The notes beneath the pieces were generated by a model that saw only the letters and a program-made list of their open reading frames with translations, was not told the DNA's origin and made no database searches. A program made the position numbers and the translations under genes. DNA of 64,000 nt from Glutamicibacter sp. B1 (lineage in GTDB: Bacteria > Actinomycetota > Actinomycetes > Actinomycetales > Micrococcaceae), in contig NZ_CP125942.1 in assembly GCF_039602135.1 (NCBI RefSeq), positions 2,356,001 through 2,420,000 on the forward strand. The letters run 5' to 3'. Below are positions 1 through 64,000 of this stretch, in pieces. The first letter of the stretch is position 1. Every line of letters starts with the position of its first letter.

Positions 1-689
1 CCTCAACAATCCATTTCGACGCTTTGTTCTTCACCGCTGTGTTGATGGTCCACCCCGTGAACGGGTCAGTAACGGTGAGTGTGAACACGAATTCGCCTTT
101 GAGGGTATGCCCGCAGTGGGCTACGGTATCGACCATGATGATGTCAGGCTGCTGATCGATTGGCCTGATGCGAGTCATGATAGGAATGATGTCTCTGAAC
201 CGGTTCTTGGAGGACCGCGTCGAAGATTTCGCGTCAGGATGTAACCGCTCCTTGAAAGGGGCGAGGTACCGGTCAATAGTTGCCGGGCTCATGTGTAAAA
301 GTTCAGCACGTATATGTGGATCGTATCGGGCTCTGAGATTGCTAAAAGAGCCGTTGGCCGCATGGTTTTCTAGGTTGTCTAACGCGCTGCGCATGATGGC
401 CGCTAGGTACTTCCCACAAGGTTGACCAGTCATGAGATACACGTGCTGGAGGACTAGTCTTGCGTCGTAGCTGTATCTGTTGCCTCGTGGTTTACGTTTG
501 ATGCTGATGGCTGGTCCGCGTCGTTGCAAGGCGTGTTGAAACTGGCGGCGGGCGTTGGCGAGTGACCATCCGATTTCGGCGGTGATGCGGTCCAGGATGA
601 CGCCTTTTTCTTTTGGAGGCTTTGGCGTACAGCTGGGCTTCCTAGTTGGTGATGTCTCGTCGCGTTGCCAAGGTTAACTCGTGTCCCAT
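1..689 (-). pseudogene. Decayed DDE integrase-type transposase, cut by the window edge
   Basis: The reverse strand reads as an IS transposase with an integrase-like catalytic core. The stretch MVDTVAHCGHTLKGEF and then TLTVTDPFTGW, near positions 60-140, resembles the start of the DDE core of ISNCY/integrase-type transposases. Upstream lies a helix-rich N-terminal part. The gene is broken twice. An in-frame TAG follows RRDITN near the N terminus, and the A-rich run near 608-618 needs a one-base shift to join QLYAKASK to EKGVILDRI. The C-terminal part lies beyond base 1, so whether the rest of the element exists is unknown. No terminal inverted repeat was found at its upstream end. It is likely a dead insertion-sequence remnant marking the accessory region. 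Confidence 0.7.
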
Positions 690-833
690 CTGTTCAGCAT
701 GAGGTTTTCATCTTCATGGTGGGTAGTGTTTCGCGAGTATTTCTTATTGAGGCATGTGGGTTGTTTCGCGAGCACTTTAGATGATTCAACACGTACTCTA
801 GCCAGCACTTGTGAGCAGTTCTACTATGGAAAA

Positions 834-1505
834 ATGAGCTGTCGCACAGCCGCGAAGATCGGATTAATAGCCCAGATTGTATTCTGTCTGGGATGGTTGG
901 TTGCACCTATATGGCAGGGGCAAAAGTACAGTCCATTGGCCCACACGATTAGCGACATGTATGCGGTCACCGCACCCTAAGGCTGGGTTCTAGTCATCCT
1001 CATCACCTTATGCGGGCTAGCAACCGCCACGTTCATCTTCTTTGGACTATGGCCACATTTTCGTGGGCAAGGTTCCCTCGGGCTGTTCGGAATCCTTTTG
1101 CTTGGACTCTCAATTTTCAGTCTGGGAGATTCGTTGACACCCTTCGAACGGATGGCTTGTCGGCTCGCTGATTCAGAATGCACGCCAGATTCACAAACAG
1201 CAAATCTCGGGGGAACGCTCGATGCCGTACTGAGTTCGGTGGGCGTCGTGGCGTTCATGATTAGCTGTTTCATTCTCGCCGCGGCCATGACAAAGATTCC
1301 CCAGTGGAAACCTCTAGCATGGCCGGCACGGGTCACTGGAGTCGTGATCGCTCTGGCTATGTTCGCCATCGCGCCAACTCAAGAAATCGGGCTTGGCGGG
1401 CTCATGGAACGAATCGTGGCGCTGGTCGGAGCAGCTGCGTTGGCAGCGGTGGCGCTGAGAGTCATGCGGCTACCAGAACCCCAACCAGCTTCGAGTCTTG
1501 TCTAG
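834..1505 (+). pseudogene. DUF998-like membrane protein, broken by an in-frame TAA
   Basis: A single reading frame from the ATG at 834 to the stop at 1503-1505 encodes about 220 residues with five or six hydrophobic segments and the DUF998 pattern of an N-terminal helix followed by SPLAHTISDMYAVTAP. A TAA at 978-980 interrupts it exactly where the family usually has an aromatic residue (AP-Y/W-GW), so one base change from a Tyr codon explains it. Both halves stay in the same frame and no other lesion is visible, which suggests a young pseudogene, suppression or a sequencing error. A second DUF998-like gene lies at 7652-8251. The function of the family is unknown. Confidence 0.6.
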
Positions 1506-1634
1506 CACGAGCACGATTCTTCTATATTGCTGTGCTGCCCTTGCTGCGCTAGGACCGCATTCTCGTGCTGGGCCAATACCTCAGATTCACCGCTTTCCAT
1601 TGACGAAAAGTCCCCCTGTAGCTACTTTTCAGTC

Positions 1635-1994
1635 ATGGAGAACATTGAGATGTTTTATCAACCCGTGCCCGAATTGAACACAGCTCTTGATTACTATTGC
1701 AATGTGCTCGGCTGGGACGAGCATTGGCGGGAAGGAGATACCACGGCAGCTGTCAGTCCCGTCAACGGCAATGTCACCCTCATGTTGGACGTTTCATCCT
1801 CAGATAGTGACGCACCAGGGCCAATACTCACCGTGGACGATGTTCAATCCTGGGTTGAAAAACGTCGGCCGCAATTAGTGGGTCTTGAAGAGCCCGCGCA
1901 GATTCCAGGCGGTTGGTGGGCCAGCTTCGCTGATCCCTTTGGCGGTCGCATCTATCTCATTGATCAGTCCACCGAGCAAGAACCTACTGAGTAA
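1635..1994 (+). CDS. VOC-family (glyoxalase/bleomycin-resistance fold) protein
   Basis: This 119-residue protein has the VOC beta-alpha-beta-beta-beta layout: an opening strand (MENIEMFYQPVPEL), a helix ending in YYCNVLGWDE, and a final strand FADPFGGRIYLI, the usual F-x-DPxG-N/R-x-I/L-x-L signature. Members bind a divalent metal or a hydrophobic ligand and include dioxygenases, lyases and drug-binding proteins; the substrate cannot be read from sequence. I chose the ATG at 1635 because the longer open frame upstream has no VOC similarity. It stands alone between a broken DUF998 gene and a convergent pseudouridine synthase gene. Confidence 0.75.
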   Translation: MENIEMFYQPVPELNTALDYYCNVLGWDEHWREGDTTAAVSPVNGNVTLMLDVSSSDSDAPGPILTVDDVQSWVEKRRPQLVGLEEPAQIPGGWWASFADPFGGRIYLIDQSTEQEPTE

Positions 1995-2024
1995 GAACGA
2001 CCTCAAAGACTCTTACCGCACTAC

Positions 2025-2993
2025 TCACAAACCGGCGTTGATCAGCTGGCTCCAACGCGGTGGCATCGGCGATTCAACCAGTACCGCTCGTCCATTCGGC
2101 TTCGGGATCAAAATCTTTGCTGCATGCAGGTAAAGTCCGTTGCCTCCGAGACCGGCAACGCGCTGATTGAAGTCCTTCCGACCATATCTGTCATCCCCCG
2201 CAATGGGGTGCCCCTCGTGTTGTAGATGCACGCGGATCTGATGTTTACGCCCGGTCAACAGCTGTACATCAAGTAGCGAAGCGCGATCGGCCACACGTTG
2301 CTTGACCGCTATGCGTGTTTCAGCCCGCTGTCCTTGGGGATCGACAACGACGGCATGCTCCATGCGTCGCAACGGAGCATGAATTTCCTGCTTTGTTTCA
2401 GGCCAATACCCGGCAACCAAAGCTAGGTAGTGGCGTTCAATTTCGTCTTCCCTGTCGCGCAACAAATCATGAAGAAATCGCAGCATGCTTGGAGTTTTCG
2501 CCAATACCAGCGCCCCTGAGGTGTCTCGATCTAGCCGGTGGCTCAGTTCCAGGTGCGGCACATCCGGCCTTAGTTGCCTAAAAGCTTCGATCACCCCGGC
2601 CGAAACATCGGTCCCCTGATGGACCGCGATACCAGCCGGTTTGTCGATCACCAACAAGTCTTCGTCCTCATGAATCACACGATTGTGTAAGAGTTTCAGC
2701 AGTGATCTCGGTACGGGAGCGGCTTCTTGCACTGGATGTGCTTGATCAATCAACGGCATCCGAATTTCGTCGCCAAGGACTAGCCGGTAGTTTTCTTGAA
2801 CTTTGCGCCCATTGACCCTCAAGCGGCCTTGGCGCATTAGCTTGAACAGCGCTCCCGCCGGCACTTGTTTGAACCTAGAGCGCAGGTACTTGTCCAGCCT
2901 CCGGCCAGACTGTTCGGCGTCAACGATTATCAACTGATAGTTCGGGTGCTCAGCTGCCGCAGACAAACACTCACTCCATCTGAACCCAGTCAT
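2025..2993 (-). CDS. RluA/RluC-family 23S rRNA pseudouridine synthase
   Basis: This 322-residue protein isomerises uridine to pseudouridine in RNA, probably 23S rRNA. An S4 RNA-binding domain occupies about residues 28-90 (RRLDKYLRSRF, with RLRVNGRKV following). The catalytic pseudouridine synthase domain follows, with HRLDRDTSG at residues 152-160; Asp155 is the expected nucleophile. The motif GRKHQIRVHL near residue 250 is also canonical. Length fits RluC-like enzymes. The exact target base cannot be assigned, since RluC and RluD homologues share these motifs. The start at 2993 gives an unusual N-terminal extension (MTGFRWSECL), so translation could begin slightly downstream. Confidence 0.9.
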   Translation of the reverse strand: MTGFRWSECLSAAAEHPNYQLIIVDAEQSGRRLDKYLRSRFKQVPAGALFKLMRQGRLRVNGRKVQENYRLVLGDEIRMPLIDQAHPVQEAAPVPRSLLKLLHNRVIHEDEDLLVIDKPAGIAVHQGTDVSAGVIEAFRQLRPDVPHLELSHRLDRDTSGALVLAKTPSMLRFLHDLLRDREDEIERHYLALVAGYWPETKQEIHAPLRRMEHAVVVDPQGQRAETRIAVKQRVADRASLLDVQLLTGRKHQIRVHLQHEGHPIAGDDRYGRKDFNQRVAGLGGNGLYLHAAKILIPKPNGRAVLVESPMPPRWSQLINAGL

Positions 2994-3128
2994 TCACGGA
3001 GCGCTGCATCCGTGAACCGGCGGTCAGTTGCGGGCCTCCGTCGAGCGAGGTGGGCAACTCCTCCGCTCAAATAAGCCAAATTTCATCGTAGCCTGAATTT
3101 CAGAAAACTCCGAAAGCCCACAGTATTT

Positions 3129-3533
3129 CTAAGGAACAGAATCGCCCTCCGGTTTCATCCAGAACGGTGAGTAGTGGTAGCCGTCCGGGTCATCGAACTG
3201 GCGCTGGTACATGAATGGGTACTCATCGGTGTCTCCGATTCTCCCTCCGGCGGCACCGGCTCGTTCTACGAGTTCGTCGACTGCTTCCTGGCTGGGCAGG
3301 TCAAACGAGATTGTCACCTTCGATGGCGTATTCGGCCCACCTACCAGCTCTGAGGCACCACCGACGCTTTCATACATCTTCCGGCTTCCCAACATGACAA
3401 ACTGATCTTCAGCTATAGCAAAACAGGCCACCGATTCATTAGAAATCTGGGAATTCAACACCCATCCCAAGGCTTCATAGAAAACCCTCGAACGCTCAAC
3501 GTCATCAACCGGATACGTGATGTATAGGCTCAT
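3129..3533 (-). CDS. VOC-family protein
   Basis: A 134-residue single VOC unit of the lactoylglutathione lyase-like type. It opens with the strand MSLYITYPVDDVERSRVFYE, has a central FVMLGSRKM strand, and closes with QFDDPDGYHYSPFWMKP. This resembles bacterial VOC proteins annotated as glyoxalase/bleomycin resistance proteins. His, Glu and Gln metal ligands are incomplete by eye, so enzymatic activity is uncertain. It is transcribed alone; its 5' end faces the next gene on the same strand about 95 bases upstream. The substrate is unknown. Confidence 0.75.
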   Translation of the reverse strand: MSLYITYPVDDVERSRVFYEALGWVLNSQISNESVACFAIAEDQFVMLGSRKMYESVGGASELVGGPNTPSKVTISFDLPSQEAVDELVERAGAAGGRIGDTDEYPFMYQRQFDDPDGYHYSPFWMKPEGDSVP

Positions 3534-3627
3534 GCATCAATCTTCTGAACGTGACTACGTACAGTCAATGCCCAGAGCGCTATGGCTCTTAAAAGATCCT
3601 TTGCCTACCTCAATCACATCATCCAGT

Positions 3628-4122
3628 TCAGTCGACCTCGATGGTGATCACATACCCGCTGAGGTCTGCTCTGATTTGCTCGCCCAAGACCGAACAGTCG
3701 GGCTCTGAATCTTCAGGAACCACACTGCGGTCCGGGAACGTTGAGACCGGAAGGAGGCGGCTTGTTCCCTTCACGTTCTCCCCTTCTGCCTGTCCTAGCT
3801 CAGTATTGCCAATGCTTACGACAACGCCATCGCCAAGAACCTGCGGGACAGGGTCGGGTGTTGTGCGTGGAGTGACGGTCCATTTCACGTCAGCAATGAC
3901 CGCGTGGAGCGCTACAACACGTCCGTTGATGATCACCGGGTCGTCATCATGGTGAGTTTCTACTCCCGTCAGGGCCTCGGGCAAGACATGAGTGAATTCG
4001 GCACGCATGTTCTGGGCATATTCAGAATCAACTTCCACGCACAACTGCACGTCTTGACCGATTAGAAGATCCCCGCCACAGCATTCCCACTCCCACTCTT
4101 CAGTGAAATAACGTTCAAGCAT
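3628..4122 (-). CDS. Hypothetical protein, DUF6578-like
   Basis: A 164-residue acidic soluble protein with no signal peptide or membrane segment. The N-terminal pattern EWEWECCGGDLLIGQDV resembles DUF6578 proteins of actinobacteria, which begin with a W-x-CCG-x-x-F/L-x-x-G motif; this is recollection of the family, not a search result. I prefer the ATG at 4122 over an earlier one because GAGAGGAA sits at ribosome-binding distance. The protein consists mainly of predicted strands and ends GYVITIEVD. Function is unknown and the neighbours give no hint. Confidence 0.6.
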   Translation of the reverse strand: MLERYFTEEWEWECCGGDLLIGQDVQLCVEVDSEYAQNMRAEFTHVLPEALTGVETHHDDDPVIINGRVVALHAVIADVKWTVTPRTTPDPVPQVLGDGVVVSIGNTELGQAEGENVKGTSRLLPVSTFPDRSVVPEDSEPDCSVLGEQIRADLSGYVITIEVD

Positions 4123-4257
4123 GCTCAGTTCCTCTCTGATGACATGTCGTCGAACCCGCAACTCATCAATCGTTTCTAGTCAGCATATGAAGGACTGGCG
4201 GACTTTTCCTGCACCTCGACTGTGTTGGGAAATGCACGTTCAGGGGGTTTGAAGTCT

Positions 4258-4677
4258 TTACTTGTCTTTGCGGTCGAATTCTTCTCGGGCATGAGAAATT
4301 GCCGGCTGATGTTCCACAGCCCATAAGGCTAGAGCCGTGGCGGGTTCAATGAGGGTTCTACCCATGGCGGTGAGCTCATATTCAACTCGCGGAGGAACTT
4401 CGGCGTAAACGGTGCGGGTTATCAAACCGTCGCGTTCTAAGCTGCGTAGTTTCAAGGTCAACATCCGTTGGGAAATGCCGGGAATTCGCCGTTGCAATTC
4501 GCTAAAACGTAGCTGGGTAGTGCGGAGCATACCGATGATGAGCAAGGACCATTTATCTCCCACTCGGTCCAGCAGGTCGCGGACCGCCTGGCCGATTCCG
4601 GTCTCTAAACAGGCTCCCTCGTTGCCTGTTAGAGGCTCAAATACGGTGGCATCCAGCGCAATAGATTCGATGCTCAT
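4258..4677 (-). CDS. HxlR-family transcriptional regulator
   Basis: A 139-residue winged-helix regulator. The HxlR signature is clear: VGDKWSLLIIGML, then LRFSELQRRIPGISQRMLTLKL-type recognition helix and a wing with GLITRTVYAEVPPRVEYEL. Such proteins are dimeric repressors or activators that often sense electrophiles or redox change. The ATG at 4677 is preceded by GGGGAGGAACC, a good ribosome-binding site; the upstream ATG lacks one. It is divergent from a DoxX gene and an SDR gene with a palindromic site between them, so those two are the likely targets. A Cys (ACLETG) lies near the N terminus, where several thiol-sensing HxlR proteins place theirs. Confidence 0.9.
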   Translation of the reverse strand: MSIESIALDATVFEPLTGNEGACLETGIGQAVRDLLDRVGDKWSLLIIGMLRTTQLRFSELQRRIPGISQRMLTLKLRSLERDGLITRTVYAEVPPRVEYELTAMGRTLIEPATALALWAVEHQPAISHAREEFDRKDK

Positions 4678-4751
4678 GGTTCCTCCCCTGTGCCACAGGC
4701 ACATTGATGTGCCTTTCGTAAGCCTTTCAATAATGACTCATGATGTTGTTA

Positions 4752-4766
4752 GTTACAAATAGTAAC
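4752..4766. promoter_or_regulatory. Probable HxlR operator
   Basis: GTTAC-AAATA-GTAAC is a perfect inverted repeat between the divergent HxlR and DoxX genes. The half-sites resemble the GTTAC/GTAAC boxes known for HxlR-type regulators. Its position 56 bases before the DoxX start fits control of the DoxX-SDR unit and autoregulation. Confidence 0.7.
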
Positions 4767-4821
4767 CATTGCGCAGAGCATCGCCAACTGTCGGTGCCGA
4801 CCTCACAGAAAGGGAAGCAAC

Positions 4822-5184
4822 ATGATCATCGCTTTGTGGATCATCAACATAATCCTGGCATTTGTCTTCCTCGCTGCAGGCGTCACGAAGCTCGCCCGCA
4901 CACCGCAGGCACTTGCGGACTCCGGCATGACCTGGGCTACAGATACCTCCACCGACGCGGTCAAGGCCATCGGAGCGGTCGAGGTCCTTGGCGCACTCGG
5001 ACTGTTCCTACCGCTGGCCACGGGCATCGCTCCCGTCCTGGCACCCATCGCAGCCATTGGTCTGGTCTTGGCGATGGTCGGTGCGATCATCGTGCACCTA
5101 AAGCGTGCGGAGAACTTTATGGTTCCGGTCGTATTGCTTGTCATTGCAGCCGTCTCAGCCATCCTCGGATTCATTAACCTCTAA
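4822..5184 (+). CDS. DoxX-family small membrane protein
   Basis: A 120-residue protein with four hydrophobic segments (about residues 2-20, 48-66, 70-90 and 98-118) and the DoxX-type start ALWIINIILAFVFLAAGVTKL followed by the polar loop LARTPQALADSGM. The family is associated with thiol/redox stress in actinobacteria, but its reaction is unsettled. GAAAGGGAAG lies at ribosome-binding distance. It is divergent from the HxlR gene and followed 48 bases later by an SDR gene, with a short hairpin ACCGATTTC/GAAATCGGT at 5186-5205 between them that could tune the ratio of the two products. Confidence 0.8.
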   Translation: MIIALWIINIILAFVFLAAGVTKLARTPQALADSGMTWATDTSTDAVKAIGAVEVLGALGLFLPLATGIAPVLAPIAAIGLVLAMVGAIIVHLKRAENFMVPVVLLVIAAVSAILGFINL

Positions 5185-5232
5185 GACCGATTTCCCGAAA
5201 TCGGTTTCACCACTAACTCAGGAGAATTTTTT

Positions 5233-5907
5233 ATGCCTACCATCGCCATCATCGGAGCAGGTCCCGGACTCGGCCTAGGATTGGCTCGCAAGTTCGGCCA
5301 GAACGGATTCAAAGCAGCACTGATTTCTCGCAATCGTGAGAAGCTGGACGCCCTAGTTGCTCAGCTCGCTGCAGAGAACATCGAGGCAACCGGAATCGTG
5401 GCCGACGCGGGCGACCCCGCTTCGATCACCGCAGCACTGGACGAGGCCCGCGAGCGCTTCGGTTCCATCGACGTCCTGGAATTCTCGCCCCATGCCGGCA
5501 ACGCTGAGTCCATGGTCAACCCGCTTGAGGTGACAGTCGAAAACTTGCGCCCTGCAGTCCAAGGTCTACTTTTCGGTGCGGTCGCCGCGGTGCAATCGAT
5601 CCTGCCAGCCATGCAAGAAAAAGGAACCGGCACCATCTTATTCACTGCGGGCACCGGCTCCATCGACCCAGTGCCGTTCTTTGGAACGCTGAACACCGCA
5701 CAGGCCGCAACCCGCAACTGGGCGCTAAACCTGAATAAGCAGCTGGCCGAAACCGACATCTACGTCGCGCACGTAGCTATCGGTGTTGGCATCGGCGAGA
5801 CGGCGCCCGCCCCGGGCTATCCATTCAAGACGCCAGCGCAACTAGCCGAACACTATTGGGACTTGCATGTATCACGCGAGGTTTCAGAATTGGTGATCAC
5901 GTACTGA
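5233..5907 (+). CDS. Atypical SDR-family Rossmann-fold protein
   Basis: A 224-residue member of the short-chain dehydrogenase superfamily. The cofactor loop GAGPGLG (residues 7-13) replaces the classical TGxxxGxG, and ISRN follows the second strand, suggesting NADP(H). The usual YxxxK catalytic pair is absent: the aligned region reads FFGTLNTAQAATR. It is therefore either a divergent enzyme or a non-catalytic nucleotide sensor. A paralogue with the same features is at 22746-23444. It lies downstream of DoxX behind an AGGAGAA ribosome-binding site, probably as an operon controlled by the divergent HxlR protein. Confidence 0.8.
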   Translation: MPTIAIIGAGPGLGLGLARKFGQNGFKAALISRNREKLDALVAQLAAENIEATGIVADAGDPASITAALDEARERFGSIDVLEFSPHAGNAESMVNPLEVTVENLRPAVQGLLFGAVAAVQSILPAMQEKGTGTILFTAGTGSIDPVPFFGTLNTAQAATRNWALNLNKQLAETDIYVAHVAIGVGIGETAPAPGYPFKTPAQLAEHYWDLHVSREVSELVITY

Positions 5908-5947
5908 CCCAGAACCACCGGGTTTCGCGGCGGTAGGAGCGATGGCC

Positions 5948-5982
5948 AGGGTGGCGCGCGGGCTCGTACCGCGCGCCACCCT
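5948..5982. terminator. Perfect 14-bp GC-rich hairpin after the DoxX-SDR unit
   Basis: The arms AGGGTGGCGCGCGG and CCGCGCGCCACCCT pair perfectly around a 7-base loop, 41 bases after the SDR stop. No T-tract follows, which is common for actinobacterial terminators. The remaining stretch to the next gene (5983-6260) shows no convincing coding frame. Confidence 0.75.
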
Positions 5983-6260
5983 AGCAGCCTCAGTTAGGGC
6001 CGGTCGGTCCCGTGCACAACATTTTTCCTTGGCTGAAAATACGGCATGAACACTTCTTCCACAACAGCCGAGATGCATGATAAACAGGGCCTAACTTGCT
6101 GGGCTGCACTTCCGTTCCGAAAGAAAATCGCTCAACCAACTATTGGTTTTCTTTCTATAAGCATTGATGCCTTCGCCTGCCTCAACGTGACAACCTAGAT
6201 CTCAAAAGCTTCATTCATGTTGCTTCAACTTACAGGCATGACAAAAGACAGGAACAATCA

Positions 6261-7040
6261 ATGAAACCTACCGCACTAGTTACCGGAGCTTCTTCTGGAA
6301 TCGGCTTTCGCATTGCACAACAGTTAGCTACCCGTGGATACGACATTATCGGAGTCGGAGCCAGCGATCGCATACTTGAGCTTCCACAGAAACTTCCAGG
6401 CACCACGGTGATACCACTACGTGCAGATCTGACCGACCGTGAACAAGTTGATGGTTTATGGCGCGAATTCGAACAGCTCGGCCGTCCACTGAATGTCGCG
6501 GCGCTCAATGCGGGCGCAAGCTTGGGCGGTGCATTTATTGACACAGATATCGAAGATGAGTTGCGACTACTCGCACTGAACGTCACCTCGCAGGTCATCC
6601 TGGCTAAGCACATCTCTCGCGCCATGGTGGCACAGCGTTCGGGCCGAATCCTCATTACCACTTCCCTCTCCGCGACCACACCTACGCCCTATGAATCCAT
6701 TTATGGTCCCACCCGGTCATTCATGTACAGCTTTGCTCAGGGCTTACGCGAGGAACTTCGCGAGCACGGAGTCAGCGTGACCGCGCTGTTGCCGGGGGCC
6801 ACGGCGACCGAATTTCACGACCGAGCTGGCATGCAGCAGACGAAGTTCGGAGATAACTCGTGGAAAAACGATCCCGAGCTCGTTGCGAAGCTGGGTGTTG
6901 AAGCCCTCTTTAGTGGTCGCGACCATGTGATTGGTGGCGACCGCGGCACACGTTGGGCTGCTTTGCGCAATAAATTCTCCTCGGAAGAATCCAAGGCCAA
7001 ACGCTTCGCGCAAGACTCAAAGCCCGATGAGCGGGACTAG
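6261..7040 (+). CDS. SDR-family oxidoreductase with Arg in place of catalytic Lys
   Basis: A 259-residue protein with the classical SDR cofactor loop TGASSGIG (residues 8-15), NAG (ALNAGAS) and a catalytic Ser region (TTSLSATTPTP). The active-site pentad reads YGPTR rather than YxxxK, so the Lys that lowers the Tyr pKa and holds the ribose is Arg. Residual activity or an altered role are both possible. The C-terminal extension, rich in Arg and Lys (RNKFSSEESKAKRF), resembles SDR subfamilies annotated as DltE-like short-chain dehydrogenases. It appears monocistronic and divergent to nothing nearby; the substrate is unknown. Confidence 0.85.
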   Translation: MKPTALVTGASSGIGFRIAQQLATRGYDIIGVGASDRILELPQKLPGTTVIPLRADLTDREQVDGLWREFEQLGRPLNVAALNAGASLGGAFIDTDIEDELRLLALNVTSQVILAKHISRAMVAQRSGRILITTSLSATTPTPYESIYGPTRSFMYSFAQGLREELREHGVSVTALLPGATATEFHDRAGMQQTKFGDNSWKNDPELVAKLGVEALFSGRDHVIGGDRGTRWAALRNKFSSEESKAKRFAQDSKPDERD

Positions 7041-7199
7041 TCGTGCACAGTGTTGGAGGTAATTGTCCGATTACGAAAATGGTCAGGCCACCTCCTAAGA
7101 CGAGGCAAACTCGCTCACACTTTGTTTGTGCTGATCCGATTTCTATGACCAGACGATTCAGGTATCCCATCGTCATTGTTTGGGTGCACCAGCGTCAAG

Positions 7200-7565
7200 C
7201 TACTGGCCGGTGGTCCCGAGTCGCTCCTGAAGTGTTTGCAGCGACTCGTGCACCTGGCGACGACTTTCGGAAAGTCGTTCAATTTTTTCGTCGATGACGT
7301 CCAACTGCGTTTTTAAGATCTCGGCCCGTTTCTCATCCGGCAGGGTATCCCAGTCACGCATGCGATTCTTCATTTCAGCAAGCGTAAATCCTGCATCTCG
7401 TCCAGCTTGTAGGAGTTCGAGGCGACGCAGTGCGCCTGTGGTGTAGTTACGGTAGCCGTTGGATGTTCGCTCTACCTGGCCAGGGCTAAACATGTCCTGT
7501 TGCTCGTAGTAGCGGATGGCCGATGGGGCAAGTCCGGTGAGGCGTGCGACTTCACTGATTTTCAT
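7200..7565 (-). CDS. MerR-family transcriptional regulator
   Basis: A 121-residue regulator with the MerR HTH at the N terminus (MKISEVARLTGLAPSAIRYY, then the wing NGYRNYTTGALRRL) and a long dimerisation coiled coil (about residues 70-115) but no effector domain and no cysteine cluster, so the inducer is not obvious. The ATG at 7565 is preceded by AAGAGGGGAG. It is divergent from a DUF998-like membrane protein and the shared region holds a palindrome in a MerR-type promoter, so the pair probably forms one regulatory unit. Confidence 0.9.
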   Translation of the reverse strand: MKISEVARLTGLAPSAIRYYEQQDMFSPGQVERTSNGYRNYTTGALRRLELLQAGRDAGFTLAEMKNRMRDWDTLPDEKRAEILKTQLDVIDEKIERLSESRRQVHESLQTLQERLGTTGQ

Positions 7566-7578
7566 TGAATCTCCCCTC

Positions 7579-7607
7579 TTGACCTTAAAGGTACTTGAAT
7601 CTTTAGA
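7579..7607 (+). promoter_or_regulatory. MerR-type promoter with embedded palindrome
   Basis: TTGACC (7579-7584) and TTTAGA (7602-7607) are separated by 17 bases, and the perfect palindrome ACCTT-A-AAGGT (7582-7592) overlaps the -35 box. A dyad overlapping the promoter of the gene divergent to merR is the usual MerR arrangement, although in many MerR promoters the spacer is 19 bases. Confidence 0.55.
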
Positions 7608-7651
7608 GTTTGAACCAGCCCCAGTCCTCAGCAACTGTCGGAAGGTTTCCC

Positions 7652-8251
7652 ATGGCCAGCACACTCTTCATAATCCCTGCAGTACTGTTCTTAATCCGAC
7701 TGCTTTTGCTTGTGACCTTGCATTTTCTTCCAGGCGGAGTTGACCCTGTACGCGAACCGGTCAGTGATTATGCCGTCGCCGAGGAGAAAAGAACTCGCCT
7801 ATTGGCTACAGCCGCATCTTGGTCAGCCGCTCTGGCATGGATCAGCTTGGGGCTTACGGTTCTACTAAACACGGTGAGCGGTGACGCGCGACGTGGCGTC
7901 GGCTTCTGGCTCCTGATCCTTGGCGTGTTATTGGCGGTCATGCCGTTAGTACCCACCGATAGGTCGGGCTCCCAGACCACCTTGCGTGGACGGGTACATC
8001 TGCTCTTCGCTGTCGCTTGGTTTACGCTCGCCTACGCAACTATTGGACCTTTGGGCCGACTCTTGAGCCCTTCCTCGCACGAACTAATGGGCACACTGGA
8101 CACGGTTGCGGCGATCGCCCTTGCGGCGTTGGTGATCTCATTGGTTGTGCGCCCTCTGCGTCGACGCACTTTCGGCATTGCCGAGCGCGCCTTTATCCTG
8201 GTGGTCACGGTGGCGCCGCTGATCGCGAGCGTCGACCTCGCTGTCCACTAA
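7652..8251 (+). CDS. DUF998-like integral membrane protein
   Basis: A 199-residue protein with about six transmembrane segments and the DUF998-type loop REPVSDYAVAEEKRTRLL after the first helix, followed by WSAALAWISLGL. The family has no established function. I chose the ATG at 7652 because GGAAGG precedes it; an upstream in-frame start lies inside the MerR promoter. It is divergent from the MerR gene and is the presumed target. A 12-bp hairpin follows it. A related gene at 834-1505 is broken. Confidence 0.7.
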   Translation: MASTLFIIPAVLFLIRLLLLVTLHFLPGGVDPVREPVSDYAVAEEKRTRLLATAASWSAALAWISLGLTVLLNTVSGDARRGVGFWLLILGVLLAVMPLVPTDRSGSQTTLRGRVHLLFAVAWFTLAYATIGPLGRLLSPSSHELMGTLDTVAAIALAALVISLVVRPLRRRTFGIAERAFILVVTVAPLIASVDLAVH

Positions 8252-8294
8252 ACCGTCTCGGTAAAACCGGTATTTCCTCCCGGTGACACTTAAA

Positions 8295-8330
8295 CAATGC
8301 CCTCGGTAATGAACAAACCCGAGGGCATTG
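8295..8330. terminator. Bidirectional hairpin terminator
   Basis: CAATGCCCTCGG and CCGAGGGCATTG form a perfect 12-bp stem with a 12-base loop between two convergent genes. Confidence 0.7.
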
Positions 8331-8455
8331 ACGTATTGAAGTTGAGGGATAGTTACAGGCTTCAGTCGAAGCAGGCGCTGACAATCAGAGAAGTCAGAAG
8401 GGCTTGTTAACTTTTTGAAGTCAGTTCGACTCAATCACCTAGATCAATATTTGCC

Positions 8456-9238
8456 CTAAGAATTACCAAGTCGTTCCTGCGCGTAAGTCGCAAGGAGTTT
8501 TTGGAAAGCATCATTGTCCCAACCCACTGGGTTCCCTGAAAGAGCAGGATCAAGACGGTCCAGGGAGTAGTGCAGCCCCACAACATCGCCGCGGTCGATC
8601 GCCATGTCAATGTCAGGTACAGAGTATGTTGCGAGCAGTCGCGTGCCCTCGTCGGTTTCTTCCAATTCCCAGCGCATCCACGAGCCGGGGCTGGTGTGTT
8701 TATGCTCTAGCAGCGTTGGGGCTTCAACTCGGGTAATTTCGAATTCCATCGTTGGGAAGTCCAGATCTGGCCACTCGAAGACAATCCTTCCGCCTTCTCG
8801 TAGGTCTACGGTGATCTCTGCAGCCATTGGTGGCCACCAGTCACCCAGGCGTTCCGGCAGCGTAATCGCTGCCCAGACCTCTTGGATCGGATAGGCAAGG
8901 AAACGTTCAAAACGAACGAGTCCTCCGTCGGCGGTGCGTTCCAGATGCCGTTCTAGATTGTCCAGTCGGTTGGACCATTCCAGCCGGTAGGGTTCCAGCC
9001 ATTGATCCAGTTCCATCAGCGGTTGAGCTCGGAGCCGATATAACCTTCGCTGGGCGTCGCGACGGACCTCAACTAGGCCCGCGTCTCGCAGTACTTTGAG
9101 ATGTCTAGATATTCCCGGCTGATGCATTCCGATGATTTCTACGAGATCACCGACAGAACGCTCGCCATCGCGGATGGCGTCGAGGATACGTCGCCGAGTT
9201 GGCTCAGCGATCGCTTCCAGCACAGTGGTTGATGTCAT
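8456..9238 (-). CDS. ArsR HTH fused to an AHSA1/SRPBCC domain
   Basis: A 260-residue two-domain protein. Residues 1-95 are an ArsR-type winged helix (LEAIAEPTRRRILDAIRDGE, then HQPGISRHLKVLRDAGLVEV). Residues about 115-240 are an AHSA1/SRPBCC ligand-binding fold (RFERFLAYPIQEVWAAIT, with WWPPM after it and WMRWELEETDEGTRL). The fusion is common in actinobacteria and lets one protein both bind DNA and, presumably, sense a small hydrophobic ligand. The ATG at 9238 follows directly on the HTH start; earlier Met codons would put the palindromic operator inside the gene. It is probably self-regulated, as no divergent target is adjacent. Confidence 0.85.
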   Translation of the reverse strand: MTSTTVLEAIAEPTRRRILDAIRDGERSVGDLVEIIGMHQPGISRHLKVLRDAGLVEVRRDAQRRLYRLRAQPLMELDQWLEPYRLEWSNRLDNLERHLERTADGGLVRFERFLAYPIQEVWAAITLPERLGDWWPPMAAEITVDLREGGRIVFEWPDLDFPTMEFEITRVEAPTLLEHKHTSPGSWMRWELEETDEGTRLLATYSVPDIDMAIDRGDVVGLHYSLDRLDPALSGNPVGWDNDAFQKLLATYAQERLGNS

Positions 9239-9263
9239 GTTTCCAACATACGCTTGTTCATAT

Positions 9264-9279
9264 ATATGCGCAAGCATAT
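9264..9279. promoter_or_regulatory. Probable ArsR-type operator
   Basis: ATATGC-GCAA-GCATAT is a perfect inverted repeat 26 bases upstream of the ArsR-AHSA1 start. AT-rich ATA-ending dyads at this position are typical ArsR autoregulatory sites. Confidence 0.65.
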
Positions 9280-9765
9280 TTAAAAGAAAGTTTGTACTCT
9301 CGTAAGACGTCTCGGCGATCAGTAGTCCCAAAATTCCTCGTCGTCGACAGGCTCCAGTCCCACCATTCACAGGCGCGCAAGGCATAACTTTGTGCGGCCC
9401 GGAGGCAGATCAATGACGCCAGCCAAGTTGTGGCCGGCGAAAATGCTCGCCGTTAACCGGCGAGCAAGTTGCTGACTTCGTCGTGGCGCTCTCCAGTCAC
9501 CGCGCCTCGTCAGTACACGGTCGCAGCATTGACCTGCGCGATCCGAGCCAAGTTGAAGATGCTCTGGCGGGAGGATTTGCAGAGTCCTGACGGACTAAAA
9601 GTGTTACCCACGAGCTATCGGCAATTTTCGATAAGAGAAACTTCCACCGAAGGACAGCTTCTTAAACCGGCATGGCGTCGAGTCTAATGAACCATGCATG
9701 TCTCCTGCCCAGCGCAACCAGCTGCCATTTCACCCGCTGACCTGTCCCCCTACTAGAATTAGAGG
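9280..9765. other. Intergenic stretch without a recognisable gene
   Basis: No frame here carries a credible start, ribosome-binding site and codon pattern. It contains a 9-bp hairpin TGCTCGCCG/CGGCGAGCA at 9444-9466 that could be an orphan terminator. Just before the GTG at 9766 is TAGAAT (9754-9759), spaced 6 bases from it, which suits a leaderless transcript of the acetyltransferase gene. Confidence 0.5.
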
Positions 9766-10731
9766 GTGACCAACACCGAGAAAATGACGATTCAAGACCT
9801 GAGCGTTCGAGACCTTCAGGCATGGCTCAACCTTGCTCACGCAACAAAGCGCACTTCCAACTCATCTCAGGCACTGACCGAAGCAACCGAAGAGTTCCAC
9901 AACGCGCTTACTGACGACACTGTTGACTTCGTCGGTGCGTTCATGGGGGCCGATTTACTCGGGTGCTTTGAGGCTCGCATCGCCGGATCACGCTCTGGCA
10001 CCACGTACATTGCCTTGGACGCGTTGCTCCGTCCTGAATCTCGCTCGATCGAGCTGATGAGGTCGCTGGTCGCCGCGATGGTTGAACGTGCTCGGTTACT
10101 CGGAGAGCAACAGTCAGACGAAGCCCGAGGACTGCGTATTACCGCAGATGCCTCAGATCAGCTTTGGGTGCAGGCACTGAAGGAGGCAGGGTTCGTCACG
10201 ACTCACTCAGCTACGACGATGCGTCGCGCCCTGAAGCCTAGTGACAAGAATCCAATGGTGGTTTTGCCTCCAGGTCTGACTTTCGCCCCCTTTAACCCCA
10301 CGCAGGAAGCAGGCGCTCAACTCGCGCTACACAATGAGGTCTTCGGTGACGTGCCCGGCTCTCCGAGGTGGGCAACCCACCATTGGCAAGAAATGCTCGT
10401 GGATAAACCCGCGGTACGCCACGATCTGAGCACCGTAATCCGCTCCGCGAATCAGATTGTCGCCTATGCGCACACGGAAGTATGGGACGAAGACGAAGAC
10501 GCAACAACGCACTATGCGTGGATAGCGCGTATCGGGGTTCATGAATCGTGCCGCAAATTTGGGCTAGGCACCGCCCTAATCAACCAGGTACTCAGCGCCA
10601 GCGCGCAGGCGGGACTGCCTTACATGGAGCTGGAAGTCGAGCCGAACAATCCAACTGAGCCCATCCGCCTCTACCAGCGGCTACGGTTCAAGGAGACATC
10701 TACTGAGCTCGAACTTGAACTCATGATTTAG
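9766..10731 (+). CDS. Tandem-domain GNAT acetyltransferase
   Basis: A 321-residue protein with two GNAT-like halves. The C-terminal half (about 165-315) has the acetyl-CoA loop as GVHESCRKFGLGTALINQVL, near R/Q-x-x-G-x-G/A, and the terminal strand MELEVEPNNPTEPIRLYQRL. The N-terminal half has lost clear motif A, as in other double-GNAT actinobacterial proteins. Substrate unknown. The start is a GTG with no proper ribosome-binding site; a TAGAAT box 6 bases upstream suggests leaderless expression. An in-frame ATG six codons in (MTIQDL) is an alternative. Confidence 0.8.
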   Translation: MTNTEKMTIQDLSVRDLQAWLNLAHATKRTSNSSQALTEATEEFHNALTDDTVDFVGAFMGADLLGCFEARIAGSRSGTTYIALDALLRPESRSIELMRSLVAAMVERARLLGEQQSDEARGLRITADASDQLWVQALKEAGFVTTHSATTMRRALKPSDKNPMVVLPPGLTFAPFNPTQEAGAQLALHNEVFGDVPGSPRWATHHWQEMLVDKPAVRHDLSTVIRSANQIVAYAHTEVWDEDEDATTHYAWIARIGVHESCRKFGLGTALINQVLSASAQAGLPYMELEVEPNNPTEPIRLYQRLRFKETSTELELELMI

Positions 10732-10983
10732 CCCGTTGAACGCCCCGGGAACCATTTCCCCACCAATTTAATCCAGGCCTTGAAAGACCGACCCACGACA
10801 TCCGCAAGCGCACAACGTCAGAAGATTGACCAGTCGATGCTCTTCGGTGATGCGTCGATCAGGAGATTAGTCCACCTGAGGATGGAACTTCCCATCCGGC
10901 CCGATCTCATACAAGACGCTCTCGCTCTCTCTTCAACGAGCACGCCCATAGGCGTCGAGCCAACGGCGAGCGCACAATCTTCC

Positions 10984-11403
10984 TTAGGTGTTCCATGGAT
11001 TGAGAATCGGCACCTCGAGCGCAGCGAAGTCTTTGACGTTTCGAGTCACAACGGTGAGGCCATGGACTGCGGCCGTCGCTGCAATGAGCGTATCGCGTTC
11101 GAGTCGCGGGTCAGGTACGTGAAGTCGGGCTGCTCTACGTGCGACCGGGACATCGACAGGCAGAATCCGTCCAGCGAAGGCGTCTAGCAGTTGGTTATCA
11201 AGCCAGGCTTGCAGACGCTCCCCCTGCGCAGCGTCGCGGCGCGCGATTCGGCCAATACCGACCTCAACTTCTAGCACCGTGATCGCCGACAGGTACAGAT
11301 CTGACGGTACACGGCCGGCAACCCACGCTCGCACTCGAGGATCTGCCCGACCGGCAGACTTGCGTAGTTCGCTGACGACGTTGGTATCGAGCAGATGACT
11401 CAC
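10984..11403 (-). CDS. vapC: PIN-domain ribonuclease toxin, VapC/FitB-like
   Basis: A 139-residue PIN-domain protein, the toxin of a type II toxin-antitoxin pair; PIN toxins cleave RNA with a Mg-binding acidic cluster. All four acidic positions are visible: Asp6 (LLDTNVVSE), Glu45 (ITVLEVEVGI), Asp104 (ERDTLIAAT) and Asp125 (RNVKDF). The sequence resembles the FitB-like branch. Its ATG overlaps the stop of the upstream antitoxin gene by 4 bases (ATGA), so translation is coupled. The nuclease looks intact and is probably active unless bound by its partner. Confidence 0.9.
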   Translation of the reverse strand: MSHLLDTNVVSELRKSAGRADPRVRAWVAGRVPSDLYLSAITVLEVEVGIGRIARRDAAQGERLQAWLDNQLLDAFAGRILPVDVPVARRAARLHVPDPRLERDTLIAATAAVHGLTVVTRNVKDFAALEVPILNPWNT

Positions 11404-11639
11404 AGCTCAGGTACCCGCAGATTGATGTGTGCAGGTTCGAACTCGATATCGAGATCATCTTCCATGCACAGCCGATCAACGAGCGAAGTCCCTCGCTCAC
11501 CCATCCGCCTGTATTCATCGATCGACAGCAGGACGTAGGCAGGCTCACCCCTGTCGGTGATCACCACCGGCTGTCGATCGGCCGCCCGTTTAGCGGCGCT
11601 GACATCTCGATTAAACTCGCGTGCACTCATCACCGTCAC
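11400..11639 (-). CDS. Phd/YefM-type antitoxin
   Basis: About 80 residues. The N-terminal Phd/YefM DNA-binding fold is clear: MSAREFNRDVSAAKRAA, then PVVITDRGEPAYVLLSIDEYRR split over two strands. The acidic C-terminal tail (EDDLDIEFEPAHINL) is the part that would cover the toxin. An earlier ATG at 11654 exists, but the GGAGG that would serve as ribosome-binding site lies inside those first codons and points to the GTG at 11639. It is coupled to the PIN toxin downstream and presumably represses the operon through the palindrome at 11657-11672. Confidence 0.85.
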   Translation of the reverse strand: MTVMSAREFNRDVSAAKRAADRQPVVITDRGEPAYVLLSIDEYRRMGERGTSLVDRLCMEDDLDIEFEPAHINLRVPEL

Positions 11640-11656
11640 GGTTTCCACCTCCATAT

Positions 11657-11672
11657 GTAGGTACGTACCTAC
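11657..11672. promoter_or_regulatory. 16-bp perfect palindrome, antitoxin operator
   Basis: GTAGGTAC-GTACCTAC is a perfect palindrome 18 bases upstream of the antitoxin start and is flanked by AA and AT. Its location at the probable transcription start fits autorepression by the Phd/YefM-PIN complex. Confidence 0.75.
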
Positions 11673-11916
11673 TTAATAACTTTAGTTGCTCAAAGGTTCA
11701 TTGCCAAGCATGCAGAAGAAGTCAATTACACGGTGATGCCAAGCTCAATGTCTCCGCCATCAGTTCTCGTCCGACTGCTCCAGAGAGCTCCAGCCGTGCC
11801 TGCCGGCACATTGTCGAGGTCGCTATGTTCGAATTTGGATCAGTGTCGCTATTTAACTCCGATACGCTCCCGGTTCACAGGATGCTCGACAAGGTATTCC
11901 TTCAGTCAAATGGTCA

Positions 11917-12432
11917 TCACGCACGGCCCACTACATCAACATCCGTCCGATACTTGGTCAGCATGTCGGTGGGTAAATGACAGGCATCCTCGGGGCAACG
12001 TGCGAGACGATGCTGATGCTCTTCGGCGCTTCGCACATAGTTGAGAAGTGGCAGCACCTCGACGGCGATCCGGTGAGCATCGGCTCTGGCCGCGATGAAA
12101 GAACGGGCGACTTCGAGGTGAGCCGGATTAGTGGAGTAGACACCGGTACGGTACTTCTGCCCTACATCAGGTCCTTGCCTATTCACGCTGTAGGGGTCGA
12201 TGATTTCAAAGAGGTAGTCCATGAGTTGCTCGAAGCTGACGACCGAAGGATCAAATTGTGTGCGCACGCATTCGGCGTAGCCATCGTAGGGGCCGTCGAG
12301 GCGTTGGCTGGTTCCGTTGGCCCTTCCGGCCTCGGTGAGGATCACCCCGGGCAGCGTTTCAGTGAAGGCCTGCACTCCCCAGAGGCAGCCGCCTGCCAAG
12401 TAGATCTCCTCGACCATCTGCTCTGCACCCAT
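11917..12432 (-). CDS. msrA: Peptide methionine sulfoxide reductase MsrA
   Basis: A 171-residue enzyme that reduces methionine-S-sulfoxide in proteins. The catalytic motif reads GGCLWG (Cys16) where most MsrA have GCFWG; Leu for Phe is a known mild variant. Other family landmarks follow: GYAECVRTQFDPSVVSFEQL (the strand and helix after the active site), DPYSVNRQGPDVGQKYRTG, and AEEHQHRL. The C-terminal tail has Cys in LARCPEDAC, which may serve as resolving cysteines. It is alone on its strand. Repair of oxidised Met fits the stress-related content of the accessory region. Confidence 0.9.
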   Translation of the reverse strand: MGAEQMVEEIYLAGGCLWGVQAFTETLPGVILTEAGRANGTSQRLDGPYDGYAECVRTQFDPSVVSFEQLMDYLFEIIDPYSVNRQGPDVGQKYRTGVYSTNPAHLEVARSFIAARADAHRIAVEVLPLLNYVRSAEEHQHRLARCPEDACHLPTDMLTKYRTDVDVVGRA

Positions 12433-12502
12433 AAGCCGATCCTAGTGCCACTTGGGCGATAATCGATTCGAAGTTGTAGCCAGCAGGACTTCTTAGAGTC
12501 GT

Positions 12503-12883
12503 TTATTGCGTCGCGATCCACCAAATGTTGCCCGAAGTATCCATGACCCCGCCGCGCAGGTCGTCGTCCTCGGTCTTGCGGGCAGGTGCTTGGACGACGG
12601 ACGCTCCCGCTTCGATGGCACGAGCAAAGGCGGATTGCGCGTCCTGCACATACAGGTGCACATGCGCCGGAGCTGAGACCGACTCGGTCGCACCACCGCC
12701 AATCATCACCACGCTGTCATCGATTCTGACCTCGGCATGCATCAACGACCCGTCGGGGCGGTCGAACCGACGCAACATGATCCCGTCGAAGGCCGCATCA
12801 AGGAACGTGATCACTTCTTCAGCATTGCGACAGATCAAATAGGGGCTGATCGACGGGTACGAAGCAGGCTTCCATTCGCGCAT
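12503..12883 (-). CDS. VOC-family protein, PhnB-like
   Basis: A 126-residue VOC protein of the PhnB-like type: YLICRNAEEVITFLDAAF opens the fold, HAEVRIDDSVVMIG forms the central strand, HVHLYVQDAQSAFARAIEAG is the second half, and GVMDTSGNIWWIATQ closes it. PhnB-like proteins carry the reversed linkage and bind diverse ligands. The function here is unknown. It lies 70 bases upstream of msrA on the same strand, possibly cotranscribed. Confidence 0.8.
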   Translation of the reverse strand: MREWKPASYPSISPYLICRNAEEVITFLDAAFDGIMLRRFDRPDGSLMHAEVRIDDSVVMIGGGATESVSAPAHVHLYVQDAQSAFARAIEAGASVVQAPARKTEDDDLRGGVMDTSGNIWWIATQ

Positions 12884-13066
12884 ACCGTCAGGCTATGCCA
12901 AAAGCTCCATGCTGTCAGCTCAAATGGCCCAATCCAGACTGCTGTCAGAGACCCACATGACTATCGCGCATGTTGGAGACCCGTCTAGGACTATTGACAT
13001 TCAAGCGCTTTAGGCTCGGCATGGCAGTGCAAGGAATAGCAAAACCTACCCGTCACGCTGCGAATG

Positions 13067-13576
13067 TTAGCGACCCTCTGTCGGCACGTTCCGCACAACC
13101 CGGACGGTCGGTGCATTAGCTTCATTCCAACGAAACAGCACCAGGTGCCATAGGCCGGGCCGTTTCCGCGAAGGGTCTATTAATCCGTTGGCGCCGGCAG
13201 CCAGCAGCCGGTCGCGCACCAGCCACGATGAAGGCGTACCGCCCGAGGCAACAACGTCCTGCCACGGTGCGATCGCATCGCTCACATCAATACCGGCCCG
13301 ATCCAACGCGTCTGGATTACGGAAGTCGACAATCCCAGGGGCCTGAACTTCGATCTCAATGATCTCAAACGCTGCCGATCTGGCGTCCTTATGGGCGATC
13401 ATCGCGGCTCCAACACCTTCAATAGAAGAACTCAAGTAAAGGGTTGGCTCATCCTTGCGTGAGTACCGGCCCGGTGAGCGTGACCCAGCAATCGCGAACC
13501 CCTTGTACTTAGGATCAATCGCACGATAGAAAGTGCCATCAACGGTGCCCACCGGTAAATCTTTTCCCATGTTCAT
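13067..13576 (-). CDS. Solitary RES-domain protein (NAD-consuming toxin fold)
   Basis: A 169-residue protein with the RES-domain layout: FYRAIDPKYKGFAIAG, then SPGRYSRKDEPTLYLSSSIE (the Arg-Tyr-Tyr region that binds NAD), a strand FEIIEIEVQAPGIVDF, and the end GLWHLVLFRWN. RES toxins degrade NAD+ and are normally paired with an Xre/MbcA-type antitoxin. No such gene is adjacent: the next gene upstream is a VOC protein 130 bases away. Conserved Arg (RAIDP, GRYSR), Tyr and Ser (PSSWLVRD) are present. The start at 13576 follows GGGAGGGCGC; ATG codons at 13588 and 13570 are alternatives. It may be an orphan toxin or a non-toxic relative. Confidence 0.75.
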   Translation of the reverse strand: MNMGKDLPVGTVDGTFYRAIDPKYKGFAIAGSRSPGRYSRKDEPTLYLSSSIEGVGAAMIAHKDARSAAFEIIEIEVQAPGIVDFRNPDALDRAGIDVSDAIAPWQDVVASGGTPSSWLVRDRLLAAGANGLIDPSRKRPGLWHLVLFRWNEANAPTVRVVRNVPTEGR

Positions 13577-13706
13577 GCGCCCTCCCATTTGCTATGCCGT
13601 CGGAAGATCCAAAAACTCGCGAAGACATCCTCCATTGGATTCTCCCCGGGTGATCAACCACAAAACTGACATTACCTGCCTTAGACCTCGAACAATCGAA
13701 CGAAGT

Positions 13707-14096
13707 CTACAGCTCCATGGGCGTCATGACCTCTATGCGATTTCCGAGTCCGTCACGTGTATGAAAGCGCACATACCCTTCAAACGTATCCCGTTCCGCC
13801 CATGACAGTCCATACCCGTTGCTATCGATGCGTGAGGCAAGTTCTTCCAGTTCCTTCAGCGACTCGCAAACCAGTCCTGGGTGCGCCTTTTCCGCCGCGT
13901 AAAACGGCTCTTCATCTCCGAGATGGATCTCAGCAGTGATGTTTTCACCGTCGAAGGCTCGGAACCAGCAACCACCCCGCCCTACTAGGGACGGCGGCTT
14001 TTGAACTTCTTGGAGACCGAGAACCTCACTGTAGAAACGCCGGGCTTCATCCTCGGCGCCATGTGGTATGGATACTTGCACATGATGGAGCCTCAA
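13707..14096 (-). CDS. VOC-family protein, glyoxalase type
   Basis: A 129-residue VOC protein: MRLHHVQVSIPHGAEDEARR, then FYSEVLGLQEV, a central GCWFRAFDGENITAEIHLG and the closing FHTRDGLGNRIEVMTP. The closing D-G-x-G-N-R-I/L-E signature and the opening H (HHVQVSIP) are those of metal-binding VOC enzymes, with His5 and the final Glu as likely ligands. The substrate is unknown. It is the fourth VOC gene within 14 kb. Confidence 0.8.
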   Translation of the reverse strand: MRLHHVQVSIPHGAEDEARRFYSEVLGLQEVQKPPSLVGRGGCWFRAFDGENITAEIHLGDEEPFYAAEKAHPGLVCESLKELEELASRIDSNGYGLSWAERDTFEGYVRFHTRDGLGNRIEVMTPMEL

Positions 14097-14251
14097 CTTC
14101 GCCCTCCGATTTGTCGGTTTCTCACGGCAAATTTAGCATCAGTGGAACATCTGCGACGAGCTCCCTGAGATGCGGATCCCGTACCCTGCCGAGACCGTCG
14201 TATGGACTCCCCTCACTGCGACAGACAAATAAACTATTGCGACACTTTACT

Positions 14252-14270
14252 ACTTTCAAATTTTGAAACT
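14252..14270. promoter_or_regulatory. Operator-like palindrome before the membrane protein/regulator pair
   Basis: TTTCAAA-T-TTTGAAA (14254-14268) is a perfect dyad extended by partly matching flanks, 20 bases before the ATG of the membrane-protein gene. It probably binds the winged-helix protein encoded second in the operon. Confidence 0.6.
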
Positions 14271-14288
14271 ACTTGCTAACCTGAGCAT

Positions 14289-14720
14289 ATGGCTTCTGAA
14301 GAGTCTCGCAATGTCCCCCTGCTGTCCCCCGAGCAGGCACGTGACCTGCTCGGTTCGATACCGCGCAGACCCCGACGCATCTTCACAAGCCGTGATCACA
14401 TCAGCACTGCAGCTACAGTGATTCTCTCTTTCACCGCTGGAGTCATCGCTTTGGCCGGGCATCCGTGGTGGGCAGCTCCCTTGGCGCTAGGGGCGATCGT
14501 CATCGCGCACGGATGGATCAAAAGTAGGCAGGATCGCCCCAATGAGCCCCGCCTCAAAGGAGTCTTCGTCGCGACGGCGTTTACGATCTGGCTCCTGATC
14601 CCCATCTGGCGTGGACTTGTTCATGGCGAGACGATCCCTTTCCCCGAGGCGTTGATCTTTGCCGGACTCGCGCCGACGGCGTGGCTCGTGCTCTACTTCG
14701 TTCTTCTCATCCGTCGCTGA
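14289..14720 (+). CDS. Small membrane protein, first gene of a regulator pair
   Basis: A 143-residue protein with a basic cytoplasmic N terminus (SIPRRPRRIFTSRDH) and four hydrophobic segments (about residues 40-56, 58-74, 93-110 and 120-140). I do not recognise the family with certainty. The stop codon overlaps the start of the winged-helix regulator gene (TGATG), so the two are coupled; such membrane protein-plus-regulator pairs are frequent in actinobacteria. No clear ribosome-binding site precedes the ATG, so a leaderless transcript is possible. Confidence 0.7.
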   Translation: MASEESRNVPLLSPEQARDLLGSIPRRPRRIFTSRDHISTAATVILSFTAGVIALAGHPWWAAPLALGAIVIAHGWIKSRQDRPNEPRLKGVFVATAFTIWLLIPIWRGLVHGETIPFPEALIFAGLAPTAWLVLYFVLLIRR

Positions 14721-15013
14721 TGCTCATGGCATATACCGACATCGACCCCCATTTGGTCGCGCCCAAGAGATTCGTCACCCTCTCTCACCTCAGCCAAGTC
14801 GAACAGGCTGACCACCCCGCACTTCAGGACTCCACAGGGCTCTCAACGTCAGACCTGTCGAGGATCCTCCGAGATCTCGAAGAACGGAGCTTGGTCGAGA
14901 TCTCGAAGGAACGCAAGAACCGGTATGGGGCGACGCTCATACGGCTTACGCCAGAGGGTAGGCGCACGTTTCAGAATTTGGTGACTACTCTCAACCGCAT
15001 AGCCGGCTACTAA
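14720..15013 (+). CDS. Winged-helix DNA-binding protein (MarR/ArsR-like, short)
   Basis: A 97-residue protein that is one winged helix: FVTLSHLSQVEQADHPALQD, recognition helix STSDLSRILRDLEERSLV, wing KERKNRYGATLIRLTPEG, and a last helix TFQNLVTTLNRI. It matches the short HTH_27-type regulators that accompany membrane proteins. The ATG at 14720 overlaps the previous stop (TGATG). It probably represses its own operon at the TTTCAAA dyad. Confidence 0.8.
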   Translation: MLMAYTDIDPHLVAPKRFVTLSHLSQVEQADHPALQDSTGLSTSDLSRILRDLEERSLVEISKERKNRYGATLIRLTPEGRRTFQNLVTTLNRIAGY

Positions 15014-15049
15014 CCCACCAGCTGCCCATTCATCGAAGACCGGAGCACC

Positions 15050-15436
15050 ATGAAACCCAGGACCACCCGAACCGTCGGTGAGAGCTTCAACCTCCTAGAA
15101 AATGCACTGCTCCATATCCTCTGTAGCGGCACGGACGCCGAGGCTTCGATTGCGCGAGAACAGTTGGGAAAAGCGAGCTGGGGAGGCTATGAGCACGATG
15201 GATGCGATTGCTTTCTCATCGACGTAATGTCATCAGGCGGTATTCGTTCCATCGCGCATGATGGAGGACCCTTCAGCCTCGCTGAAGTATCCGATGGAAA
15301 TGAAACGCTCGGACTCCTTGAGCTCTGGGTCGTCGATAAACGCTTGCACTCTGTCAATTACATGCCCTTCGGAGACGACCATGTTGCACTACCTTCGCCA
15401 GAGGACTACACGATCACTCTGATCGAGAAGGAATGA
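15050..15436 (+). CDS. Hypothetical protein
   Basis: A 128-residue acidic soluble protein with an N-terminal helix (FNLLENALLHILCSGTDAEA) followed by mixed strands and a C-terminal PEDYTITLIEKE. A short Cys/Asp cluster (YEHDGCDCFLIDV) is notable. It follows the winged-helix gene by 36 bases on the same strand and may be the third gene of that operon. I do not recognise a family, and no motif indicates a reaction. Confidence 0.55.
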   Translation: MKPRTTRTVGESFNLLENALLHILCSGTDAEASIAREQLGKASWGGYEHDGCDCFLIDVMSSGGIRSIAHDGGPFSLAEVSDGNETLGLLELWVVDKRLHSVNYMPFGDDHVALPSPEDYTITLIEKE

Positions 15437-15577
15437 CGCCGCTCAACGGCAATTTCACTAAAAGGTAAAAGCGTACAACGAAGTGCTACTGAGTTCCGGC
15501 AGAAATTTTCTTTGCGGGATGCTTGTTGCTTCCGAAGTTTGACTTTGACGTCACGGCAAGGTTTACCGTCTCTTGCT

Positions 15578-16486
15578 ATGACTATTTCAGTGATTGACAG
15601 CGCAACTAGCATGCGCCGGGTACTCGCAGCAGGGCCCTCCGACCGAGCCGCCTTAATCCGTGAGATGTGGTCACCTTTGGCTGGGATGTACCACTTCATT
15701 CCGGGCGGGGTGGACATGGCCACCGTGCATCGCCAGAATTTCGGCTTCGATTGGGAAGCCTCCGTCGAACCAATTCAAGAGGGCCTCGAACGTCTCATCA
15801 AGGCAGATGCCTGGAACCGCATCGCATGCGCGCTCGAGTCCGGAACAGTAGCATTGCGGTCGACAACCTCTGACATCGAGGTCCCCGATTTGCAGGTTCT
15901 CCTCGTGTTGGGCGATCCCTCGAACATACACTTCGTTGACGAGATCCAGGGATTGTCTGCATTCGGAGGAATCAGTGGCTACATCACGATCACCGTCTGG
16001 CCCACACCCCAAGTGCTGGAAAGACTCGAAGCGATTGCCGTTCATGAGCTCCACCACAATGTGCGCTACTCACCGGGCGGAGTCGTTTGGGATCCGGCGA
16101 CCGTCACCGTAGGTGAACAGGTGATCTCCGAAGGGCTTGCGGATGTGTTCGCTGCTGACCTGTTCGGCGAAAGTGGGTTCACGCATTTCGTCAGCGCGAG
16201 CACTCGCAACGATGACAACGTCCTTGCTAAGGTCGCTAGTGGGCTACACCTCACAGGAATGCAGAACTTCACTGCTTGGGTGCATGGTGATGCGAGCGCA
16301 AGACTGTTGGGCGCAGAGCCAGTCGGACTGCCTACAGGGGCCGGCTACGCCGCTGGCATCCGTCTGGTACGTGCATATCTCAAGGCCACGGGATCCACTG
16401 CAGCGCAAAGTTTTGCCACGCCTGCGGACGAGATTCTGCGTATTGCCGCGCCTGTACTGGACTTGCCCACCCGTTTGGAAGACTGA
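15578..16486 (+). CDS. DUF2268-type putative zinc metalloprotease
   Basis: A 302-residue protein. The zinc-binding helix is HELHH in AIAVHELHHNVRYSPG at about residues 151-166, followed by a downstream Glu in VISEGLADVFAADLFGES, giving the HExxH...E arrangement of gluzincins. This is the DUF2268 pattern. No signal peptide is visible, so it is probably cytoplasmic. The ATG at 15578 starts the conserved part. The next gene, a TipAS-type MerR regulator, starts 30 bases downstream on the same strand, a pairing that recurs in other Gram-positive genomes and suggests one regulatory unit. Confidence 0.75.
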   Translation: MTISVIDSATSMRRVLAAGPSDRAALIREMWSPLAGMYHFIPGGVDMATVHRQNFGFDWEASVEPIQEGLERLIKADAWNRIACALESGTVALRSTTSDIEVPDLQVLLVLGDPSNIHFVDEIQGLSAFGGISGYITITVWPTPQVLERLEAIAVHELHHNVRYSPGGVVWDPATVTVGEQVISEGLADVFAADLFGESGFTHFVSASTRNDDNVLAKVASGLHLTGMQNFTAWVHGDASARLLGAEPVGLPTGAGYAAGIRLVRAYLKATGSTAAQSFATPADEILRIAAPVLDLPTRLED

Positions 16487-16516
16487 GATCCAGGGCAAGA
16501 GAATAGGAAGCAATCC

Positions 16517-17311
16517 GTGGAGTGGACCGTGCAGGAGCTAGCAGAGCGCGCAGGCATCAGTGGGCGCACATTGCGCCACTATCATCAGATCGGGTTACTC
16601 GAACCAGACCGTGTAGGGTCCAACGGCTACCGCTATTACGGGCTCAACGCGGTCTCCCGTCTGCAGCGAATCCTATTATTACGAGAGACGGGCTTGCCGC
16701 TGACGGATATCGCGAACGTATTGAGTGCGCCAACAACGCCCGAGGTGGAAGTCGAAGCACTCACTGAGCAATTGGCGCATCTGGCGAGCGAGCGTGAATC
16801 GCTGAATCGACGCATCAATGCGGTAGAGCACACCTTGTCCATGCGCAGTCAGGGGCGCGAACCACGCATGGATGTGATGCTCGAGGGATTCAACGATCGA
16901 TATGAAACCGAGGTCATCGAGAATTGGGGCCGCGAGGCATTCGAATCCTCGAATCAGTGGTGGCATGGGAAATCGGTCAGTCAGCAAAGGCAATGGAAAG
17001 CCAGAGCTGAAGCTCTGCTCACCCAATGGCGTTTACTTCAGGAAGGAGGGTCCACACCGGACTCCACCGCAGCGCAAGACCACGCGGCCATTCATCTGGA
17101 GTGGTTCAAAGAGATCCCAGGAACTCCGACGCATGCAGGCGATACCGCGAAGTCCATCGACATGATCCGAGGTCTCGCCGACCAATACGAGACGAACCCC
17201 GATTTCCATGTCGCGTTCGGAACCGTGCAAGCCGCAACGTTCGCCGCAAACGCATTGCGTCTCCACATACGACAATTAGACGACCATCCACCGAGTGACC
17301 TTCGAAGCTAG
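16517..17311 (+). CDS. MerR regulator with C-terminal TipAS-like ligand domain
   Basis: A 264-residue protein. Residues 1-70 are the MerR HTH and wing (WTVQELAERAGISGRTLRHY, then NGYRYYGLNAVSRLQRI). A coiled coil at about 75-115 is followed by a helical TipAS-type domain (about 130-255; YETEVIENWG, then QADQYETNPDFHVAF-like helix). In Streptomyces TipA this domain binds thiopeptide antibiotics; the ligand here is unknown. Translation starts at GTG behind AGGAAG. It is cotranscribed with the DUF2268 gene. The gene's own stop codon overlaps the diverged ychF-like repeat F. Confidence 0.85.
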   Translation: MEWTVQELAERAGISGRTLRHYHQIGLLEPDRVGSNGYRYYGLNAVSRLQRILLLRETGLPLTDIANVLSAPTTPEVEVEALTEQLAHLASERESLNRRINAVEHTLSMRSQGREPRMDVMLEGFNDRYETEVIENWGREAFESSNQWWHGKSVSQQRQWKARAEALLTQWRLLQEGGSTPDSTAAQDHAAIHLEWFKEIPGTPTHAGDTAKSIDMIRGLADQYETNPDFHVAFGTVQAATFAANALRLHIRQLDDHPPSDLRS

Positions 17312-17358
17312 ACGATAAACCGAATTCCCACCGCACCACCGAATGCTCCAGCCCCATA
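17308..17358 (-). repeat. ychF 3'-end-like repeat, copy F (weak)
   Basis: On the reverse strand this reads AVGIRFIV then TAG, comparable to the YchF C terminus [12 protein letters not shown]. By eye 22 of 33 bases match copy D. The flanking 12-base motif of copies C, D and E is not clear. It marks the left edge of the ArsR-M23 segment. This is the least certain copy. Confidence 0.4.
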
Positions 17359-17378
17359 CAGGTACGCGTGACTCAGCA

Positions 17379-18251
17379 TCAATTCTCTGTGGCAGTTCTC
17401 GCGGGTCGCGCAATGAGATGTTCACCGTTTTCTGGCAATTCCGTGCTTGTGGCCGGAGTTTCGTCACCATTGGCGATGTTTGAAAAACCCATCGGAATTC
17501 CTTGCCCTGTCCAAAACGACGAGCGATCCATGAGTTGGGCGTGCACGTGTGGCTCACTGCTATTGCCCGAGTTGCCGCAGTGTCCCACCAATGCGCCCGC
17601 ACCGATGCGTTGCCCGATTGACACCGTTACCGACCCCCGCTTCAAGTGCGCAACGACAGCAAAGACTCCGTCGTCACCGCGAATAACAACGTGATTTCCA
17701 ATCACAAACCCAGGGCCGCCCAGCTCCCGAAGCGCACCTTCGATCATCATGTACACGATTCCCCACGCGTTCGATCGAGTGCGGTGGTCCCTGCGCCAAT
17801 CGGAAGCTCGCACGACAGTGCCATTGATCATGGCGTACACCGGTTGTCCAAATGCGGGGTACTTGTTCGGGTTACTCATCATGGTCTGACCAAATTCGGG
17901 ACGAGGCGCTTGGCTATCGTCGTATACGAGGTCGATTGCATAAGCTTGTCCGTACGCCCGAACACCATGGCTCGGAACTGCGGACGCCGGACTATTCAAT
18001 GCCTGCCAACGCCCAACAACCGGGGCAAGTACCGATCGTGAAGATTGTTGCGGCAGAAGGCGTGGAACCAAGTACGTCAGGACGACACAGAGTGCAGCAA
18101 GTGCCATCGCGACCCATACCACCACATTCCGGTATGGCAGTGCCCCTTCGGCGGTGATAAGCCGGCCAAAAAGCGCATTGCCAATAAGAACACCGGCTGC
18201 CACAAAGTAGAGTGCCCCGCGCACGCGATATATCGCCAATACTATGCGCAT
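17379..18251 (-). CDS. Membrane-anchored M23-family (LytM-like) peptidase
   Basis: A 290-residue protein with two or three N-terminal hydrophobic segments (about residues 8-25 and 40-62), then a periplasm-side M23 domain. Zinc ligands look present: HGVRAYGQAYAIDLVYDDSQ (H...D), and VVAHLKRGS plus SSEPHVHAQL (HxH) near the end. M23 enzymes cut peptidoglycan cross-bridges. Translation starts at the ATG 18251 that overlaps the stop of the upstream ArsR-like gene (TGATG), so the pair is coupled. The regulator upstream probably controls it. Confidence 0.8.
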   Translation of the reverse strand: MRIVLAIYRVRGALYFVAAGVLIGNALFGRLITAEGALPYRNVVVWVAMALAALCVVLTYLVPRLLPQQSSRSVLAPVVGRWQALNSPASAVPSHGVRAYGQAYAIDLVYDDSQAPRPEFGQTMMSNPNKYPAFGQPVYAMINGTVVRASDWRRDHRTRSNAWGIVYMMIEGALRELGGPGFVIGNHVVIRGDDGVFAVVAHLKRGSVTVSIGQRIGAGALVGHCGNSGNSSEPHVHAQLMDRSSFWTGQGIPMGFSNIANGDETPATSTELPENGEHLIARPARTATEN

Positions 18252-18790
18252 CAATGTCCAGCACCCGTTAGACATGCAAGCAACGGAACAACGCGGGCTG
18301 CTGGAACCTCGTAGCTCCCACGTCCGCTCTGCCGTACCCAACCTGCTGCGACAAGTTGCCGCAGGTGATGGTGCAGTTTCCCAGTAGTTCCAAGCGACGC
18401 GATTTCAGAAAGTTCCGCGGTTGTATGCACACCCGAGAGGATTTGGCGGATAAGTTCCAAACGTCCAGGATGCCCCAGCGCGCTGAACGATCCGGCAAAA
18501 TCTGACCAGTCGGTTTCAAATAGACCGTCAGTCCCAGCATTCTGCTGCCATGCAACCGGTGCGCCGTCTGGCAAATTAAGACTGCCCACAATCAAGACCG
18601 CTCCACCGACTGTATTGGGGTGGTTTTCACGTCGCGCCCGCAGTCCGTGCAGTGCCCAAAATTGCTCTTCATCTAACACAGAATCGGCAACCAAGGGCGA
18701 CTCTTTGACCTCACGCTCAGATTCAAGCCGCTCTATTCGTTCGGTCAGTTCAGTAAGTCGCAGTCGGAGGTCTTCAAGATCACTTTCCAT
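18251..18790 (-). CDS. ArsR-like winged-helix regulator with N-terminal coiled coil
   Basis: A 179-residue protein. Residues 1-35 form a Glu/Leu/Arg-rich coiled coil (DLRLRLTELTERIERLESER). The C-terminal half is a winged helix: FSALGHPGRLELIRQILSGV, then TAELSEIASLGTTGKLHHHL and RQLVAAGWVRQSGRG. The ATG at 18790 has TTGGAG upstream. It overlaps the M23 peptidase gene by one base. The region between its start and the next cassette (18791-19215) holds the ychF-like repeat E and no gene. Confidence 0.8.
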   Translation of the reverse strand: MESDLEDLRLRLTELTERIERLESEREVKESPLVADSVLDEEQFWALHGLRARRENHPNTVGGAVLIVGSLNLPDGAPVAWQQNAGTDGLFETDWSDFAGSFSALGHPGRLELIRQILSGVHTTAELSEIASLGTTGKLHHHLRQLVAAGWVRQSGRGSYEVPAARVVPLLACLTGAGH

Positions 18791-18946
18791 ACTCCAATAG
18801 TACGATATTCCAAAAAAGCGAACTACGCTCTCGCGAGCGACTTTTCTCGAGAGCATCATTCCGGCCTTTGGAGCCTAACAAAGCACAAGTGCCGGACCCC
18901 ACAGTGAGATCCAGTGCTTGCGCAAAAGTGATATTGCCACTCGCCG

Positions 18947-18997
18947 CGAGGCACTAAATCCGAACTCGACTAAGTCGCCAAACGTACCAATCTCTGC
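18947..18997 (-). repeat. ychF 3'-end-like repeat, copy E
   Basis: The reverse strand reads GDLVEFGFSA, close to the YchF C terminus [10 protein letters not shown], and its 5' side carries the shared block ACCAATCTCTGC (18986-18997, + strand). I count 35 of 47 identical bases against copy D. It lies in a 425-base non-coding stretch between the ArsR-M23 and TetR-SDR modules. Confidence 0.7.
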
Positions 18998-19215
18998 AAG
19001 CTACGACCCATTATCTGTCTTGTTAAAGATGCATCATTGAGGCATTACTTCCGTGAAATTATCCACCCCACAACCGCCAGGCCGATCTCATCAAAACAGT
19101 ACTGCGCTAGCCTTCAAGATTACCTTCCGCGGCGCCGGTCGACTCGCAGCCGTCATGACTATGGAGTTCTACGATCTTGCACTCCAGGCTTTGGAATATC
19201 TGGATGACGTCCGCC

Positions 19216-19842
19216 CTACGATGTCCCCGCACCGCGAAGAGCGTTTCGGACGAGCTCGTCGGCGAAGCCGAGTGTCAGCGGTTCATCGGGAATGAGGAGA
19301 CGGTGGTAGCAAGCCCCCCAGAGTTGGTCGACGATGATGTCGAGGGAGAAGTCGTCTCGAAGCTGGCCTCGGGCGCGGGCACGCCGAAGAGCAGCCAGCG
19401 CCAGATCACGTCGGGGCCGGGAGTACGTCGCCGATAACGCCTTACGGAGGGCAGGATCGTTTTGTGCCGCGCCGATCAGCTCAGTGATGACGGAACCAGC
19501 ACCCTCCTCGGTCATGAGCCGAACAAAGGCACGCAACTGAGTGCGAAGGTCGGCTTCGATGTCTCCGGTATCCGGGAACTCAAGGGAGTGCTCAACATAA
19601 GCGAAATAAGCCTCTGCCGCCAAAGCGCCGACGCTGGGCCACCACTTGTACAGGGTCGTCCTGCTTGAGCCAGCCAAGGCGGCGACCCGGTCAAAGGTGA
19701 CCGCGATCATTCCATGCTCGAAGAGCAACGACGCCGCAGCATCAACGATTCCCCGCCGGACCTCGGCGGCCGGCCTTCGCCCACGCCCCCGTCGCTGCGG
19801 TTGATTCTCGCCTAACGAACCATTTATGGACATGTTGTTCAT
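19216..19842 (-). CDS. TetR-family transcriptional repressor
   Basis: A 208-residue regulator. The TetR HTH sits at about residues 28-75: GIVDAAASLLFEHGMIAVTF, then DRVAALAGSSRTTLYKWWPS. A ligand-binding helical C-terminal domain follows (TetR_C-like, ITELIGAAQNDPALRKAL). The leading Arg-rich tail (QRRGRGRRPAAEVRR) is typical. It is divergent from an SDR gene with a near-palindrome between them. An alternative Met three codons downstream exists; neither has a strong ribosome-binding site. Confidence 0.9.
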   Translation of the reverse strand: MNNMSINGSLGENQPQRRGRGRRPAAEVRRGIVDAAASLLFEHGMIAVTFDRVAALAGSSRTTLYKWWPSVGALAAEAYFAYVEHSLEFPDTGDIEADLRTQLRAFVRLMTEEGAGSVITELIGAAQNDPALRKALSATYSRPRRDLALAALRRARARGQLRDDFSLDIIVDQLWGACYHRLLIPDEPLTLGFADELVRNALRGAGTS

Positions 19843-19861
19843 AATAGCCTATCGTGCTTTA

Positions 19862-19876
19862 TGTACAAATTGTTCA
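19862..19876. promoter_or_regulatory. Probable TetR operator
   Basis: TGTACAA-A-TTGTTCA is a near-perfect dyad (one base-pair mismatch) midway between the divergent TetR and SDR starts. A second TTGTTCAT half-site lies at the TetR start. Confidence 0.6.
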
Positions 19877-19891
19877 TATCAAGGAGCTGCC

Positions 19892-20629
19892 ATGAGTATC
19901 AAGCAACAACGCACCGCGATTGTCACCGGCGCATCCGGAGGCATCGGCCGAGCGGTCACCGAACGCCTCACAGCCGACGGCTTCGCAGTCGTTGCCCACT
20001 ACAGTGGCAATCGCCAGCGAGCAGAAGAGCTGGTCGAGACGATCCGTTCCCGGGGCGGGCAGGCAATCTCGTTCGCCGGAGACGTCGCAGACGATGCCGA
20101 CATGAGCGCACTGTTTGACGCGGCCGACGCATCCTTCGGTGGCGTTGACGTCGTGGTGCACACAGCCGGAATCATGCCGCTCGCGCCTGTGGTCGAGTTG
20201 GACCTGGAGACCTTCGACCAGGTGCAGCGCATCAATGTGCGGGGCACCATTGTCGTCGCCCAGCAAGCTGCGCGCCGTGTGCGTGCTGGCGGCGCGATTA
20301 TCACTTTCTCCACAAGCATCACCCGTCTCCAGACGCCGGGCTACGCGGCGTACGCGATGTCGAAGGGCGCGGTGGAGGCACTCACACTCATCCTCGCTCG
20401 CGAATTGCGTGGCCGCGACATAACAGTCAACGCGATCGCACCTGGCCCTACCGACACCCCACTATTTCGCGAGGGTAAGTCGCAGCAGCTCATCGACACC
20501 ATAGCGGGCATGAACCCCATGGAGCGTCTTGGCAGCCCCGAAGACATCGCCGGGGTTGTCTCCGCGCTTGCCGGTTCGGTGCGATGGATCAACGGCCAGG
20601 TGCTGTACGCAAACGGCGGTGCCGCATGA
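19892..20629 (+). CDS. Classical SDR-family oxidoreductase
   Basis: A 245-residue classical short-chain dehydrogenase: cofactor loop TGASGGIG, a second-strand AHYSGNRQRAEELVE with Asn-Arg that favours NADPH, D-V-A in FAGDVADDAD, HTAG in place of NNAG, catalytic Ser in FSTSITR, and YAMSK as YxxxK. The C-terminal NGQVLYANGG is canonical. Of the four SDRs in the accessory region only this one has a complete active site. AAGGAG precedes the ATG. Its stop overlaps the start of a broken hydrolase gene (ATGA), and the divergent TetR gene probably represses both. Confidence 0.9.
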   Translation: MSIKQQRTAIVTGASGGIGRAVTERLTADGFAVVAHYSGNRQRAEELVETIRSRGGQAISFAGDVADDADMSALFDAADASFGGVDVVVHTAGIMPLAPVVELDLETFDQVQRINVRGTIVVAQQAARRVRAGGAIITFSTSITRLQTPGYAAYAMSKGAVEALTLILARELRGRDITVNAIAPGPTDTPLFREGKSQQLIDTIAGMNPMERLGSPEDIAGVVSALAGSVRWINGQVLYANGGAA

Positions 20630-21189
20630 GTCGCGCGCAAGCACTGAGCATTGAAAAACTGCTGGGCGAAGACCCACGCGATCTCGGCGGCGTCCCGATC
20701 GTCGCCGCCTCCGTCGACGGAACCGATAGCTAGGCAGTGTAGTTCTATCTTCCCGGTGGTGCCTAAACTCGGGGCTTGGCCACAACTTGGGCCGCTTTGG
20801 TCGCCGGCATCATTGGTCGCACCAGAATGCGTGGGGTCAGCATCGAGTACCGATTCGCCGCGCCCGAACATCCATTCCCGGCAGCCGTCGAGGACTCCGT
20901 CACCGCCTACCGCGGATTGCTCGCCTCTGGAATATTCGCACTACTTATACCAGCTGGATCTCACGAGATCCTCCTCGACGATGCTCTACGAGTAGCCGCT
21001 CGCGCGGCCGAGGCCGACGATGCGGTGCCCCTTGAGATCACGCTTGGTGTTCCCCACGTCTTCCAAGGCTTCACCTCAGCCCTGTACGAGGGCGCGGCGG
21101 CGCTGGATTCCGTCGCCACAATTTTGTATGCACAGCTCGGATCGACGCTGGAACCCTGTGGTTCAATGACGGACGAGCTCCAGTCCTGA
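20626..21189 (+). pseudogene. Decayed HSL-type alpha/beta hydrolase
   Basis: A single frame starting at the ATG overlapping the SDR stop reads as a hormone-sensitive-lipase-like hydrolase (FYLPGGA corresponding to the HGGAY oxyanion region, then [20 protein letters not shown]). Three in-frame stops occur at 20731 (TAG), 20740 (TAG) and 20764 (TAA), all explainable by single substitutions of Trp/Leu/Tyr-type codons. In addition the GDSAGG nucleophile segment is missing: [10 protein letters not shown] runs straight into [19 protein letters not shown], which belongs near the C terminus. The gene is therefore dead twice over. The upstream SDR gene remains intact. Confidence 0.75.
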
Positions 21190-21200
21190 CGGAGATTCAG

Positions 21201-21248
21201 CTCCACGTTGAAGCGGAACCGGGCCGAGTTTAGGTACCTAGCAATTGC
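21201..21248 (-). repeat. ychF 3'-end-like repeat, copy G
   Basis: The reverse strand reads ARFRFNVE; 13 of 15 bases match the ychF end across CAC-TT-GAA-CG-GAA. Its far side ends in AGCAATTGC, which looks like the shared ACCAAYCTCTGC block with three bases lost. It separates the TetR-SDR-hydrolase module from the VOC gene. Confidence 0.55.
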
Positions 21249-21324
21249 CGTTCATGCGCGGGCCGTGTCCGCGTCGTCGGCACCGACCGTTGCACCGAGA
21301 GACATTCGATACCAGACTTGAGGG

Positions 21325-21714
21325 ATGGGACACTTTCGGACTCCTCAGGTTGTTCTGTTCACTCGCGACATCGACCGCGCGGTCTCGTTCTACGGCGCGC
21401 TCGGTTTCGACGAGGCTTTCCGCACACCACGTGCAGGCACACCCATCCATGTAGACCTCGCCCTGGACGGTTACCGCCTCGGTCTGGCCACCGAGTCCAG
21501 CACTCGTGAAGACCACGGCCTCGACCCTATCGCCGACGGCCAGCGTGCGGCAGTGATCCTGTGGACTGACGACGTTACTTCAGGCTACGAGATGCTCATC
21601 AGCCTCGGTGCAACGCCCGTCAAGCCACCAGAGCCTTGGCTCGATCGTCTGCTGATCGCCTGGGCTCAGGACCCAGACGGCCACCTGGTGCAGGTCGTCC
21701 AAGCCACGAATTGA
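21325..21714 (+). CDS. VOC-family protein
   Basis: A 129-residue VOC protein: VVLFTRDIDRAVSFYGALGF opens the fold, then a strand IHVDLALDGYRLGLATESS, the second helix SGYEMLISLGATPVKPP, and the closing AQDPDGHLVQVVQA. The DPDGHLVQ ending and His in the central strand are those of metal-dependent members such as glyoxalase I-like enzymes. It is a single-gene cassette between ychF-like copies G and D. The substrate is unknown. Confidence 0.85.
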   Translation: MGHFRTPQVVLFTRDIDRAVSFYGALGFDEAFRTPRAGTPIHVDLALDGYRLGLATESSTREDHGLDPIADGQRAAVILWTDDVTSGYEMLISLGATPVKPPEPWLDRLLIAWAQDPDGHLVQVVQATN

Positions 21715-21737
21715 CGAGACGCCGCACCGAAACGCGA

Positions 21738-21788
21738 CTACACGTTAAACCGGACCTCTACCACGTCGCCGCACATACCAACCTCTGC
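21738..21788 (-). repeat. ychF 3'-end-like repeat, copy D (best displaced copy)
   Basis: The reverse strand reads GDVVEVRFNV followed by TAG, nearly the exact YchF C terminus including a stop codon. 25 of 33 bases match the genuine ychF end. The adjoining block ACCAACCTCTGC (21777-21788) is shared with copies C and E. It lies between the VOC and VapBC modules. Confidence 0.75.
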
Positions 21789-21823
21789 GGGCTGTTATCC
21801 GCCTCGACAGCCCATTAATCCAG

Positions 21824-21843
21824 TTATATAATGACTTATATAA
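21824..21843. promoter_or_regulatory. VapBC operator-like dyad
   Basis: TTATATA-ATGACT-TATATAA is a perfect 7+7 inverted repeat 14 bases before the antitoxin start and overlaps a probable -10 element, as expected for autorepression by a VapBC complex. Confidence 0.65.
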
Positions 21844-21857
21844 GACAGTGAGGATTC

Positions 21858-22112
21858 ATGGCAATTACCTCAGTTGACATCAACAAGGCTGAACTCAATC
21901 AAGCTAAGCGACTGGCAGGAACCAGCTCGACTCGTGAGACCGTCGATCTAGCGCTTCGGATATTAATTGCCGTCCGCCAGCAGCCGGCCGTCGTCGAACG
22001 CATCATTTCCCGCAGTTTCGAACCCAGTCAGATCGATGCACCAACTATTTCCCCGATTGCAGACGCACCACCTGCAGGTAGGACCCCGCCGCCCAGAGCA
22101 GTTTCCGAATGA
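21858..22112 (+). CDS. vapB: VapB-family antitoxin
   Basis: An 84-residue protein whose first 45 residues resemble VapB antitoxins (VDINKAELNQAKRLAGTSST, then RETVDLALRILI as the ribbon-helix-helix-like part). The remaining tail is Pro-rich and would wrap the toxin. AGTGAGG precedes the ATG. Its stop overlaps the toxin start by 4 bases (ATGA). Together they form a one-module cassette between ychF-like copies D and C, where a TA pair could stabilise the array, as they do in integron arrays. Confidence 0.85.
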   Translation: MAITSVDINKAELNQAKRLAGTSSTRETVDLALRILIAVRQQPAVVERIISRSFEPSQIDAPTISPIADAPPAGRTPPPRAVSE

Positions 22113-22513
22113 CGATCTACTTGGTTGACAACAGCATTTGGCAAAAGGCATCCGCCAGTCCCGCCATCGCACAGCGACTCAGGCAGTTATCCCCTCAGCA
22201 CTTGATCATCACCTGCCCGCCCCAGGTACTCGCGTACTGTCACTCCGCCAGAACCGCAGAGGAGTACCACGAGCTCAGGAAAGACATGGATGAACTACTG
22301 GGAGCCTGGGAACACCCGAACGAATCCACCGTACTGGACATCCAGCAAGCCCTCTGGGACAACGGACTGATGCGTGCTGCGGCAGCATTCGATTGCCTCA
22401 TTGCCGCCTACGCCGTCGTCAATGATGCTGTCGTTCTGAACTCAGATCAAGACTTCGGCTATATTGAGGCAGCCACGAACGGTACCGTCCGCCAAGAATA
22501 CATCGCTGGATGA
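22109..22513 (+). CDS. vapC: VapC-family PIN-domain toxin with one acidic residue replaced
   Basis: A 134-residue PIN-domain protein paired with VapB. Acidic positions Asp7 (YLVDNSIWQ), Asp95 (AAAFDCLIAAY) and Asp113/115 (NSDQDFG) are present. The expected second acid, Glu in the CPPQVLEYC pattern as I recall it for close relatives, is Ala42 here (CPPQVLAYC); the codon is GCG, one base from GAG. That change would be expected to weaken or abolish Mg-dependent RNA cleavage. The toxin may thus be attenuated while the antitoxin remains. Confidence 0.85.
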   Translation: MTIYLVDNSIWQKASASPAIAQRLRQLSPQHLIITCPPQVLAYCHSARTAEEYHELRKDMDELLGAWEHPNESTVLDIQQALWDNGLMRAAAAFDCLIAAYAVVNDAVVLNSDQDFGYIEAATNGTVRQEYIAG

Positions 22514-22588
22514 GATTTTTCGAAGCAAGCCAGAATGCACAAATGCCCCGGATTTCCTGATAGAAACCGGGGCACTGCGCTGAGTGAA

Positions 22589-22638
22589 CTACACATTGAA
22601 CCTGAATTCCACCAGGCCCAGCACCGACCAACCTCTGC
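22589..22638 (-). repeat. ychF 3'-end-like repeat, copy C
   Basis: The reverse strand reads LVEFRFNV then TAG, identical to the YchF C terminus over its last seven residues. 19 of 24 bases match the genuine end, and the shared block ACCAACCTCTGC is at 22627-22638. It lies between VapBC and the last SDR gene. Confidence 0.75.
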
Positions 22639-22745
22639 AACTTGGCCGACGCGTTTCAGCCTGGGTACCGTGATAAGTTCGATACAGAGCGGAACCGCTT
22701 CCAAGTGGTATCCGCCGTATCTCTCGAGGCACGGAAAAGGTGTAT

Positions 22746-23444
22746 ATGAGCACTCTGGTAGTGGTAGGAACGGGGCCGGGGCTCGGCCGCAGTCTCGCCG
22801 AAAAGTTCGGTAAGAATGGCTTCGAGGTTGCCCTGATCGCGAGAAACCAGACGAATCTCGACGCTCTTCAGGCATCACTGTCAGAGCAGGGCATCACGAG
22901 CGCCGGTTTCGCAGCCGATGTCACGGACGAGCAGCAGCTCGCGGGAGCGTTCTCCAAAGTGCGGGAGACTTTCGGGCAGATCGATGTGCTCATCTACAAC
23001 GCGGGTGTCATCGCGCCGGTCTCGGCCGCAGAAACAACGGCGCAGATCGCGAATCAGCATCTGCAGGTGAACATCATCGGCGGTATCTCAAGCGCGCAGC
23101 AGGTGATCGGTGAGATGGTGGACAGGCAGCAGGGAACCATCTTCTTTACCGGCGGTGGAGCAACCGAGCTGACCGTCACGCCGTTTTTGACGACGTTAAG
23201 CATCGGCAAGTCGGGGCTTCGCAGTTATGCCCATTGCCTCCATGAAGAGTTGGCGAGTCAGGGCGTCTATGTGGGGATGCTCTCCATCGCCGGAGTCATC
23301 CAAGAGGGCACCTACTTCTCGGCTGCGAACATCGCAGACGAATACTTCGACATGTATCAGAAGCGGGATGCCGCGGAGCGCTTCTACATCGACGAATCCG
23401 AGGAAGCGGACGCAGTCCTGAAAGAGACCTATACGAGTCAGTGA
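22746..23444 (+). CDS. Atypical SDR-family protein, paralogue of the 5233-5907 gene
   Basis: A 232-residue Rossmann-fold protein: GTGPGLGRSLAEKFGKNGFE at the cofactor site, IARN after the second strand, and YNAG (LIYNAGVI) as in active SDRs. At the catalytic site the sequence is LSIGKSGL: Lys is kept but Tyr is replaced by Ser. Sequence and layout match the SDR at 5233-5907, so both belong to one atypical subfamily. The ATG at 22746 has AAAGG upstream; a GTG two codons earlier is possible. It is the cargo of the last full cassette before ychF. Confidence 0.8.
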   Translation: MSTLVVVGTGPGLGRSLAEKFGKNGFEVALIARNQTNLDALQASLSEQGITSAGFAADVTDEQQLAGAFSKVRETFGQIDVLIYNAGVIAPVSAAETTAQIANQHLQVNIIGGISSAQQVIGEMVDRQQGTIFFTGGGATELTVTPFLTTLSIGKSGLRSYAHCLHEELASQGVYVGMLSIAGVIQEGTYFSAANIADEYFDMYQKRDAAERFYIDESEEADAVLKETYTSQ

Positions 23445-23520
23445 CACCTCAATAGTGGTCAACGCGTAGCACCTTGCCAGTCGCACCGATGGGTTAGCCT
23501 CGCCAAGCGACCGGGCAGTG

Positions 23521-23553
23521 GCCAACGTCGAGCCGGAACTCCACCACGTGTCG
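23521..23553 (-). repeat. ychF 3'-end-like repeat, copy B
   Basis: The reverse strand reads HVVEFRLDV; 22 of 33 bases match the genuine ychF end including GGAACTCCAC. It lies 76 bases after the SDR stop. Only about 200 bases without a gene separate it from ychF (23554-23757), which contain the ychF terminator. Confidence 0.6.
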
Positions 23554-23704
23554 ACGCGAAGTGGGCGAACATCACGATCGAATGATGCCTCACGTGCTCA
23601 TCCAGACCGCGCACGATGATGGATGCCATCTAAGCCACCTCCTTGAGCTATCAACTACGATCACGCTGGTTACTCAACGCGGAAGAACAAGAAGGGGACC
23701 ACAA

Positions 23705-23735
23705 AGCCCCGTCGATCACGAAGATCGACGGGGCT
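23705..23735 (-). terminator. Terminator of the ychF transcript
   Basis: AGCCCCGTCGATC and GATCGACGGGGCT form a perfect 13-bp stem with a 5-base loop, 23 bases beyond the ychF stop. Confidence 0.8.
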
Positions 23736-23757
23736 CACGGAGCAGGATCAGCTCACA

Positions 23758-23790
23758 TCACACATTGAAACGGAACTCCACGACGTCGCC
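23758..23790 (-). repeat. Genuine ychF 3' end, reference copy A of the repeat family
   Basis: The last ten codons plus stop of ychF ([10 protein letters not shown]) are the sequence to which copies B to G are related. Being at the 3' end of an essential, highly conserved gene, it has the properties of an integration target whose reading frame is restored by each insertion. Confidence 0.65.
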
Positions 23791-24843
23791 GTCCTTCATG
23801 ATGTAATCCTTGCCTTCGATACGAGCCTTGCCCGCAGCCTTGGCATTTGCCACTGAACCGGCTTCCACCAGATCGTCAAAGCCAACAACTTCAGCCTTGA
23901 TGAAGCCACGCTGGAAGTCGGTGTGGATCACACCGGCAGCTTCCGGCGCGGTAGCACCACGGCGAATGGTCCAGGCACGAGTTTCCTTAGGACCGGCGGT
24001 CAGGTAGGACTGCAGACCCAGGGTGTCATAACCAACACGAGCCAACTTATCCAGACCGGACTCTTCGATGCCTGCATCCTCAAGCATTTCGGCGGCTTCG
24101 TCTTCTTCGAGCTCTGCCAGTTCGGCTTCGAACTGTGCATCGAGGAAGATCGCCTCGGCTGGAGCCACCAGCTCGGAGAGCTTAGCCTGCATCTCCTTAT
24201 CGACCAGACCAGCCTCATCGGTGTTGAACACGTAGATGAATGGCTTGGTGGTCATCAGCTGCATTGGAGCCAATTCTTCCAAGTCCACACCGGCTGCCTT
24301 GCCGGCAGCAAACAGGGTCTTGCCCTCTTCGAGTACCTTCTGGGCAGCCAGCAGGTTGTCCATGAACGACTTTTCGATCTTCTTGCTGCGCAGTTCCTTT
24401 TCAAGGCGTGGCAGCTGGTTCTCGATGGTCTGCAGGTCGGCCAGGATCAGCTCGGTAGCGATGGTCTCGATATCCGATTCCGGATCAACCTTGCCGTTCA
24501 CGTGGATAACATCGTCGTTCACGAACGCGCGGGTTACCTGGCAGATCGCGTCTGCTTCACGAATGTTGGCCAGGAACTTATTGCCCAGGCCTTCGCCTTC
24601 CGAAGCACCCTTGACGATGCCGGCGATATCCACGAAGGATACGGTCGCTGGCAAGATGCGCTCAGAATCGAAGATTCCGGCAAGCACCTTGAGCCGTGCG
24701 TCAGGCAACGGCACGACACCCACGTTGGGTTCAATGGTTGCGAACGGGTAGTTGGCTGCCAGCACCTGAGCACGGGTCAGCGCGTTGAACATGGTGGACT
24801 TGCCGACGTTGGGCAGTCCGACGATTCCGATAGTAAGAGCCAC
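23758..24843 (-). CDS. ychF: Redox-regulated ATPase YchF
   Basis: A 361-residue Obg-family P-loop NTPase that binds ribosomes and hydrolyses ATP rather than GTP. G1 is GLPNVGKS (residues 8-15), followed by the switch region [13 protein letters not shown]3-like [10 protein letters not shown], and the altered G4 (YVFNTDE in place of NKxD) that explains ATP preference. A coiled-coil insertion (about 125-210) and a C-terminal TGS domain complete the protein, which ends DVVEFRFNV. Full length for the family. It is monocistronic with a strong terminator. The high codon bias produces a long antisense open frame that I disregard. Confidence 0.97.
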
Positions 24844-24905
24844 GGGAGAAAATTCTACCTTTTACTAGTTATGAACGCGCAATGATCTACTGACGCGTGA
24901 ATTCT

Positions 24906-26003
24906 TTAGTTGCCCTGAGGGCGGGAGCCGCGGCCACCGAGGGCGCGTTCCTCGTCGCCAGCTTCCTTGAGCTTGCCACGGATTTCCTTAGGCAGTGAGA
25001 AGATAATGTCTTCCTCTGCGGTGGTCACCTCGGAGACATCGTTGAAGCCGTACTCTGCTAGCAACGCAACCACTTCGCGCACCAGAACCTCCGGTACGGA
25101 GGCACCGGAGGTCACGCCCACGGTCGAGACACCTTCAAACCAGGACTCGTCGACCTCATTGGCGAAGTCCACACGGTAGGCGGCCTTCGCCCCATGATCT
25201 AGGGCAACCTCGACCAGGCGCACCGAGTTCGAGGAGTTAGCAGAACCAACCACGATCACCAGATCAGCCTGTGGCGCGATGTTCTTGATGGCCGCCTGAC
25301 GGTTGGTCGTGGCATAGCAAATATCATCGCTGGGTGGATCCTGCAGGTTAGGGAAACGCTTGCGCAGGCGACGCACAATTTCCATGGTTTCATCCACACT
25401 CAAGGTGGTCTGTGAAAGCCAGATCAGCTTGTCCGGATCCTTCACCTGGACGGTGTCAGCCTCTTCGGGGTTGTTCACGATGGTGGTCACCTCCGGTGCT
25501 TCACCGTAGGTGCCTTCAACCTCTTCGTGACCTTCGTGACCAATGAGCAGGATCTCATAGTCATTCTTGGCAAAACGCACGGCTTCGCGGTGCACCTTGG
25601 TCACCAGCGGGCAGGTCGCGTCAATGGTCTGCAGGTTACGGTCTGCAGCGGACTGAACTACTGCCGGAGAGACACCGTGGGCGGAGAAGACCACGAGGGC
25701 ACCCTCGGGAACTTCTTCGTTTTCTTCCACAAAGATCGCTCCGCGAGCTTCCAACTCAGAAACCACATGCAGGTTGTGCACGATCTGCTTGCGCACGTAA
25801 ACCGGCGGTCCGTAGTGCTCCAAAGCTTTTTCTACGGCCACCACGGCACGGTCCACGCCGGCGCAGTAGCCACGCGGAGCCGCGAGCAAAACCTTGCGCT
25901 CGGATACCTGCGGGGAGGCAGCTGCTATTTCGGCCGGGGTGCGTCGAACGCGCGGGATCCGAGGAACTGGCAGCGATACCGGGATGGAAGTGGAAGTAGC
26001 CAT
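24906..26003 (-). CDS. ispH: 4-hydroxy-3-methylbut-2-enyl diphosphate reductase
   Basis: A 365-residue [4Fe-4S] enzyme that catalyses the last step of the MEP isoprenoid pathway, giving IPP and DMAPP. The three cluster cysteines are in RGYCAGV (Cys47), DATCPLVTK and [11 protein letters not shown], and substrate-binding motifs HGVSP, EGHEEV and GSANSSNS are intact. A 36-residue N-terminal extension precedes the conserved core, common in Micrococcaceae. The C-terminal tail is Arg/Gly-rich. It lies 62 bases upstream of ychF on the same strand. Confidence 0.97.
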
Positions 26004-26103
26004 ACCTCTAGTCTACGAACTGCATGCAAGTTAGCCCATGCTCATATGACCCGTGCCACCGTCTACCGGCTGTGAGTTCCACCTCCACCTGCACCCAGGA
26101 CAA

Positions 26104-27297
26104 CTAGCAAGGTAGCGAACTGGGCAGTTTCACGCTGGTGCGGACAATCGCGCCAGTGCCATCGCTGCCACGGTATGCTCTGCAAACCCCGACACCTCGT
26201 TTGGCCAGATTAGCCTTGATCTGACGCAATGAATCGGGTGAGAAACCGTACCACTGCATGTGCATTAAGACGGTGTCACCCGGTACCGCCGCAGAGGCAC
26301 GACTAATGGTGATCGACTTGGATTTCACCTTCCAGTCTTCGGTGTCTCGAGTCCACGCCCACATGGCCATGCCTCGACTGTCATAGCCGCAGCGCACCGA
26401 GCCATCTATCGCGCCGTAGGGCGGACGGCCAAAGTTGGTATGCACCCCGGAGCCGCCCAGTTGCGTCCCAACCTGTCGACAGCTCAACGGTCGCAGATCC
26501 GGATGGCTGATTGAATGGTTGATGACCCATTGTCCCTTGACCCGGGCCAGGCTAGCCAGATCAACTCCGTACCGCGACTTATAGGATGAGAGGCAGTCTC
26601 CTGTCGGAGCCAATACCAATCCAATGTTGGCGCTGGCAGCATAGTCGATGGTCGATTTGTAGGAGCTCAAGGAACTCGGGCAATCATCAAAAGTCAGTAC
26701 AACCTTTGAGGTGCGATTGGGCCCAGAGCGCAATGGTGCCGAGGGTGGTTTGGGATAGGTGGTTACATAACTGCCGCTGACCCAGCCGGTATGCCCACCG
26801 TAATTCACGCGATACCAGCCGTTAGAGGCTCTGGCGTATGCGGGTACCGTTTTGCCCTTCGGGATAGTGATCAGGATCCGGTAGTTCGTGGAGGTACCGG
26901 TACGCAGATTCAAACTATCAAGGGTGCGCACATTCGCCACCACCACATAATAGTCACTGACATAGCCGGTGCGACCGTTATAGCTGACCTGATACCAGCC
27001 GGTTGAGGCTCGCCCTAAGACTGGAACTGAGGTGCCTTTTGGAATACTGACCCGAACCGGGTAGGCGGTCGAGGGGCCTGTACGCAAATTCAGATTATCC
27101 GTGGTGCGCACCCGCGCCGGTAGGTCGATGGACACTTCAGCGGCAATACTAAGACTGGCCGATCGGGTAGCCGGCGCCAACTGTTGCCCTGCCATGGCGC
27201 CTGCAGCTAACGGAACCGAACCTGCCAGCATGCCCACGGCGAGCGCTACCGCTCCAAGTGAGCGTGTTGCGGAGTGATGGAAATTTTCCCCAAACAT
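26104..27297 (-). CDS. Secreted protein: two SH3b domains plus a NodB-like deacetylase domain
   Basis: A 397-residue exported protein. Residues about 12-36 form a signal peptide (LGAVALAVGMLAGSVPLAAG). Two bacterial SH3 repeats follow, each with LNLRTGPSTAYPV or LNLRTGTSTNYRI and a GWY...YNGRTGYVS-type end; they probably bind cell wall. The C-terminal part has NodB motifs: TFDDC (family TFDDG), NHSISH (HSxxH metal ligands) and RPPYGA (RxPYG). It may deacetylate peptidoglycan or another wall polymer; Cys instead of Gly after the metal-binding Asp pair is unusual. The start at 27297 follows AAAGGACG. Confidence 0.85.
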   Translation of the reverse strand: MFGENFHHSATRSLGAVALAVGMLAGSVPLAAGAMAGQQLAPATRSASLSIAAEVSIDLPARVRTTDNLNLRTGPSTAYPVRVSIPKGTSVPVLGRASTGWYQVSYNGRTGYVSDYYVVVANVRTLDSLNLRTGTSTNYRILITIPKGKTVPAYARASNGWYRVNYGGHTGWVSGSYVTTYPKPPSAPLRSGPNRTSKVVLTFDDCPSSLSSYKSTIDYAASANIGLVLAPTGDCLSSYKSRYGVDLASLARVKGQWVINHSISHPDLRPLSCRQVGTQLGGSGVHTNFGRPPYGAIDGSVRCGYDSRGMAMWAWTRDTEDWKVKSKSITISRASAAVPGDTVLMHMQWYGFSPDSLRQIKANLAKRGVGVCRAYRGSDGTGAIVRTSVKLPSSLPC

Positions 27298-27593
27298 GAC
27301 AGTGCGTCCTTTTGAAAATGATCCCCCTGTGTACACCAGTGTCCGCGCGTGATTGTTCCGGAGCAAGGGCATCATGAACACTTATCCGAATTGTTGGAAA
27401 TACTCAGTGCACGGCTTATGTATAGGGAAAATGACCACAAACTTCACCCGTTCTGACATCAACCCTCCACCTTGTTTGACTCCATCGCGCTTCCGGTAAT
27501 CCGCGGAACTGTCGGGGTGATGCGGTAGTCTCACTTGTGCAGCAGCGATCGCGCAGGCTGGTGCCACGTCTCGATTCTCAAGGAGCGGCCCGT

Positions 27594-28856
27594 ATGGAGC
27601 CCCAAACACCAGCGAGCTTGCCAAGCACCGCCGGTCAAACCACGGCGGAGAATCCTTGGCCGTTAAGAATCCTTTCGGAAAAGCTCAAAATCCATATTGA
27701 GAACTCCCCCTTTGCTTGGGTTGAAGGACAGCTGCTGGAAGCCAATGTGCGTAACGGTCATGCTTACCTGACACTACGTGACGTGGATGCCGATAATTCT
27801 TTTTCGGTAACCATCTGGTCCTCGGTGATGCGCAAGCTGGAGACCACGCCACAAGTGGGTTCTCGTGTTGTGGCCCGCGTCAAACCCAGTTTTTATGCCA
27901 AAACCGGACGACTTTCACTGAACGCCACCGACCTACGCCCGGTGGGTTTGGGAGAGCTCTTGGTCCGTCTAGAAAGACTGCGCCAAGCGTTAGGTGCCGA
28001 AGGGCTCTTCGACCCCGGACACAAACGGGCACTTCCTGTACTTCCCGGACGAATCGGCCTGATCACCGGTCGCGATTCGGATGCGGAAAAGGACGTACTG
28101 CGCAACGCCACCCTCCGCTGGCCATCAGCACAGTTCCGGATCATCAATACCGCGGTGCAGGGCGTTGATGCGGCCAACCAGGTTATGGCTGCACTGCGAG
28201 AATTAGATGCGGATCCTGAAATTGATGTGATCGTGATAGCCCGTGGCGGTGGCGCGCTCGAAGATCTTCTGCCATTTTCAAATGAAGACTTGGTCCGCGC
28301 AGTGTTCGCTGCACAGACTCCGGTGGTCTCGGCCATCGGTCACGAGGCTGACCGCCCCATCCTCGACGATGTGGCAGACCTTCGGGCTTCGACACCAACG
28401 GATGCTGCCAAGCGTATTGTCCCGGATTTGAATGAGGAATTCACCGGACTGCAAATGGCTCGAAACCGTCTTGAACGTTCCATCAACAATCTGTTGGAAC
28501 GTGAAGCGCAATTACTCGCCGCGGTGCGTGAACGCCCCGTACTGGCTAACCCACAAGTCATGGTGACCTCGCGTGCCGAAGACTTGGCACGTTACAGGCA
28601 ACGTTCAAGCGATCTATTGCATTACCGAGTGCAACGAGCACGGGATGAGATATCCCATCTGAAGTCACAAGTCCGAGCCCTCTCACCGCAACAAACCTTG
28701 GACCGTGGTTACTCGGTCACCCAACTGGCCAACGGCAATATTGTGCGTGAAGCCAGCGATGCGCCGGTGAACACCGAAGTTTTCATTCGGTTGGCATCGG
28801 GACAGCTGGTCGCCCATACAACCGAATCAATTCCTGCCGGCGATGCCGCGAACTAA
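27594..28856 (+). CDS. xseA: Exodeoxyribonuclease VII large subunit
   Basis: A 420-residue catalytic subunit of exonuclease VII, which degrades single-stranded DNA in both directions. An N-terminal OB-fold (WVEGQLLEANVRNGHAYLTL) is followed by the catalytic core with GRIGLITGRDSDAEKDVL, VIARGGGALEDL and FSNEDLVRAVF, then VSAIGHEADRPILDDVADLR, all canonical. A coiled-coil tail follows. The ATG at 27594 has AAGGAGCGG upstream. It is followed by xseB 22 bases later. Genes ispH and xseA are often divergent neighbours in actinobacteria; here the SH3b/NodB gene sits between. Confidence 0.97.
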   Translation: MEPQTPASLPSTAGQTTAENPWPLRILSEKLKIHIENSPFAWVEGQLLEANVRNGHAYLTLRDVDADNSFSVTIWSSVMRKLETTPQVGSRVVARVKPSFYAKTGRLSLNATDLRPVGLGELLVRLERLRQALGAEGLFDPGHKRALPVLPGRIGLITGRDSDAEKDVLRNATLRWPSAQFRIINTAVQGVDAANQVMAALRELDADPEIDVIVIARGGGALEDLLPFSNEDLVRAVFAAQTPVVSAIGHEADRPILDDVADLRASTPTDAAKRIVPDLNEEFTGLQMARNRLERSINNLLEREAQLLAAVRERPVLANPQVMVTSRAEDLARYRQRSSDLLHYRVQRARDEISHLKSQVRALSPQQTLDRGYSVTQLANGNIVREASDAPVNTEVFIRLASGQLVAHTTESIPAGDAAN

Positions 28857-28878
28857 CTCAAACTAATCTGGAGCCACG

Positions 28879-29109
28879 ATGAATGCACAAATCCCTGACG
28901 ACATTGCCAAGCTCTCCTACGAGCAAGCCCGTGAAGAGCTGCTAACAGTCGTCAACCAGTTGGAGACCGGTGGCGTCGCACTGGAAGCTTCACTCGCACT
29001 ATGGGAGCGCGGTGAAGCCTTGGCAACTCACTGCGAAAACTGGCTCAACGGCGTTTCGCAGCGACTTGAGCAAGCCCGCGCTAAGCAGGTCGACTCCAAT
29101 TCTGAATAG
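28879..29109 (+). CDS. xseB: Exodeoxyribonuclease VII small subunit
   Basis: A 76-residue helical protein that matches XseB: LSYEQAREELLTVVNQLETG, then ALEASLALWERGEALATHCE, and the final helix of about 20 residues. It packs in several copies against the XseA tail. Operon with xseA; ends 17 bases before the convergent PPK2 gene. Confidence 0.95.
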   Translation: MNAQIPDDIAKLSYEQAREELLTVVNQLETGGVALEASLALWERGEALATHCENWLNGVSQRLEQARAKQVDSNSE

Positions 29110-29126
29110 TCGCGGGCTTCCGCAAC

Positions 29127-29990
29127 TTACTTAGTGGCGTCCAAGCGGGCCTTTTCGCCGGCCACATCAAAGTCGGCTTCTGGCCATGGCACAGTGTTTT
29201 TCTGCAAGGTATCAAGCAATAGTTCGGCCACGCATAAGCGGGCTCGCCACTTCTGATCAGCCGGGACAATATGCCACGGCGCAGTCTTGCTATCGGTCTG
29301 GTTGATGGCGATCTCGTAAGCCTGCTGGTAGTCCTCCCAGAGCAAGCGATCGTCAATATCCCCCGGCGAGTACTTCCAATGCTTATCCGTGCGTTCGAGG
29401 CGCTCAGAAAGTCTCTTGTACTGCTCGTCTTTGCTGATGTGCAACATCACCTTGATCGGAAGGATGTCCTGCTCAACTAGCTGCTTTTCAAAGTCCACAA
29501 TCTTGGAATAACGAGAGTCCAAAACTTCTGCGCTGACCAGTTCTTTGACTCGGGCAATCAAGACATCCTCATAATGGGACCGGTCAAAGACTCCCACTTT
29601 GCCGTTACCTGGCAACGCATTAGTGATACGCCATAGGAAGTCGTGAGCTAGTTCTTCTTTAGTCGGCGCCTTAAACGCATGATGCTCAACGCCCTGCGGA
29701 TCCAAAATACCCATCACATGGCGGACGATGCCTCCCTTGCCTGAGGTATCCATACCCTGCAGAATCAGCAATACTGCCGGTGCTTCTTCTCCTTGCACTG
29801 ACGCAGCAAAGAAGCGTTCTTGAAGATCTGAAAGCGGCTGAGCAATCTTATCCATCCGCTTCTGTGCAGCCTTTTTGTCCTGCGGCGCATCTTTGGGCCA
29901 CCAGTCAGGATTTTTAGTAGCCCGCTGTGAGAGTTTCAGATCTGGCTCCGCGCGTAACGCCTTGATCAGATTCTTTGGGTATGAGCTCAA
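29127..29990 (-). CDS. ppk2: PPK2-family polyphosphate kinase
   Basis: A 287-residue polyphosphate:nucleotide phosphotransferase. Walker A reads GMDTSGKGG (about residues 79-87), the lid and Walker B-like region VGVFDRSHYEDVLIARV is canonical, and the C-terminal WHIVPADQKWRARL is the PPK2 signature. The enzyme uses polyP to phosphorylate nucleoside mono- or diphosphates; class cannot be set from sequence alone, though the length and N-terminal part fit single-domain PPK2. It is convergent with xseAB and transcribed alone. Confidence 0.93.
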   Translation of the reverse strand: MSSYPKNLIKALRAEPDLKLSQRATKNPDWWPKDAPQDKKAAQKRMDKIAQPLSDLQERFFAASVQGEEAPAVLLILQGMDTSGKGGIVRHVMGILDPQGVEHHAFKAPTKEELAHDFLWRITNALPGNGKVGVFDRSHYEDVLIARVKELVSAEVLDSRYSKIVDFEKQLVEQDILPIKVMLHISKDEQYKRLSERLERTDKHWKYSPGDIDDRLLWEDYQQAYEIAINQTDSKTAPWHIVPADQKWRARLCVAELLLDTLQKNTVPWPEADFDVAGEKARLDATK

Positions 29991-30146
29991 GGAATACTCC
30001 TTCTTTGGACTTCACTACGGTAAATCTAGGTATTTGCCAGCGTACTGGGATTATTCAATGCTGTCTCGAAGAATGAAACAGAACTTCGATAAATTTCAAG
30101 AATCGATAATTCTCATCGTCTACCCCTCGGATTCTGGGCATAAGAA

Positions 30147-30188
30147 AACACCATCGCACGAGTTCAAAAATGAACGTGCGATGGTGTT
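30147..30188. terminator. Strong hairpin after the aminotransferase gene
   Basis: AACACCATCGCACG and CGTGCGATGGTGTT pair perfectly over 14 bp, with an AT-rich loop that could extend the stem by four pairs. It ends 11 bases beyond the aminotransferase stop. Confidence 0.8.
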
Positions 30189-30199
30189 GACTTCTGTGG

Positions 30200-31420
30200 C
30201 TAAGCGCGAGCTCGCCAGTCTTCGAGGAACTGTCCAATACGACCTACAGCATCGGTCAGATCCCGCACGTTCGGCAGCGTCACTAAGCGGAAGTGATCGG
30301 GACGGACCCAGTTGAAGGCCGTGCCCTGAGTAATCAGAATCTTCTGCGCCTTGAGCAGTTCAAGGGCAAATACCTCGTCATCATGCATCGGATACACTTC
30401 TGGATCCAGCTTCGGGAACATGTACAGCGAACCCTTGGCCTTTTGCACCGAGACACCTGGAATTGCGGTCAGCAAATCATAGGCAGCATCACGCTGTTCC
30501 AAGAGTCGTCCGCCAGGCAGAATCAAGTCATTGATGGACTGATACCCGCCCAATGCGGTCTGGATTGCGTGCTGTGCTGGAACGTTGGCACACAGACGCA
30601 TATTGGTCAGAAGGTTAATGCCTTCAATGTAATCTGCAGCCTGATGTTTTGGACCGGAAATTGCCATCCAACCAGCACGGAAACCACAAACACGATATGC
30701 CTTAGACAAACCGGAGAAAGTCAGGATCAGCACGTCATCGGCCAACGAAGCGGTGTTGATGTGCTCGGCATCATCGTAGAGAATCTTTTCGTAGATCTCG
30801 TCCGAATACACAATGAGCCCGTGCTTGCGTGCCAGTTCCAGAATGCCCTCAAGGGTTTCCCTCGGGTACACCGCACCGGTGGGGTTATTCGGGTTGATGA
30901 TCACGATGCCCTTAGTGCGATCGGTGATCTTAGCTTCCATATCTTCGAGGTCAGGAAGCCAGCCCTCTTCTTCAGTGTTCAAGTAGTGCACCGGGGTGCC
31001 ACCAGCTAGCGAAACCGATGCGGTCCACAGCGGGTAGTCTGGGGCAGGAATCAGGATCTCGTCCCCATTGTTCAGCAACGCATTCAACGACAGCGTGATG
31101 AGCTCGGAAACGCCATTGCCTAGGTAGATGTCATCCACACCGATGGTCTGGATACCGCGGGTCTGGTAGTACTGCGATACTGCGGTACGGGCCGAGAGGA
31201 TGCCCCGAGAATCAGAGTAGCCTTGGGCGTTGGGCAGGTTGCGAATCATGTCGACAAGCACCGCGTCAGGCGCTTCAAAGCCGAACGGCGCGGGATTGCC
31301 GATGTTCAGCTTCAGGATACGGTGCCCTTCGGACTCCATACGCTGGGCGTGCTCCAAGAGCGGGCCACGGATGTCGTACAGCACGTTGTGCAGTTTCGTC
31401 GATTGCTTGAATTCTGCCAT
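30200..31420 (-). CDS. alaA: Pyridoxal-phosphate aminotransferase, AlaA/AspC-like
   Basis: A 406-residue class I aminotransferase of the alanine transaminase AlaA type, transferring amino groups between alanine/glutamate and keto acids. Signposts are LNIGNPAPFGFEAPD near the N terminus, NPNNPTGAVYP, YSDEIYEKILYD and the PLP lysine in FSGLSKAYRVCGFRAGW. The conserved Arg binding substrate carboxylate lies in the C-terminal FRLVTLPN. Full length and intact. The substrate choice between Ala and Asp is inferred from overall resemblance. Confidence 0.92.
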   Translation of the reverse strand: MAEFKQSTKLHNVLYDIRGPLLEHAQRMESEGHRILKLNIGNPAPFGFEAPDAVLVDMIRNLPNAQGYSDSRGILSARTAVSQYYQTRGIQTIGVDDIYLGNGVSELITLSLNALLNNGDEILIPAPDYPLWTASVSLAGGTPVHYLNTEEEGWLPDLEDMEAKITDRTKGIVIINPNNPTGAVYPRETLEGILELARKHGLIVYSDEIYEKILYDDAEHINTASLADDVLILTFSGLSKAYRVCGFRAGWMAISGPKHQAADYIEGINLLTNMRLCANVPAQHAIQTALGGYQSINDLILPGGRLLEQRDAAYDLLTAIPGVSVQKAKGSLYMFPKLDPEVYPMHDDEVFALELLKAQKILITQGTAFNWVRPDHFRLVTLPNVRDLTDAVGRIGQFLEDWRARA

Positions 31421-31529
31421 GATTACACTTTCTCATGTCAGGTGTGCAGAACACACCTTATTACTCGACCGCCTTCGGGTGCGGCCGAAATCCTTGGGGG
31501 TCGAATTACTAGAGCAGTGCCACTGCGTG

Positions 31530-32435
31530 CTACTCGATAATCCATTCCCAGCGGTTCGCCGCCTGCGCGGGCTTCATCGCCCCGGGCTCGCTGACCATTC
31601 GGTTTAGTTCCACTAGGGTCTGCTGTGAGAGTTGCCCGGTGACCTTGTTCAATTCTCCACGTGCTTTGTTATTAACGTTGTTGCTGGCCAGCAGCATGAT
31701 TGGCTGCGCATCAAAAAGTTTGGCGGTATCGGAGATGCTCTTAAATCCTTCATCGGAAATCATCGCGTTGCCCGCGCTCATTGCGACTGCTCGGTCCACG
31801 GAGGCACGCAGCTGGGTCGCCAGGTCATCACTTTGAACCACGGAGAGCTGAGGCTTCTGGCAGCCTGCAGTTTTCAAACCGCTTTCCAAGTTTGTGATTT
31901 CGGAATCGTCGGTAATGATGGTGAGCTTTTCGCATGCTGCAGCTAGTGACGACCAGGAATCAACGCTATGGGTTTCAGCCTCGGCCGGGCTCATCACCAG
32001 GACTTTTCCTGAATCCGCGTTACTGAGGTCTAGGGCTTCGATGGAATCGTTCGAGTCGTTGATTTCCGAACGCAGGTTCTTTAGCTCATCGACTGAAAGT
32101 ACACCGTCTTCACCGGTGATGCTTGACGCATCTTTGGCCATGCTCAGCGCTTCGCCAGCGTAGTCCACAGCGATATCAGCTTCGCCATCAAGTACTTGCT
32201 GGTACGGATCATCCGTGGACTTGTTGATTTGAACTTCGAAGCCTTTAGCCTTCAGTGCGTTTTTGTATACCTCGCCCATGGCCTGCTCCACCGGCTCATT
32301 ACCGCGCGCCAACTTCAAAACAACATTCTGGTCCGAAGAAGCATCAGTGCTCTGATCTTGGTCAGTGCAGGCAGTTAGAGGCAACAATAGGGCAACGCTG
32401 AGGACAGCAAGGCGGGAGGTTTTTCGCAAGTTCAT
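31530..32435 (-). CDS. OpuAC-like substrate-binding lipoprotein, orphan
   Basis: A 301-residue periplasm-side lipoprotein. The signal ends in the lipobox LTAC (Cys23), and mature protein begins TDQDQSTDASSDQ, a Ser/Asp-rich linker. The rest follows the OpuAC/ProX fold (LARGNEPVEQAMGEVYKNAL, then DDPYQQVLDGEADIAVDYAGEAL). OpuAC-type proteins deliver glycine betaine or choline to an ABC transporter. No permease or ATPase gene is adjacent, so it may serve a transporter encoded elsewhere. A weak hairpin AGGTGTG/CACACCT (31440-31458) follows it. Confidence 0.85.
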   Translation of the reverse strand: MNLRKTSRLAVLSVALLLPLTACTDQDQSTDASSDQNVVLKLARGNEPVEQAMGEVYKNALKAKGFEVQINKSTDDPYQQVLDGEADIAVDYAGEALSMAKDASSITGEDGVLSVDELKNLRSEINDSNDSIEALDLSNADSGKVLVMSPAEAETHSVDSWSSLAAACEKLTIITDDSEITNLESGLKTAGCQKPQLSVVQSDDLATQLRASVDRAVAMSAGNAMISDEGFKSISDTAKLFDAQPIMLLASNNVNNKARGELNKVTGQLSQQTLVELNRMVSEPGAMKPAQAANRWEWIIE

Positions 32436-32475
32436 ATCCCTATTGATTCTATGGCAGGGTCTTTTGATTCAACGG

Positions 32476-32946
32476 CTAATCGCGAGGTGCGGTCAGTCGC
32501 AGAATGTTGTCCACCCGCTCAATACAATTCAACTGCTGAATTTCTTCACGGGTGAACCATGCAGCCTGGCTGGTGGAGCCGTTGACCTCATGACGTAATT
32601 CGCCACCGGTGAGCGTCGCACGATAGGTCACCGCCACAGTTTGCATGGGGTGCCCGTCACCCGAGTAGCGTTTGGCTCCCGGTATCACCCCAGTGGTGAC
32701 ATCTAGAAGGGTTAGGTCCCCCACTGCATAGCCAGTCTCTTCATAGACTTCGCGTTTGGCACCCTCGATAATAGGTTCGCCTAGATCGATGCCTCCACCA
32801 GGCAAGGACCAGCGAGGGATGAACTTCGGATCGCGATGGCGCATATCCCAGAGCGTCAATAGGATCTTTCCATCGTGTTCCACCAAGCAGTAGGCTGCGA
32901 GTCGGGTATCGAAGAATTCACCGGTGTGCTCTGAACGTCGTGTCAT
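32476..32946 (-). CDS. Nudix hydrolase
   Basis: A 156-residue protein with a complete Nudix box: GGGIDLGEPIIEGAKREVYE followed by ETGYAV, matching GX5EX7REUXEEXGU. The enzyme hydrolyses a nucleoside diphosphate linked to another group; the substrate is unknown. It begins with an unusual TRRSEHTGEFFDTRLAAY and contains LWDMRHRDPKFIPRWSLP before the box. It lies 40 bases upstream of the OpuAC-like gene on the same strand and may be cotranscribed. Confidence 0.92.
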   Translation of the reverse strand: MTRRSEHTGEFFDTRLAAYCLVEHDGKILLTLWDMRHRDPKFIPRWSLPGGGIDLGEPIIEGAKREVYEETGYAVGDLTLLDVTTGVIPGAKRYSGDGHPMQTVAVTYRATLTGGELRHEVNGSTSQAAWFTREEIQQLNCIERVDNILRLTAPRD

Positions 32947-33057
32947 ATCCCCAATATATCGGTTTGTTCACCGTTATTTTCCCCATCAGTTAGGGCGTGA
33001 GCTAGCTTATTCGCCAAATATCCCATTGAAGGCTCCCGGATGTGATGAAATATTCTT

Positions 33058-33564
33058 ATGTCCCCGCACTCAAAGAATTATTCAAACGTCGATCTAGATG
33101 AAATCGATCGAATCATCATCGACGAATTGGTAGCCAATGCGCGTATCTCCAATGCAACGCTCGCTCAGCGGGCTGGCATTGCTCCTTCCACCGCTTTGCT
33201 GCGCACACGTTCCTTAGTTGAGCGAGGCATTCTCACCGGCTACCACGCTGAAGTAGACCTTGGAGCGGTAGGTCGCACAGTTCAGGCATTAATCTCGGTG
33301 AAGCTTCGCGCTCATGACCGCGAGAAGATCGACACCTTCGTCGAACGCATTCCTCGCCTTCCCGAGGTCCTGTCAATGTTCCACGTTTCAGGTGGCACTG
33401 ACTATCTTCTGCATATTGCGGTGGGTTCCACTGATCACTTGCGCGATTGGGTGCTCGATAACCTAGCAACCGATGAATCGGTGGGTCATACCGAAACAAC
33501 ACTGGTCTTTGCTCATCACCACGGAAACCGTGGACCGTTGCCTTCTGAAGACTCGATGAGTTAG
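33058..33564 (+). CDS. Lrp/AsnC-family transcriptional regulator
   Basis: A 168-residue regulator. The N-terminal HTH (LDEIDRIIIDELVANARISN, then LAQRAGIAPSTALLRTRSLV) is followed by the RAM/AsnC ligand-binding domain (VQALISVKLRAHDREKIDTF, then VLSMFHVSGGTDYLLHIAVG). Such proteins bind amino acids and control their metabolism or transport. No divergent target is obvious: the Nudix gene on the other strand starts 111 bases away. A strong terminator follows. Confidence 0.92.
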   Translation: MSPHSKNYSNVDLDEIDRIIIDELVANARISNATLAQRAGIAPSTALLRTRSLVERGILTGYHAEVDLGAVGRTVQALISVKLRAHDREKIDTFVERIPRLPEVLSMFHVSGGTDYLLHIAVGSTDHLRDWVLDNLATDESVGHTETTLVFAHHHGNRGPLPSEDSMS

Positions 33565-33598
33565 TTAGCGTTTCTCACCAAAAGCATTAGATGCAAGG

Positions 33599-33629
33599 AA
33601 GGCCCTCACTGATTTTCAGTGAGGGCCTT
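33599..33629. terminator. Bidirectional terminator between lrp and the next convergent gene
   Basis: AAGGCCCTCACTGA and TCAGTGAGGGCCTT form a perfect 14-bp stem around TTT and end in T-rich sequence on both strands. Confidence 0.88.
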
Positions 33630-33650
33630 TCTTGCATGCGAGTCAATGTT

Positions 33651-34511
33651 TTAGGCGCGACGGCGCTGCATCACCGCATCTAAGTTCAAACGTGGCTTGG
33701 TGTTTGAAACTGACAGATCAGCTGCAGGCAGAGTTCCGGTCACTGGTGCGACGGTCTCCGCAGCTGGCGTTTCAGGCTCCTTGGGAGCTGCTTCCTTGAC
33801 GCTCTCGGCACGCTTGGCCGCTACCGAAGTCACGGCTGCACGCTCTTCCGCGGAAACCTCAGAAGCCAAACGCTTGGCATCTTCTGAAGCTTTCAGGCTA
33901 ATCTGCTTGCTTGGACGAAGTGGCTCTTCAGCTGGAAGTGGAGCCTTCTTGACACGAGGAGCAACAGCTTCATCAGCATTCTTTGCTGCCTTGGCGATAC
34001 GCTCAGATGCTTCAACATAGGTTGGCTTCGGCACCCGGGTTGGAGCCCAAGTGTCGGGCTGCTTCACTCCACCATGGCCATGCGCCACACGCAATGCTTC
34101 GGCACGAAGTTCCTCGGCGGTAATGGCTGGTGCACGGCGAGAAGATCCCGGACGAGCATCAAAGACTTCATCTGCCTCACGCTTACGGTTGATGACCTGA
34201 TTAGCGGAATCTTCAAAAGCAGGAGTCTGCAAGGCCTTCTGTCGGGTAGCTTCGAGGTGCTCTAGCAGCTTGCGGTTACGGTCACGCACTGCGAGCATAC
34301 GCAAGGTAGCAAAGGACAGCACGGCAACTAGGGCGAAGATACCAACCGTACCGAACGATAATGCGGTGAATGGAGCCAAAATGACACCGATTACGGTTGC
34401 AACGACTGCCAGCGCTCCGACTAGTGCGACGGACAATCGGCCATAACGCACACGTATTTTGAGTTTGGTCGCAGCAACTTCCTGCGAAGCGCTCTGTGAC
34501 GTGCCAGCCAT
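33651..34511 (-). CDS. Membrane protein with long charged cytoplasmic tail
   Basis: A 286-residue protein with two adjacent transmembrane segments (about residues 27-47 and 50-70) followed by a long hydrophilic tail rich in Ala, Glu, Lys and Arg (about residues 75-286) with repeats such as AEELRAEALRVA and SEVSAEERAAVTSVAAKRAE. The tail ends LNLDAVMQRRRA. Proteins with this layout are common in Arthrobacter relatives, but I do not know a function. It is monocistronic and bounded by terminators or opposite genes. Confidence 0.7.
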   Translation of the reverse strand: MAGTSQSASQEVAATKLKIRVRYGRLSVALVGALAVVATVIGVILAPFTALSFGTVGIFALVAVLSFATLRMLAVRDRNRKLLEHLEATRQKALQTPAFEDSANQVINRKREADEVFDARPGSSRRAPAITAEELRAEALRVAHGHGGVKQPDTWAPTRVPKPTYVEASERIAKAAKNADEAVAPRVKKAPLPAEEPLRPSKQISLKASEDAKRLASEVSAEERAAVTSVAAKRAESVKEAAPKEPETPAAETVAPVTGTLPAADLSVSNTKPRLNLDAVMQRRRA

Positions 34512-34691
34512 GTGCGTCCTCCATCACCGATTGAGTCGGTCAAATCTCATAGAACCGAGTACGGCTCTTTCAAATCAACCCTATGCAACCTTTCTTGCGG
34601 TGACACGCACATATGTCGGTGTGTCTATAAGTTTTCGGCACTACTTTCAACGTTTTGTGGACTGCTGGAGTCAAGCAACACGCTTTTGGAC

Positions 34692-35312
34692 TCAGCGTTC
34701 GTAGATGCGTTCGAGCATGGTGCTGGAAAGCTCTTCCCGATTCAAGGCAAAGGTTCGATGATCACGCCACGCTCCGTCGATATGCAAGAAGGCACGACGC
34801 ACTCCCTCGTCACGGAACCCTAACTTTTCGACCACTCTCAAACTGGGCGCATTTTCCGGACGGATATTGATCTCCAGCCGATGCAACTGAAGATCATTAA
34901 AACAATGATCAATCACCAGCGCACAAGCTTCTGGCATGAGACCAAACCCGGCATGACTACGGTCAATCCAATAACCAATGGATGCTGTGCGCGCGGCACC
35001 ATACTGAACTGAGGACAATGACACCTGCCCAATCAACGGTGGGTTGGATTGGTGCAATTGTGGCAGGGCGATGGCCCATGAGTAACCGGTGCCTTCGCGA
35101 GCTGCTTGATCTTTGCCTGTGATCATTTGTCGAAAGGTAATCGATTCAGGTGGCCCCATCGGATTGGTGGGATCCCAGGGCTGCAACCATTGCGCGTTGG
35201 CATAACGCAGGGTGATCCATTCGTTCTCATCACGCATGGTCAACTGACGCAACAGCAATCGATCCGAGCTCAATTCGGGGACCAGCTGTGTGGCACGACG
35301 AGAGAAGAACAT
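34692..35312 (-). CDS. RimJ/RimL-like GNAT acetyltransferase
   Basis: A 206-residue GNAT of the ribosomal protein N-acetyltransferase type: LSSDRLLLRQLTMRDENEWI at the N terminus, then IGYWIDRSHAGFGLMPEACA (acetyl-CoA loop with the usual R/QxxG/A modified to HAGFGLMPEA), HRLEINIRPENAPSLRVVEK and LGFRDEGVRRAFLHIDGAWR, typical of RimJ. It may acetylate the N terminus of ribosomal protein S5 or a small amine. GTG at 35318 and ATG at 35312 are possible starts. It is divergent to fthC. Confidence 0.88.
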   Translation of the reverse strand: MFFSRRATQLVPELSSDRLLLRQLTMRDENEWITLRYANAQWLQPWDPTNPMGPPESITFRQMITGKDQAAREGTGYSWAIALPQLHQSNPPLIGQVSLSSVQYGAARTASIGYWIDRSHAGFGLMPEACALVIDHCFNDLQLHRLEINIRPENAPSLRVVEKLGFRDEGVRRAFLHIDGAWRDHRTFALNREELSSTMLERIYER

Positions 35313-35398
35313 GAGCACATCGTAATACTCTTCAACGATTTAAACGCATTGCGTTGCAGACCAGGTGCAATTCGTTGCGTTGTGCGTAAGCTGGTGTC

Positions 35399-36013
35399 AT
35401 GACTGTGAACCCTGCGAAGAATCACGACTCCCAAAAGAAGGCTGTACGTGCATCAATCCGCACGGCCAGAGATCGCATCGAGGCTCGGTCGCGCACTGAA
35501 CTAGGCGAAAAACTGGCCGAAACGGTTCTGGGATATCTGAGGCAAAGCACCGGAATCGTTCGCAAGGTCGCAGCTTACATGTCCTCCCCCGGCGAACCAG
35601 AAACCCTGAAACTCCTCGATGCTTTGGTGGATGAAGGCATCGAAGTCTTCCTGCCGGTGTGCGAGCCAGAATTCGCCTTATCTTGGGCCGCCTACGCCCC
35701 GGGCATCGAGTTCCAGCGCAGTTCTTTGGCTCCAGTGATGGAACCAGTGGGTCCACGGTTTGGCACCGAACTCTTTGACGACATCAATACCTTGATCATC
35801 CCAGCCTTGGCCATTGACGAGCAGGGGCTCCGTTTGGGACAAGGCGGTGGCTATTATGATCGCTTCCTACCGCAGATCGCGGATTCACCAGTGAGAGTCG
35901 CGGCGGTTGTTTACGAGAATGAATATGTCCCGGCGGGGACTTTCGCTGTCGCGGAACATGACCAGCCAGTGGACTTGGTGTTCACGCCAGAAAAAGTTCA
36001 CCAAATCCTTTAG
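35399..36013 (+). CDS. 5-formyltetrahydrofolate cyclo-ligase
   Basis: A 204-residue enzyme that converts 5-formyl-THF to 5,10-methenyl-THF with ATP. Characteristic regions are the N-terminal KKAVRASIRTARDRI, VAAYMSSPGEPETLKLLDAL, and the signature DEQGLRLGQGGGYYDRFL followed by AVVYENEYV and VDLVFTPEKV. Length is normal. Neighbour order (cyclo-ligase then SAF-domain gene) is seen in other Micrococcaceae as I recall. No strong ribosome-binding site precedes the ATG. Confidence 0.95.
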   Translation: MTVNPAKNHDSQKKAVRASIRTARDRIEARSRTELGEKLAETVLGYLRQSTGIVRKVAAYMSSPGEPETLKLLDALVDEGIEVFLPVCEPEFALSWAAYAPGIEFQRSSLAPVMEPVGPRFGTELFDDINTLIIPALAIDEQGLRLGQGGGYYDRFLPQIADSPVRVAAVVYENEYVPAGTFAVAEHDQPVDLVFTPEKVHQIL

Positions 36014-36101
36014 GTTTCCACGCAGCCAAGCTCCCCAAGCCTTACACACAATTCGTGGCCACTTAGTCCGTGAGTCGGCCAGTTACAGCTTGCATGGTGC
36101 C

Positions 36102-36812
36102 ATGAGCTTATTCTTTAGATCCACCACGGCACCCAGACCACCAGCTATTCCGAAACCAAAGATTCGTCCAGCACGTACTCGCAGTGAACTGCTGAGGCGT
36201 TACCGTAAACCTCTCGCGATGGCCTTTGCACTCTTAGCACTGGCTGGCGTACTCAACGTTTTCTCTTCAGGCCAATTAACCCAACGTGAAGTAGTCGTCG
36301 TCTCTAGTGATATTCCGGCGGGAAGTGAAATTGTTGCCAATCATCTCTCAGTTCAGACGGTACGCCTAGACCCTGAGGATAACGAAGTATTTGATTCCCC
36401 TGAACAATTGGTTGGTCAGCGTATCGCTGTTGGGCTCAGCGCGGGGACGGTGATTCGTAAGTATGCATTGGTCGGTGAACAACTACTGGCTGGCACCATC
36501 AACGGAACGGTTGCTGTTCCCTTACGCCTCAGCGATCCAGCTACGGTGACACTGCTTCATCCAGGCCAACTGGTCGATATTGTCTTGACCACTGGTGACG
36601 GTTTTGACCGTGAGATTTCCTCCAGCACCATTGCTAAGGCGGTGCCTGTGCTCTGGGTGCCACAAAGTGCATCCAATTCAGAATTTGGCATGCTCAATAG
36701 CGCCTCCCCCAGCGGCGAAGGAATAATCGTCGTTGCTGCGGCTAGCAGTCTCTCGGATGATCTTTCCGGTGCCGTGTCCCGTGGGAAAGTTTCGGCGGTC
36801 TTGGTTAATTGA
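36102..36812 (+). CDS. SAF-domain membrane protein, CpaB/RcpC-like
   Basis: A 236-residue protein with a short basic cytoplasmic tail, one transmembrane segment (about residues 40-58, AMAFALLALAGVLNVF) and an extracellular SAF domain (about 65-130: VVVVSSDIPAGSEIVANHLS, then LVGQRIAVGLSAGTVIR). The fold resembles CpaB/RcpC, which stabilises type IVb pilus assembly, but no tad/flp pilus genes are near, so the role is open. The start at 36102 is the first in-frame ATG before the hydrophobic part. Confidence 0.82.
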   Translation: MSLFFRSTTAPRPPAIPKPKIRPARTRSELLRRYRKPLAMAFALLALAGVLNVFSSGQLTQREVVVVSSDIPAGSEIVANHLSVQTVRLDPEDNEVFDSPEQLVGQRIAVGLSAGTVIRKYALVGEQLLAGTINGTVAVPLRLSDPATVTLLHPGQLVDIVLTTGDGFDREISSSTIAKAVPVLWVPQSASNSEFGMLNSASPSGEGIIVVAAASSLSDDLSGAVSRGKVSAVLVN

Positions 36813-36820
36813 CCGAGCCG

Positions 36821-37138
36821 TTAGCCCCAGTGCGGGGGTTTCTCGCGTTTCATGAGCTCGGCGAGGTCTTCGGTTGCATCGCCCCACTGTCGAGGGTCTT
36901 GGTCCTTCGCAACGAACTCGGCCAAAGGATCCGTACTACGTTGTGACTTGTTGCCAGTAGCATCGGAAGTCGTACCATCAGCTGATTGTGGCTCAGCCAG
37001 GGCTCGGTTCACCGATGCTGAGTGTGGAACAGGCGTGTAACTACCAGTGAGTTGCACGCGTTGTTCCAGATGCTGTGGCGGTGCGACAACGCGCGGTCGC
37101 TTACGACGACCGCGCGTTGGTTCTGATCCAGAGGTCAT
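36821..37138 (-). CDS. Small basic-to-acidic hypothetical protein, coupled to the helicase-like gene
   Basis: A 105-residue hydrophilic protein that starts basic (PTRGRRKRPRVVAPPQHLE) and ends acidic with QWGDATEDLAELMKREKPPH. It is probably largely disordered. Its ATG overlaps the stop of the 1400-residue helicase-like gene upstream (TAATG), so it is translationally coupled and may act with it. I do not recognise the family. Confidence 0.65.
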   Translation of the reverse strand: MTSGSEPTRGRRKRPRVVAPPQHLEQRVQLTGSYTPVPHSASVNRALAEPQSADGTTSDATGNKSQRSTDPLAEFVAKDQDPRQWGDATEDLAELMKREKPPHWG

Positions 37139-40100
37139 TACTTCTTGGACTCCGATTGTTCAGCATTTTGGCTTGCTGGTACCGGAGCCGGGGTGGCCGG
37201 CTTCGGCTCTTCAACTACCGCCTTAGAATCCTTTGCTTCGTTGCTCTCGGCTACATTGTCCTTTGTCGCTTTTGACTGCACCTCAGCCTTAGGGTCCAAC
37301 TTGGATTTCGCTGACTTCAGCAGTCCAGTTTTTTCCTTTGGAGCCGGCTCAGTCGTGACGTCTCGGGCCGAAACGGGTCGGGCCGCTGCCACGGCGCTAC
37401 GCGAAGATGAGTCTTCGGCGGGTGCTGCGCTGGTGGACGGCTGCAGTTGCAGGGCCTTAGCCAGTCTTTCGGTCACCGATCCTGGGTCGGTGAAGACATC
37501 AATGGTCCACAATGGAACATAACGCCAGCCGTGCTTTTCGAAGAATTCAGGACGCAGTCGGCTGCGTTCACGAACAGTAAGCTCAGCGTAGTGTTCGGTA
37601 CCGTCGTAAACCACGGCCAGTGGGCGAATACCACTGTTTTCTGATTCAAAGACGTGGGCTGAGAGATCAAGGACACCGCGATAATCTTCTGCGACAATGG
37701 CTCCGCGTTCGCGTAGGCGGCGGGCCAGATCAGAAACCAATGGATCAAAGCGTGGGTTTCGCATGGCGCTGACTCCCGAGTCGCCAGCCTCAACGCGTCC
37801 AAAGAGTTCAAAGAACTGACGGGCTCCACGGTAGACGCGGTTCAGATCCACATCGCCCGGCAACAGGCTGGAAACTAGGGTCATGCGGCTTCGTGAACGA
37901 GTCATCGCAGCAACGAAGAGCTGCTCGCCACCTTCACGCGACAAAGCACCAAATTCATGCAGCGTCTTGCCGTGTGGCGTGCGGCCGTAGCCCCAAGCGA
38001 AGATTACGGCGTCTCGGCGCAAGCCAATCAATCGGTCCATGGTGGTGACCACAAACGGTTCATGCTTAGAACGCAGGTACTCCATGGCGTACTTGTGATT
38101 TGGCAATTGAACACGAATCGCCTCAGCAATGGCTGCCGCATGGCTACGGTTCGACGCGATCACAGCTAGGGACTCGCGTCCCTGATTCTTGAAGTGCTCA
38201 AAGACAAGGTCAACTACGCGAGCCACTTCGGCAGCAGTGGTCTGCACGCCATCTTCGCTATTAGCCAGTGAACCGGTGGCATCAGGCACGTATTCGCTAC
38301 GCAACAGTGGTGAATTTCCACTGATGTTCACGGCCATCGGCAAGCGCGAAATACTGGAATCGTAATAAGTGGTGGACAGCTGTTCCACCAGTCCCTCATC
38401 AATCCCTCGGTATACGGTGGACAGTGAGCCGGAAACCAGCACCTTGTTGAGTACAGAAAGTGCCGAGCGTTCCTGCTTGCGCTCCACCGCACGCGCGGTG
38501 GGGTCAACAGAAACTTCGAAGTGCTTTGGACCGCCCAGCATTTCATCACCGATAGCAATGACTTGGCTGGAGCGACGTAGCGCATCAAGGACTTCACGCA
38601 ACGCCAGATAGTTTGCCTCCAGGAGGATCACCGCATCAAATTCGGCGTCTTCTGGAAGGGCGCTACCCAGCAGCAACGGAGCTGAAACGATGACCGGGGT
38701 CAACGAGTTAGCAAGCGGTGCACCTAGCTGCAAGAGTCCAGCAATGCTTGGGGCACCAGACTTCAGCATGTCGCGCAGGGCACGTGAGCCGGCCCGATGG
38801 TCTGCCAGAGCAGCTTTCCAATTGCGAGACAGGGCCCAGCGGATGCGCTGCGGGCCGGCGGCGATGTGAGCACCATCTGCTAGACGGTAATCAGCCTCGA
38901 TTTTCTCCAGTTTGGAGCCGTCGTTCATGGCCAGGAAGTCATCACCGGAAATCATGGCGTCCAGGACGGACTGCCACCATGCCAGCTCTAGTTCACTATC
39001 AACAGCATCAGCATCGATCTCACGCTCAGCAAAGTCATCGAGCAAATCGCCCAAACCAGCTTCGGTGAGCTGTTCAGAGATCAGCGTACGCTCAGGCAAC
39101 TCTCCCAGATCTTCGCGGCGGTCAACCAAGGCTGCAATGGTATCGAGCAGTTCAGCGATAGGCATTTCGCGCAAGCGCGAGCCCAAGGCTGGTGGGAGCA
39201 TGCTAGATAGCTTGTCGATGCGGGCCCCAGCGTCGTGATAGCCGGCTTCAACATCCAGTAATCCGCCGGGTACCTGCGGGTTACGCTGGCTGGTGGCGAT
39301 GGCACGCCAAGCGTCACGCTGCACAGACACTGCCTGCAGAGCTGCCTGAAGGTCAGCGACATGCATGCCCGGGCGGACGTATTCCTTGGCAATCTTGCGT
39401 AGGCGGGAACGAACAATAGAGCCCATTTCGACACCGTGTTCGCGACGCCATGCACTGGTTGCGGTGGCAGCGATCAAATCATCGATGTCGCCTTCGAAGA
39501 TGTCGGACTCAAACTTGTCCAACGAGCCTCGTACGGCGACCAACAGCTGTAGTTGGTCACCCCACTTGTCGTAGCTATCTTCCAGACGGATCTGCGACTG
39601 CTTGGCAATCTTCTCCATGTGTTCATGAAGGATCGGCAAGTCACGTCCCAGACCACTGGCTAGGTTCAGTGCTTGTTCGGTTGCTTCGGCATTGCGCAGA
39701 GGCGCACCGTGCCACGGGCTGGTGGTGTGTGCCTTGGAGTAGGCGCCAAGCTGTGCCGCTCGCTTGAGCTGCGCGGCAACATGTCCACGCTGGCCCATAG
39801 AATCTAGGACCGAACGCTTCAGACGGACGGTTGTTGATGGTGCTGGTTCCAGTGCCGAGAGGCGTGCCAACTCCTGCATGGCCTGGTAGGGCGAGCAACC
39901 CCAACGGCTACGGACCGAGTGCAGGGACTTAACGTGTTCGTGCAGTGCATGACGCGATTCGCGCAGGCGCTTGAACATTGAACCCAACTGCGGTTCGGTG
40001 GCTTTTTCATTACGCAAAATGGCCTTGGTCAGCAAGGTGCGCAGTGCTTCCGGATCCTCGTTCGGTTCCAAAAGTAGGCTGGCGGCATCTACTTGCTGGT

Positions 40101-41358
40101 TGAAACGCTGCACAAATTCTTCGGCGGCAGAACGCTGTTCTGCAATCACGAGGACACGCTTGCCCTGAGCGGCCAGTAGTGCGGCGGCGTTCAGTGCAGT
40201 TTGGGTTGCACCGGTACCGGCAGCAGCATTGATGGCTACGGATTCGCCGGCCGCGATGTAGTCCAGCATCTTCGACTGGGATTCATCAGCATCCAGCAGG
40301 TAAAGCTCTTCTTCTGGGTCGCGCTCATCCGAGGATTTGGCCAGCGTGGTGCTTCCGGTGTGCACCTTGCGAGTTGAAGGTTCTTCAGCATTCCCCGATT
40401 GTTTACGTGGGCGGGTGCTGTCCTTGAGGATGTTGCGCACCCGACGTAGGCGCGAGCCGCCCTCTTCCGGCGCCTTGGACTCATCCGACTTTGCGCTAGT
40501 TGCCTTGGAGGTTTCTTCGCTCGTCGCCTCGGAAGATTTCTCTTGTTCCGATTTCGTCGCTGCGTCGTTGCCCGGCTTGGCCGCTACGAGCTTCGCAAGC
40601 GCTTCGGAAGCCTTGGAATCAGCAGCATTCTTGGCCTGCTGTTCATTCAAATCTTGACGAATCAGTGCTTCAATCACCGGGTGTGAGCCAGTGAGCTTGG
40701 CTGGGTCGGCAGGGTCCATCAATTCCGAGAAGGTGGACAGCAGTAGGCGGTGGCCCACGACAACGCCAGGAACTTCGGCCATCTGGTGGCGTAGCGCATC
40801 CATGCCACGCACCGGATCAAAGCGAGCAATGGAATAGGCGGCGGCGTCTACCGCATTAACATCGACCTTGGCATCGTGATCGGCCTCGAACTGTCGTACG
40901 AATGCTGGGGATACGGTGGCACGACCAACTAACTGCAGGTCGTAGTCATCGGCATCCATGTGCTTAGTCAGGGTGATACGACCCAGCATGATCGGAGCGG
41001 AGACCGGCTCGCTCTTTCCGTCATGTACGGCACGCCAGTTGGCGACACCGGCGGCTAGGTAGCCGACATCGATGCCACGCTCATCCCAGAGCTCACTGAT
41101 CTTTGATGCGAGGGCACGTGCAGTGCGACGTGCTGTCGCATACTGTTCTGCGTCATGAAGCAGGGTGGATAGACGGGTGCGTCGTCCGGCAAGAAATTGC
41201 GCCAGCCCCGATGGGTTGGCGTGGGTGATGTCAATGCTGTTGGACGTCGAGGGAGCAAACCGCAAGGTGGTATCGGCACCCGCACTTTGTCCTAGGGATT
41301 TCACCCAGGTTGCTACCCGCTCGGCGGCAGCATTCTGTCCACTAGCCACGACAGTCAT
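37138..41358 (-). CDS. Very large helicase-like protein with degenerate ATPase motifs and a C-terminal Vsr/MTES_1575-like nuclease fold
   Basis: About 1406 residues. The N-terminal 270 residues are conserved-looking, followed by a Lys/Glu/Ser-rich disordered segment. Around residue 380 lies an SF1-helicase-type P-loop that reads NAAAGTGATQTALN, lacking the Walker A Lys. The Walker B region is DAVILLEANYL instead of DEAxQ, and motif III is AIGDEMLGGP instead of GDPxQLPP. Near residue 1245 a Vsr-like domain is seen (AVVYDGTEHYAEL, then RSRLRPEFFEKHGWRYVPLW), as in the MTES_1575 family. The protein may be a catalytically reduced relative of DUF4011-type helicases. AAGGGA would also suit a GTG start at 41349. 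Cotranscribed with the 105-residue gene. Confidence 0.8.
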   Translation of the reverse strand: MTVVASGQNAAAERVATWVKSLGQSAGADTTLRFAPSTSNSIDITHANPSGLAQFLAGRRTRLSTLLHDAEQYATARRTARALASKISELWDERGIDVGYLAAGVANWRAVHDGKSEPVSAPIMLGRITLTKHMDADDYDLQLVGRATVSPAFVRQFEADHDAKVDVNAVDAAAYSIARFDPVRGMDALRHQMAEVPGVVVGHRLLLSTFSELMDPADPAKLTGSHPVIEALIRQDLNEQQAKNAADSKASEALAKLVAAKPGNDAATKSEQEKSSEATSEETSKATSAKSDESKAPEEGGSRLRRVRNILKDSTRPRKQSGNAEEPSTRKVHTGSTTLAKSSDERDPEEELYLLDADESQSKMLDYIAAGESVAINAAAGTGATQTALNAAALLAAQGKRVLVIAEQRSAAEEFVQRFNQQVDAASLLLEPNEDPEALRTLLTKAILRNEKATEPQLGSMFKRLRESRHALHEHVKSLHSVRSRWGCSPYQAMQELARLSALEPAPSTTVRLKRSVLDSMGQRGHVAAQLKRAAQLGAYSKAHTTSPWHGAPLRNAEATEQALNLASGLGRDLPILHEHMEKIAKQSQIRLEDSYDKWGDQLQLLVAVRGSLDKFESDIFEGDIDDLIAATATSAWRREHGVEMGSIVRSRLRKIAKEYVRPGMHVADLQAALQAVSVQRDAWRAIATSQRNPQVPGGLLDVEAGYHDAGARIDKLSSMLPPALGSRLREMPIAELLDTIAALVDRREDLGELPERTLISEQLTEAGLGDLLDDFAEREIDADAVDSELELAWWQSVLDAMISGDDFLAMNDGSKLEKIEADYRLADGAHIAAGPQRIRWALSRNWKAALADHRAGSRALRDMLKSGAPSIAGLLQLGAPLANSLTPVIVSAPLLLGSALPEDAEFDAVILLEANYLALREVLDALRRSSQVIAIGDEMLGGPKHFEVSVDPTARAVERKQERSALSVLNKVLVSGSLSTVYRGIDEGLVEQLSTTYYDSSISRLPMAVNISGNSPLLRSEYVPDATGSLANSEDGVQTTAAEVARVVDLVFEHFKNQGRESLAVIASNRSHAAAIAEAIRVQLPNHKYAMEYLRSKHEPFVVTTMDRLIGLRRDAVIFAWGYGRTPHGKTLHEFGALSREGGEQLFVAAMTRSRSRMTLVSSLLPGDVDLNRVYRGARQFFELFGRVEAGDSGVSAMRNPRFDPLVSDLARRLRERGAIVAEDYRGVLDLSAHVFESENSGIRPLAVVYDGTEHYAELTVRERSRLRPEFFEKHGWRYVPLWTIDVFTDPGSVTERLAKALQLQPSTSAAPAEDSSSRSAVAAARPVSARDVTTEPAPKEKTGLLKSAKSKLDPKAEVQSKATKDNVAESNEAKDSKAVVEEPKPATPAPVPASQNAEQSESKK

Positions 41359-41880
41359 TCCCTTCACTGAACCGACCACTTTCAGGCGCACTACGGTGCA
41401 GATACGCCTCTTTCTAACGTAGTGCACAAGCCCTGAAGATCAGGGGTGCGAAACACGTTTTAACTGGGAGAAGCGGAACCGTTTGCTCTTTGTGTTGGCG
41501 TTCATGTTTCGCAAAGCTAGATTGGACTATTCGATGTCGATTTTTATGGAATCCGGAGTGATCGCATTCTTAAAGCTGAACTACGTCTTCAAAGCGGGCG
41601 TGCGATCATCGAAACAAATCGAGCCCAATCATAGTTTAGTGAACGAGCAGCCAGAGACATACGACAACTACCATTTGGTGCGTTTAAACTATTCGTCTCT
41701 ACTTCCGGCTTCAATGCCAAAAGTACGTCGTTCGACGAGACGTCAAAGCACAACATGATGCCGCCTAGCTCAATTGGTGCGATCGAGTAGATAAATGCAT
41801 AGCGTACAGAACAATAGCTTGGGCCAACTACCTGAAATTGCAGGAGCAGATCGTCATTGCAAGACTTCTCGACGCGTTTT
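41359..41880. other. AT-richer non-coding stretch next to the toxin-immunity remnant
   Basis: No credible gene is seen. The segment is visibly AT-richer than the flanking core genes. It contains a TAGCTCAATTGGT string at about 41766 that imitates a tRNA D-arm, without a T-arm, anticodon stem or acceptor stem. Confidence 0.5.
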
Positions 41881-42315
41881 CTAGTAGCTGGCCCCTGGAA
41901 TTGTTACTTGCGAGAGCAGCAAGGCCGCCTTGTTCAACTCTCGGACTTGATTTTTGGTCAACCCTGCATCGGGATTATCCGATAGTACAGAAACGTCCTG
42001 AATCAAACTGGCCAGAAAACCTTTGGCCTCGTGAATCGAATCTACCAACATCTGAGCCGCTTCGGATTGAATTTCCAAGTACGCAAATTCTCCTAAAGCC
42101 ATGTCCACAACCCATCTGGCGATTTTGGGTTGGTCTAGGCTAGCCGCAGCCTCAATCCAGGCTTTAGTGAATTCCCAATAAGATTCAGCGTTGTAGCTTA
42201 TGCGTTCGTAGTCAAAATCTTCAAGCAAAAAATCGGGTTGTCGACGAATAGCAGTGGCTACCGCTTCATCGATACGGCCAGCCTCTATCGAGTCCAGTAG
42301 CTTAGAATCCGCCAT
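41881..42315 (-). CDS. Hypothetical protein, probable immunity protein of a decayed toxin
   Basis: A 144-residue acidic, all-helical soluble protein (SKLLDSIEAGRIDEAVATAI, then WVVDMALGEFAYLEIQSEAA). It starts two bases after the stop of the toxin-like remnant, a spacing typical of toxin-immunity pairs. Small acidic helical proteins in this position often neutralise polymorphic toxins. I prefer the ATG at 42315; another start at 42330 overlaps the toxin stop. It remains open although the toxin is broken, as orphan immunity genes often do. No family recognised. Confidence 0.6.
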   Translation of the reverse strand: MADSKLLDSIEAGRIDEAVATAIRRQPDFLLEDFDYERISYNAESYWEFTKAWIEAAASLDQPKIARWVVDMALGEFAYLEIQSEAAQMLVDSIHEAKGFLASLIQDVSVLSDNPDAGLTKNQVRELNKAALLLSQVTIPGASY

Positions 42316-42317
42316 CT

Positions 42318-42619
42318 TTACTTCACCCATCCATCGGAGATCTGACCAGTATTTTTCGGCACTTTCGCAACAATCGTCTTGCCCATGTACACCGATCGAT
42401 ATTCCTGCACAAGCTTATCGTCCCTGTAGAGTTTCACCTTGCTTGCTACCTTGACTAATAGGTCGGCAGCTTTTGAACGGATCCCCATTGATGTCGCGCT
42501 TGGAAAATGTGGTTCCACTTATTACTGATTTGTGCCATCAGTTCTTGCCGGAACGCCTTTTGCAAGGCAGTGCGTCCTGCGATTTTAATGGCGCATGGAA
42601 TTCCATAATTATTTTCAAT
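42318..42619 (-). pseudogene. C-terminal remnant of a polymorphic toxin, frameshifted
   Basis: Two frames join into one toxin C terminus: GRTALQKAFRQELMAQISNK then WNHIFQARHQW in one frame, and GIRSKAADLLVKVASKVKLY to ISDGWVK in the next. The switch is at the C4/G4 run 42483-42486, where one lost G explains it. The WNHIF-x-x-RH pattern resembles the start of toxin domains at the C termini of Rhs, LXG or CdiA proteins. No N-terminal delivery part exists upstream, where a TAG closes the frame at 42620-42622. The remnant is followed by a likely immunity gene. Confidence 0.55.
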
Positions 42620-42642
42620 CTACATTCATCCATCAGAACACA

Positions 42643-42690
42643 AAATTCCCCTGTTCTTCGCCACGAAGATGGCGAAGAACAGGGGAATTT
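42643..42690 (-). terminator. 21-bp perfect terminator hairpin of guaA
   Basis: AAATTCCCCTGTTCTTCGCC plus A on the left pairs perfectly with 42670-42690 around the 6-base loop at 42664-42669. On the minus strand the stem runs into TTTTG. It is 13 bases beyond the guaA stop. Confidence 0.92.
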
Positions 42691-42702
42691 CAAGCTATGG
42701 GA

Positions 42703-44289
42703 TTACTCCCACTCAATGGTTCCTGGTGGCTTGGAAGTCACGTCCAGAACGACTCGGTTAACCCCGTCGACCTCATTGGTTATGCGGTTGGAGATCTTCG
42801 AGAGCAGATCATAAGGAAGGTGCGACCAGTCGGCGGTCATAGCATCCTCGGAGGACACCGGACGTAGCACGATTGGGTGGCCGTAGGTACGGTGATCACC
42901 CTGCACGCCTACCGAACGTACGTCAGCGAGCAGTACTACTGGCATCTGCCAGACTTCCTCGTCCAATCCTGCAGCGGTCAGCTCAGCGCGAGCAATCGCG
43001 TCGGCCTTGCGCAGGATGGAGAGGCGCTCTTCGTTCACTGCACCGATGATACGGATACCCAAGCCTGGGCCAGGGAATGGCTGACGGCCAACAATTTCCT
43101 CTGGCAGACCAAGCTCGCGACCCACCGCGCGAACCTCATCCTTGAACAAGGTGCGCAGTGGCTCAACCAGTTCGAACTGCAGATCCTCTGGCAGGCCGCC
43201 CACGTTGTGGTGGCTCTTGATGTTGGAGGTACCTTCGCCGCCACCGGATTCCACGATGTCTGGGTACAGGGTGCCCTGAACCAAGAACTTCACTGGTTCA
43301 CCCTCGGAGGCAGCTTCAGCGATGATCGCCGCTTCAGCTGCTTCGAAAGCACGGATGAATTCGCGTCCGATGATCTTGCGCTTGGTTTCTGGGTCGGTGA
43401 CACCGTCCAGTGCCGACAGGAAGCGTTCGCGTTCGTCAGCGATGTAGAGCTTTGCGCCGGTGGAAGCGACAAAGTCCTTCTCAACCTGCTCAGCTTCGCC
43501 TTCGCGCAGCAGGCCGTGGTTGACGAAGACACAGGTCAGCTGGTCGCCAATGGCGCGCTGAACCAGTGCTGCAGCAACAGCCGAGTCCACGCCGCCGGAC
43601 AGGCCACAGATGGCCTTACCGGTGCCGACCTGAGCACGGATGCGCTCGATCTGCTCATCAGCGATGTTGTCCGCGGTCCAGTCGCCCTTTAGCCCTGCAC
43701 CGTTGTACAAGAAGTTCTCTAGAACGTCCTGACCGTACTCGCAGTGCTTAACTTCTGGGTGCCACTGCACACCGTAGAGGCGCTTGGCCTCGTTAGCGAA
43801 TGCAGCTACCGGAGCACCGGCGGTGGTGGCCAGCACTTCGAAGCCTTCTGGGGCCACCGAGACAGCGTCGCCGTGGCTCATCCATACGGTTGGGGCCTGT
43901 GCGGCGCCAGCCAGGATCGAACGGGCTTCGCCCTCAAAGGTGGTTGCGGTGCGGCCGTACTCGCGCAGGCCGGTTTCTGCAACGGTACCGCCCAAGGCGT
44001 TAGCCATGGCCTGGAAGCCGTAGCAGATGCCCAAGACCGGCACGCCGGCTTCAAACAGGTCGGCCCCAACGGATGGGGCGCCATCGGCGTAAACGCTGGA
44101 AGGACCACCGGAAAGGATGATCGCTGCAGGGTTCTTGGCCAAGATGGCTTCAGTGGACAGGGTGTGCGGAACGATCTCCGAGTACACACGGGCCTCACGT
44201 ACACGACGAGCGATAAGCTGCGCGTATTGGGCCCCGTAGTCGACGACCAGAACCGGCTTATGTTCTGGATTGAGGGGAGCAGTAGTCAC
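42703..44289 (-). CDS. guaA: GMP synthase (glutamine-hydrolysing)
   Basis: A 528-residue bifunctional enzyme that turns XMP into GMP with glutamine and ATP. The glutamine amidotransferase domain (about 1-200) has the nucleophile in [10 protein letters not shown] and the His/Glu partners in [11 protein letters not shown]. The ATP pyrophosphatase domain begins with the PP-loop [15 protein letters not shown], and the dimerisation domain ends [13 protein letters not shown], the universal GuaA terminus. It is preceded by a spacer and followed by a strong terminator. It belongs with guaB and guaB3 elsewhere in the window. Confidence 0.98.
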
Positions 44290-44392
44290 CGTTACAGTCT
44301 ACGCGGTTCATCGCATGTGAAACAGTCGGAGCGCTGTCATCAGCGTCACCTAGTGGCAAGTCATCGCCTCAAATCCAGGGCAATGAAGCAAA

Positions 44393-44427
44393 CAGCGGGC
44401 GAACCAAGAGTTTTGGTTCGCCCGCTG
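44393..44427 (-). terminator. Terminator of the SURF1-DUF3817 unit
   Basis: CAGCGGGCGAACCAA and TTGGTTCGCCCGCTG pair perfectly over 15 bp with a 5-base loop, 20 bases after the DUF3817 stop. Confidence 0.85.
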
Positions 44428-44447
44428 GCAGTATTTTTATGACCCGG

Positions 44448-44912
44448 CTAGTACCGCTTGGCGGCCTTCGGATGGGCGGCCAATTCGCGGTCTACTTCTG
44501 CATGCACCTTGGACTCGGTGTAGAAGGACAGGAATGGAACCACACCACCCAAAGCGATGGTCACGAAGCGCATGAATGGCCAACGCATCAGCGACCATAG
44601 GCGGAAGTCGGCGAAGAGGTAAACCACGTACAACCAGCCATGCGCAATGAGTATGCCCAAGGAGAGGTTCGCTCCCCCGGTGATTTCTGCACGGTTGAAT
44701 AGGCCCACAGAGTTAGCGGTGTCATCGACAAGAGTGCCACCGACAAAGAGCTCGAGTGACCAGAAGTATTTGAAGATCATCTCAACCACCAGTAGCAACA
44801 GCATCACACCGGTAATGTAGGCAAAGACCTTATAGAACTTTGCGGCGCCGCGGATCTGCGCTGGTGTGCCACCAAATTTCCGAGGCTTTGGTGCGGGAGC
44901 GGTGCTGGACAT
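44448..44912 (-). CDS. DUF3817-family membrane protein
   Basis: A 154-residue protein with three or four transmembrane helices (about residues 24-44, 67-87, 90-110). The region AKFYKVFAYITGVMLLLLVV and the central AHGWLYVVYLFADFRLWSL are DUF3817 hallmarks. Function unknown; it accompanies SURF1 genes in many actinobacteria and is presumed to help the respiratory chain. The ATG at 44912 follows GGAAGGAATC; an earlier ATG at 44936 is possible. It is the second gene after SURF1. Confidence 0.85.
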   Translation of the reverse strand: MSSTAPAPKPRKFGGTPAQIRGAAKFYKVFAYITGVMLLLLVVEMIFKYFWSLELFVGGTLVDDTANSVGLFNRAEITGGANLSLGILIAHGWLYVVYLFADFRLWSLMRWPFMRFVTIALGGVVPFLSFYTESKVHAEVDRELAAHPKAAKRY

Positions 44913-44959
44913 GGCTGGTGATTCCTTCCGAGTCATGAAAGAGGTCGGTGTGCGTGATG

Positions 44960-45769
44960 CTAGTTGTTGCTGTTTCCCGGTGGGGTTTGCTCGGGTCCTG
45001 CTTGGCGGGCTTGGGCGGCGCGCTCGGCAACCTCATCCAGATCCCGCTGATAATCGTCTTTCACCATTCGGTACCAAAGGAAGATCGCGAAGCCTGCAAA
45101 GACGACCCATTCAATTCCGTAAAAGACGTTGAGCCAGTTGATCTGAGCTTCCTGTGGCTGCGGTCCAACATAGATCATGTCGATACCAGGCTGTTGGACA
45201 CTCTCACCCTTGACAGTTTTGATTTCGTGAGCCGAGATGAAGCCGTCGTACAGTACTGAATCCCAGATATTTGCCAACTGTGCTGATGCAATCGTGGGAA
45301 GAGTTTTACTACGTAAGTCGTGTTCGTTTTCAGGTCCCTCGCTAGGTAGCAATCGTCCGGTGATTTGCAGTTCACCCGTGGGTGCTGCAGATGGCGTGGT
45401 TTCTTCTGGCTGCCAGCCTCGGACGACAGCAATGCCAGCGTCTTGTTTGGCACCCTCAACCTTGAACTCGCTGATGACCCAGACGCCCTTATTGCCGTCT
45501 TCGATTCGGTCAGCGATGAGCTGGTCTGTCCCGGGAACGAATTCACCGGTAAAGGTGACGATTTGGTCCGCTTTAGTACCAAGAAGTTCGGTGCCGATGT
45601 CTTGGTGTTTTGTCAGCTCCACCGGCTTCTCGGTCTTATCAACCTTGACGATGGGTTCACTCTCAGAGGCACCAAACTGCCATCCGGAGAGGGCAACAAA
45701 TCCGGTGGCGATGGCGAGCGCCGCGAGGAGGGCGCCGATCCACTTAAGCTTCAGAGCGGTTTTAAACAC
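44960..45769 (-). CDS. SURF1-family cytochrome oxidase assembly protein
   Basis: A 269-residue membrane protein with the SURF1 layout: an N-terminal transmembrane helix (about 9-28, WIGALLAALAIATGFVALSG), an extracytoplasmic domain (VTFTGEFVPGTDQLIADRIE, GVWVISEFKV, VVRGWQP), and a C-terminal helix (NVFYGIEWVVFAGFAIFLWY). SURF1 helps insert heme a into cytochrome c oxidase. The C-terminal tail is charged and Gln-rich. It is the first gene of a two-gene unit with DUF3817. Confidence 0.9.
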   Translation of the reverse strand: MFKTALKLKWIGALLAALAIATGFVALSGWQFGASESEPIVKVDKTEKPVELTKHQDIGTELLGTKADQIVTFTGEFVPGTDQLIADRIEDGNKGVWVISEFKVEGAKQDAGIAVVRGWQPEETTPSAAPTGELQITGRLLPSEGPENEHDLRSKTLPTIASAQLANIWDSVLYDGFISAHEIKTVKGESVQQPGIDMIYVGPQPQEAQINWLNVFYGIEWVVFAGFAIFLWYRMVKDDYQRDLDEVAERAAQARQAGPEQTPPGNSNN

Positions 45770-45993
45770 CCCTTAACCGTACTTCTATTTGCCGTAGAAC
45801 TCGAAATGGTGAGGGGTGAGATTGGCCTAGCAGGCAACTTTCATCGAGAGGGGAACCATCCATGAACCCCAGTCGTTGGGACCTAGCATATTCTTTGATG
45901 CAAAAGGCTTCGCAAAGCCCTGCGCCGTAATACACGAGTGGCTAGAATCTGACCGATTCCATTGTCAGATCCTAGCCACATTACACAAACCGC

Positions 45994-46405
45994 TTAAGAC
46001 CAGTCGTGACTAGCAAATAGGGTGTCAATGACTTCTTTCTTCTGCTCAAAGCTCAGTTCCTTGCCACTCATGTCGAGCACAATATTTCTCCAGCGTCGCC
46101 CGTCGTCTCCAAGATAGGTTGCGAACTGCTCAGCGGCACCTTGAGATTCAAATTGGAGGAAGTTTCCATTTGAAGTCGACCATTCTTCAACACATTGGTC
46201 AGTTGAACACAATTCTTTAGTGTTTTCTTGCGGGCTAAGGGACTCACTACCCGCGAGAAAGTCCTGCAAGTTACTCGTTTGATTACGCCCTAGCCCCTCC
46301 TGATAGGTACAGAGCGCCAGCAATGACTGTTACTGCCAAGACCACGACAGAAATGAGTAGCCCCGTTCTCTTGTTGGGCGATTTCGTTGTAGCCGATAGT
46401 GACAT
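45994..46405 (-). pseudogene. Small membrane-anchored protein split by a frameshift
   Basis: From the ATG at 46405 (after AGAGG) a 40-residue frame encodes a basic start and one transmembrane segment (LLISVVVLAVTVIAGALYLS), then stops at once. A second frame continues from QEGLGRNQTSNLQDF to DTLFASHDWS at 45994. Removing one base of the C4/G4 run at 46294-46297 fuses the two into a 137-residue anchored protein with an extracytoplasmic domain (two Cys, CSTDQC). The break may be real or a homopolymer sequencing error. Function unknown. Confidence 0.6.
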
Positions 46406-46813
46406 CTATAGCCTCTGTTCTAATATCTAGTAACTCTTGCGAGCAACGCCTTCTTTGCCGCACGCCTGAATCCAGCAATTCCTCTCGGAACAAAAACGCG
46501 CATAGCATTCGAGCCCTTAATTGCCTCGTCGACATTGAGCGCCGTCAGCGATTTCAGGTGAAGTTGCGCCAGCAGTTCCACCAAGATCATTCTCAATTTC
46601 TAGTCCAGCAGCACTTCTTTGGAAGCATCAGCCTAGCACTGACGTGACGCACTTATGGATACTTAGTCAAAACAAATGGCTTTTATTTCACAAGCAATCC
46701 ACTTACTCTCGCAATACTTTCTTTCATTACGATTCCGTGGTGTGAGGAGAGTGAATCTTCTTAGTTGCGCATAATTGACTCTGAACGGCCGTTGCCATAC
46801 GACATGTACGGAA

Positions 46814-46852
46814 AAGGCCTGCTCCTCCACGGAAAATGGAAGAGCAGGCCTT
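46814..46852 (-). terminator. Terminator of guaB3
   Basis: AAGGCCTGCTC-C-TCCA and TGGA-A-GAGCAGGCCTT pair with one mismatch, 22 bases after the guaB3 stop. The region 46406-46813 on its right side of the frameshifted gene holds no recognisable gene. Confidence 0.8.
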
Positions 46853-46874
46853 GACGCTAAAATCAGTAGCTTGT

Positions 46875-48032
46875 TTAGGCTCTAAAACGGTCAGACTCGT
46901 ATGGAGACAGTACAACGTCTACACGCTGGAATTCCTTCAGGTTCGAGTAACCGGTGGTTGCCATCGAACGGCGCAGGGCACCGACAAGGTTCGAGGTGCC
47001 GTTGGTTTCATGCGATGGACCGTAGAGGACCTTTTCCAAGGAACCAACGGTGCCAACCTCGGCGCGATCACCACGTGGGCTAGCTTCATGTACTGCTTCC
47101 ATGCCCCAGTGGTATCCGGCGCCCGGAGCTTCTTCGGCACGTGCTAGTGCGGTGCCAAGCATGACAGCGTCGGCGCCCATAGCGATGGCCTTGACGATGT
47201 CACCGGAGTTGCCCATTCCGCCATCGGCGATGACGTGAACGTAGCGTCCACCAGATTCTTCAATGTAGTCACGGCGTGCAGCTGAAACGTCTGCAATAGC
47301 GGTGGCCATTGGTGCGTGGATGCCGAGAGTACGACGAGTCGTCGAGGAAGCACCGCCGCCGAAGCCCACCAGAACACCGGCAGCACCGGTGCGCATCAGG
47401 TGCATTGCTGGGGTGTAACCAGCCGCGCCACCCACGATCACCGGGACGTCGAGTTCATAGATGAACTGCTTGAGGTTCAATGGTTCGGTGGTCTTCGAGA
47501 CGTGCTCGGCCGAAACAGTGGTGCCACGAATGACAAAGATATCAACGCCAGCAGCCACTACGGTCTTGTAGTGCTCCTGGGTGCGCTGCGGAGTCAACGA
47601 ACCAGCAACCACAACACCGGAATCGCGAATCTCAGAAATGCGCGAGGTAATTAGTTCTGGCTGGATTGGTGCCGAGTAAAGTTCCTGCAGCTTAGCGGTG
47701 ATCTTGGGATCATTTCGCGTAGCAGCTTCCGACTTCAGACCAGCGATTTCAGCCAAGACGGTTTCTGGGTTCTCATAACGGGTCCACAGACCTTCGAGGT
47801 TTAGTACACCTAAACCGCCAAGCTTACCGAGGGCAATGGCAGTGGCTGGTGAAGTCACTGAGTCCATTGGTGCGCCCAGGATAGGGGTTTCAAACTGGAA
47901 TGCGTCGATCTGCCAGGATACCGAAACGTCCTTCGGATCACGAGTACGGCGATTCGGTACGATCGCTACGTCGTCCAGGGAATATGCCTTATGTGCCCGC
48001 TTGCCGCGGCCGATCTCAATCTCGTTACTCAC
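46875..48032 (-). CDS. guaB3: GuaB3-type IMP dehydrogenase family protein
   Basis: A 385-residue IMPDH/GMP reductase family protein without CBS domains, the GuaB3 form of actinobacteria. The TIM-barrel markers are FETPILGAPMDSVTSPATAI, VAGSLTPQRTQEHYK, DIFVIRGTTVSAEHVSK and VIADGGMGNSGDIVKAIAMG, plus the nucleotide loop PGAGYHWGMEA. The catalytic Cys of IMPDH (GPGSICTTR in the neighbour guaB) has no counterpart in IRGTTVSAEH. The family's exact reaction was long unclear; recent work points to GMP reductase activity for some members, which I cannot confirm here. Confidence 0.93.
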   Translation of the reverse strand: MSNEIEIGRGKRAHKAYSLDDVAIVPNRRTRDPKDVSVSWQIDAFQFETPILGAPMDSVTSPATAIALGKLGGLGVLNLEGLWTRYENPETVLAEIAGLKSEAATRNDPKITAKLQELYSAPIQPELITSRISEIRDSGVVVAGSLTPQRTQEHYKTVVAAGVDIFVIRGTTVSAEHVSKTTEPLNLKQFIYELDVPVIVGGAAGYTPAMHLMRTGAAGVLVGFGGGASSTTRRTLGIHAPMATAIADVSAARRDYIEESGGRYVHVIADGGMGNSGDIVKAIAMGADAVMLGTALARAEEAPGAGYHWGMEAVHEASPRGDRAEVGTVGSLEKVLYGPSHETNGTSNLVGALRRSMATTGYSNLKEFQRVDVVLSPYESDRFRA

Positions 48033-48101
48033 CTAACTAGGTTACCAAGTCTGAGGCGATTTCCTGATTTTCATGGAGCTAGTGGCACCGGGCGTGACGT
48101 A

Positions 48102-48145
48102 AAACCCTGCCTCATGATGTTCTTACACATCATGAGGCAGGGTTT
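48102..48145 (-). terminator. 19-bp perfect terminator hairpin
   Basis: AAACCCTGCCTCATGATGT and ACATCATGAGGCAGGGTTT pair perfectly around a 6-base loop, 23 bases past the stop of the BtrH-like gene and before guaB3. Confidence 0.9.
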
Positions 48146-48167
48146 GAAGAGTCTGAACTTGAGTGAC

Positions 48168-49481
48168 CTAAGCCTGCGTAGCCAAGGATTTAACGGTGTC
48201 TGCCAACGCAGCTGCAGCCTTCTCTTCAGCCTGGGCAATTCGCTCAATCGCATCTGCCATTCGAGCAAACATTGCGCTACGCTCATCAACGGTGACCTCT
48301 GGATCAACCAGTTCTGCAAAGTCATCCCACTGCTGGGCTAGCTTCACGTAATCTGCACTATGCTCACCTAGCGCTGAGAGGCCGGGCAGGCCCGAAACTT
48401 CATCAAGGAATTCTGCGTAGAGTCCGCGTAGCGCGCCCTCCCCACCAAAACGAGTGTCGGTGAGGAATCCGGAAAGCTGATTCATGCCACCAGCCAACCG
48501 TGCAGGTTCGGCAAACATGCGAGTCCACCCAGTTTTGGTGGTCGTATCACGCAAGCGTTCTGCGAAGGTACGCATACCAGCGATTCCAAAGTTCTTGGCG
48601 AAGTGGGCCGGAATCCCTGATAGTTCACGAGTTCCAAGAAGACGGGAGGTAGTTTCTTCAATGGCTTCTAATGTATTGGCAACGAGAACTTCCACCTTCG
48701 GCGAGCGCGTAGATGGCACCCATGCTTGCCAGTGCTTTTCCTTCTTGCGCTTGGCGCGGGCGAAAGCCAGGTCTGCGGGGCTGATAACATTCAGCACTCC
48801 CGAACCGTCATCTACCAGCAGATCATCTTCATGGTCACCAACGACCGCAAGATCAATCGTTTCGGCTTCGTCTACCTCGTTACCATCAATCCACGGCAGT
48901 GCGTTGATAGCGACCCGGACAACAACGGCGCGACCAGCATCTAACGCCGCATCCATGTATTCGACTGCCTTCTGCGCAGAGCCCGTGGTGCGTTCGTTGA
49001 TTTTGGCACCGCAGCGAGCCAGCAGGTTTTGTGTGTATGGCTCCGGGTGCGCACGGGTGACCAAGGTGGCGGTAGTTGTTTCTTCATATTCAAACGTGAA
49101 AACCATGAAGCCGATGCCACCAGCAAGACCTGCCAGTAGCGCCTGGCTCAACGGAGCGCCGGTAACAGGGTTGGTCACGCCTGCCTGAACTAGAACGCGG
49201 TGCCAGAGTGCCGCATCGTATTGGATGACATCTTCGGGCGCCGGGTACTCCGGCAGCTCATCTTGAGGGGCTGGAGCAGCAACGGGCGCTGGCTTGGCGG
49301 CTTTGCCCTTGGCCTTGGCTTCGCGAGCTTCCTTGGCATAGTCGCGAGCGGCAGCGGCACGAGCCGCCTTGGGGCTTTCCGGCTTGCCAGTGAGGATGTT
49401 CTTACGCGCGGTGGTGTAGCTCTCCCCCGTGCGCGCCATGCGTTCGCGTGCTTGCTTTTTCAGGTTGGCTGGCTGGCCCAA
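48168..49481 (-). CDS. BtrH_N/DUF4872-like protein
   Basis: A 437-residue cytoplasmic protein. Residues 1-75 are basic and Ala/Lys-rich. The middle resembles the butirosin BtrH N-terminal domain (LLAGLAGGIGFMVFTFEY, then PWIDGNEVDEAETIDLAVVG, a cysteine-protease-like fold that transfers acyl groups), and the C-terminal third resembles DUF4872 (HFAKNFGIAGMRTFAERLRD, then RFGGEGALRGLYAEFLDEVS). In BtrH the fold uses a Cys, His and Asp/Glu; here the Cys at the expected place is not evident, so activity is uncertain. Monocistronic upstream of guaB3, with its own terminator. Confidence 0.8.
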   Translation of the reverse strand: MGQPANLKKQARERMARTGESYTTARKNILTGKPESPKAARAAAARDYAKEAREAKAKGKAAKPAPVAAPAPQDELPEYPAPEDVIQYDAALWHRVLVQAGVTNPVTGAPLSQALLAGLAGGIGFMVFTFEYEETTTATLVTRAHPEPYTQNLLARCGAKINERTTGSAQKAVEYMDAALDAGRAVVVRVAINALPWIDGNEVDEAETIDLAVVGDHEDDLLVDDGSGVLNVISPADLAFARAKRKKEKHWQAWVPSTRSPKVEVLVANTLEAIEETTSRLLGTRELSGIPAHFAKNFGIAGMRTFAERLRDTTTKTGWTRMFAEPARLAGGMNQLSGFLTDTRFGGEGALRGLYAEFLDEVSGLPGLSALGEHSADYVKLAQQWDDFAELVDPEVTVDERSAMFARMADAIERIAQAEEKAAAALADTVKSLATQA

Positions 49482-49742
49482 AATAATGTCCTTTATTCGC
49501 GATCGCGCTCAGTCAATATGTTTCCGCGCCGGTCGGTGCTGTCTGCGCCTTATTCTACGCGGGAGCGACAGACTCTCTGGTCTCTATACATCGTGATAAA
49601 TATCAGGCAAATATTCCATATGTTCACCCCGGCGCTCATAACAGAACGTTTTGGAAATCGACGCATCGCTCGAATGTGCGAATACTCCGAGGAGGTATAT
49701 GTCTGCCTGTTCGGCCGTACCGACAGATTTGCCCTTACTTCT

Positions 49743-49892
49743 CTATCGGTCATCCTGCACCTTATACTCGGACAACGCTTCGTCGGTCGCTTCGTGCAAG
49801 GTAGGCACAATCCCGGCATTGTTCGGTTCACGTTCTAGGTGAGTAACCGGGAGACCACGGAGAATGTCGATGGCTAGTACGCTAACTCCCTC
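49743..49892 (-). pseudogene. C-terminal remnant of an unidentified gene
   Basis: One reverse frame reads VLAIDILRGLPVTHLEREPN, then NAGIVPTLHEATDEALSEYK and a TAG at 49743-49745. The regular codon pattern and the coherent amphipathic sequence suggest a true protein C terminus, but no start or upstream coding part exists: the frame is closed by TGA at 49893-49895. The rest of the stretch 49482-50028 shows no gene. Confidence 0.4.
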
Positions 49893-50028
49893 TCAACTTA
49901 ACCGGTCACAGCCCTTGGTAGGAGTTGTCACAACGTCGCCTGAAATTGAGGACTGCCAGGGCTCGACTAGTCTTAGTTCCATGTCAGTGAACGCTTTGCG
50001 TTCCGCCTGAACCATTTCGGAGAGAATG

Positions 50029-50448
50029 ATGAACGAAGAAGAACTGCCACAAGCCCACAAGAATTTCACGCGCCACTTTACCGCGACATTCTACGAAGAC
50101 GAATCCTGCGAGTTTGCCCCGTTCGGTTCCGACGAGGGCTGGGATACCCTTCAAGAGGCTGCCGAATACCGCAATGAGCTAAACAGCGGTTCTACTGTGG
50201 CGGATGTTCTGGAAATCACCGAAGCCCCCATATCGGGCGAATGGGGCAAAACCCCATCGGCAGAGGAATGGTACGAGGACGCGACATTCATCGTTGCGGC
50301 CGCGTTCACCTTGCTTCGACTTACTGGTCAGATCGATGAAGCCGGGCGCGTTCGCGCGTTGGAGGCATTAGACATTCTCATCGAGTTCTTCGGCGATGAG
50401 CCCGAGCTGTTGCAGCAGAAAGAAGATCTTCAGAGCTGGAAGAGCTGA
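50029..50448 (+). CDS. Hypothetical acidic protein
   Basis: A 139-residue acidic soluble protein. The N-terminal half is aromatic and polar (KNFTRHFTATFYEDESCEFA, then SDEGWDTLQEAAEYRNEL); the C-terminal half is helical (TFIVAAAFTLLRLTGQIDEA, then VRALEALDILIEFFGDEPEL). A GGAG six bases before the second ATG (50029) decides the start. I recall a family of short actinobacterial proteins with this layout but cannot name it. It stands alone. Confidence 0.6.
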   Translation: MNEEELPQAHKNFTRHFTATFYEDESCEFAPFGSDEGWDTLQEAAEYRNELNSGSTVADVLEITEAPISGEWGKTPSAEEWYEDATFIVAAAFTLLRLTGQIDEAGRVRALEALDILIEFFGDEPELLQQKEDLQSWKS

Positions 50449-50644
50449 TCCCGAGATCAAGGGGTTGGTCACGTAGTCGAACCAGGCAGGAGGGTGTCGC
50501 ATAGTTGGCTGGTAACAAACCTACAAAGTGCGACCCGTCCGAAACCTGCAGAGCCCATCCTTCCCCTCACTCTGATTTGAATCAATAGAATCCCTGGCCA
50601 TGTACCGACGCTAGAATAGTTAGATTCTGGGTCGAACTAGCTCA

Positions 50645-51232
50645 CTAAGAATCAAAGCTTGGATTTCCCGTGATACGGGCAATCGCAGCCCTAATTTCCT
50701 GTGGATCACGCGGTTCTGAATCAAGCGCCCGATGGATGGTGACTCCTTCAATCATCGCGTCCAGTAAGCGGGCGGTCAGTGGATCAAAGTGAAGCTCTAG
50801 CGCAATACGACTGCGTCTCATCCATTCGCTAGTGATGGAACGAAAAGTGGTGTCACGCGTGGCTAGGGTGTAGAGCTCATGAGACAGGATTAGCTCATCG
50901 TCATCACCGCTACTTGCTTGAAGAATCCTTTCGAAAACTTTTTCACACGCTGATTGTTTGTCAGTCGCCGTAGCCATGGAACGTTCGAATTCACCGCTCA
51001 CTCGGATTGCCAGGCTGGTAAACGCACTGTGCAAGAGGTCTTGCATGCCGTCAAAGTAGTACGTCATGGCACCAAGTGGGACACCTGCCTGAGCCGCAAC
51101 TTTTCGATGTGAAGTGCCGGTCACTCCGGACTGTGCAATGACTTTCAGGCAGGCATCGATAATTTTGTCTCGGCGTTCGGGATCATTACGACGCCCGAGT
51201 CGCGATCCGGTGGGCGGATGTTGAGTGGACAT
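50645..51232 (-). CDS. TetR-family transcriptional repressor
   Basis: A 195-residue regulator. HTH: RRDKIIDACLKVIAQSGVTG, then TSHRKVAAQAGVPLGAMTYY, with the Tyr-Tyr-Phe-Asp ending typical of TetR. It follows the maltose O-acetyltransferase gene by 4 bases on the same strand, and an MFS transporter is divergent from that gene. The dyad at 51847-51858 is the probable operator. Ligand unknown, perhaps a sugar or an acetylated sugar. Confidence 0.9.
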   Translation of the reverse strand: MSTQHPPTGSRLGRRNDPERRDKIIDACLKVIAQSGVTGTSHRKVAAQAGVPLGAMTYYFDGMQDLLHSAFTSLAIRVSGEFERSMATATDKQSACEKVFERILQASSGDDDELILSHELYTLATRDTTFRSITSEWMRRSRIALELHFDPLTARLLDAMIEGVTIHRALDSEPRDPQEIRAAIARITGNPSFDS

Positions 51233-51236
51233 CTAC

Positions 51237-51821
51237 TTATCCAATTGTCCTGATAACCCGGGCTGGATTACCGACAGCAATGACATTAGCTGGAATGTCT
51301 TTGGTGACAACAGCACCGGCACCGATCACAGAGTTCTCACCGATACTCACGCCAGGGCACACAATCACGCCACCGCCGAGCCAGACATTGTCTCCAATAA
51401 TGATCGGCTGGGCGGCTTCTAATTTGTCACGTCGAGGCTGTGGATCTATGGGGTGGGTGGGGGTTAGCAGTTGAACGTTCGGTCCAATCTGGCAGTCCTC
51501 ACCGATAGTGATAGTGGCAACGTCTAAGGCGGTGAGGTTGAAATTGATGAAGGTTCGCGCGCCAATGTGTAGGTTTTCGCCGTAATCCACGAAGAGCGGG
51601 GAGTTGACGTGTGCTTCTTCGCCTAAGGTTCCAACAAGCTCTTTGAGGATTTCGCGTGCCTGTGGATCTGCAGCAACGACGGCACGGTGGTAGGCATCAG
51701 TTAGCTGGACTCCCCGTTGTTGGAGTCTGGCATTTTCAGGATCATCCGAAATATAAAGATCCCCTGCGAGCATTCTTTCTCGGTTGCTTCTCGGGTCACC
51801 TTCAAAATATTTCTCAGTCAT
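51237..51821 (-). CDS. Maltose/galactoside O-acetyltransferase, LbH fold
   Basis: A 194-residue acetyltransferase of the maltose O-acetyltransferase (Maa/LacA) type. The N-terminal Mac domain (RERMLAGDLYISDDPENARL) is followed by a left-handed beta-helix with hexapeptide repeats (IGARTFINFNLTALDVATIT, GDNVWLGGGVIVCPGVSIGE, GAGAVVTKDIPANVIAVGNP). His in LLTPTHPIDPQPR is the catalytic His. It acetylates a sugar from acetyl-CoA, possibly to detoxify non-metabolised sugars. The start at 51821 begins the Mac domain. Operon with the TetR gene, divergent from the MFS gene. Confidence 0.9.
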   Translation of the reverse strand: MTEKYFEGDPRSNRERMLAGDLYISDDPENARLQQRGVQLTDAYHRAVVAADPQAREILKELVGTLGEEAHVNSPLFVDYGENLHIGARTFINFNLTALDVATITIGEDCQIGPNVQLLTPTHPIDPQPRRDKLEAAQPIIIGDNVWLGGGVIVCPGVSIGENSVIGAGAVVTKDIPANVIAVGNPARVIRTIG

Positions 51822-51846
51822 GCCAGAAAATATACACGACATTTGA

Positions 51847-51858
51847 GTACGTTCGTAC
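51847..51858. promoter_or_regulatory. Probable TetR operator of the maa-tetR/MFS module
   Basis: GTACG-TT-CGTAC is a dyad with two unpaired central bases between the divergent maa and MFS starts. It is the only good palindrome in this spacer and so the likely site of the TetR protein. Confidence 0.6.
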
Positions 51859-51933
51859 ATATACTTGGAGAGATCGTCCAGACGGTGACGATTCCCATCA
51901 TCTTCGAGGTTCCGTGAAGGACGCCAGCACTTT

Positions 51934-53166
51934 ATGTACTCAATCCTCTTGACCATCATTTATATTGCCTTCATCAGCCTCGGATTACCGGACTCACTAG
52001 TTGGGGCCGGCTGGCCGGTCATGCATAAAGACTTAGATGTCCCGCAATCCTTCGCCGGGATTATCACGATGATCATTGCCATCGGAACCATCCTCTCCAG
52101 TCTGGCTTCCGAGCGCCTGACTCGACGATTCGGCGCAGGATTGGTCACGGCAATCAGCGTCGGACTGACCGCCACCGCGTTATTTGGCTTCGCATTCTCT
52201 GACCAGTTTTGGATGCTCTGTCTATGGGCGATCCCATACGGTGTGGGCGCTGGCGCGGTCGATGCAGCCCTGAACAACTATGTCGCCCTGCACTATGCGG
52301 CGCGCCATATGAACTGGCTACACAGCTTCTGGGGTGTAGGTGCATCGATCAGCCCCTTGATCATGAGCCATGCCCTGACCTCAGGGATGGGGTGGCCAGG
52401 AGCCTACAACATTGTGAGCATCATCCAAGCTGTCTTGACCGCAGCTCTACTGTTTACCCTGCCACTTTGGGGCAAGGTCAACATCCTGCGTTCTAAGGAA
52501 CACCAGCTCACCGAGGTGAATACAGATAGCCAGGCTGTTGCATCGCAACCTCCGGCCTCCGGCCATGTTCCGCTGACCAAAGCGCTCAAGATCCCTGGCG
52601 TCGTACTTATCCTGACAACATTCTTCGCCTACTGCGCTTTGGAGAGCACTTCCATCTTGTGGTCATCCACCTACCTAGTGGGAGCCCGTGGCGTATCCGC
52701 TGCTACCGCGGCAGCTTTTGCGTCCTTCTTCCTTATAGGCATCACCCTTGGACGATTCCTTGCTGGAATCGTTGCCGACCGTATTGGCGACAGGAATCTC
52801 ATCCGCGGCGGTTTCATCCTGGTTGGGGTCGCTGGCATCATGATCTTGTTGCCATTGGAAACTAATGCTGTGGCGCTTACCGGGCTAGCTATTGCCGGGT
52901 TAGGTGCTGCACCAATCTACCCAGCGATCATTCACTCAACACCGACCAACTTTGGACGCAACAACTCGCAAGCAATTATTGGCATTCAGATGGCTTCTGC
53001 CTACCTTGGTTCGACGCTGATGCCACCACTGTTCGGCATTGTCTCCCAGTGGGTGGGGCTGTGGATTTTCCCGGTCTTTGTTCTCGTCTTAGCGATCCTT
53101 GGAATACTATTCTCTGAGCGACTAAACCGTCGGGTCGATGCCCAGCAAGCGCCCATTAGAATTTAA
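51934..53166 (+). CDS. MFS transporter, sugar-transporter-like
   Basis: A 410-residue major facilitator with 12 predicted helices. The loop between helices 2 and 3 reads SERLTRRFGAGL and the repeat loop LAGIVADRIGDRNLIRGG, both of the GxxxDxxGRR type. Overall it resembles FucP/YfkF-like MFS carriers. A central hydrophilic loop (about residues 190-215) is typical. It is divergent from maa-tetR and probably exports or imports the sugar handled by Maa. VanZ follows 16 bases downstream. Confidence 0.88.
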   Translation: MYSILLTIIYIAFISLGLPDSLVGAGWPVMHKDLDVPQSFAGIITMIIAIGTILSSLASERLTRRFGAGLVTAISVGLTATALFGFAFSDQFWMLCLWAIPYGVGAGAVDAALNNYVALHYAARHMNWLHSFWGVGASISPLIMSHALTSGMGWPGAYNIVSIIQAVLTAALLFTLPLWGKVNILRSKEHQLTEVNTDSQAVASQPPASGHVPLTKALKIPGVVLILTTFFAYCALESTSILWSSTYLVGARGVSAATAAAFASFFLIGITLGRFLAGIVADRIGDRNLIRGGFILVGVAGIMILLPLETNAVALTGLAIAGLGAAPIYPAIIHSTPTNFGRNNSQAIIGIQMASAYLGSTLMPPLFGIVSQWVGLWIFPVFVLVLAILGILFSERLNRRVDAQQAPIRI

Positions 53167-53182
53167 CGAAGGAGCGGAGCCA

Positions 53183-53650
53183 TTGCAGAGAGCCCCGCGT
53201 AACCTCGACCGATACCAGTCGCTAAGGAATTCACTGAGAACTTTGTTTCGCCGCCGGTCTCGTGGGTTTTGGTTGCTACCGTTGGTTTATGCGCTGGCCA
53301 TGGCGTCCATCGCCTTCTGGCCAGTCCCGGTCGATTCTGCTGCCGGGCCCCAGCTAGCGTCGGCATTGAGTTGGCTCCACGCTCATGGAATCCCAGCGTT
53401 TGTAAATTACGAATTTGTCGAGTTCGCAGCCAACATCATTTTCTTCATGCCATTAGGGCTCATTTTGAGCTTCGCACTACACCGCTTTTGGTTTGCTTGC
53501 GTGCTGGGGTTTGCCACTTCTGCCCTCATTGAACTTGGACAGTTCTTTTTCCTACCCAACCGCTATGCCACCCTCACGGACGTCGTGGCCAATACGTTGG
53601 GAACCTGCCTTGGCGCGGGTCTCTGGCTAGTCGTAAAGAAGACTTCTTAG
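53183..53650 (+). CDS. VanZ-family membrane protein
   Basis: A 155-residue protein with four transmembrane segments and the VanZ-like pattern of a loop NYEFVEFAANIIFFMPLGLI, then SALIELGQFFFLPNRYATLT and DVVANTLGTCLGAGL. VanZ raises teicoplanin resistance in enterococci by an unknown mechanism; most homologues are of unknown role. GAAGGAG eight bases ahead supports a TTG start at 53183 rather than an ATG inside the MFS gene at 53138. Probably cotranscribed with MFS. Confidence 0.85.
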   Translation: MQRAPRNLDRYQSLRNSLRTLFRRRSRGFWLLPLVYALAMASIAFWPVPVDSAAGPQLASALSWLHAHGIPAFVNYEFVEFAANIIFFMPLGLILSFALHRFWFACVLGFATSALIELGQFFFLPNRYATLTDVVANTLGTCLGAGLWLVVKKTS

Positions 53651-53796
53651 CGCTAGCGGATATCGATATTCAGAACTCGTGGTAGTTGCTGTGGCAGCTT
53701 TTGCACCACGCTTGCTCTGTTCACAGGCAGCAATCGGCCTTAGCTTCCGGTATTGCTGACTCCTTCCGTTCCCCCAGCCGTCAGTGGGCGCGTCAT

Positions 53797-54059
53797 CCAT
53801 GAGCCACCCTTGCGAGGCTCAGCTCATGGGTATCGCGCTCGTCGCGCGAGCGGAATGGTAGGTGATGATCCATGAAGAAGCGCAAGAAGTGCCCCAAGAC
53901 TCGCGACTGCAAGCTAAAGGCCACGAAAGTCCAAACGCTCACCAGTGTTTCGAGACTTATCGTGACCCTCTTGAGGCTCATTATTGAAGTCCTCTAAATG
54001 GTTCACCATACAGCCACGGAGTTCAGTGTAGGAGCACTGGGCTCCGCCCCATTTAGAGG
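53797..54059 (+). other. Hairpin-rich stretch around a small open frame
   Basis: A run of dyads is seen: CCATGAGC/GCTCATGG (53797-53829), CGCTCG/CGAGCG (53836-53852), GGAGC/GCTCC (54031-54045) nested inside a perfect 11-bp pair CCTCTAAATGG/CCATTTAGAGG (53991-54001 and 54049-54059). The first two precede and the last one closes a 41-codon frame, as an RNA with structured leader and terminator would. The rest of the 633-base interval 53651-54283 has no gene. Confidence 0.45.
53872..53997 (+). CDS. Candidate 41-residue basic/hydrophobic small protein
   Basis: The frame encodes a strongly basic start (MKKRKKCPKTRDCKLKATK) followed by an amphipathic-to-hydrophobic tail (SVSRLIVTLLRLIIEVL). TAGGTG lies about nine bases before the ATG. 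The charge pattern resembles small membrane-active peptides such as type I toxins. The frame is flanked by hairpins, and its stop lies within one arm of the closing dyad. No family is recognised, and it may be chance. Confidence 0.35.
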   Translation: MKKRKKCPKTRDCKLKATKVQTLTSVSRLIVTLLRLIIEVL

Positions 54060-54221
54060 TGGCTACGAAGGATTTGGTGCCACCGAATCCCACGACGTTC
54101 CATCTCTGAAACGCAGTGCCATTGTCTCACTTAAGTGTCGGGGCGCTAGGCACTGTGGATCTGCAAGCTCCGCGAACTTAAGCCACAAGGCTGCCATGCT
54201 TGAAGGTTGCGCGCTTAAGAC

Positions 54222-54274
54222 AAAAAGTCCTGTCCCGGAATAACGCTTGAGGATATTCCCGGACAGGACTTTTT
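54222..54274 (-). terminator. Terminator of guaB
   Basis: AAAAAGTCCTGTCC and GGACAGGACTTTTT pair, extended by GGAAT/ATTCC after one mismatch, 10 bases after the guaB stop; the minus-strand arm ends in a T-run. Confidence 0.88.
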
Positions 54275-54283
54275 CAGATGCGT

Positions 54284-55822
<1,539 letters not shown>

Positions 55823-55910
55823 TTAAATGGTAGAGCCCTTTTGGCCTTGCAGTTATTCCCTTGCGGGACACTGTGTCCAAGCTCATGCCACACCAGGTCT
55901 CCAGCGGGAC

Positions 55911-58070
55911 TTATTTCCAGCCAGTGGCCTCTCTAAATGCATCGGCGAACTGACGCTTTGCACTGAGCACAAACGTCTTTGATAGATGTGTGTCATCTAG
56001 GTACACCGATACATTACCGATCACAGCTTTGCAGACCCCTTGTGGGCAGAGCAAGCCCGTCATGTCTAATGACACCACTTGGTTCCCGTAATCGTGGTCT
56101 GCCAGGAATTCTTGAACCGGGTTAACCTGTGCCAACAGCTCGTGCGCGGGAGCATCACACGCTTGAAGATTATTGGCGTTCGAGTCAACGCATTCGGGAA
56201 TGGAATAGGTGAAGCGCGGGGTGTCACGCATTGCGATCACCTGGCTACCCTCATCTAGGAACGGCTGAATCGCCTGCGCATAGTTATCCACCATGACTTC
56301 CTGCTCCCCCGGGCTACGCAGGTATTCATCCGGATCCGCCACCGTTTTACTGGCGTTCGTCAGCACCATCTTGGGCGCTAGGTTGGTGACGTACTCTTCG
56401 GCTGCTTCTTGGAAATCAGCACATTCGGGCTTTTCGGCGTCAACGGTGTAGCCGTATCGGCAGCCCGGATGGTACACGAGGATCCAACTACCACCAGATT
56501 CTTCAATAGCTGCAGCGGCCGCTGAAGACCAATGCTGCATATGCGAATCGCCGAGCATGACCAAGTCCGGGGAACCATCAAAGTTCCCGCCCTGCTCACA
56601 GAACATGATCCGCTCGTCCTGCGGATCATTCGATCCGGCACAAGAGTTGCCGGGCATTTGCCATTCGTCTTCGAGCTCCGTGCCCAGCGGTAGGGTCAGC
56701 GCTGCAGGCGAAGGATCCCAATCATCACTGACGGTTGCTCCGGGGTTATCGGTGACAGTTTGTGAGGCTGCCAACGCACGTCGGTGCTCCACATTATTTT
56801 CCCAAGCGGTCACCGACAGGCTCGCGATTCCCAGGCCAATGGCGACCACTGCGATTTGGCTGATGGCTTTCAAACCGGCCTGTGGCATCCAACGGGGGAA
56901 TCCAAAATTCTGTTGCCACGCAATGACAGGTTTCTCAATGAACTTGGTGGTGCACCACGAGGCGAAGATCGCTGCCGCAATGAGTAGAGATCCAGCAAGG
57001 AATGATGCATGTTCCTTTTTGGTGAGCTCAAGATAGAAGACCAACATTGGCCAGTGCCATAAGTACATACCGTAGGACAGGTCGCCGAGCTTCACCAATG
57101 GTTTCAGCGACAAGACTCCCGAGGGGTTAGCCCAAGCGCGGCGTGCCGGAGCAGAAATGATCAAGGCTGCAGCGACGGTAGGGATCAGTGCCATGTAGCC
57201 AGGGAACTGTCCTTGGACGTCCAAGACCGCGCCACTACCAATAATGGTGACCATTCCGGCCCAACCAGCGATGCGCCGGAACTTCTCTGGCAGGGTAGAA
57301 ATCCACGGCAAAGCCAAGGCAAGTAACGAGCCAAGGGCAAATTCCCACAGTCGTGCGCCGGTATGGAAGTAGGCGACCTGCTGATCATCAGCGGTGATGT
57401 TGATGGAGAAAACTAGCGAGCAGGCAAAGATGACTGCAAAGAAGGCTGAGGCCACCCAAGCAAAACTAATGCGCTTGAAGAATAGCTTCCACACCAGGGC
57501 ACTGACGGCGAGCACCACAGGCCAAAGAATGAAGATCTGACCTTGAACGGAGAGGGACCAGAAGTGTTGGAGGGGTGACGCCGATGAGGTGTTGAAGTCG
57601 TAGTAGTCGACCTGATGATTGGCCAGATACCAGTTCTGTTTGTAGAACAGTGAGGCCGTGGACTGATCGATTAGCTCAAGCCAACGGTTGCTGGGTAAGA
57701 GGACCCATGCGGCGATCACGACGCTAATAATGACTACTGCAGCTTGGGGTATGAGCCGGGAGAAGCGATGTAACCATCCGGTGATCAGTGGTGGACGTTC
57801 ACCACGAGAAATACGCCGTGCGGTGGAAGAGGTGAGGAAGAATGCGGAGAGCATCAAGAAGATGTCCACTCCCCCGGAAACCTTGGAGAACCAGATGTGG
57901 TAGCACATCACCAACAGCACTGCGAGGGCTCGAAGTCCCTGCAGGTCGACCCGGAAGTTGGCACTGTCAGTGCTTTTTCGAGGCTGATTGAGGGTGGGAG
58001 TCACAGGTAAAGCTTCCGTCGGGAACTCGGGCGGGTCCTCCGCGTTACAGATCCTTGACACGTCAGACAA
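55911..58070 (-). CDS. OafA/YrhL-type acyltransferase fused to an SGNH domain
   Basis: A 719-residue membrane protein. About residues 40-400 form the AT3 (acyltransferase 3) domain with ten transmembrane helices; it begins FRVDLQGLRALAVLLVMCYH, with the His of the R-x(10)-H motif, and SGGVDIFLMLSAFFLTSS. The C-terminal extracytoplasmic SGNH part has MLGDSHMQHWSS (GDSxxQHW block) and YLDDTHLSKTF (DxxH). It probably moves an acyl group, commonly acetate, across the membrane onto a cell-wall polysaccharide or peptidoglycan. The first 30 residues are poorly typical; translation might start later. Confidence 0.9.
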   Translation of the reverse strand: MSDVSRICNAEDPPEFPTEALPVTPTLNQPRKSTDSANFRVDLQGLRALAVLLVMCYHIWFSKVSGGVDIFLMLSAFFLTSSTARRISRGERPPLITGWLHRFSRLIPQAAVVIISVVIAAWVLLPSNRWLELIDQSTASLFYKQNWYLANHQVDYYDFNTSSASPLQHFWSLSVQGQIFILWPVVLAVSALVWKLFFKRISFAWVASAFFAVIFACSLVFSINITADDQQVAYFHTGARLWEFALGSLLALALPWISTLPEKFRRIAGWAGMVTIIGSGAVLDVQGQFPGYMALIPTVAAALIISAPARRAWANPSGVLSLKPLVKLGDLSYGMYLWHWPMLVFYLELTKKEHASFLAGSLLIAAAIFASWCTTKFIEKPVIAWQQNFGFPRWMPQAGLKAISQIAVVAIGLGIASLSVTAWENNVEHRRALAASQTVTDNPGATVSDDWDPSPAALTLPLGTELEDEWQMPGNSCAGSNDPQDERIMFCEQGGNFDGSPDLVMLGDSHMQHWSSAAAAAIEESGGSWILVYHPGCRYGYTVDAEKPECADFQEAAEEYVTNLAPKMVLTNASKTVADPDEYLRSPGEQEVMVDNYAQAIQPFLDEGSQVIAMRDTPRFTYSIPECVDSNANNLQACDAPAHELLAQVNPVQEFLADHDYGNQVVSLDMTGLLCPQGVCKAVIGNVSVYLDDTHLSKTFVLSAKRQFADAFREATGWK

Positions 58071-58335
58071 CCAGCGATCTTATCAAGAGTGCCTGAGAAG
58101 CGTTCACAGACTAATAGTCAGCAATCCTCATGCTTCAATTAAATTCATGGACTGTATTGCACTGACTTGCGCATGAATATCTGTGTTTCGACGCGAACAA
58201 GATCAGTAATTTTCGACGCGCCACCAAAGCCAGTCTCTCAACCTGCGATTTAGCATGACTCTAACAATTCAAGATGGAACGGAGAGCCGGGCAAGACCGA
58301 AAATATCTTGCCCGGCTCTACCTAAACCCTGGTCT

Positions 58336-58626
58336 TTACCAGAACGACCCGTCTATCTCTACCTCGAATTCATCACCTACGGCATCCTTGAGTGCTTGCT
58401 GCAATTCTTCAGCCTCAATTCGATGTGTCGAGCCCATACCGTTGTGTTTCCATCCTGAAACCTCATCAAAGTTATCGATGAATCGCTGGTTCCAGCTACG
58501 AAGCCTGAGTTCAATGTCGTGCGGGATCATTGGCAGTGGATCACCAGTAAAGTACTGCGGATTATCCGGATCAATCACCGGAACAATATCGACCCACTGA
58601 GGCACGATAAATAATGTTCTTTTCAT
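58336..58626 (-). CDS. Hypothetical protein, probable immunity protein
   Basis: A 96-residue soluble protein (MKRTLFIVPQWVDIVPVIDP, then HDIELRLRSWNQRFIDNFDE) ending in an acidic helix (EELQQALKDAVGDEFEVEI). It lies 10 bases downstream of a secreted ribonuclease-like toxin remnant. Size, acidity and position fit an immunity protein. It remains intact. A family cannot be named. Confidence 0.55.
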   Translation of the reverse strand: MKRTLFIVPQWVDIVPVIDPDNPQYFTGDPLPMIPHDIELRLRSWNQRFIDNFDEVSGWKHNGMGSTHRIEAEELQQALKDAVGDEFEVEIDGSFW

Positions 58627-58636
58627 AGCGACTCTT

Positions 58637-59277
58637 CTAACGACAATTGGGCGCTCCCGTGGGGTAGGAGGTGATCAAGGTCTTGGTTGTCTGAGATACG
58701 ACGACAGTAGGGCTAAAAGTTACCTTTTTTGTACGCGATGAGTTGGTCAACACAATTGGAGTGCTGTAGCAAAGCTTGCCTGCACCAGCGTGACGAATTA
58801 GCGAAGGGTTGTTCAGCGCGCTCTTCGTCGCATAGCTCATGAAGTCGTCCCAACGCCCCAGCCCACCGACCGACGCAATCCTCTTGGCCCACTCTGACGC
58901 ATGCCGCTGTTTGATATGGACATAACCAGCAGCCGTATTCCCGCACTTGAGGTTTATTTTACCGCCACCAAATGAGCTAAAAATTCTGGCTGAGTACGAG
59001 GTGATGTTCCAATTCGAGTTGTGGGATATGTTGCAATTGATGCTATCCATGGGTCCAAGCAGAGCCGGTGTGGCCACCGACGAATCACCATTTATCGGAT
59101 TTGTTGACGCCGAGGGGAACTCCCATACCCCTTTCGTCCCGATTTCGTCGACGTTAATCACCACAGGCTTTACAGCCGACGTGGCGCCGTTGGTGTATCT
59201 GCGGCTCCAGCTGGCGACAATGGAAGTACGGCCAATACACCCACCAGTAAAGCCGTTGCATAAGTTTTGATTCTCAT
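58637..59277 (-). pseudogene. Secreted BECR-like ribonuclease toxin with a frameshift after its signal peptide
   Basis: The ATG at 59277 (AGGTG upstream) opens a frame encoding a clean signal peptide, MRIKTYATALLVGVLAVLPL followed by SPAGAADTP, which stops soon after. The mature protein continues in another frame (VVINVDEIGTKGVWEF, from about 59190) that has no start of its own except a GTG at 59164. The C-terminal half (NLKCGNTAAGYVHIKQRHAS, WDDFMSYATKSALNN, then TLITSYPTG) resembles BECR-fold ribonuclease toxins. One lost base between 59205 and 59185 explains the break; no homopolymer is present there. It is followed by a likely immunity gene. Confidence 0.55.
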
Positions 59278-59397
59278 ATTTTCACCTACACAAACAATGC
59301 GCTGTACAATAACGCATGTTTAGCGTACCTGAAAAACATAATATGACCATCTCACAAGCCATATGGTTGTATAAAAATGACTAAGTTGTCGCGTCGA

Positions 59398-59673
59398 TCA
59401 CTTAACCTTCGAAGCATCGCCGTCATACACCTTCCCACTCAGAGGTGGCGCCAAAGATTTGAAAACGTAGACCGCCAATTCGCCGATAGATCTTGCCCTG
59501 TGGTCATCCGTTCTAAATAGGCCACAATCCACGTCGCCCGATTGCACCTAATTCACACTGGGTCGACCTAAGTACTTGAATAATGGATTTCGAAAACTTG
59601 CATAATGTCTTGCAAGGCTCAGCACCTTGGTGGTGATGCCGTTGCCGCCGGAAGACGGGACGATGCCTCTCAT
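59398..59673 (-). pseudogene. Gene remnant with an internal TAG
   Basis: One reverse frame from the ATG at 59673 to TGA at 59398-59400 has 91 codons and a single TAG at 59548-59550. It reads GIVPSSGGNGITTKVLSLAR near the start and, after the TAG, GDVDCGLFRTDDHRARSIGE, then LAVYVFKSLAPPLSGKVYDG. The end resembles C termini of SDR/epimerase-like proteins, but the match is loose. This interval (59278-59793) otherwise holds nothing. Confidence 0.35.
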
Positions 59674-59793
59674 CCGGATTAGGAAGAAAAACTCTAGTTG
59701 TTGCTGACAAAACAGATGGATGACACTTGACCTAAAGGCAACTTCACAAACTTCCTAGGCAATATCGAAACACTCTGAGCGGTAGTTCACGAA

Positions 59794-59839
59794 GAAGCCG
59801 CCGCTGGCCCAAGATCACTCTTGGTCCGGCGGCGGCTTC
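59794..59839 (-). terminator. Terminator of groES-groEL
   Basis: GAAGCCGCCG and CGGCGGCTTC begin a stem of about 21 bp with two imperfect positions, ending 17 bases after the groEL stop. Confidence 0.85.
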
Positions 59840-59856
59840 AAAGCCTTTACAGCGGC

Positions 59857-61479
<1,623 letters not shown>

Positions 61480-61494
61480 TTAGCGAGGTTGGCG

Positions 61495-61791
61495 TTACTT
61501 TACGACGACTGCCAGTACGTCGCGAGCCGAGAGTACTAGGTACTCTTCGTTGCCGACCTTGACCTCGGTTCCGCCGTACTTCGAGTACAGAACTACGTCG
61601 CCTTCAGCAACGTCTACAGGAACGCGGTTGCCCTTGTCGTCGATGCGGCCTGGGCCTACTGCAACAACGGTGCCTTCCTGTGGCTTTTCCTTAGCGGAGT
61701 CTGGGATAACCAGGCCCGAAGCGGTGGTGGTTACGGCTTCGACCTGCTTGATGACAATGCGGTCTTCGAGCGGCTTGATGGAGACAGACAT
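61495..61791 (-). CDS. groES: Co-chaperonin GroES
   Basis: A 98-residue Gro[22 protein letters not shown], the mobile loop [20 protein letters not shown], and the roof [20 protein letters not shown], ending [11 protein letters not shown]. The ATG at 61791 has AAGGAGAGACC before it. It forms an operon with groEL, controlled by HrcA at the CIRCE element 157 bases upstream. Confidence 0.97.
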
Positions 61792-61947
61792 GGTCTCTCC
61801 TTTTCGTGTATGAACCAATGGTGGTAGGGGTGCGCCCTATGGCATTGGACCAACCGTCGTCGCGGTGCCAGTTGGTGGTATCCAGTCAGGCGGTGGTTCT
61901 ACAGCCCAAAGGCTACAGAACTTCCAACACTGACTTTAGGACGAGCT

Positions 61948-61974
61948 TTAGCACTCGGTCAAGGCGAGTGCTAA
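61948..61974. promoter_or_regulatory. CIRCE element (HrcA operator)
   Basis: TTAGCACTC-N9-GAGTGCTAA matches the CIRCE consensus perfectly. HrcA represses groESL here at normal temperature and releases it when titrated by misfolded protein. The element ends 10 bases from the stop of the permease gene. Confidence 0.95.
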
Positions 61975-61983
61975 TCAAAGCCC

Positions 61984-63540
61984 TTAGTTCGTCATACCGG
62001 TTCGCGCAGAGCGCACAGCAGCCGACTCTTCAATATCTTCTGGAGCGCTCAGATCCATCTCGGAATATTTGACCATCTTGGATTTGGTGATCATTCGGTG
62101 CACCAACCATAAGCCTAGGAACAGCGGCAACCCAATGTAGGCAGAGAGGACTTCTAGAGCATGCCCTGCGAGGACTGCCTGATAGTTCTGCCCAACAATA
62201 ACAGCGATCAGCATTACGAACGCCACGATGGGACCCAATGGGAAGAACGGGGCTCGGTAGGGCAAGTCTTTAACGCTGTAGCCCTGGGCCAGGTAGCCAC
62301 GACGGAAGCGATAGTGCGAGGCAGCGATACCCACCCAAACGATAAAGCCGCATAAGCCAGAAACATTAAGCAGCCAAGTGTAGGCGGCGCCCTGACCCAC
62401 CAGGGCGGTAAGGAAACCGAAAAGCCCTACGGCAGCGGTGGCCAACAAAGCCATGACCGGAACACCACGGGAATTGGTCTTCCCGAAGATCTTGGGCGCC
62501 TTGCCATCATGGGCCATCGAGTAAAGCATGCGGGTTGAGGCGTAGAGCCCCGAGTTACCGGCAGAAAGAATTGCCGTGAGGATAACTGCATTCATGGCAG
62601 CCGCCGCAAAGGCGATACCAGCTCGTTCAAAGACCAGGGTGAATGGTGAGGAGGCCACATCGGCTTCGCCACTGGCCAGTAAGCTTGGGTCGGTGAACGG
62701 AATTAAGCAGCCAATGATGAAGATGGCACCGATATAGAAGAGCATGATGCGCCAGAAGACTCGGCGGATCGCTTTGGGAACTTCGCGGCGCGGGTCTTTA
62801 GCTTCTCCGGCAGCCACACCAACCAACTCGGTGCCCTGGAATGAGAAGCCGGCAATCATGAAAACAGAGATAATCGATAGCCAACCACCATGGAAGACAT
62901 CCTTGCCTTCCTTCCAGTTGGCTAGTGGGTCACTTTGAGATCCTAAGACGCCGAAGATCATCAGCACCCCAGCAGCCAGGAAGGCAATCACGGTGACGAC
63001 CTTGATGAGCGCCAACCAGAATTCACCTTCGCCAAAAGCCTTGGCGGAAAGTGCATTCAAAGCGGTCAACGCTGCAAGAAAGAGCCCTGCCCAGACCCAG
63101 CCGGGGACATCGGGTAGCCAGAAACTCATGACAATGCCCGCAGCCACCAGTTCCGCAGCGACGGTGATCGCCCAGTTGAACCAATAGTTCCAGCCAATGG
63201 CAAACCCGAAGGACGGAGAGACAAAGCGGGTGGCGAAAGTTTGGAAAGACCCAGCCACGGGAATTTTGGCCGTCATCTCCCCCAATGATTGCATCAATAG
63301 ATAAACCATGAGTCCAACTGCGGCATAGGCCACCAAGGCACCGCCCGGGCCTGCCTGCGCGATGGTTCCACCCGAGGCCACAAACAACCCGGTTCCAATG
63401 GATCCGCCGATGGCAATCATCTGCAGGTGGCGGCTACTCATGCCACGTTTGAGCTGATTTCGGGTCGCTTCAGAGGCTTCGCTTGTTATCTGTTTTCCCG
63501 CGACGGATTGATCGCTCGACGTCATTGTCGTTCGCTGCAT
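61984..63540 (-). CDS. APC-family amino-acid permease, LysP/GabP-like
   Basis: A 518-residue amino-acid transporter with 12 transmembrane helices. Family features: LKRGMSSRHLQMIAIGGSIG, followed by TGLFVASGGTIAQAGPGGAL (unwound helix 1 that binds the amino group), SLGEMTAKIPVAGSFQTFAT, and QGTELVGVAAGEAKDPRREV. It resembles LysP and other basic/aromatic amino-acid permeases; the substrate is inferred only. Its ends read into CIRCE. The start is ambiguous (63540 or 63525); GAAG upstream favours 63540. Confidence 0.9.
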   Translation of the reverse strand: MQRTTMTSSDQSVAGKQITSEASEATRNQLKRGMSSRHLQMIAIGGSIGTGLFVASGGTIAQAGPGGALVAYAAVGLMVYLLMQSLGEMTAKIPVAGSFQTFATRFVSPSFGFAIGWNYWFNWAITVAAELVAAGIVMSFWLPDVPGWVWAGLFLAALTALNALSAKAFGEGEFWLALIKVVTVIAFLAAGVLMIFGVLGSQSDPLANWKEGKDVFHGGWLSIISVFMIAGFSFQGTELVGVAAGEAKDPRREVPKAIRRVFWRIMLFYIGAIFIIGCLIPFTDPSLLASGEADVASSPFTLVFERAGIAFAAAAMNAVILTAILSAGNSGLYASTRMLYSMAHDGKAPKIFGKTNSRGVPVMALLATAAVGLFGFLTALVGQGAAYTWLLNVSGLCGFIVWVGIAASHYRFRRGYLAQGYSVKDLPYRAPFFPLGPIVAFVMLIAVIVGQNYQAVLAGHALEVLSAYIGLPLFLGLWLVHRMITKSKMVKYSEMDLSAPEDIEESAAVRSARTGMTN

Positions 63541-64000
63541 AGATTTCTTCACAGGTGCCATGGAACACGAAAGTCCACTCAAATGCGACCTGCGTCACTT
63601 CAGTTTTCCTTGACGGTTTCAACCTGCCTTTGGCAGGGCAAGTACGACGGCTACGCGAGCGAAAAAATCTAGCGGCAGACCCTAGAACAGGGGCACTTAT
63701 CCCCGCTATAAGGTTTTGAAGAGTTTCGGAAAGGGTTACGCTTTCTAAACAAATGACATTCCATGAAATAGCATTGCTAACTCTAGTAGTGGCGTCGTTT
63801 CAGAGTTTTTCACCGCCCGGGCACCACCCCGCCTTCGATGAGACACTGCAAGTTCCAGCAATGCCAATATTCATAGCGATCAAAAGAATTTGAATATGAC
63901 GCAATTCTGTCACATAGGTCACACCATTGGGCCTACTTCGAAACCTTGAGCGATCACTCGCGTATTCGATCAACGATAGGCTTGAATCATGGCTCAGGCT
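63541..64000. other. Upstream region of the permease gene and start of a further gene
   Basis: No full gene is seen. At the very end, ATGGCTCAGGCT at 63989 on the plus strand may open a gene that continues beyond the window; TAGGCT six bases before it could be the -10 box of a leaderless transcript. This is too short to judge. Confidence 0.3.

Follow-up and report, generated by a model that had tools for sequence, protein, structure and literature searches.

A stretch of DNA from Glutamicibacter sp. B1 raises the question of how a series of short sequences resembling the 3' end of ychF came to lie between small groups of genes downstream from ychF itself, and which enzyme could have placed them there. 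The window, by which we mean the whole stretch analysed (64,000 nucleotides), had been described in an earlier note as carrying seven such copies, A to G, left by serial site-specific insertion at the ychF 3' end. The features of the locus are listed in Table 1. Full-length orthologues of the host gene were found in 54 of the 57 relatives searched, with identity from 97 to 67%, while the other three (G044, G046 and G050) gave weak ychF matches only.

Table 1. Features of the ychF locus in the window, from ychF outwards
Feature	Position	Strand	Basis and remarks
ychF (Obg-like GTPase, 361 aa)	23758..24843	-	PF06071 + PF01926; 3' end is the putative attachment site
Copy A, living ychF end, putative chromosomal attachment site	23757..23791	-	R1 E 6.6e-9 in window
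Copy B, weak, right half only, without left arm	23525..23549	-	R1 E 1e-3 in window, 0.06 in genome
Short-chain dehydrogenase	22740..23444	+	PF00106
Copy C, apparent P-arm + B'-arm scar, 1-bp deletion in left core	22587..22637	-	R1 E 1.4e-10; alignment
Presumed partner of VapB-like gene	22109..22513	+	Position only; no Pfam match at 1e-3
VapB-like antitoxin	21858..22112	+	PF09957
Copy D, best-kept apparent P.B' scar	21736..21787	-	R1 E 8.5e-15
VOC/glyoxalase-family protein	21325..21714	+	PF00903
Copy G, decayed site	21201..21244	-	R1 E 3.4e-4 in window, 0.02 in genome
Alpha/beta hydrolase fragment	20776..21189	+	PF07859, profile positions 18-61 of 210
Short-chain dehydrogenase	19826..20629	+	PF13561
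TetR regulator	19216..19842	-	PF16859, PF00440
Copy E, decayed, left arm recognisable	18947..18997	-	R1 E 4.4e-6, matched part 18956-18996
ArsR-like HTH	18251..18859	-	PF01022, slightly below cut-off
M23 peptidase	17379..18341	-	PF01551
Copy F	17307..17340	-	R1 E 0.79, sequence alone not significant; edge of block homologous to G009 cassette
Next older cassette: DUF2268 protease-like gene + MerR/TipAS regulator	15512..17311	+	PF10026, PF13411, PF07739
Oldest recognisable cassette remnant	11911..12450		blastn blocks beside sites in G001, G003, G009; coordinates converted as 23761 minus downstream position

All seven copies were present where the earlier note had placed them and on the strand it had given, and its hand count of 35 identical bases in 47 between D and E was reproduced over the best 47-base window. 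A model (R1) whose training set of 37 copies came wholly from relatives, with no window copy among them, was run over the window with filters off; the E-values it gives are rough. These scores leave no doubt about copies A, C, D and E; taken alone, G and B are borderline and F does not reach significance. Homology backs copy G, since the VOC cassette that it closes also occurs in G012 and ends there in a clear site, and likewise copy F, which borders the MerR/DUF2268 block; in G009 this block, 78% alike over 1.77 kb, is a single cassette with a site on either side. Copy B has neither a left arm nor such backing. The claim of seven ychF-end repeats is therefore sound for A, C, D and E and, with the aid of homology, for G and F, but F and B are weak as sequence. 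The array had been taken to end at F (17308); it extends past F, to about 12 kb of the window.

The site itself turned out to be longer than the ychF 3' end with which it had been equated: that end is included, but the common block covers about 48 bp, and the ACCAAYCTCTGC block of the earlier note corresponds, on the opposite strand, to the outer portion of the left arm. Core offsets 9-10 are GT, G28 being invariant and T29 present in at least 90% of alignment A1; in copy A the central GT lies, by count, at 23780-23781. The site at 1474 of G011 equals the site at 4544 of G001 in its left half, up to GGT, and the site at 2919 of G009 in its right half, from GGT, and the pooled mismatch rates change over at the core. 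Crossover probably takes place at the central GT dinucleotide. In the array consensus the centre is 18 bases away from the arm motif GTTG and 13 from CAAC, in agreement with the 5-bp shift of the zinc-domain motif by which attP and attB arms differ according to an excerpt of PMC3783163. Copy D, with motif starts at 19/14, has the sole exact two-motif spacing among the four window sites shown, the motif in A, C and E not being scored in both arms. The arm-offset score was best at a shift of +5 for the outer motif, yet this is a weak score with negative values. The array sites look like P.B' integration scars. Many of them, however, carry a ychF-like left core GGCGACGT in place of CGGAACTC, for which a single crossover at GT gives no explanation, and this counts against the best explanation given below.

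Traces of coding function are retained in the copies. The stop is kept at the ychF position in 52 of 60 internal copies (sites below 30 bits left out), and of 4250 codon differences within EFRFNV 2041 are synonymous, as against about 9% in shifted frames. The sequence following the stop in copy D, TCGCGTTTCG, resembles the ychF ends of some relatives.

Arrays at ychF were detected in 12 of 18 genomes of the genus and recur in other families, several families of Micrococcales being involved. The survey of other loci covered 71 of 80 named loci, the remaining nine (eight of the genus and L105) being run separately; L105, the second ychF of the contig that holds L103 (Mobilicoccus), shows no site but its own ychF end. 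Since genome-wide model searches scored 150 candidates per genome within the genus and 14 in the wider survey, site counts are lower bounds; the wider survey gave at least roughly 130 genomes with more than one site, counted over the whole genome. In the 18 genus genomes at least 12 matches at E<=0.1 map elsewhere than ychF, three with E below 1e-4, and these count against the best explanation given below. The cassettes have a median size of about 1.5 kb, with as many as 11 internal sites of at least 30 bits in the single locus of G009, and their ORFs lie on both strands (53 and 56 of 109; sites below 30 bits and G008 left out). The copies themselves have one orientation: sense and antisense copies of at least 16 bits numbered 57 and 1 in 21 ychF-downstream regions. 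The first matrix was trained on 19 ychF ends, including the altered end of G016. The second gave 78 to 0 but, having been trained on its own hits, provides no independent test; its site list underlies the crossover, cassette-tally, block-end, stop/codon and polarity tests.

If cassettes are units, their edges should coincide with the repeats in other strains, as the earlier note had proposed to check, and they do. Of 37 ends of blocks common to two genomes, 28 fell within a site in at least one genome (random mean 3.42, maximum 11) and 23 in both (random mean 0.08), with nine outside sites; the blocks are mutually non-independent. This test included 300 bp of ychF; sites below 30 bits were dropped, as were blocks shorter than 250 bp, less than 85% identical, inverted or situated past the last site. 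Five cassettes are 99.6, 98.1, 99.1, 98.4 and 94.2% alike between species whose ychF genes are 90.2, 88.6, 89.1, 89.6 and 86.9% alike, respectively. Not all common cassettes exceed ychF identity (G001/G009, 97.6 versus 96.8; G005/G009, 87.3 versus 88.0; G004/G005, 88.0 versus 89.3), so some sharing may be vertical. Site score declines away from ychF (within-array r -0.45, permutation p 0.0006; sites below 25 bits, arrays of fewer than three sites and G006, G007, G008, G014 and G028 left out). For the cargo, 58 of the 109 cassette ORFs were chosen for PADLOC; among the 25 of 41 families listed there were at least two PDC-S06 members, at least one AbiD and at least one PDC-S09, together with weaker matches to HTH- and ATPase-type models. 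The cargo is thus not mainly known defence genes.

The earlier note had seen no recombinase in the window, and this proved correct: the PF00589 and PF07508 matches of the genome lie elsewhere, and tblastn of the window with two ychF-linked recombinases gave nothing below E 1. A tyrosine recombinase was rejected, the window having no PF00589 match, and so was a tRNA as insertion target, the window being without tRNA. The sole PF07508 protein of the own genome was rejected as the enzyme, with 22-23% identity to the ychF-linked recombinases and a distance of 1.2 Mb. A search for a recombinase with a matching attP in relatives had also been proposed, with its class left as tyrosine or serine; an enzyme was indeed found there, and its class is serine. 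Homologues of a large serine recombinase (LSR) occur in 28 of 395 family genomes, in 23 of these 28 at 61 bp-36 kb downstream of ychF, and all three ychF-linked LSRs examined contain Resolvase PF00239 and Recombinase PF07508 (protein class of about 500 aa). Most ychF-linked LSRs are accompanied by an altered YchF tail; new tails were found in 18 of 20 regions, the 3' end of the host gene being rebuilt by the element. Among 21 altered-tail regions, displaced native ychF ends lay at the far side of six elements and were not found in the other 15 within the stretch examined. On viral contigs the core adjoins the LSR gene at six of nine loci with an LSR relative, and the putative attP supplies an in-frame tail and a stop. 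P spacing of the motif was present in both arms at two of six viral sites (19/19), the other four not being scored in both arms. Exact matches to the long-site pattern numbered 0 in the viral contigs, the plasmid collection gave no LSR match at E<=1e-30, and the 59 named phage records held only LSR relatives of less than 60% identity. LSRs of this family are present in only two of the 18 genus genomes (G008 and G016), as against arrays in 12, and this counts against an explanation by LSRs.

Very probably, then, what lies downstream of ychF is a row of short cassettes in tandem, formed by serial site-specific insertion at the ychF 3' end by LSRs. The sites, the arrays and the coincidence of their edges, the apparent GT crossover and the sharing between species, as well as the LSR-ychF linkage, the displaced ends and the attP-like sites on viral contigs, can be read from the genomes compared, and they support the serial-insertion model of the earlier note and name the recombinase class. 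In this model, crossover would occur at GT inside the ychF codons GAC-GTC-GTG (GDVV), and the incoming element would supply the downstream half-site that encodes the last YchF residues and the stop. The former ychF end would be moved to the far edge of the insert, beside the upstream P-type arm of the element. Each old end would thereby become a P.B' scar oriented like ychF, and cassette age would increase with distance from the gene. In full elements the LSR would be accompanied by a P-type right arm (giving YchF tails such as SGLTSGGKK), whereas small cassettes would carry a native-like B' arm, by which ychF and attB would be rebuilt and the next insertion made possible.

We infer that the LSR family moves recombinase-less small cassettes in trans, as units, and likewise the manner in which a P.B' site would pair with ychF. 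According to the excerpt of PMC3783163, only the standard pairing recombines and other pairings do not; P.B' with B.B', or with another P.B', would be non-standard for an LSR, which counts against the best explanation. So does the fact that neither a circular form nor an excision was seen. On balance we lean slightly towards the view that Micrococcales hold an integron-like cassette store at ychF, in which LSRs, serine integrases supplied by visiting phages and defence islands, capture passive P.B' cassettes of 0.5-3 kb, shuffle them and spread them from species to species, each capture rewriting the YchF C terminus.

It is possible, though unlikely, that the sites mark past insertions of large LSR elements or phages from which deletions took the recombinase and most of the cargo, the cassettes being remnants that were never mobile units. 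LSR elements at ychF do leave such a displaced end, the sites decay with distance from ychF, and most array genomes of the genus are without an LSR of the ychF-linked family. Remnants would not account for small cassettes with site edges on both sides that are common to species in differing neighbourhoods, several at 94-99.6% and above ychF, nor for living ychF ends which, beside small cassettes, are native B' arms rather than the P' tails of LSR elements.

We consider it rather improbable that LSRs made the first insertions while the present shuffling is RecA-mediated, through ychF and the repeats. Two sites of the same genome can have as many as 41 identical bases in common, and a transfer of array segments along with ychF would require no dedicated enzyme; the common blocks, however, mostly end at a site and not within ychF or the cassettes, and the best-resolved exchange (G011/G001/G009) switches inside GGT. 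A true integron, with a tyrosine IntI and folded single-strand attC sites, is suggested by small tandem cassettes with one site orientation and signs of entry at one end, but is very improbable, given the window without a PF00589 match and a hairpin CGGAACTC/GAGTTCCG that was paired in 71.3% of cells versus 71.2% in the shuffled control, with no conserved fold and single pairs failing in up to 25 of 37 sites. That the copies are chance C termini of unrelated genes ending VEFRFNV-like, the refutation foreseen in the earlier note, is hardly conceivable even with B and F weak alone, since the R1 search found own-genome sites only at ychF (A, B, C, D, E and G at E<=0.1 in 3.6 Mb, with 150 of 1667 candidates scored) and the copies share the upstream arm and one strand; for C, D and E it is refuted.

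YchF emerges from the preferred reading, serial insertion by LSRs, as a widespread GTPase whose tail is repeatedly replaced by mobile DNA. If cassettes move as units, a gene-capture system would operate across several actinobacterial families, and no description of such a system at ychF was found in the open-licence literature searched. The locus is a defined place to seek exchangeable genes (toxin-antitoxin, regulators, redox enzymes and some candidate defence genes), offers a serine-integrase family with a natural conserved target, and makes it possible to test directly if hybrid P.B' sites serve as substrates. An integron-like store, if true, would be a second, independent mode of cassette array, with a host gene end as the entry site and a type of site pairing not known from serine integrases.

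Integrons are gene-cassette arrays with attI and attC sites and the integrase IntI. The ychF arrays resemble them in small tandem cassettes, one site orientation and signs of polar growth, but differ in a serine instead of a tyrosine enzyme, a double-strand P/B-type site without conserved hairpin, no resident integrase seen in the arrays, and cassette ORFs on both strands. By comparison of coordinates, none of the 21 genomes searched had a PF00589 match in the first 20 kb downstream of ychF. The term integron-like thus holds as an analogy and not as membership, there being no IntI and no attC fold.

An attB adjoining ychF has reportedly been described in a further paper on pneumococcal prophages, besides the two cited next. 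Excerpts of PMC8637289 and PMC10383233 likewise place the attB of pneumococcal prophages beside ychF, but there it lies upstream of the gene, next to DUF951, and is an unrelated site; PPH005 also differs in using a tyrosine integrase.

Closest of all known systems are the staphylococcal (SCC) and enterococcal (ECC) cassette chromosomes (rlmH/orfX 3' end, Ccr large serine recombinases), which resemble the ychF arrays in the LSR class, in the choice of a conserved gene's 3' end for insertion and in rebuilding of that end. SCC inserts in rlmH, and ccr-less pseudo-SCC elements exist. The att sites of SCC/ECC are about 50 bp, with several in one locus, as excerpted from PMC6222049, and the ychF sites are alike. 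The host gene of the present array, however, is ychF and not rlmH; the LSR of G008 scored 60.2 bits against the CcrB model NF047343 (cut-off 900) and belongs to another LSR group; fewer than five att hits per genome are reported for ECC in that excerpt, as against the 11 sites of G009; and the cassettes, of about 1.5 kb, are found in several Micrococcales families. Serine-integrase phages and islands that rebuild their target gene share with the ychF system the GT crossover dinucleotide, the P/B arms with a 5-bp shift (PMC3783163, in excerpt) and an attP, seen on viral contigs, that provides an in-frame tail and a stop. In contrast to these single insertions, which carry their integrase, the ychF locus accumulates recombinase-less cassettes.

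All seven ychF 3'-end repeats of the earlier note (A, the living end of ychF, to G) were found in their places left of ychF, between the modules named there, in a window that is part of a complete chromosome of 3,603,828 bases (G000:C1:2356001-2420000). The sequence-only model R1, built from 37 distinct copies of relatives with the window excluded from training, reached E 0.1 in this genome at six places, exclusively A, B, C, D, E and G; B has little support, and F is supported by homology alone. When a matrix from real ychF ends was run over the DNA downstream of ychF (about 18 kb in 20 relatives, about 24 kb in the window), 57 copies scoring 16 bits or more lay in the sense of ychF and one lay on the opposite strand. 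The stop at the ychF position is retained in 52 of 60 internal copies, and codon differences in EFRFNV are synonymous in 48% of cases versus about 9% in other frames, indicating that the internal copies were once coding ends of ychF. Within arrays, the site score drops with distance from ychF (r -0.45, p 0.0006; 56 sites, 10 arrays), which fits entry at ychF. The alpha/beta hydrolase gene in the TetR/SDR cassette of the window, matching only profile positions 18-61 of 210, looks degraded.

Locations of ychF, its end copies and related features, with R1 E-values in the 64-kb window
Feature	Location	Strand	E-value
ychF	23758-24843	minus	
Copy A			6.6e-9
Copy B			1e-3
Copy C			1.4e-10
Copy D			8.5e-15
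Copy E			4.4e-6
Copy F			0.79
Copy G			3.4e-4
Alpha/beta hydrolase gene	window 20776-21189		
Ectopic cassette, G001	L227:2449-3917 (G001:C1:432948-434416)		
Lone site, G015	L228:2571-2606 (G015:C5:165070)		
Second P'-type arm, G016	L230:5623-5649		
ychF fragment, 69 residues	G017:C10:15738-15944 (L032)		
ychF fragment, about 150 residues	G079:C34:11403-11852 (L226)		

The conserved block of about 48 bp consists of AGAGGTTGGTAnGTGC, followed by CGGAACTC or the ychF-like GGCGACGT, and then GGTGGAGTTCCGCTTCAACGTCTAA. In the array consensus the left arm is P-spaced (18 bases from the centre) and the right arm B-spaced (13 bases); this is the 5-bp shift that PMC3783163 describes for serine integrases, and the sites of the arrays resemble attL/attR-type scars. 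Of window copies A, C, D and E, D alone has both arm motifs at exact spacing. The centre of the palindromic core is GT, as expected for the 2-bp crossover of serine integrases. Site 1474 of G011 (same genus, as G001-G017) matches G001 site 4544 in its left half up to GGCGACGTGGT, apart from two mismatches farther to the left, and G009 site 2919 in its right half from GGTTGAG onward, indicating an exchange within GGT. Among eight cassette pairs sharing the left side only, mismatches were 2.3% at offsets -60 to -17, 11% at -16 to 8, 0/16 at GT, 24% over the 22 bases that follow and 70% farther out; the corresponding values for nine pairs sharing the right side only were 74%, 40%, 1/18, 6.6% and 4.8%. 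The ychF-like left core, present in many sites, suggests further exchange upstream of GT.

The earlier note would count cassette borders coinciding with the repeats in other strains as support. Blocks shared between arrays (at least 250 bp, at least 85% identity; those from related arrays are not mutually independent) mostly have such borders: 28 of 37 block ends fall in a site in one or both genomes, 23 of them in both, whereas 5000 draws of random placement average 3.42 and 0.08, with maxima of 11 and 3. The G001 array consists of the first two G009 cassettes (97.6%) and one extra 3.07-kb cassette adjoining ychF, which is 99.6% identical to the first G004 cassette, the arrays then diverging at a site. 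Because the ychF genes of G001 and G004 differ by 9.8%, this cassette travelled. Judged by sequence identity, cassettes of G001/G011 (98.1% vs 88.6% for ychF), G009/G011 (99.1 vs 89.1) and G002/G017 (98.4 vs 89.6), and the VOC cassette of the window and G012 (94.2 vs 86.9), likewise travelled. Cassettes counted as not above ychF are those of G001/G009 (97.6 vs 96.8), G005/G009 (87.3 vs 88.0) and G004/G005 (88.0 vs 89.3). The median length of inter-site intervals (59 in 14 arrays) is 1490 bp, with quartiles at 834 and 2328; the 13-kb interval of G028 is the largest and may comprise several cassettes. Among 109 chosen cassette ORFs, 53 run in the ychF sense and 56 opposite. The content is mixed (58 ORFs; best 25 of 75 families), including dehydrogenases, TetR, MerR, HTH, GNAT, glyoxalase, M23 peptidase and AAA proteins, and a few of the 58 encode candidate defence proteins.

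Arrays were detected by R1 in 12 of 18 genomes of the genus (G000-G005, G009, G011, G012, G015-G017) and one displaced end in G008; no further copy at ychF was found at E 0.1 in G006, G007, G010, G013 and G014. The G016 array lies 33-40 kb from ychF, beyond other insertions. Away from ychF, the 18 genomes gave twelve matches at E 0.1: a strong pair in G001 (C1:432948 and 434369), near genes that we read from translations as qcrB-like and DUF2071-like, one in G015 (6.5e-5) and nine partial matches (0.009-0.099). The ectopic cassette of G001, which lies near the qcrB-like genes and is bounded by a site on either side, is a secondary insertion site; in translation, its gene begins nearly as does a cassette gene from the ychF arrays of G009 and G011. 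The lone ychF-end-like site of G015 lies directly behind a gene whose translation reads as acyl-CoA ligase-like.

Outside the genus, 71 named ychF loci (up to 10 kb per side; one, L082, lies on a contig that also belongs to G034, source of one R1 model row) gave 24 more copies in sense and 1 in antisense, all downstream of ychF, and none upstream. The sense copies are spread over 15 loci, including Knoellia, Galactobacter, Brevibacterium, Paeniglutamicibacter, Janibacter, Phycicoccus and a Bowdeniella assembly; Knoellia, Brevibacterium and Glutamicibacter represent three families of Micrococcales, and Bowdeniella belongs to Actinomycetales. At least one match at 1e-4 was present in 336 of 396 genomes of an order-wide draw, many being the ychF end itself, and two or more in about 129 (hand count). 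In all five order-wide genomes checked for position, chosen for many or strong sites, the sites lie downstream of ychF on its strand, with no match to the large serine recombinase (LSR) in the examined ychF stretch. One of the five, L255, has nine internal sites within 8 kb. On Mobilicoccus massiliensis contig NZ_LN651322.1 (84,870 bases; L103, L105), two ychF copies stand in opposite orientation.

A 12 kb insert at ychF in G008, followed by the displaced ychF end, encodes a 524-aa LSR together with a DUF499/HmaC-like ATPase, a DUF1156/HmaB-like methylase and a helicase-type protein, the last three each under the NCBIfam cut-off of the matched antiphage family. A search of 395 genomes of the family found homologues of this LSR (E 1e-40) in 28; in 23 of these the gene stands downstream of ychF at a distance of 61 bp to 36 kb, in four it is on another contig, and in one (34% identity, the weakest match) it lies about 182 kb away. 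Near the LSR, YchF ends mostly in tails such as SGLTSGGKK or HGITSASQGKK and not in FNV (18 of 20 regions; FNV is kept in G354 and G079). The C termini near LSR elements (L207-L226) are mostly lysine-rich. Altered tails also occur in G008, G016 and G013, the last without a known LSR nearby. The displaced native end was detected downstream in 6 of 21 altered regions (G008, G074, G210, G168, G234, G260) and not in the stretch searched of the other 15. When the flanks of G260 were joined, the match ran unbroken at least 20 bases past the joint in 9 of 15 genomes of its genus, five to or past the native stop, and ended 8-15 bases past it in six. In G016, ychF and the LSR have a second P'-type arm between them, which points to two stacked elements; the first carries an N6-methylase gene and no recombinase that we found. 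C-terminal ychF fragments 2-5 kb downstream of ychF in G017 and G079, the latter directly beside an LSR fragment, are older events duplicating more than the site.

Nine viral contigs encode LSR relatives (38-47%), and in six of the nine loci the core GTnGAGTTCCG lies within 100 bases of the LSR start. In L245 and L246 the core is the centre of a palindrome with both arms P-spaced (AGAGGTTA...TAACCTCT and TGATGTTA...TAACATCA), and the right halves of these sites read VEFRSGITSGAKR-stop and VEFRFQVTSGSGKA-stop. Sites that resemble attP and are made for ychF are thus present on contigs classed as viral. The four remaining core-bearing loci have other arm motifs. One LSR-adjacent site with the ychF core, in L249, has ATGCCTAT...ATAGGCAT, and thus arm motifs may differ between LSR subfamilies with a common ychF core.

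Pairing of P.B' with B.B' or with another P.B' is not standard for LSRs, and according to PMC3783163 pairings other than the standard one do not recombine. For the small cassettes, the explanation would be a directionality factor, a relaxed enzyme, or descent from larger elements. As no LSR of the G008-type family was found at 1e-40 in the genome of the window, any mobility there would be in trans, as proposed in the earlier note, or past.

Among known systems, the integron was rejected for the ychF array. No description of the array was found in the open-licence full-text literature, judged by title and start of abstract; we take it for a variant of known systems that may well be more than that. 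By mechanism SCC and ECC are the closest to it, though it belongs to neither, its recombinase not being Ccr and its gene not rlmH.
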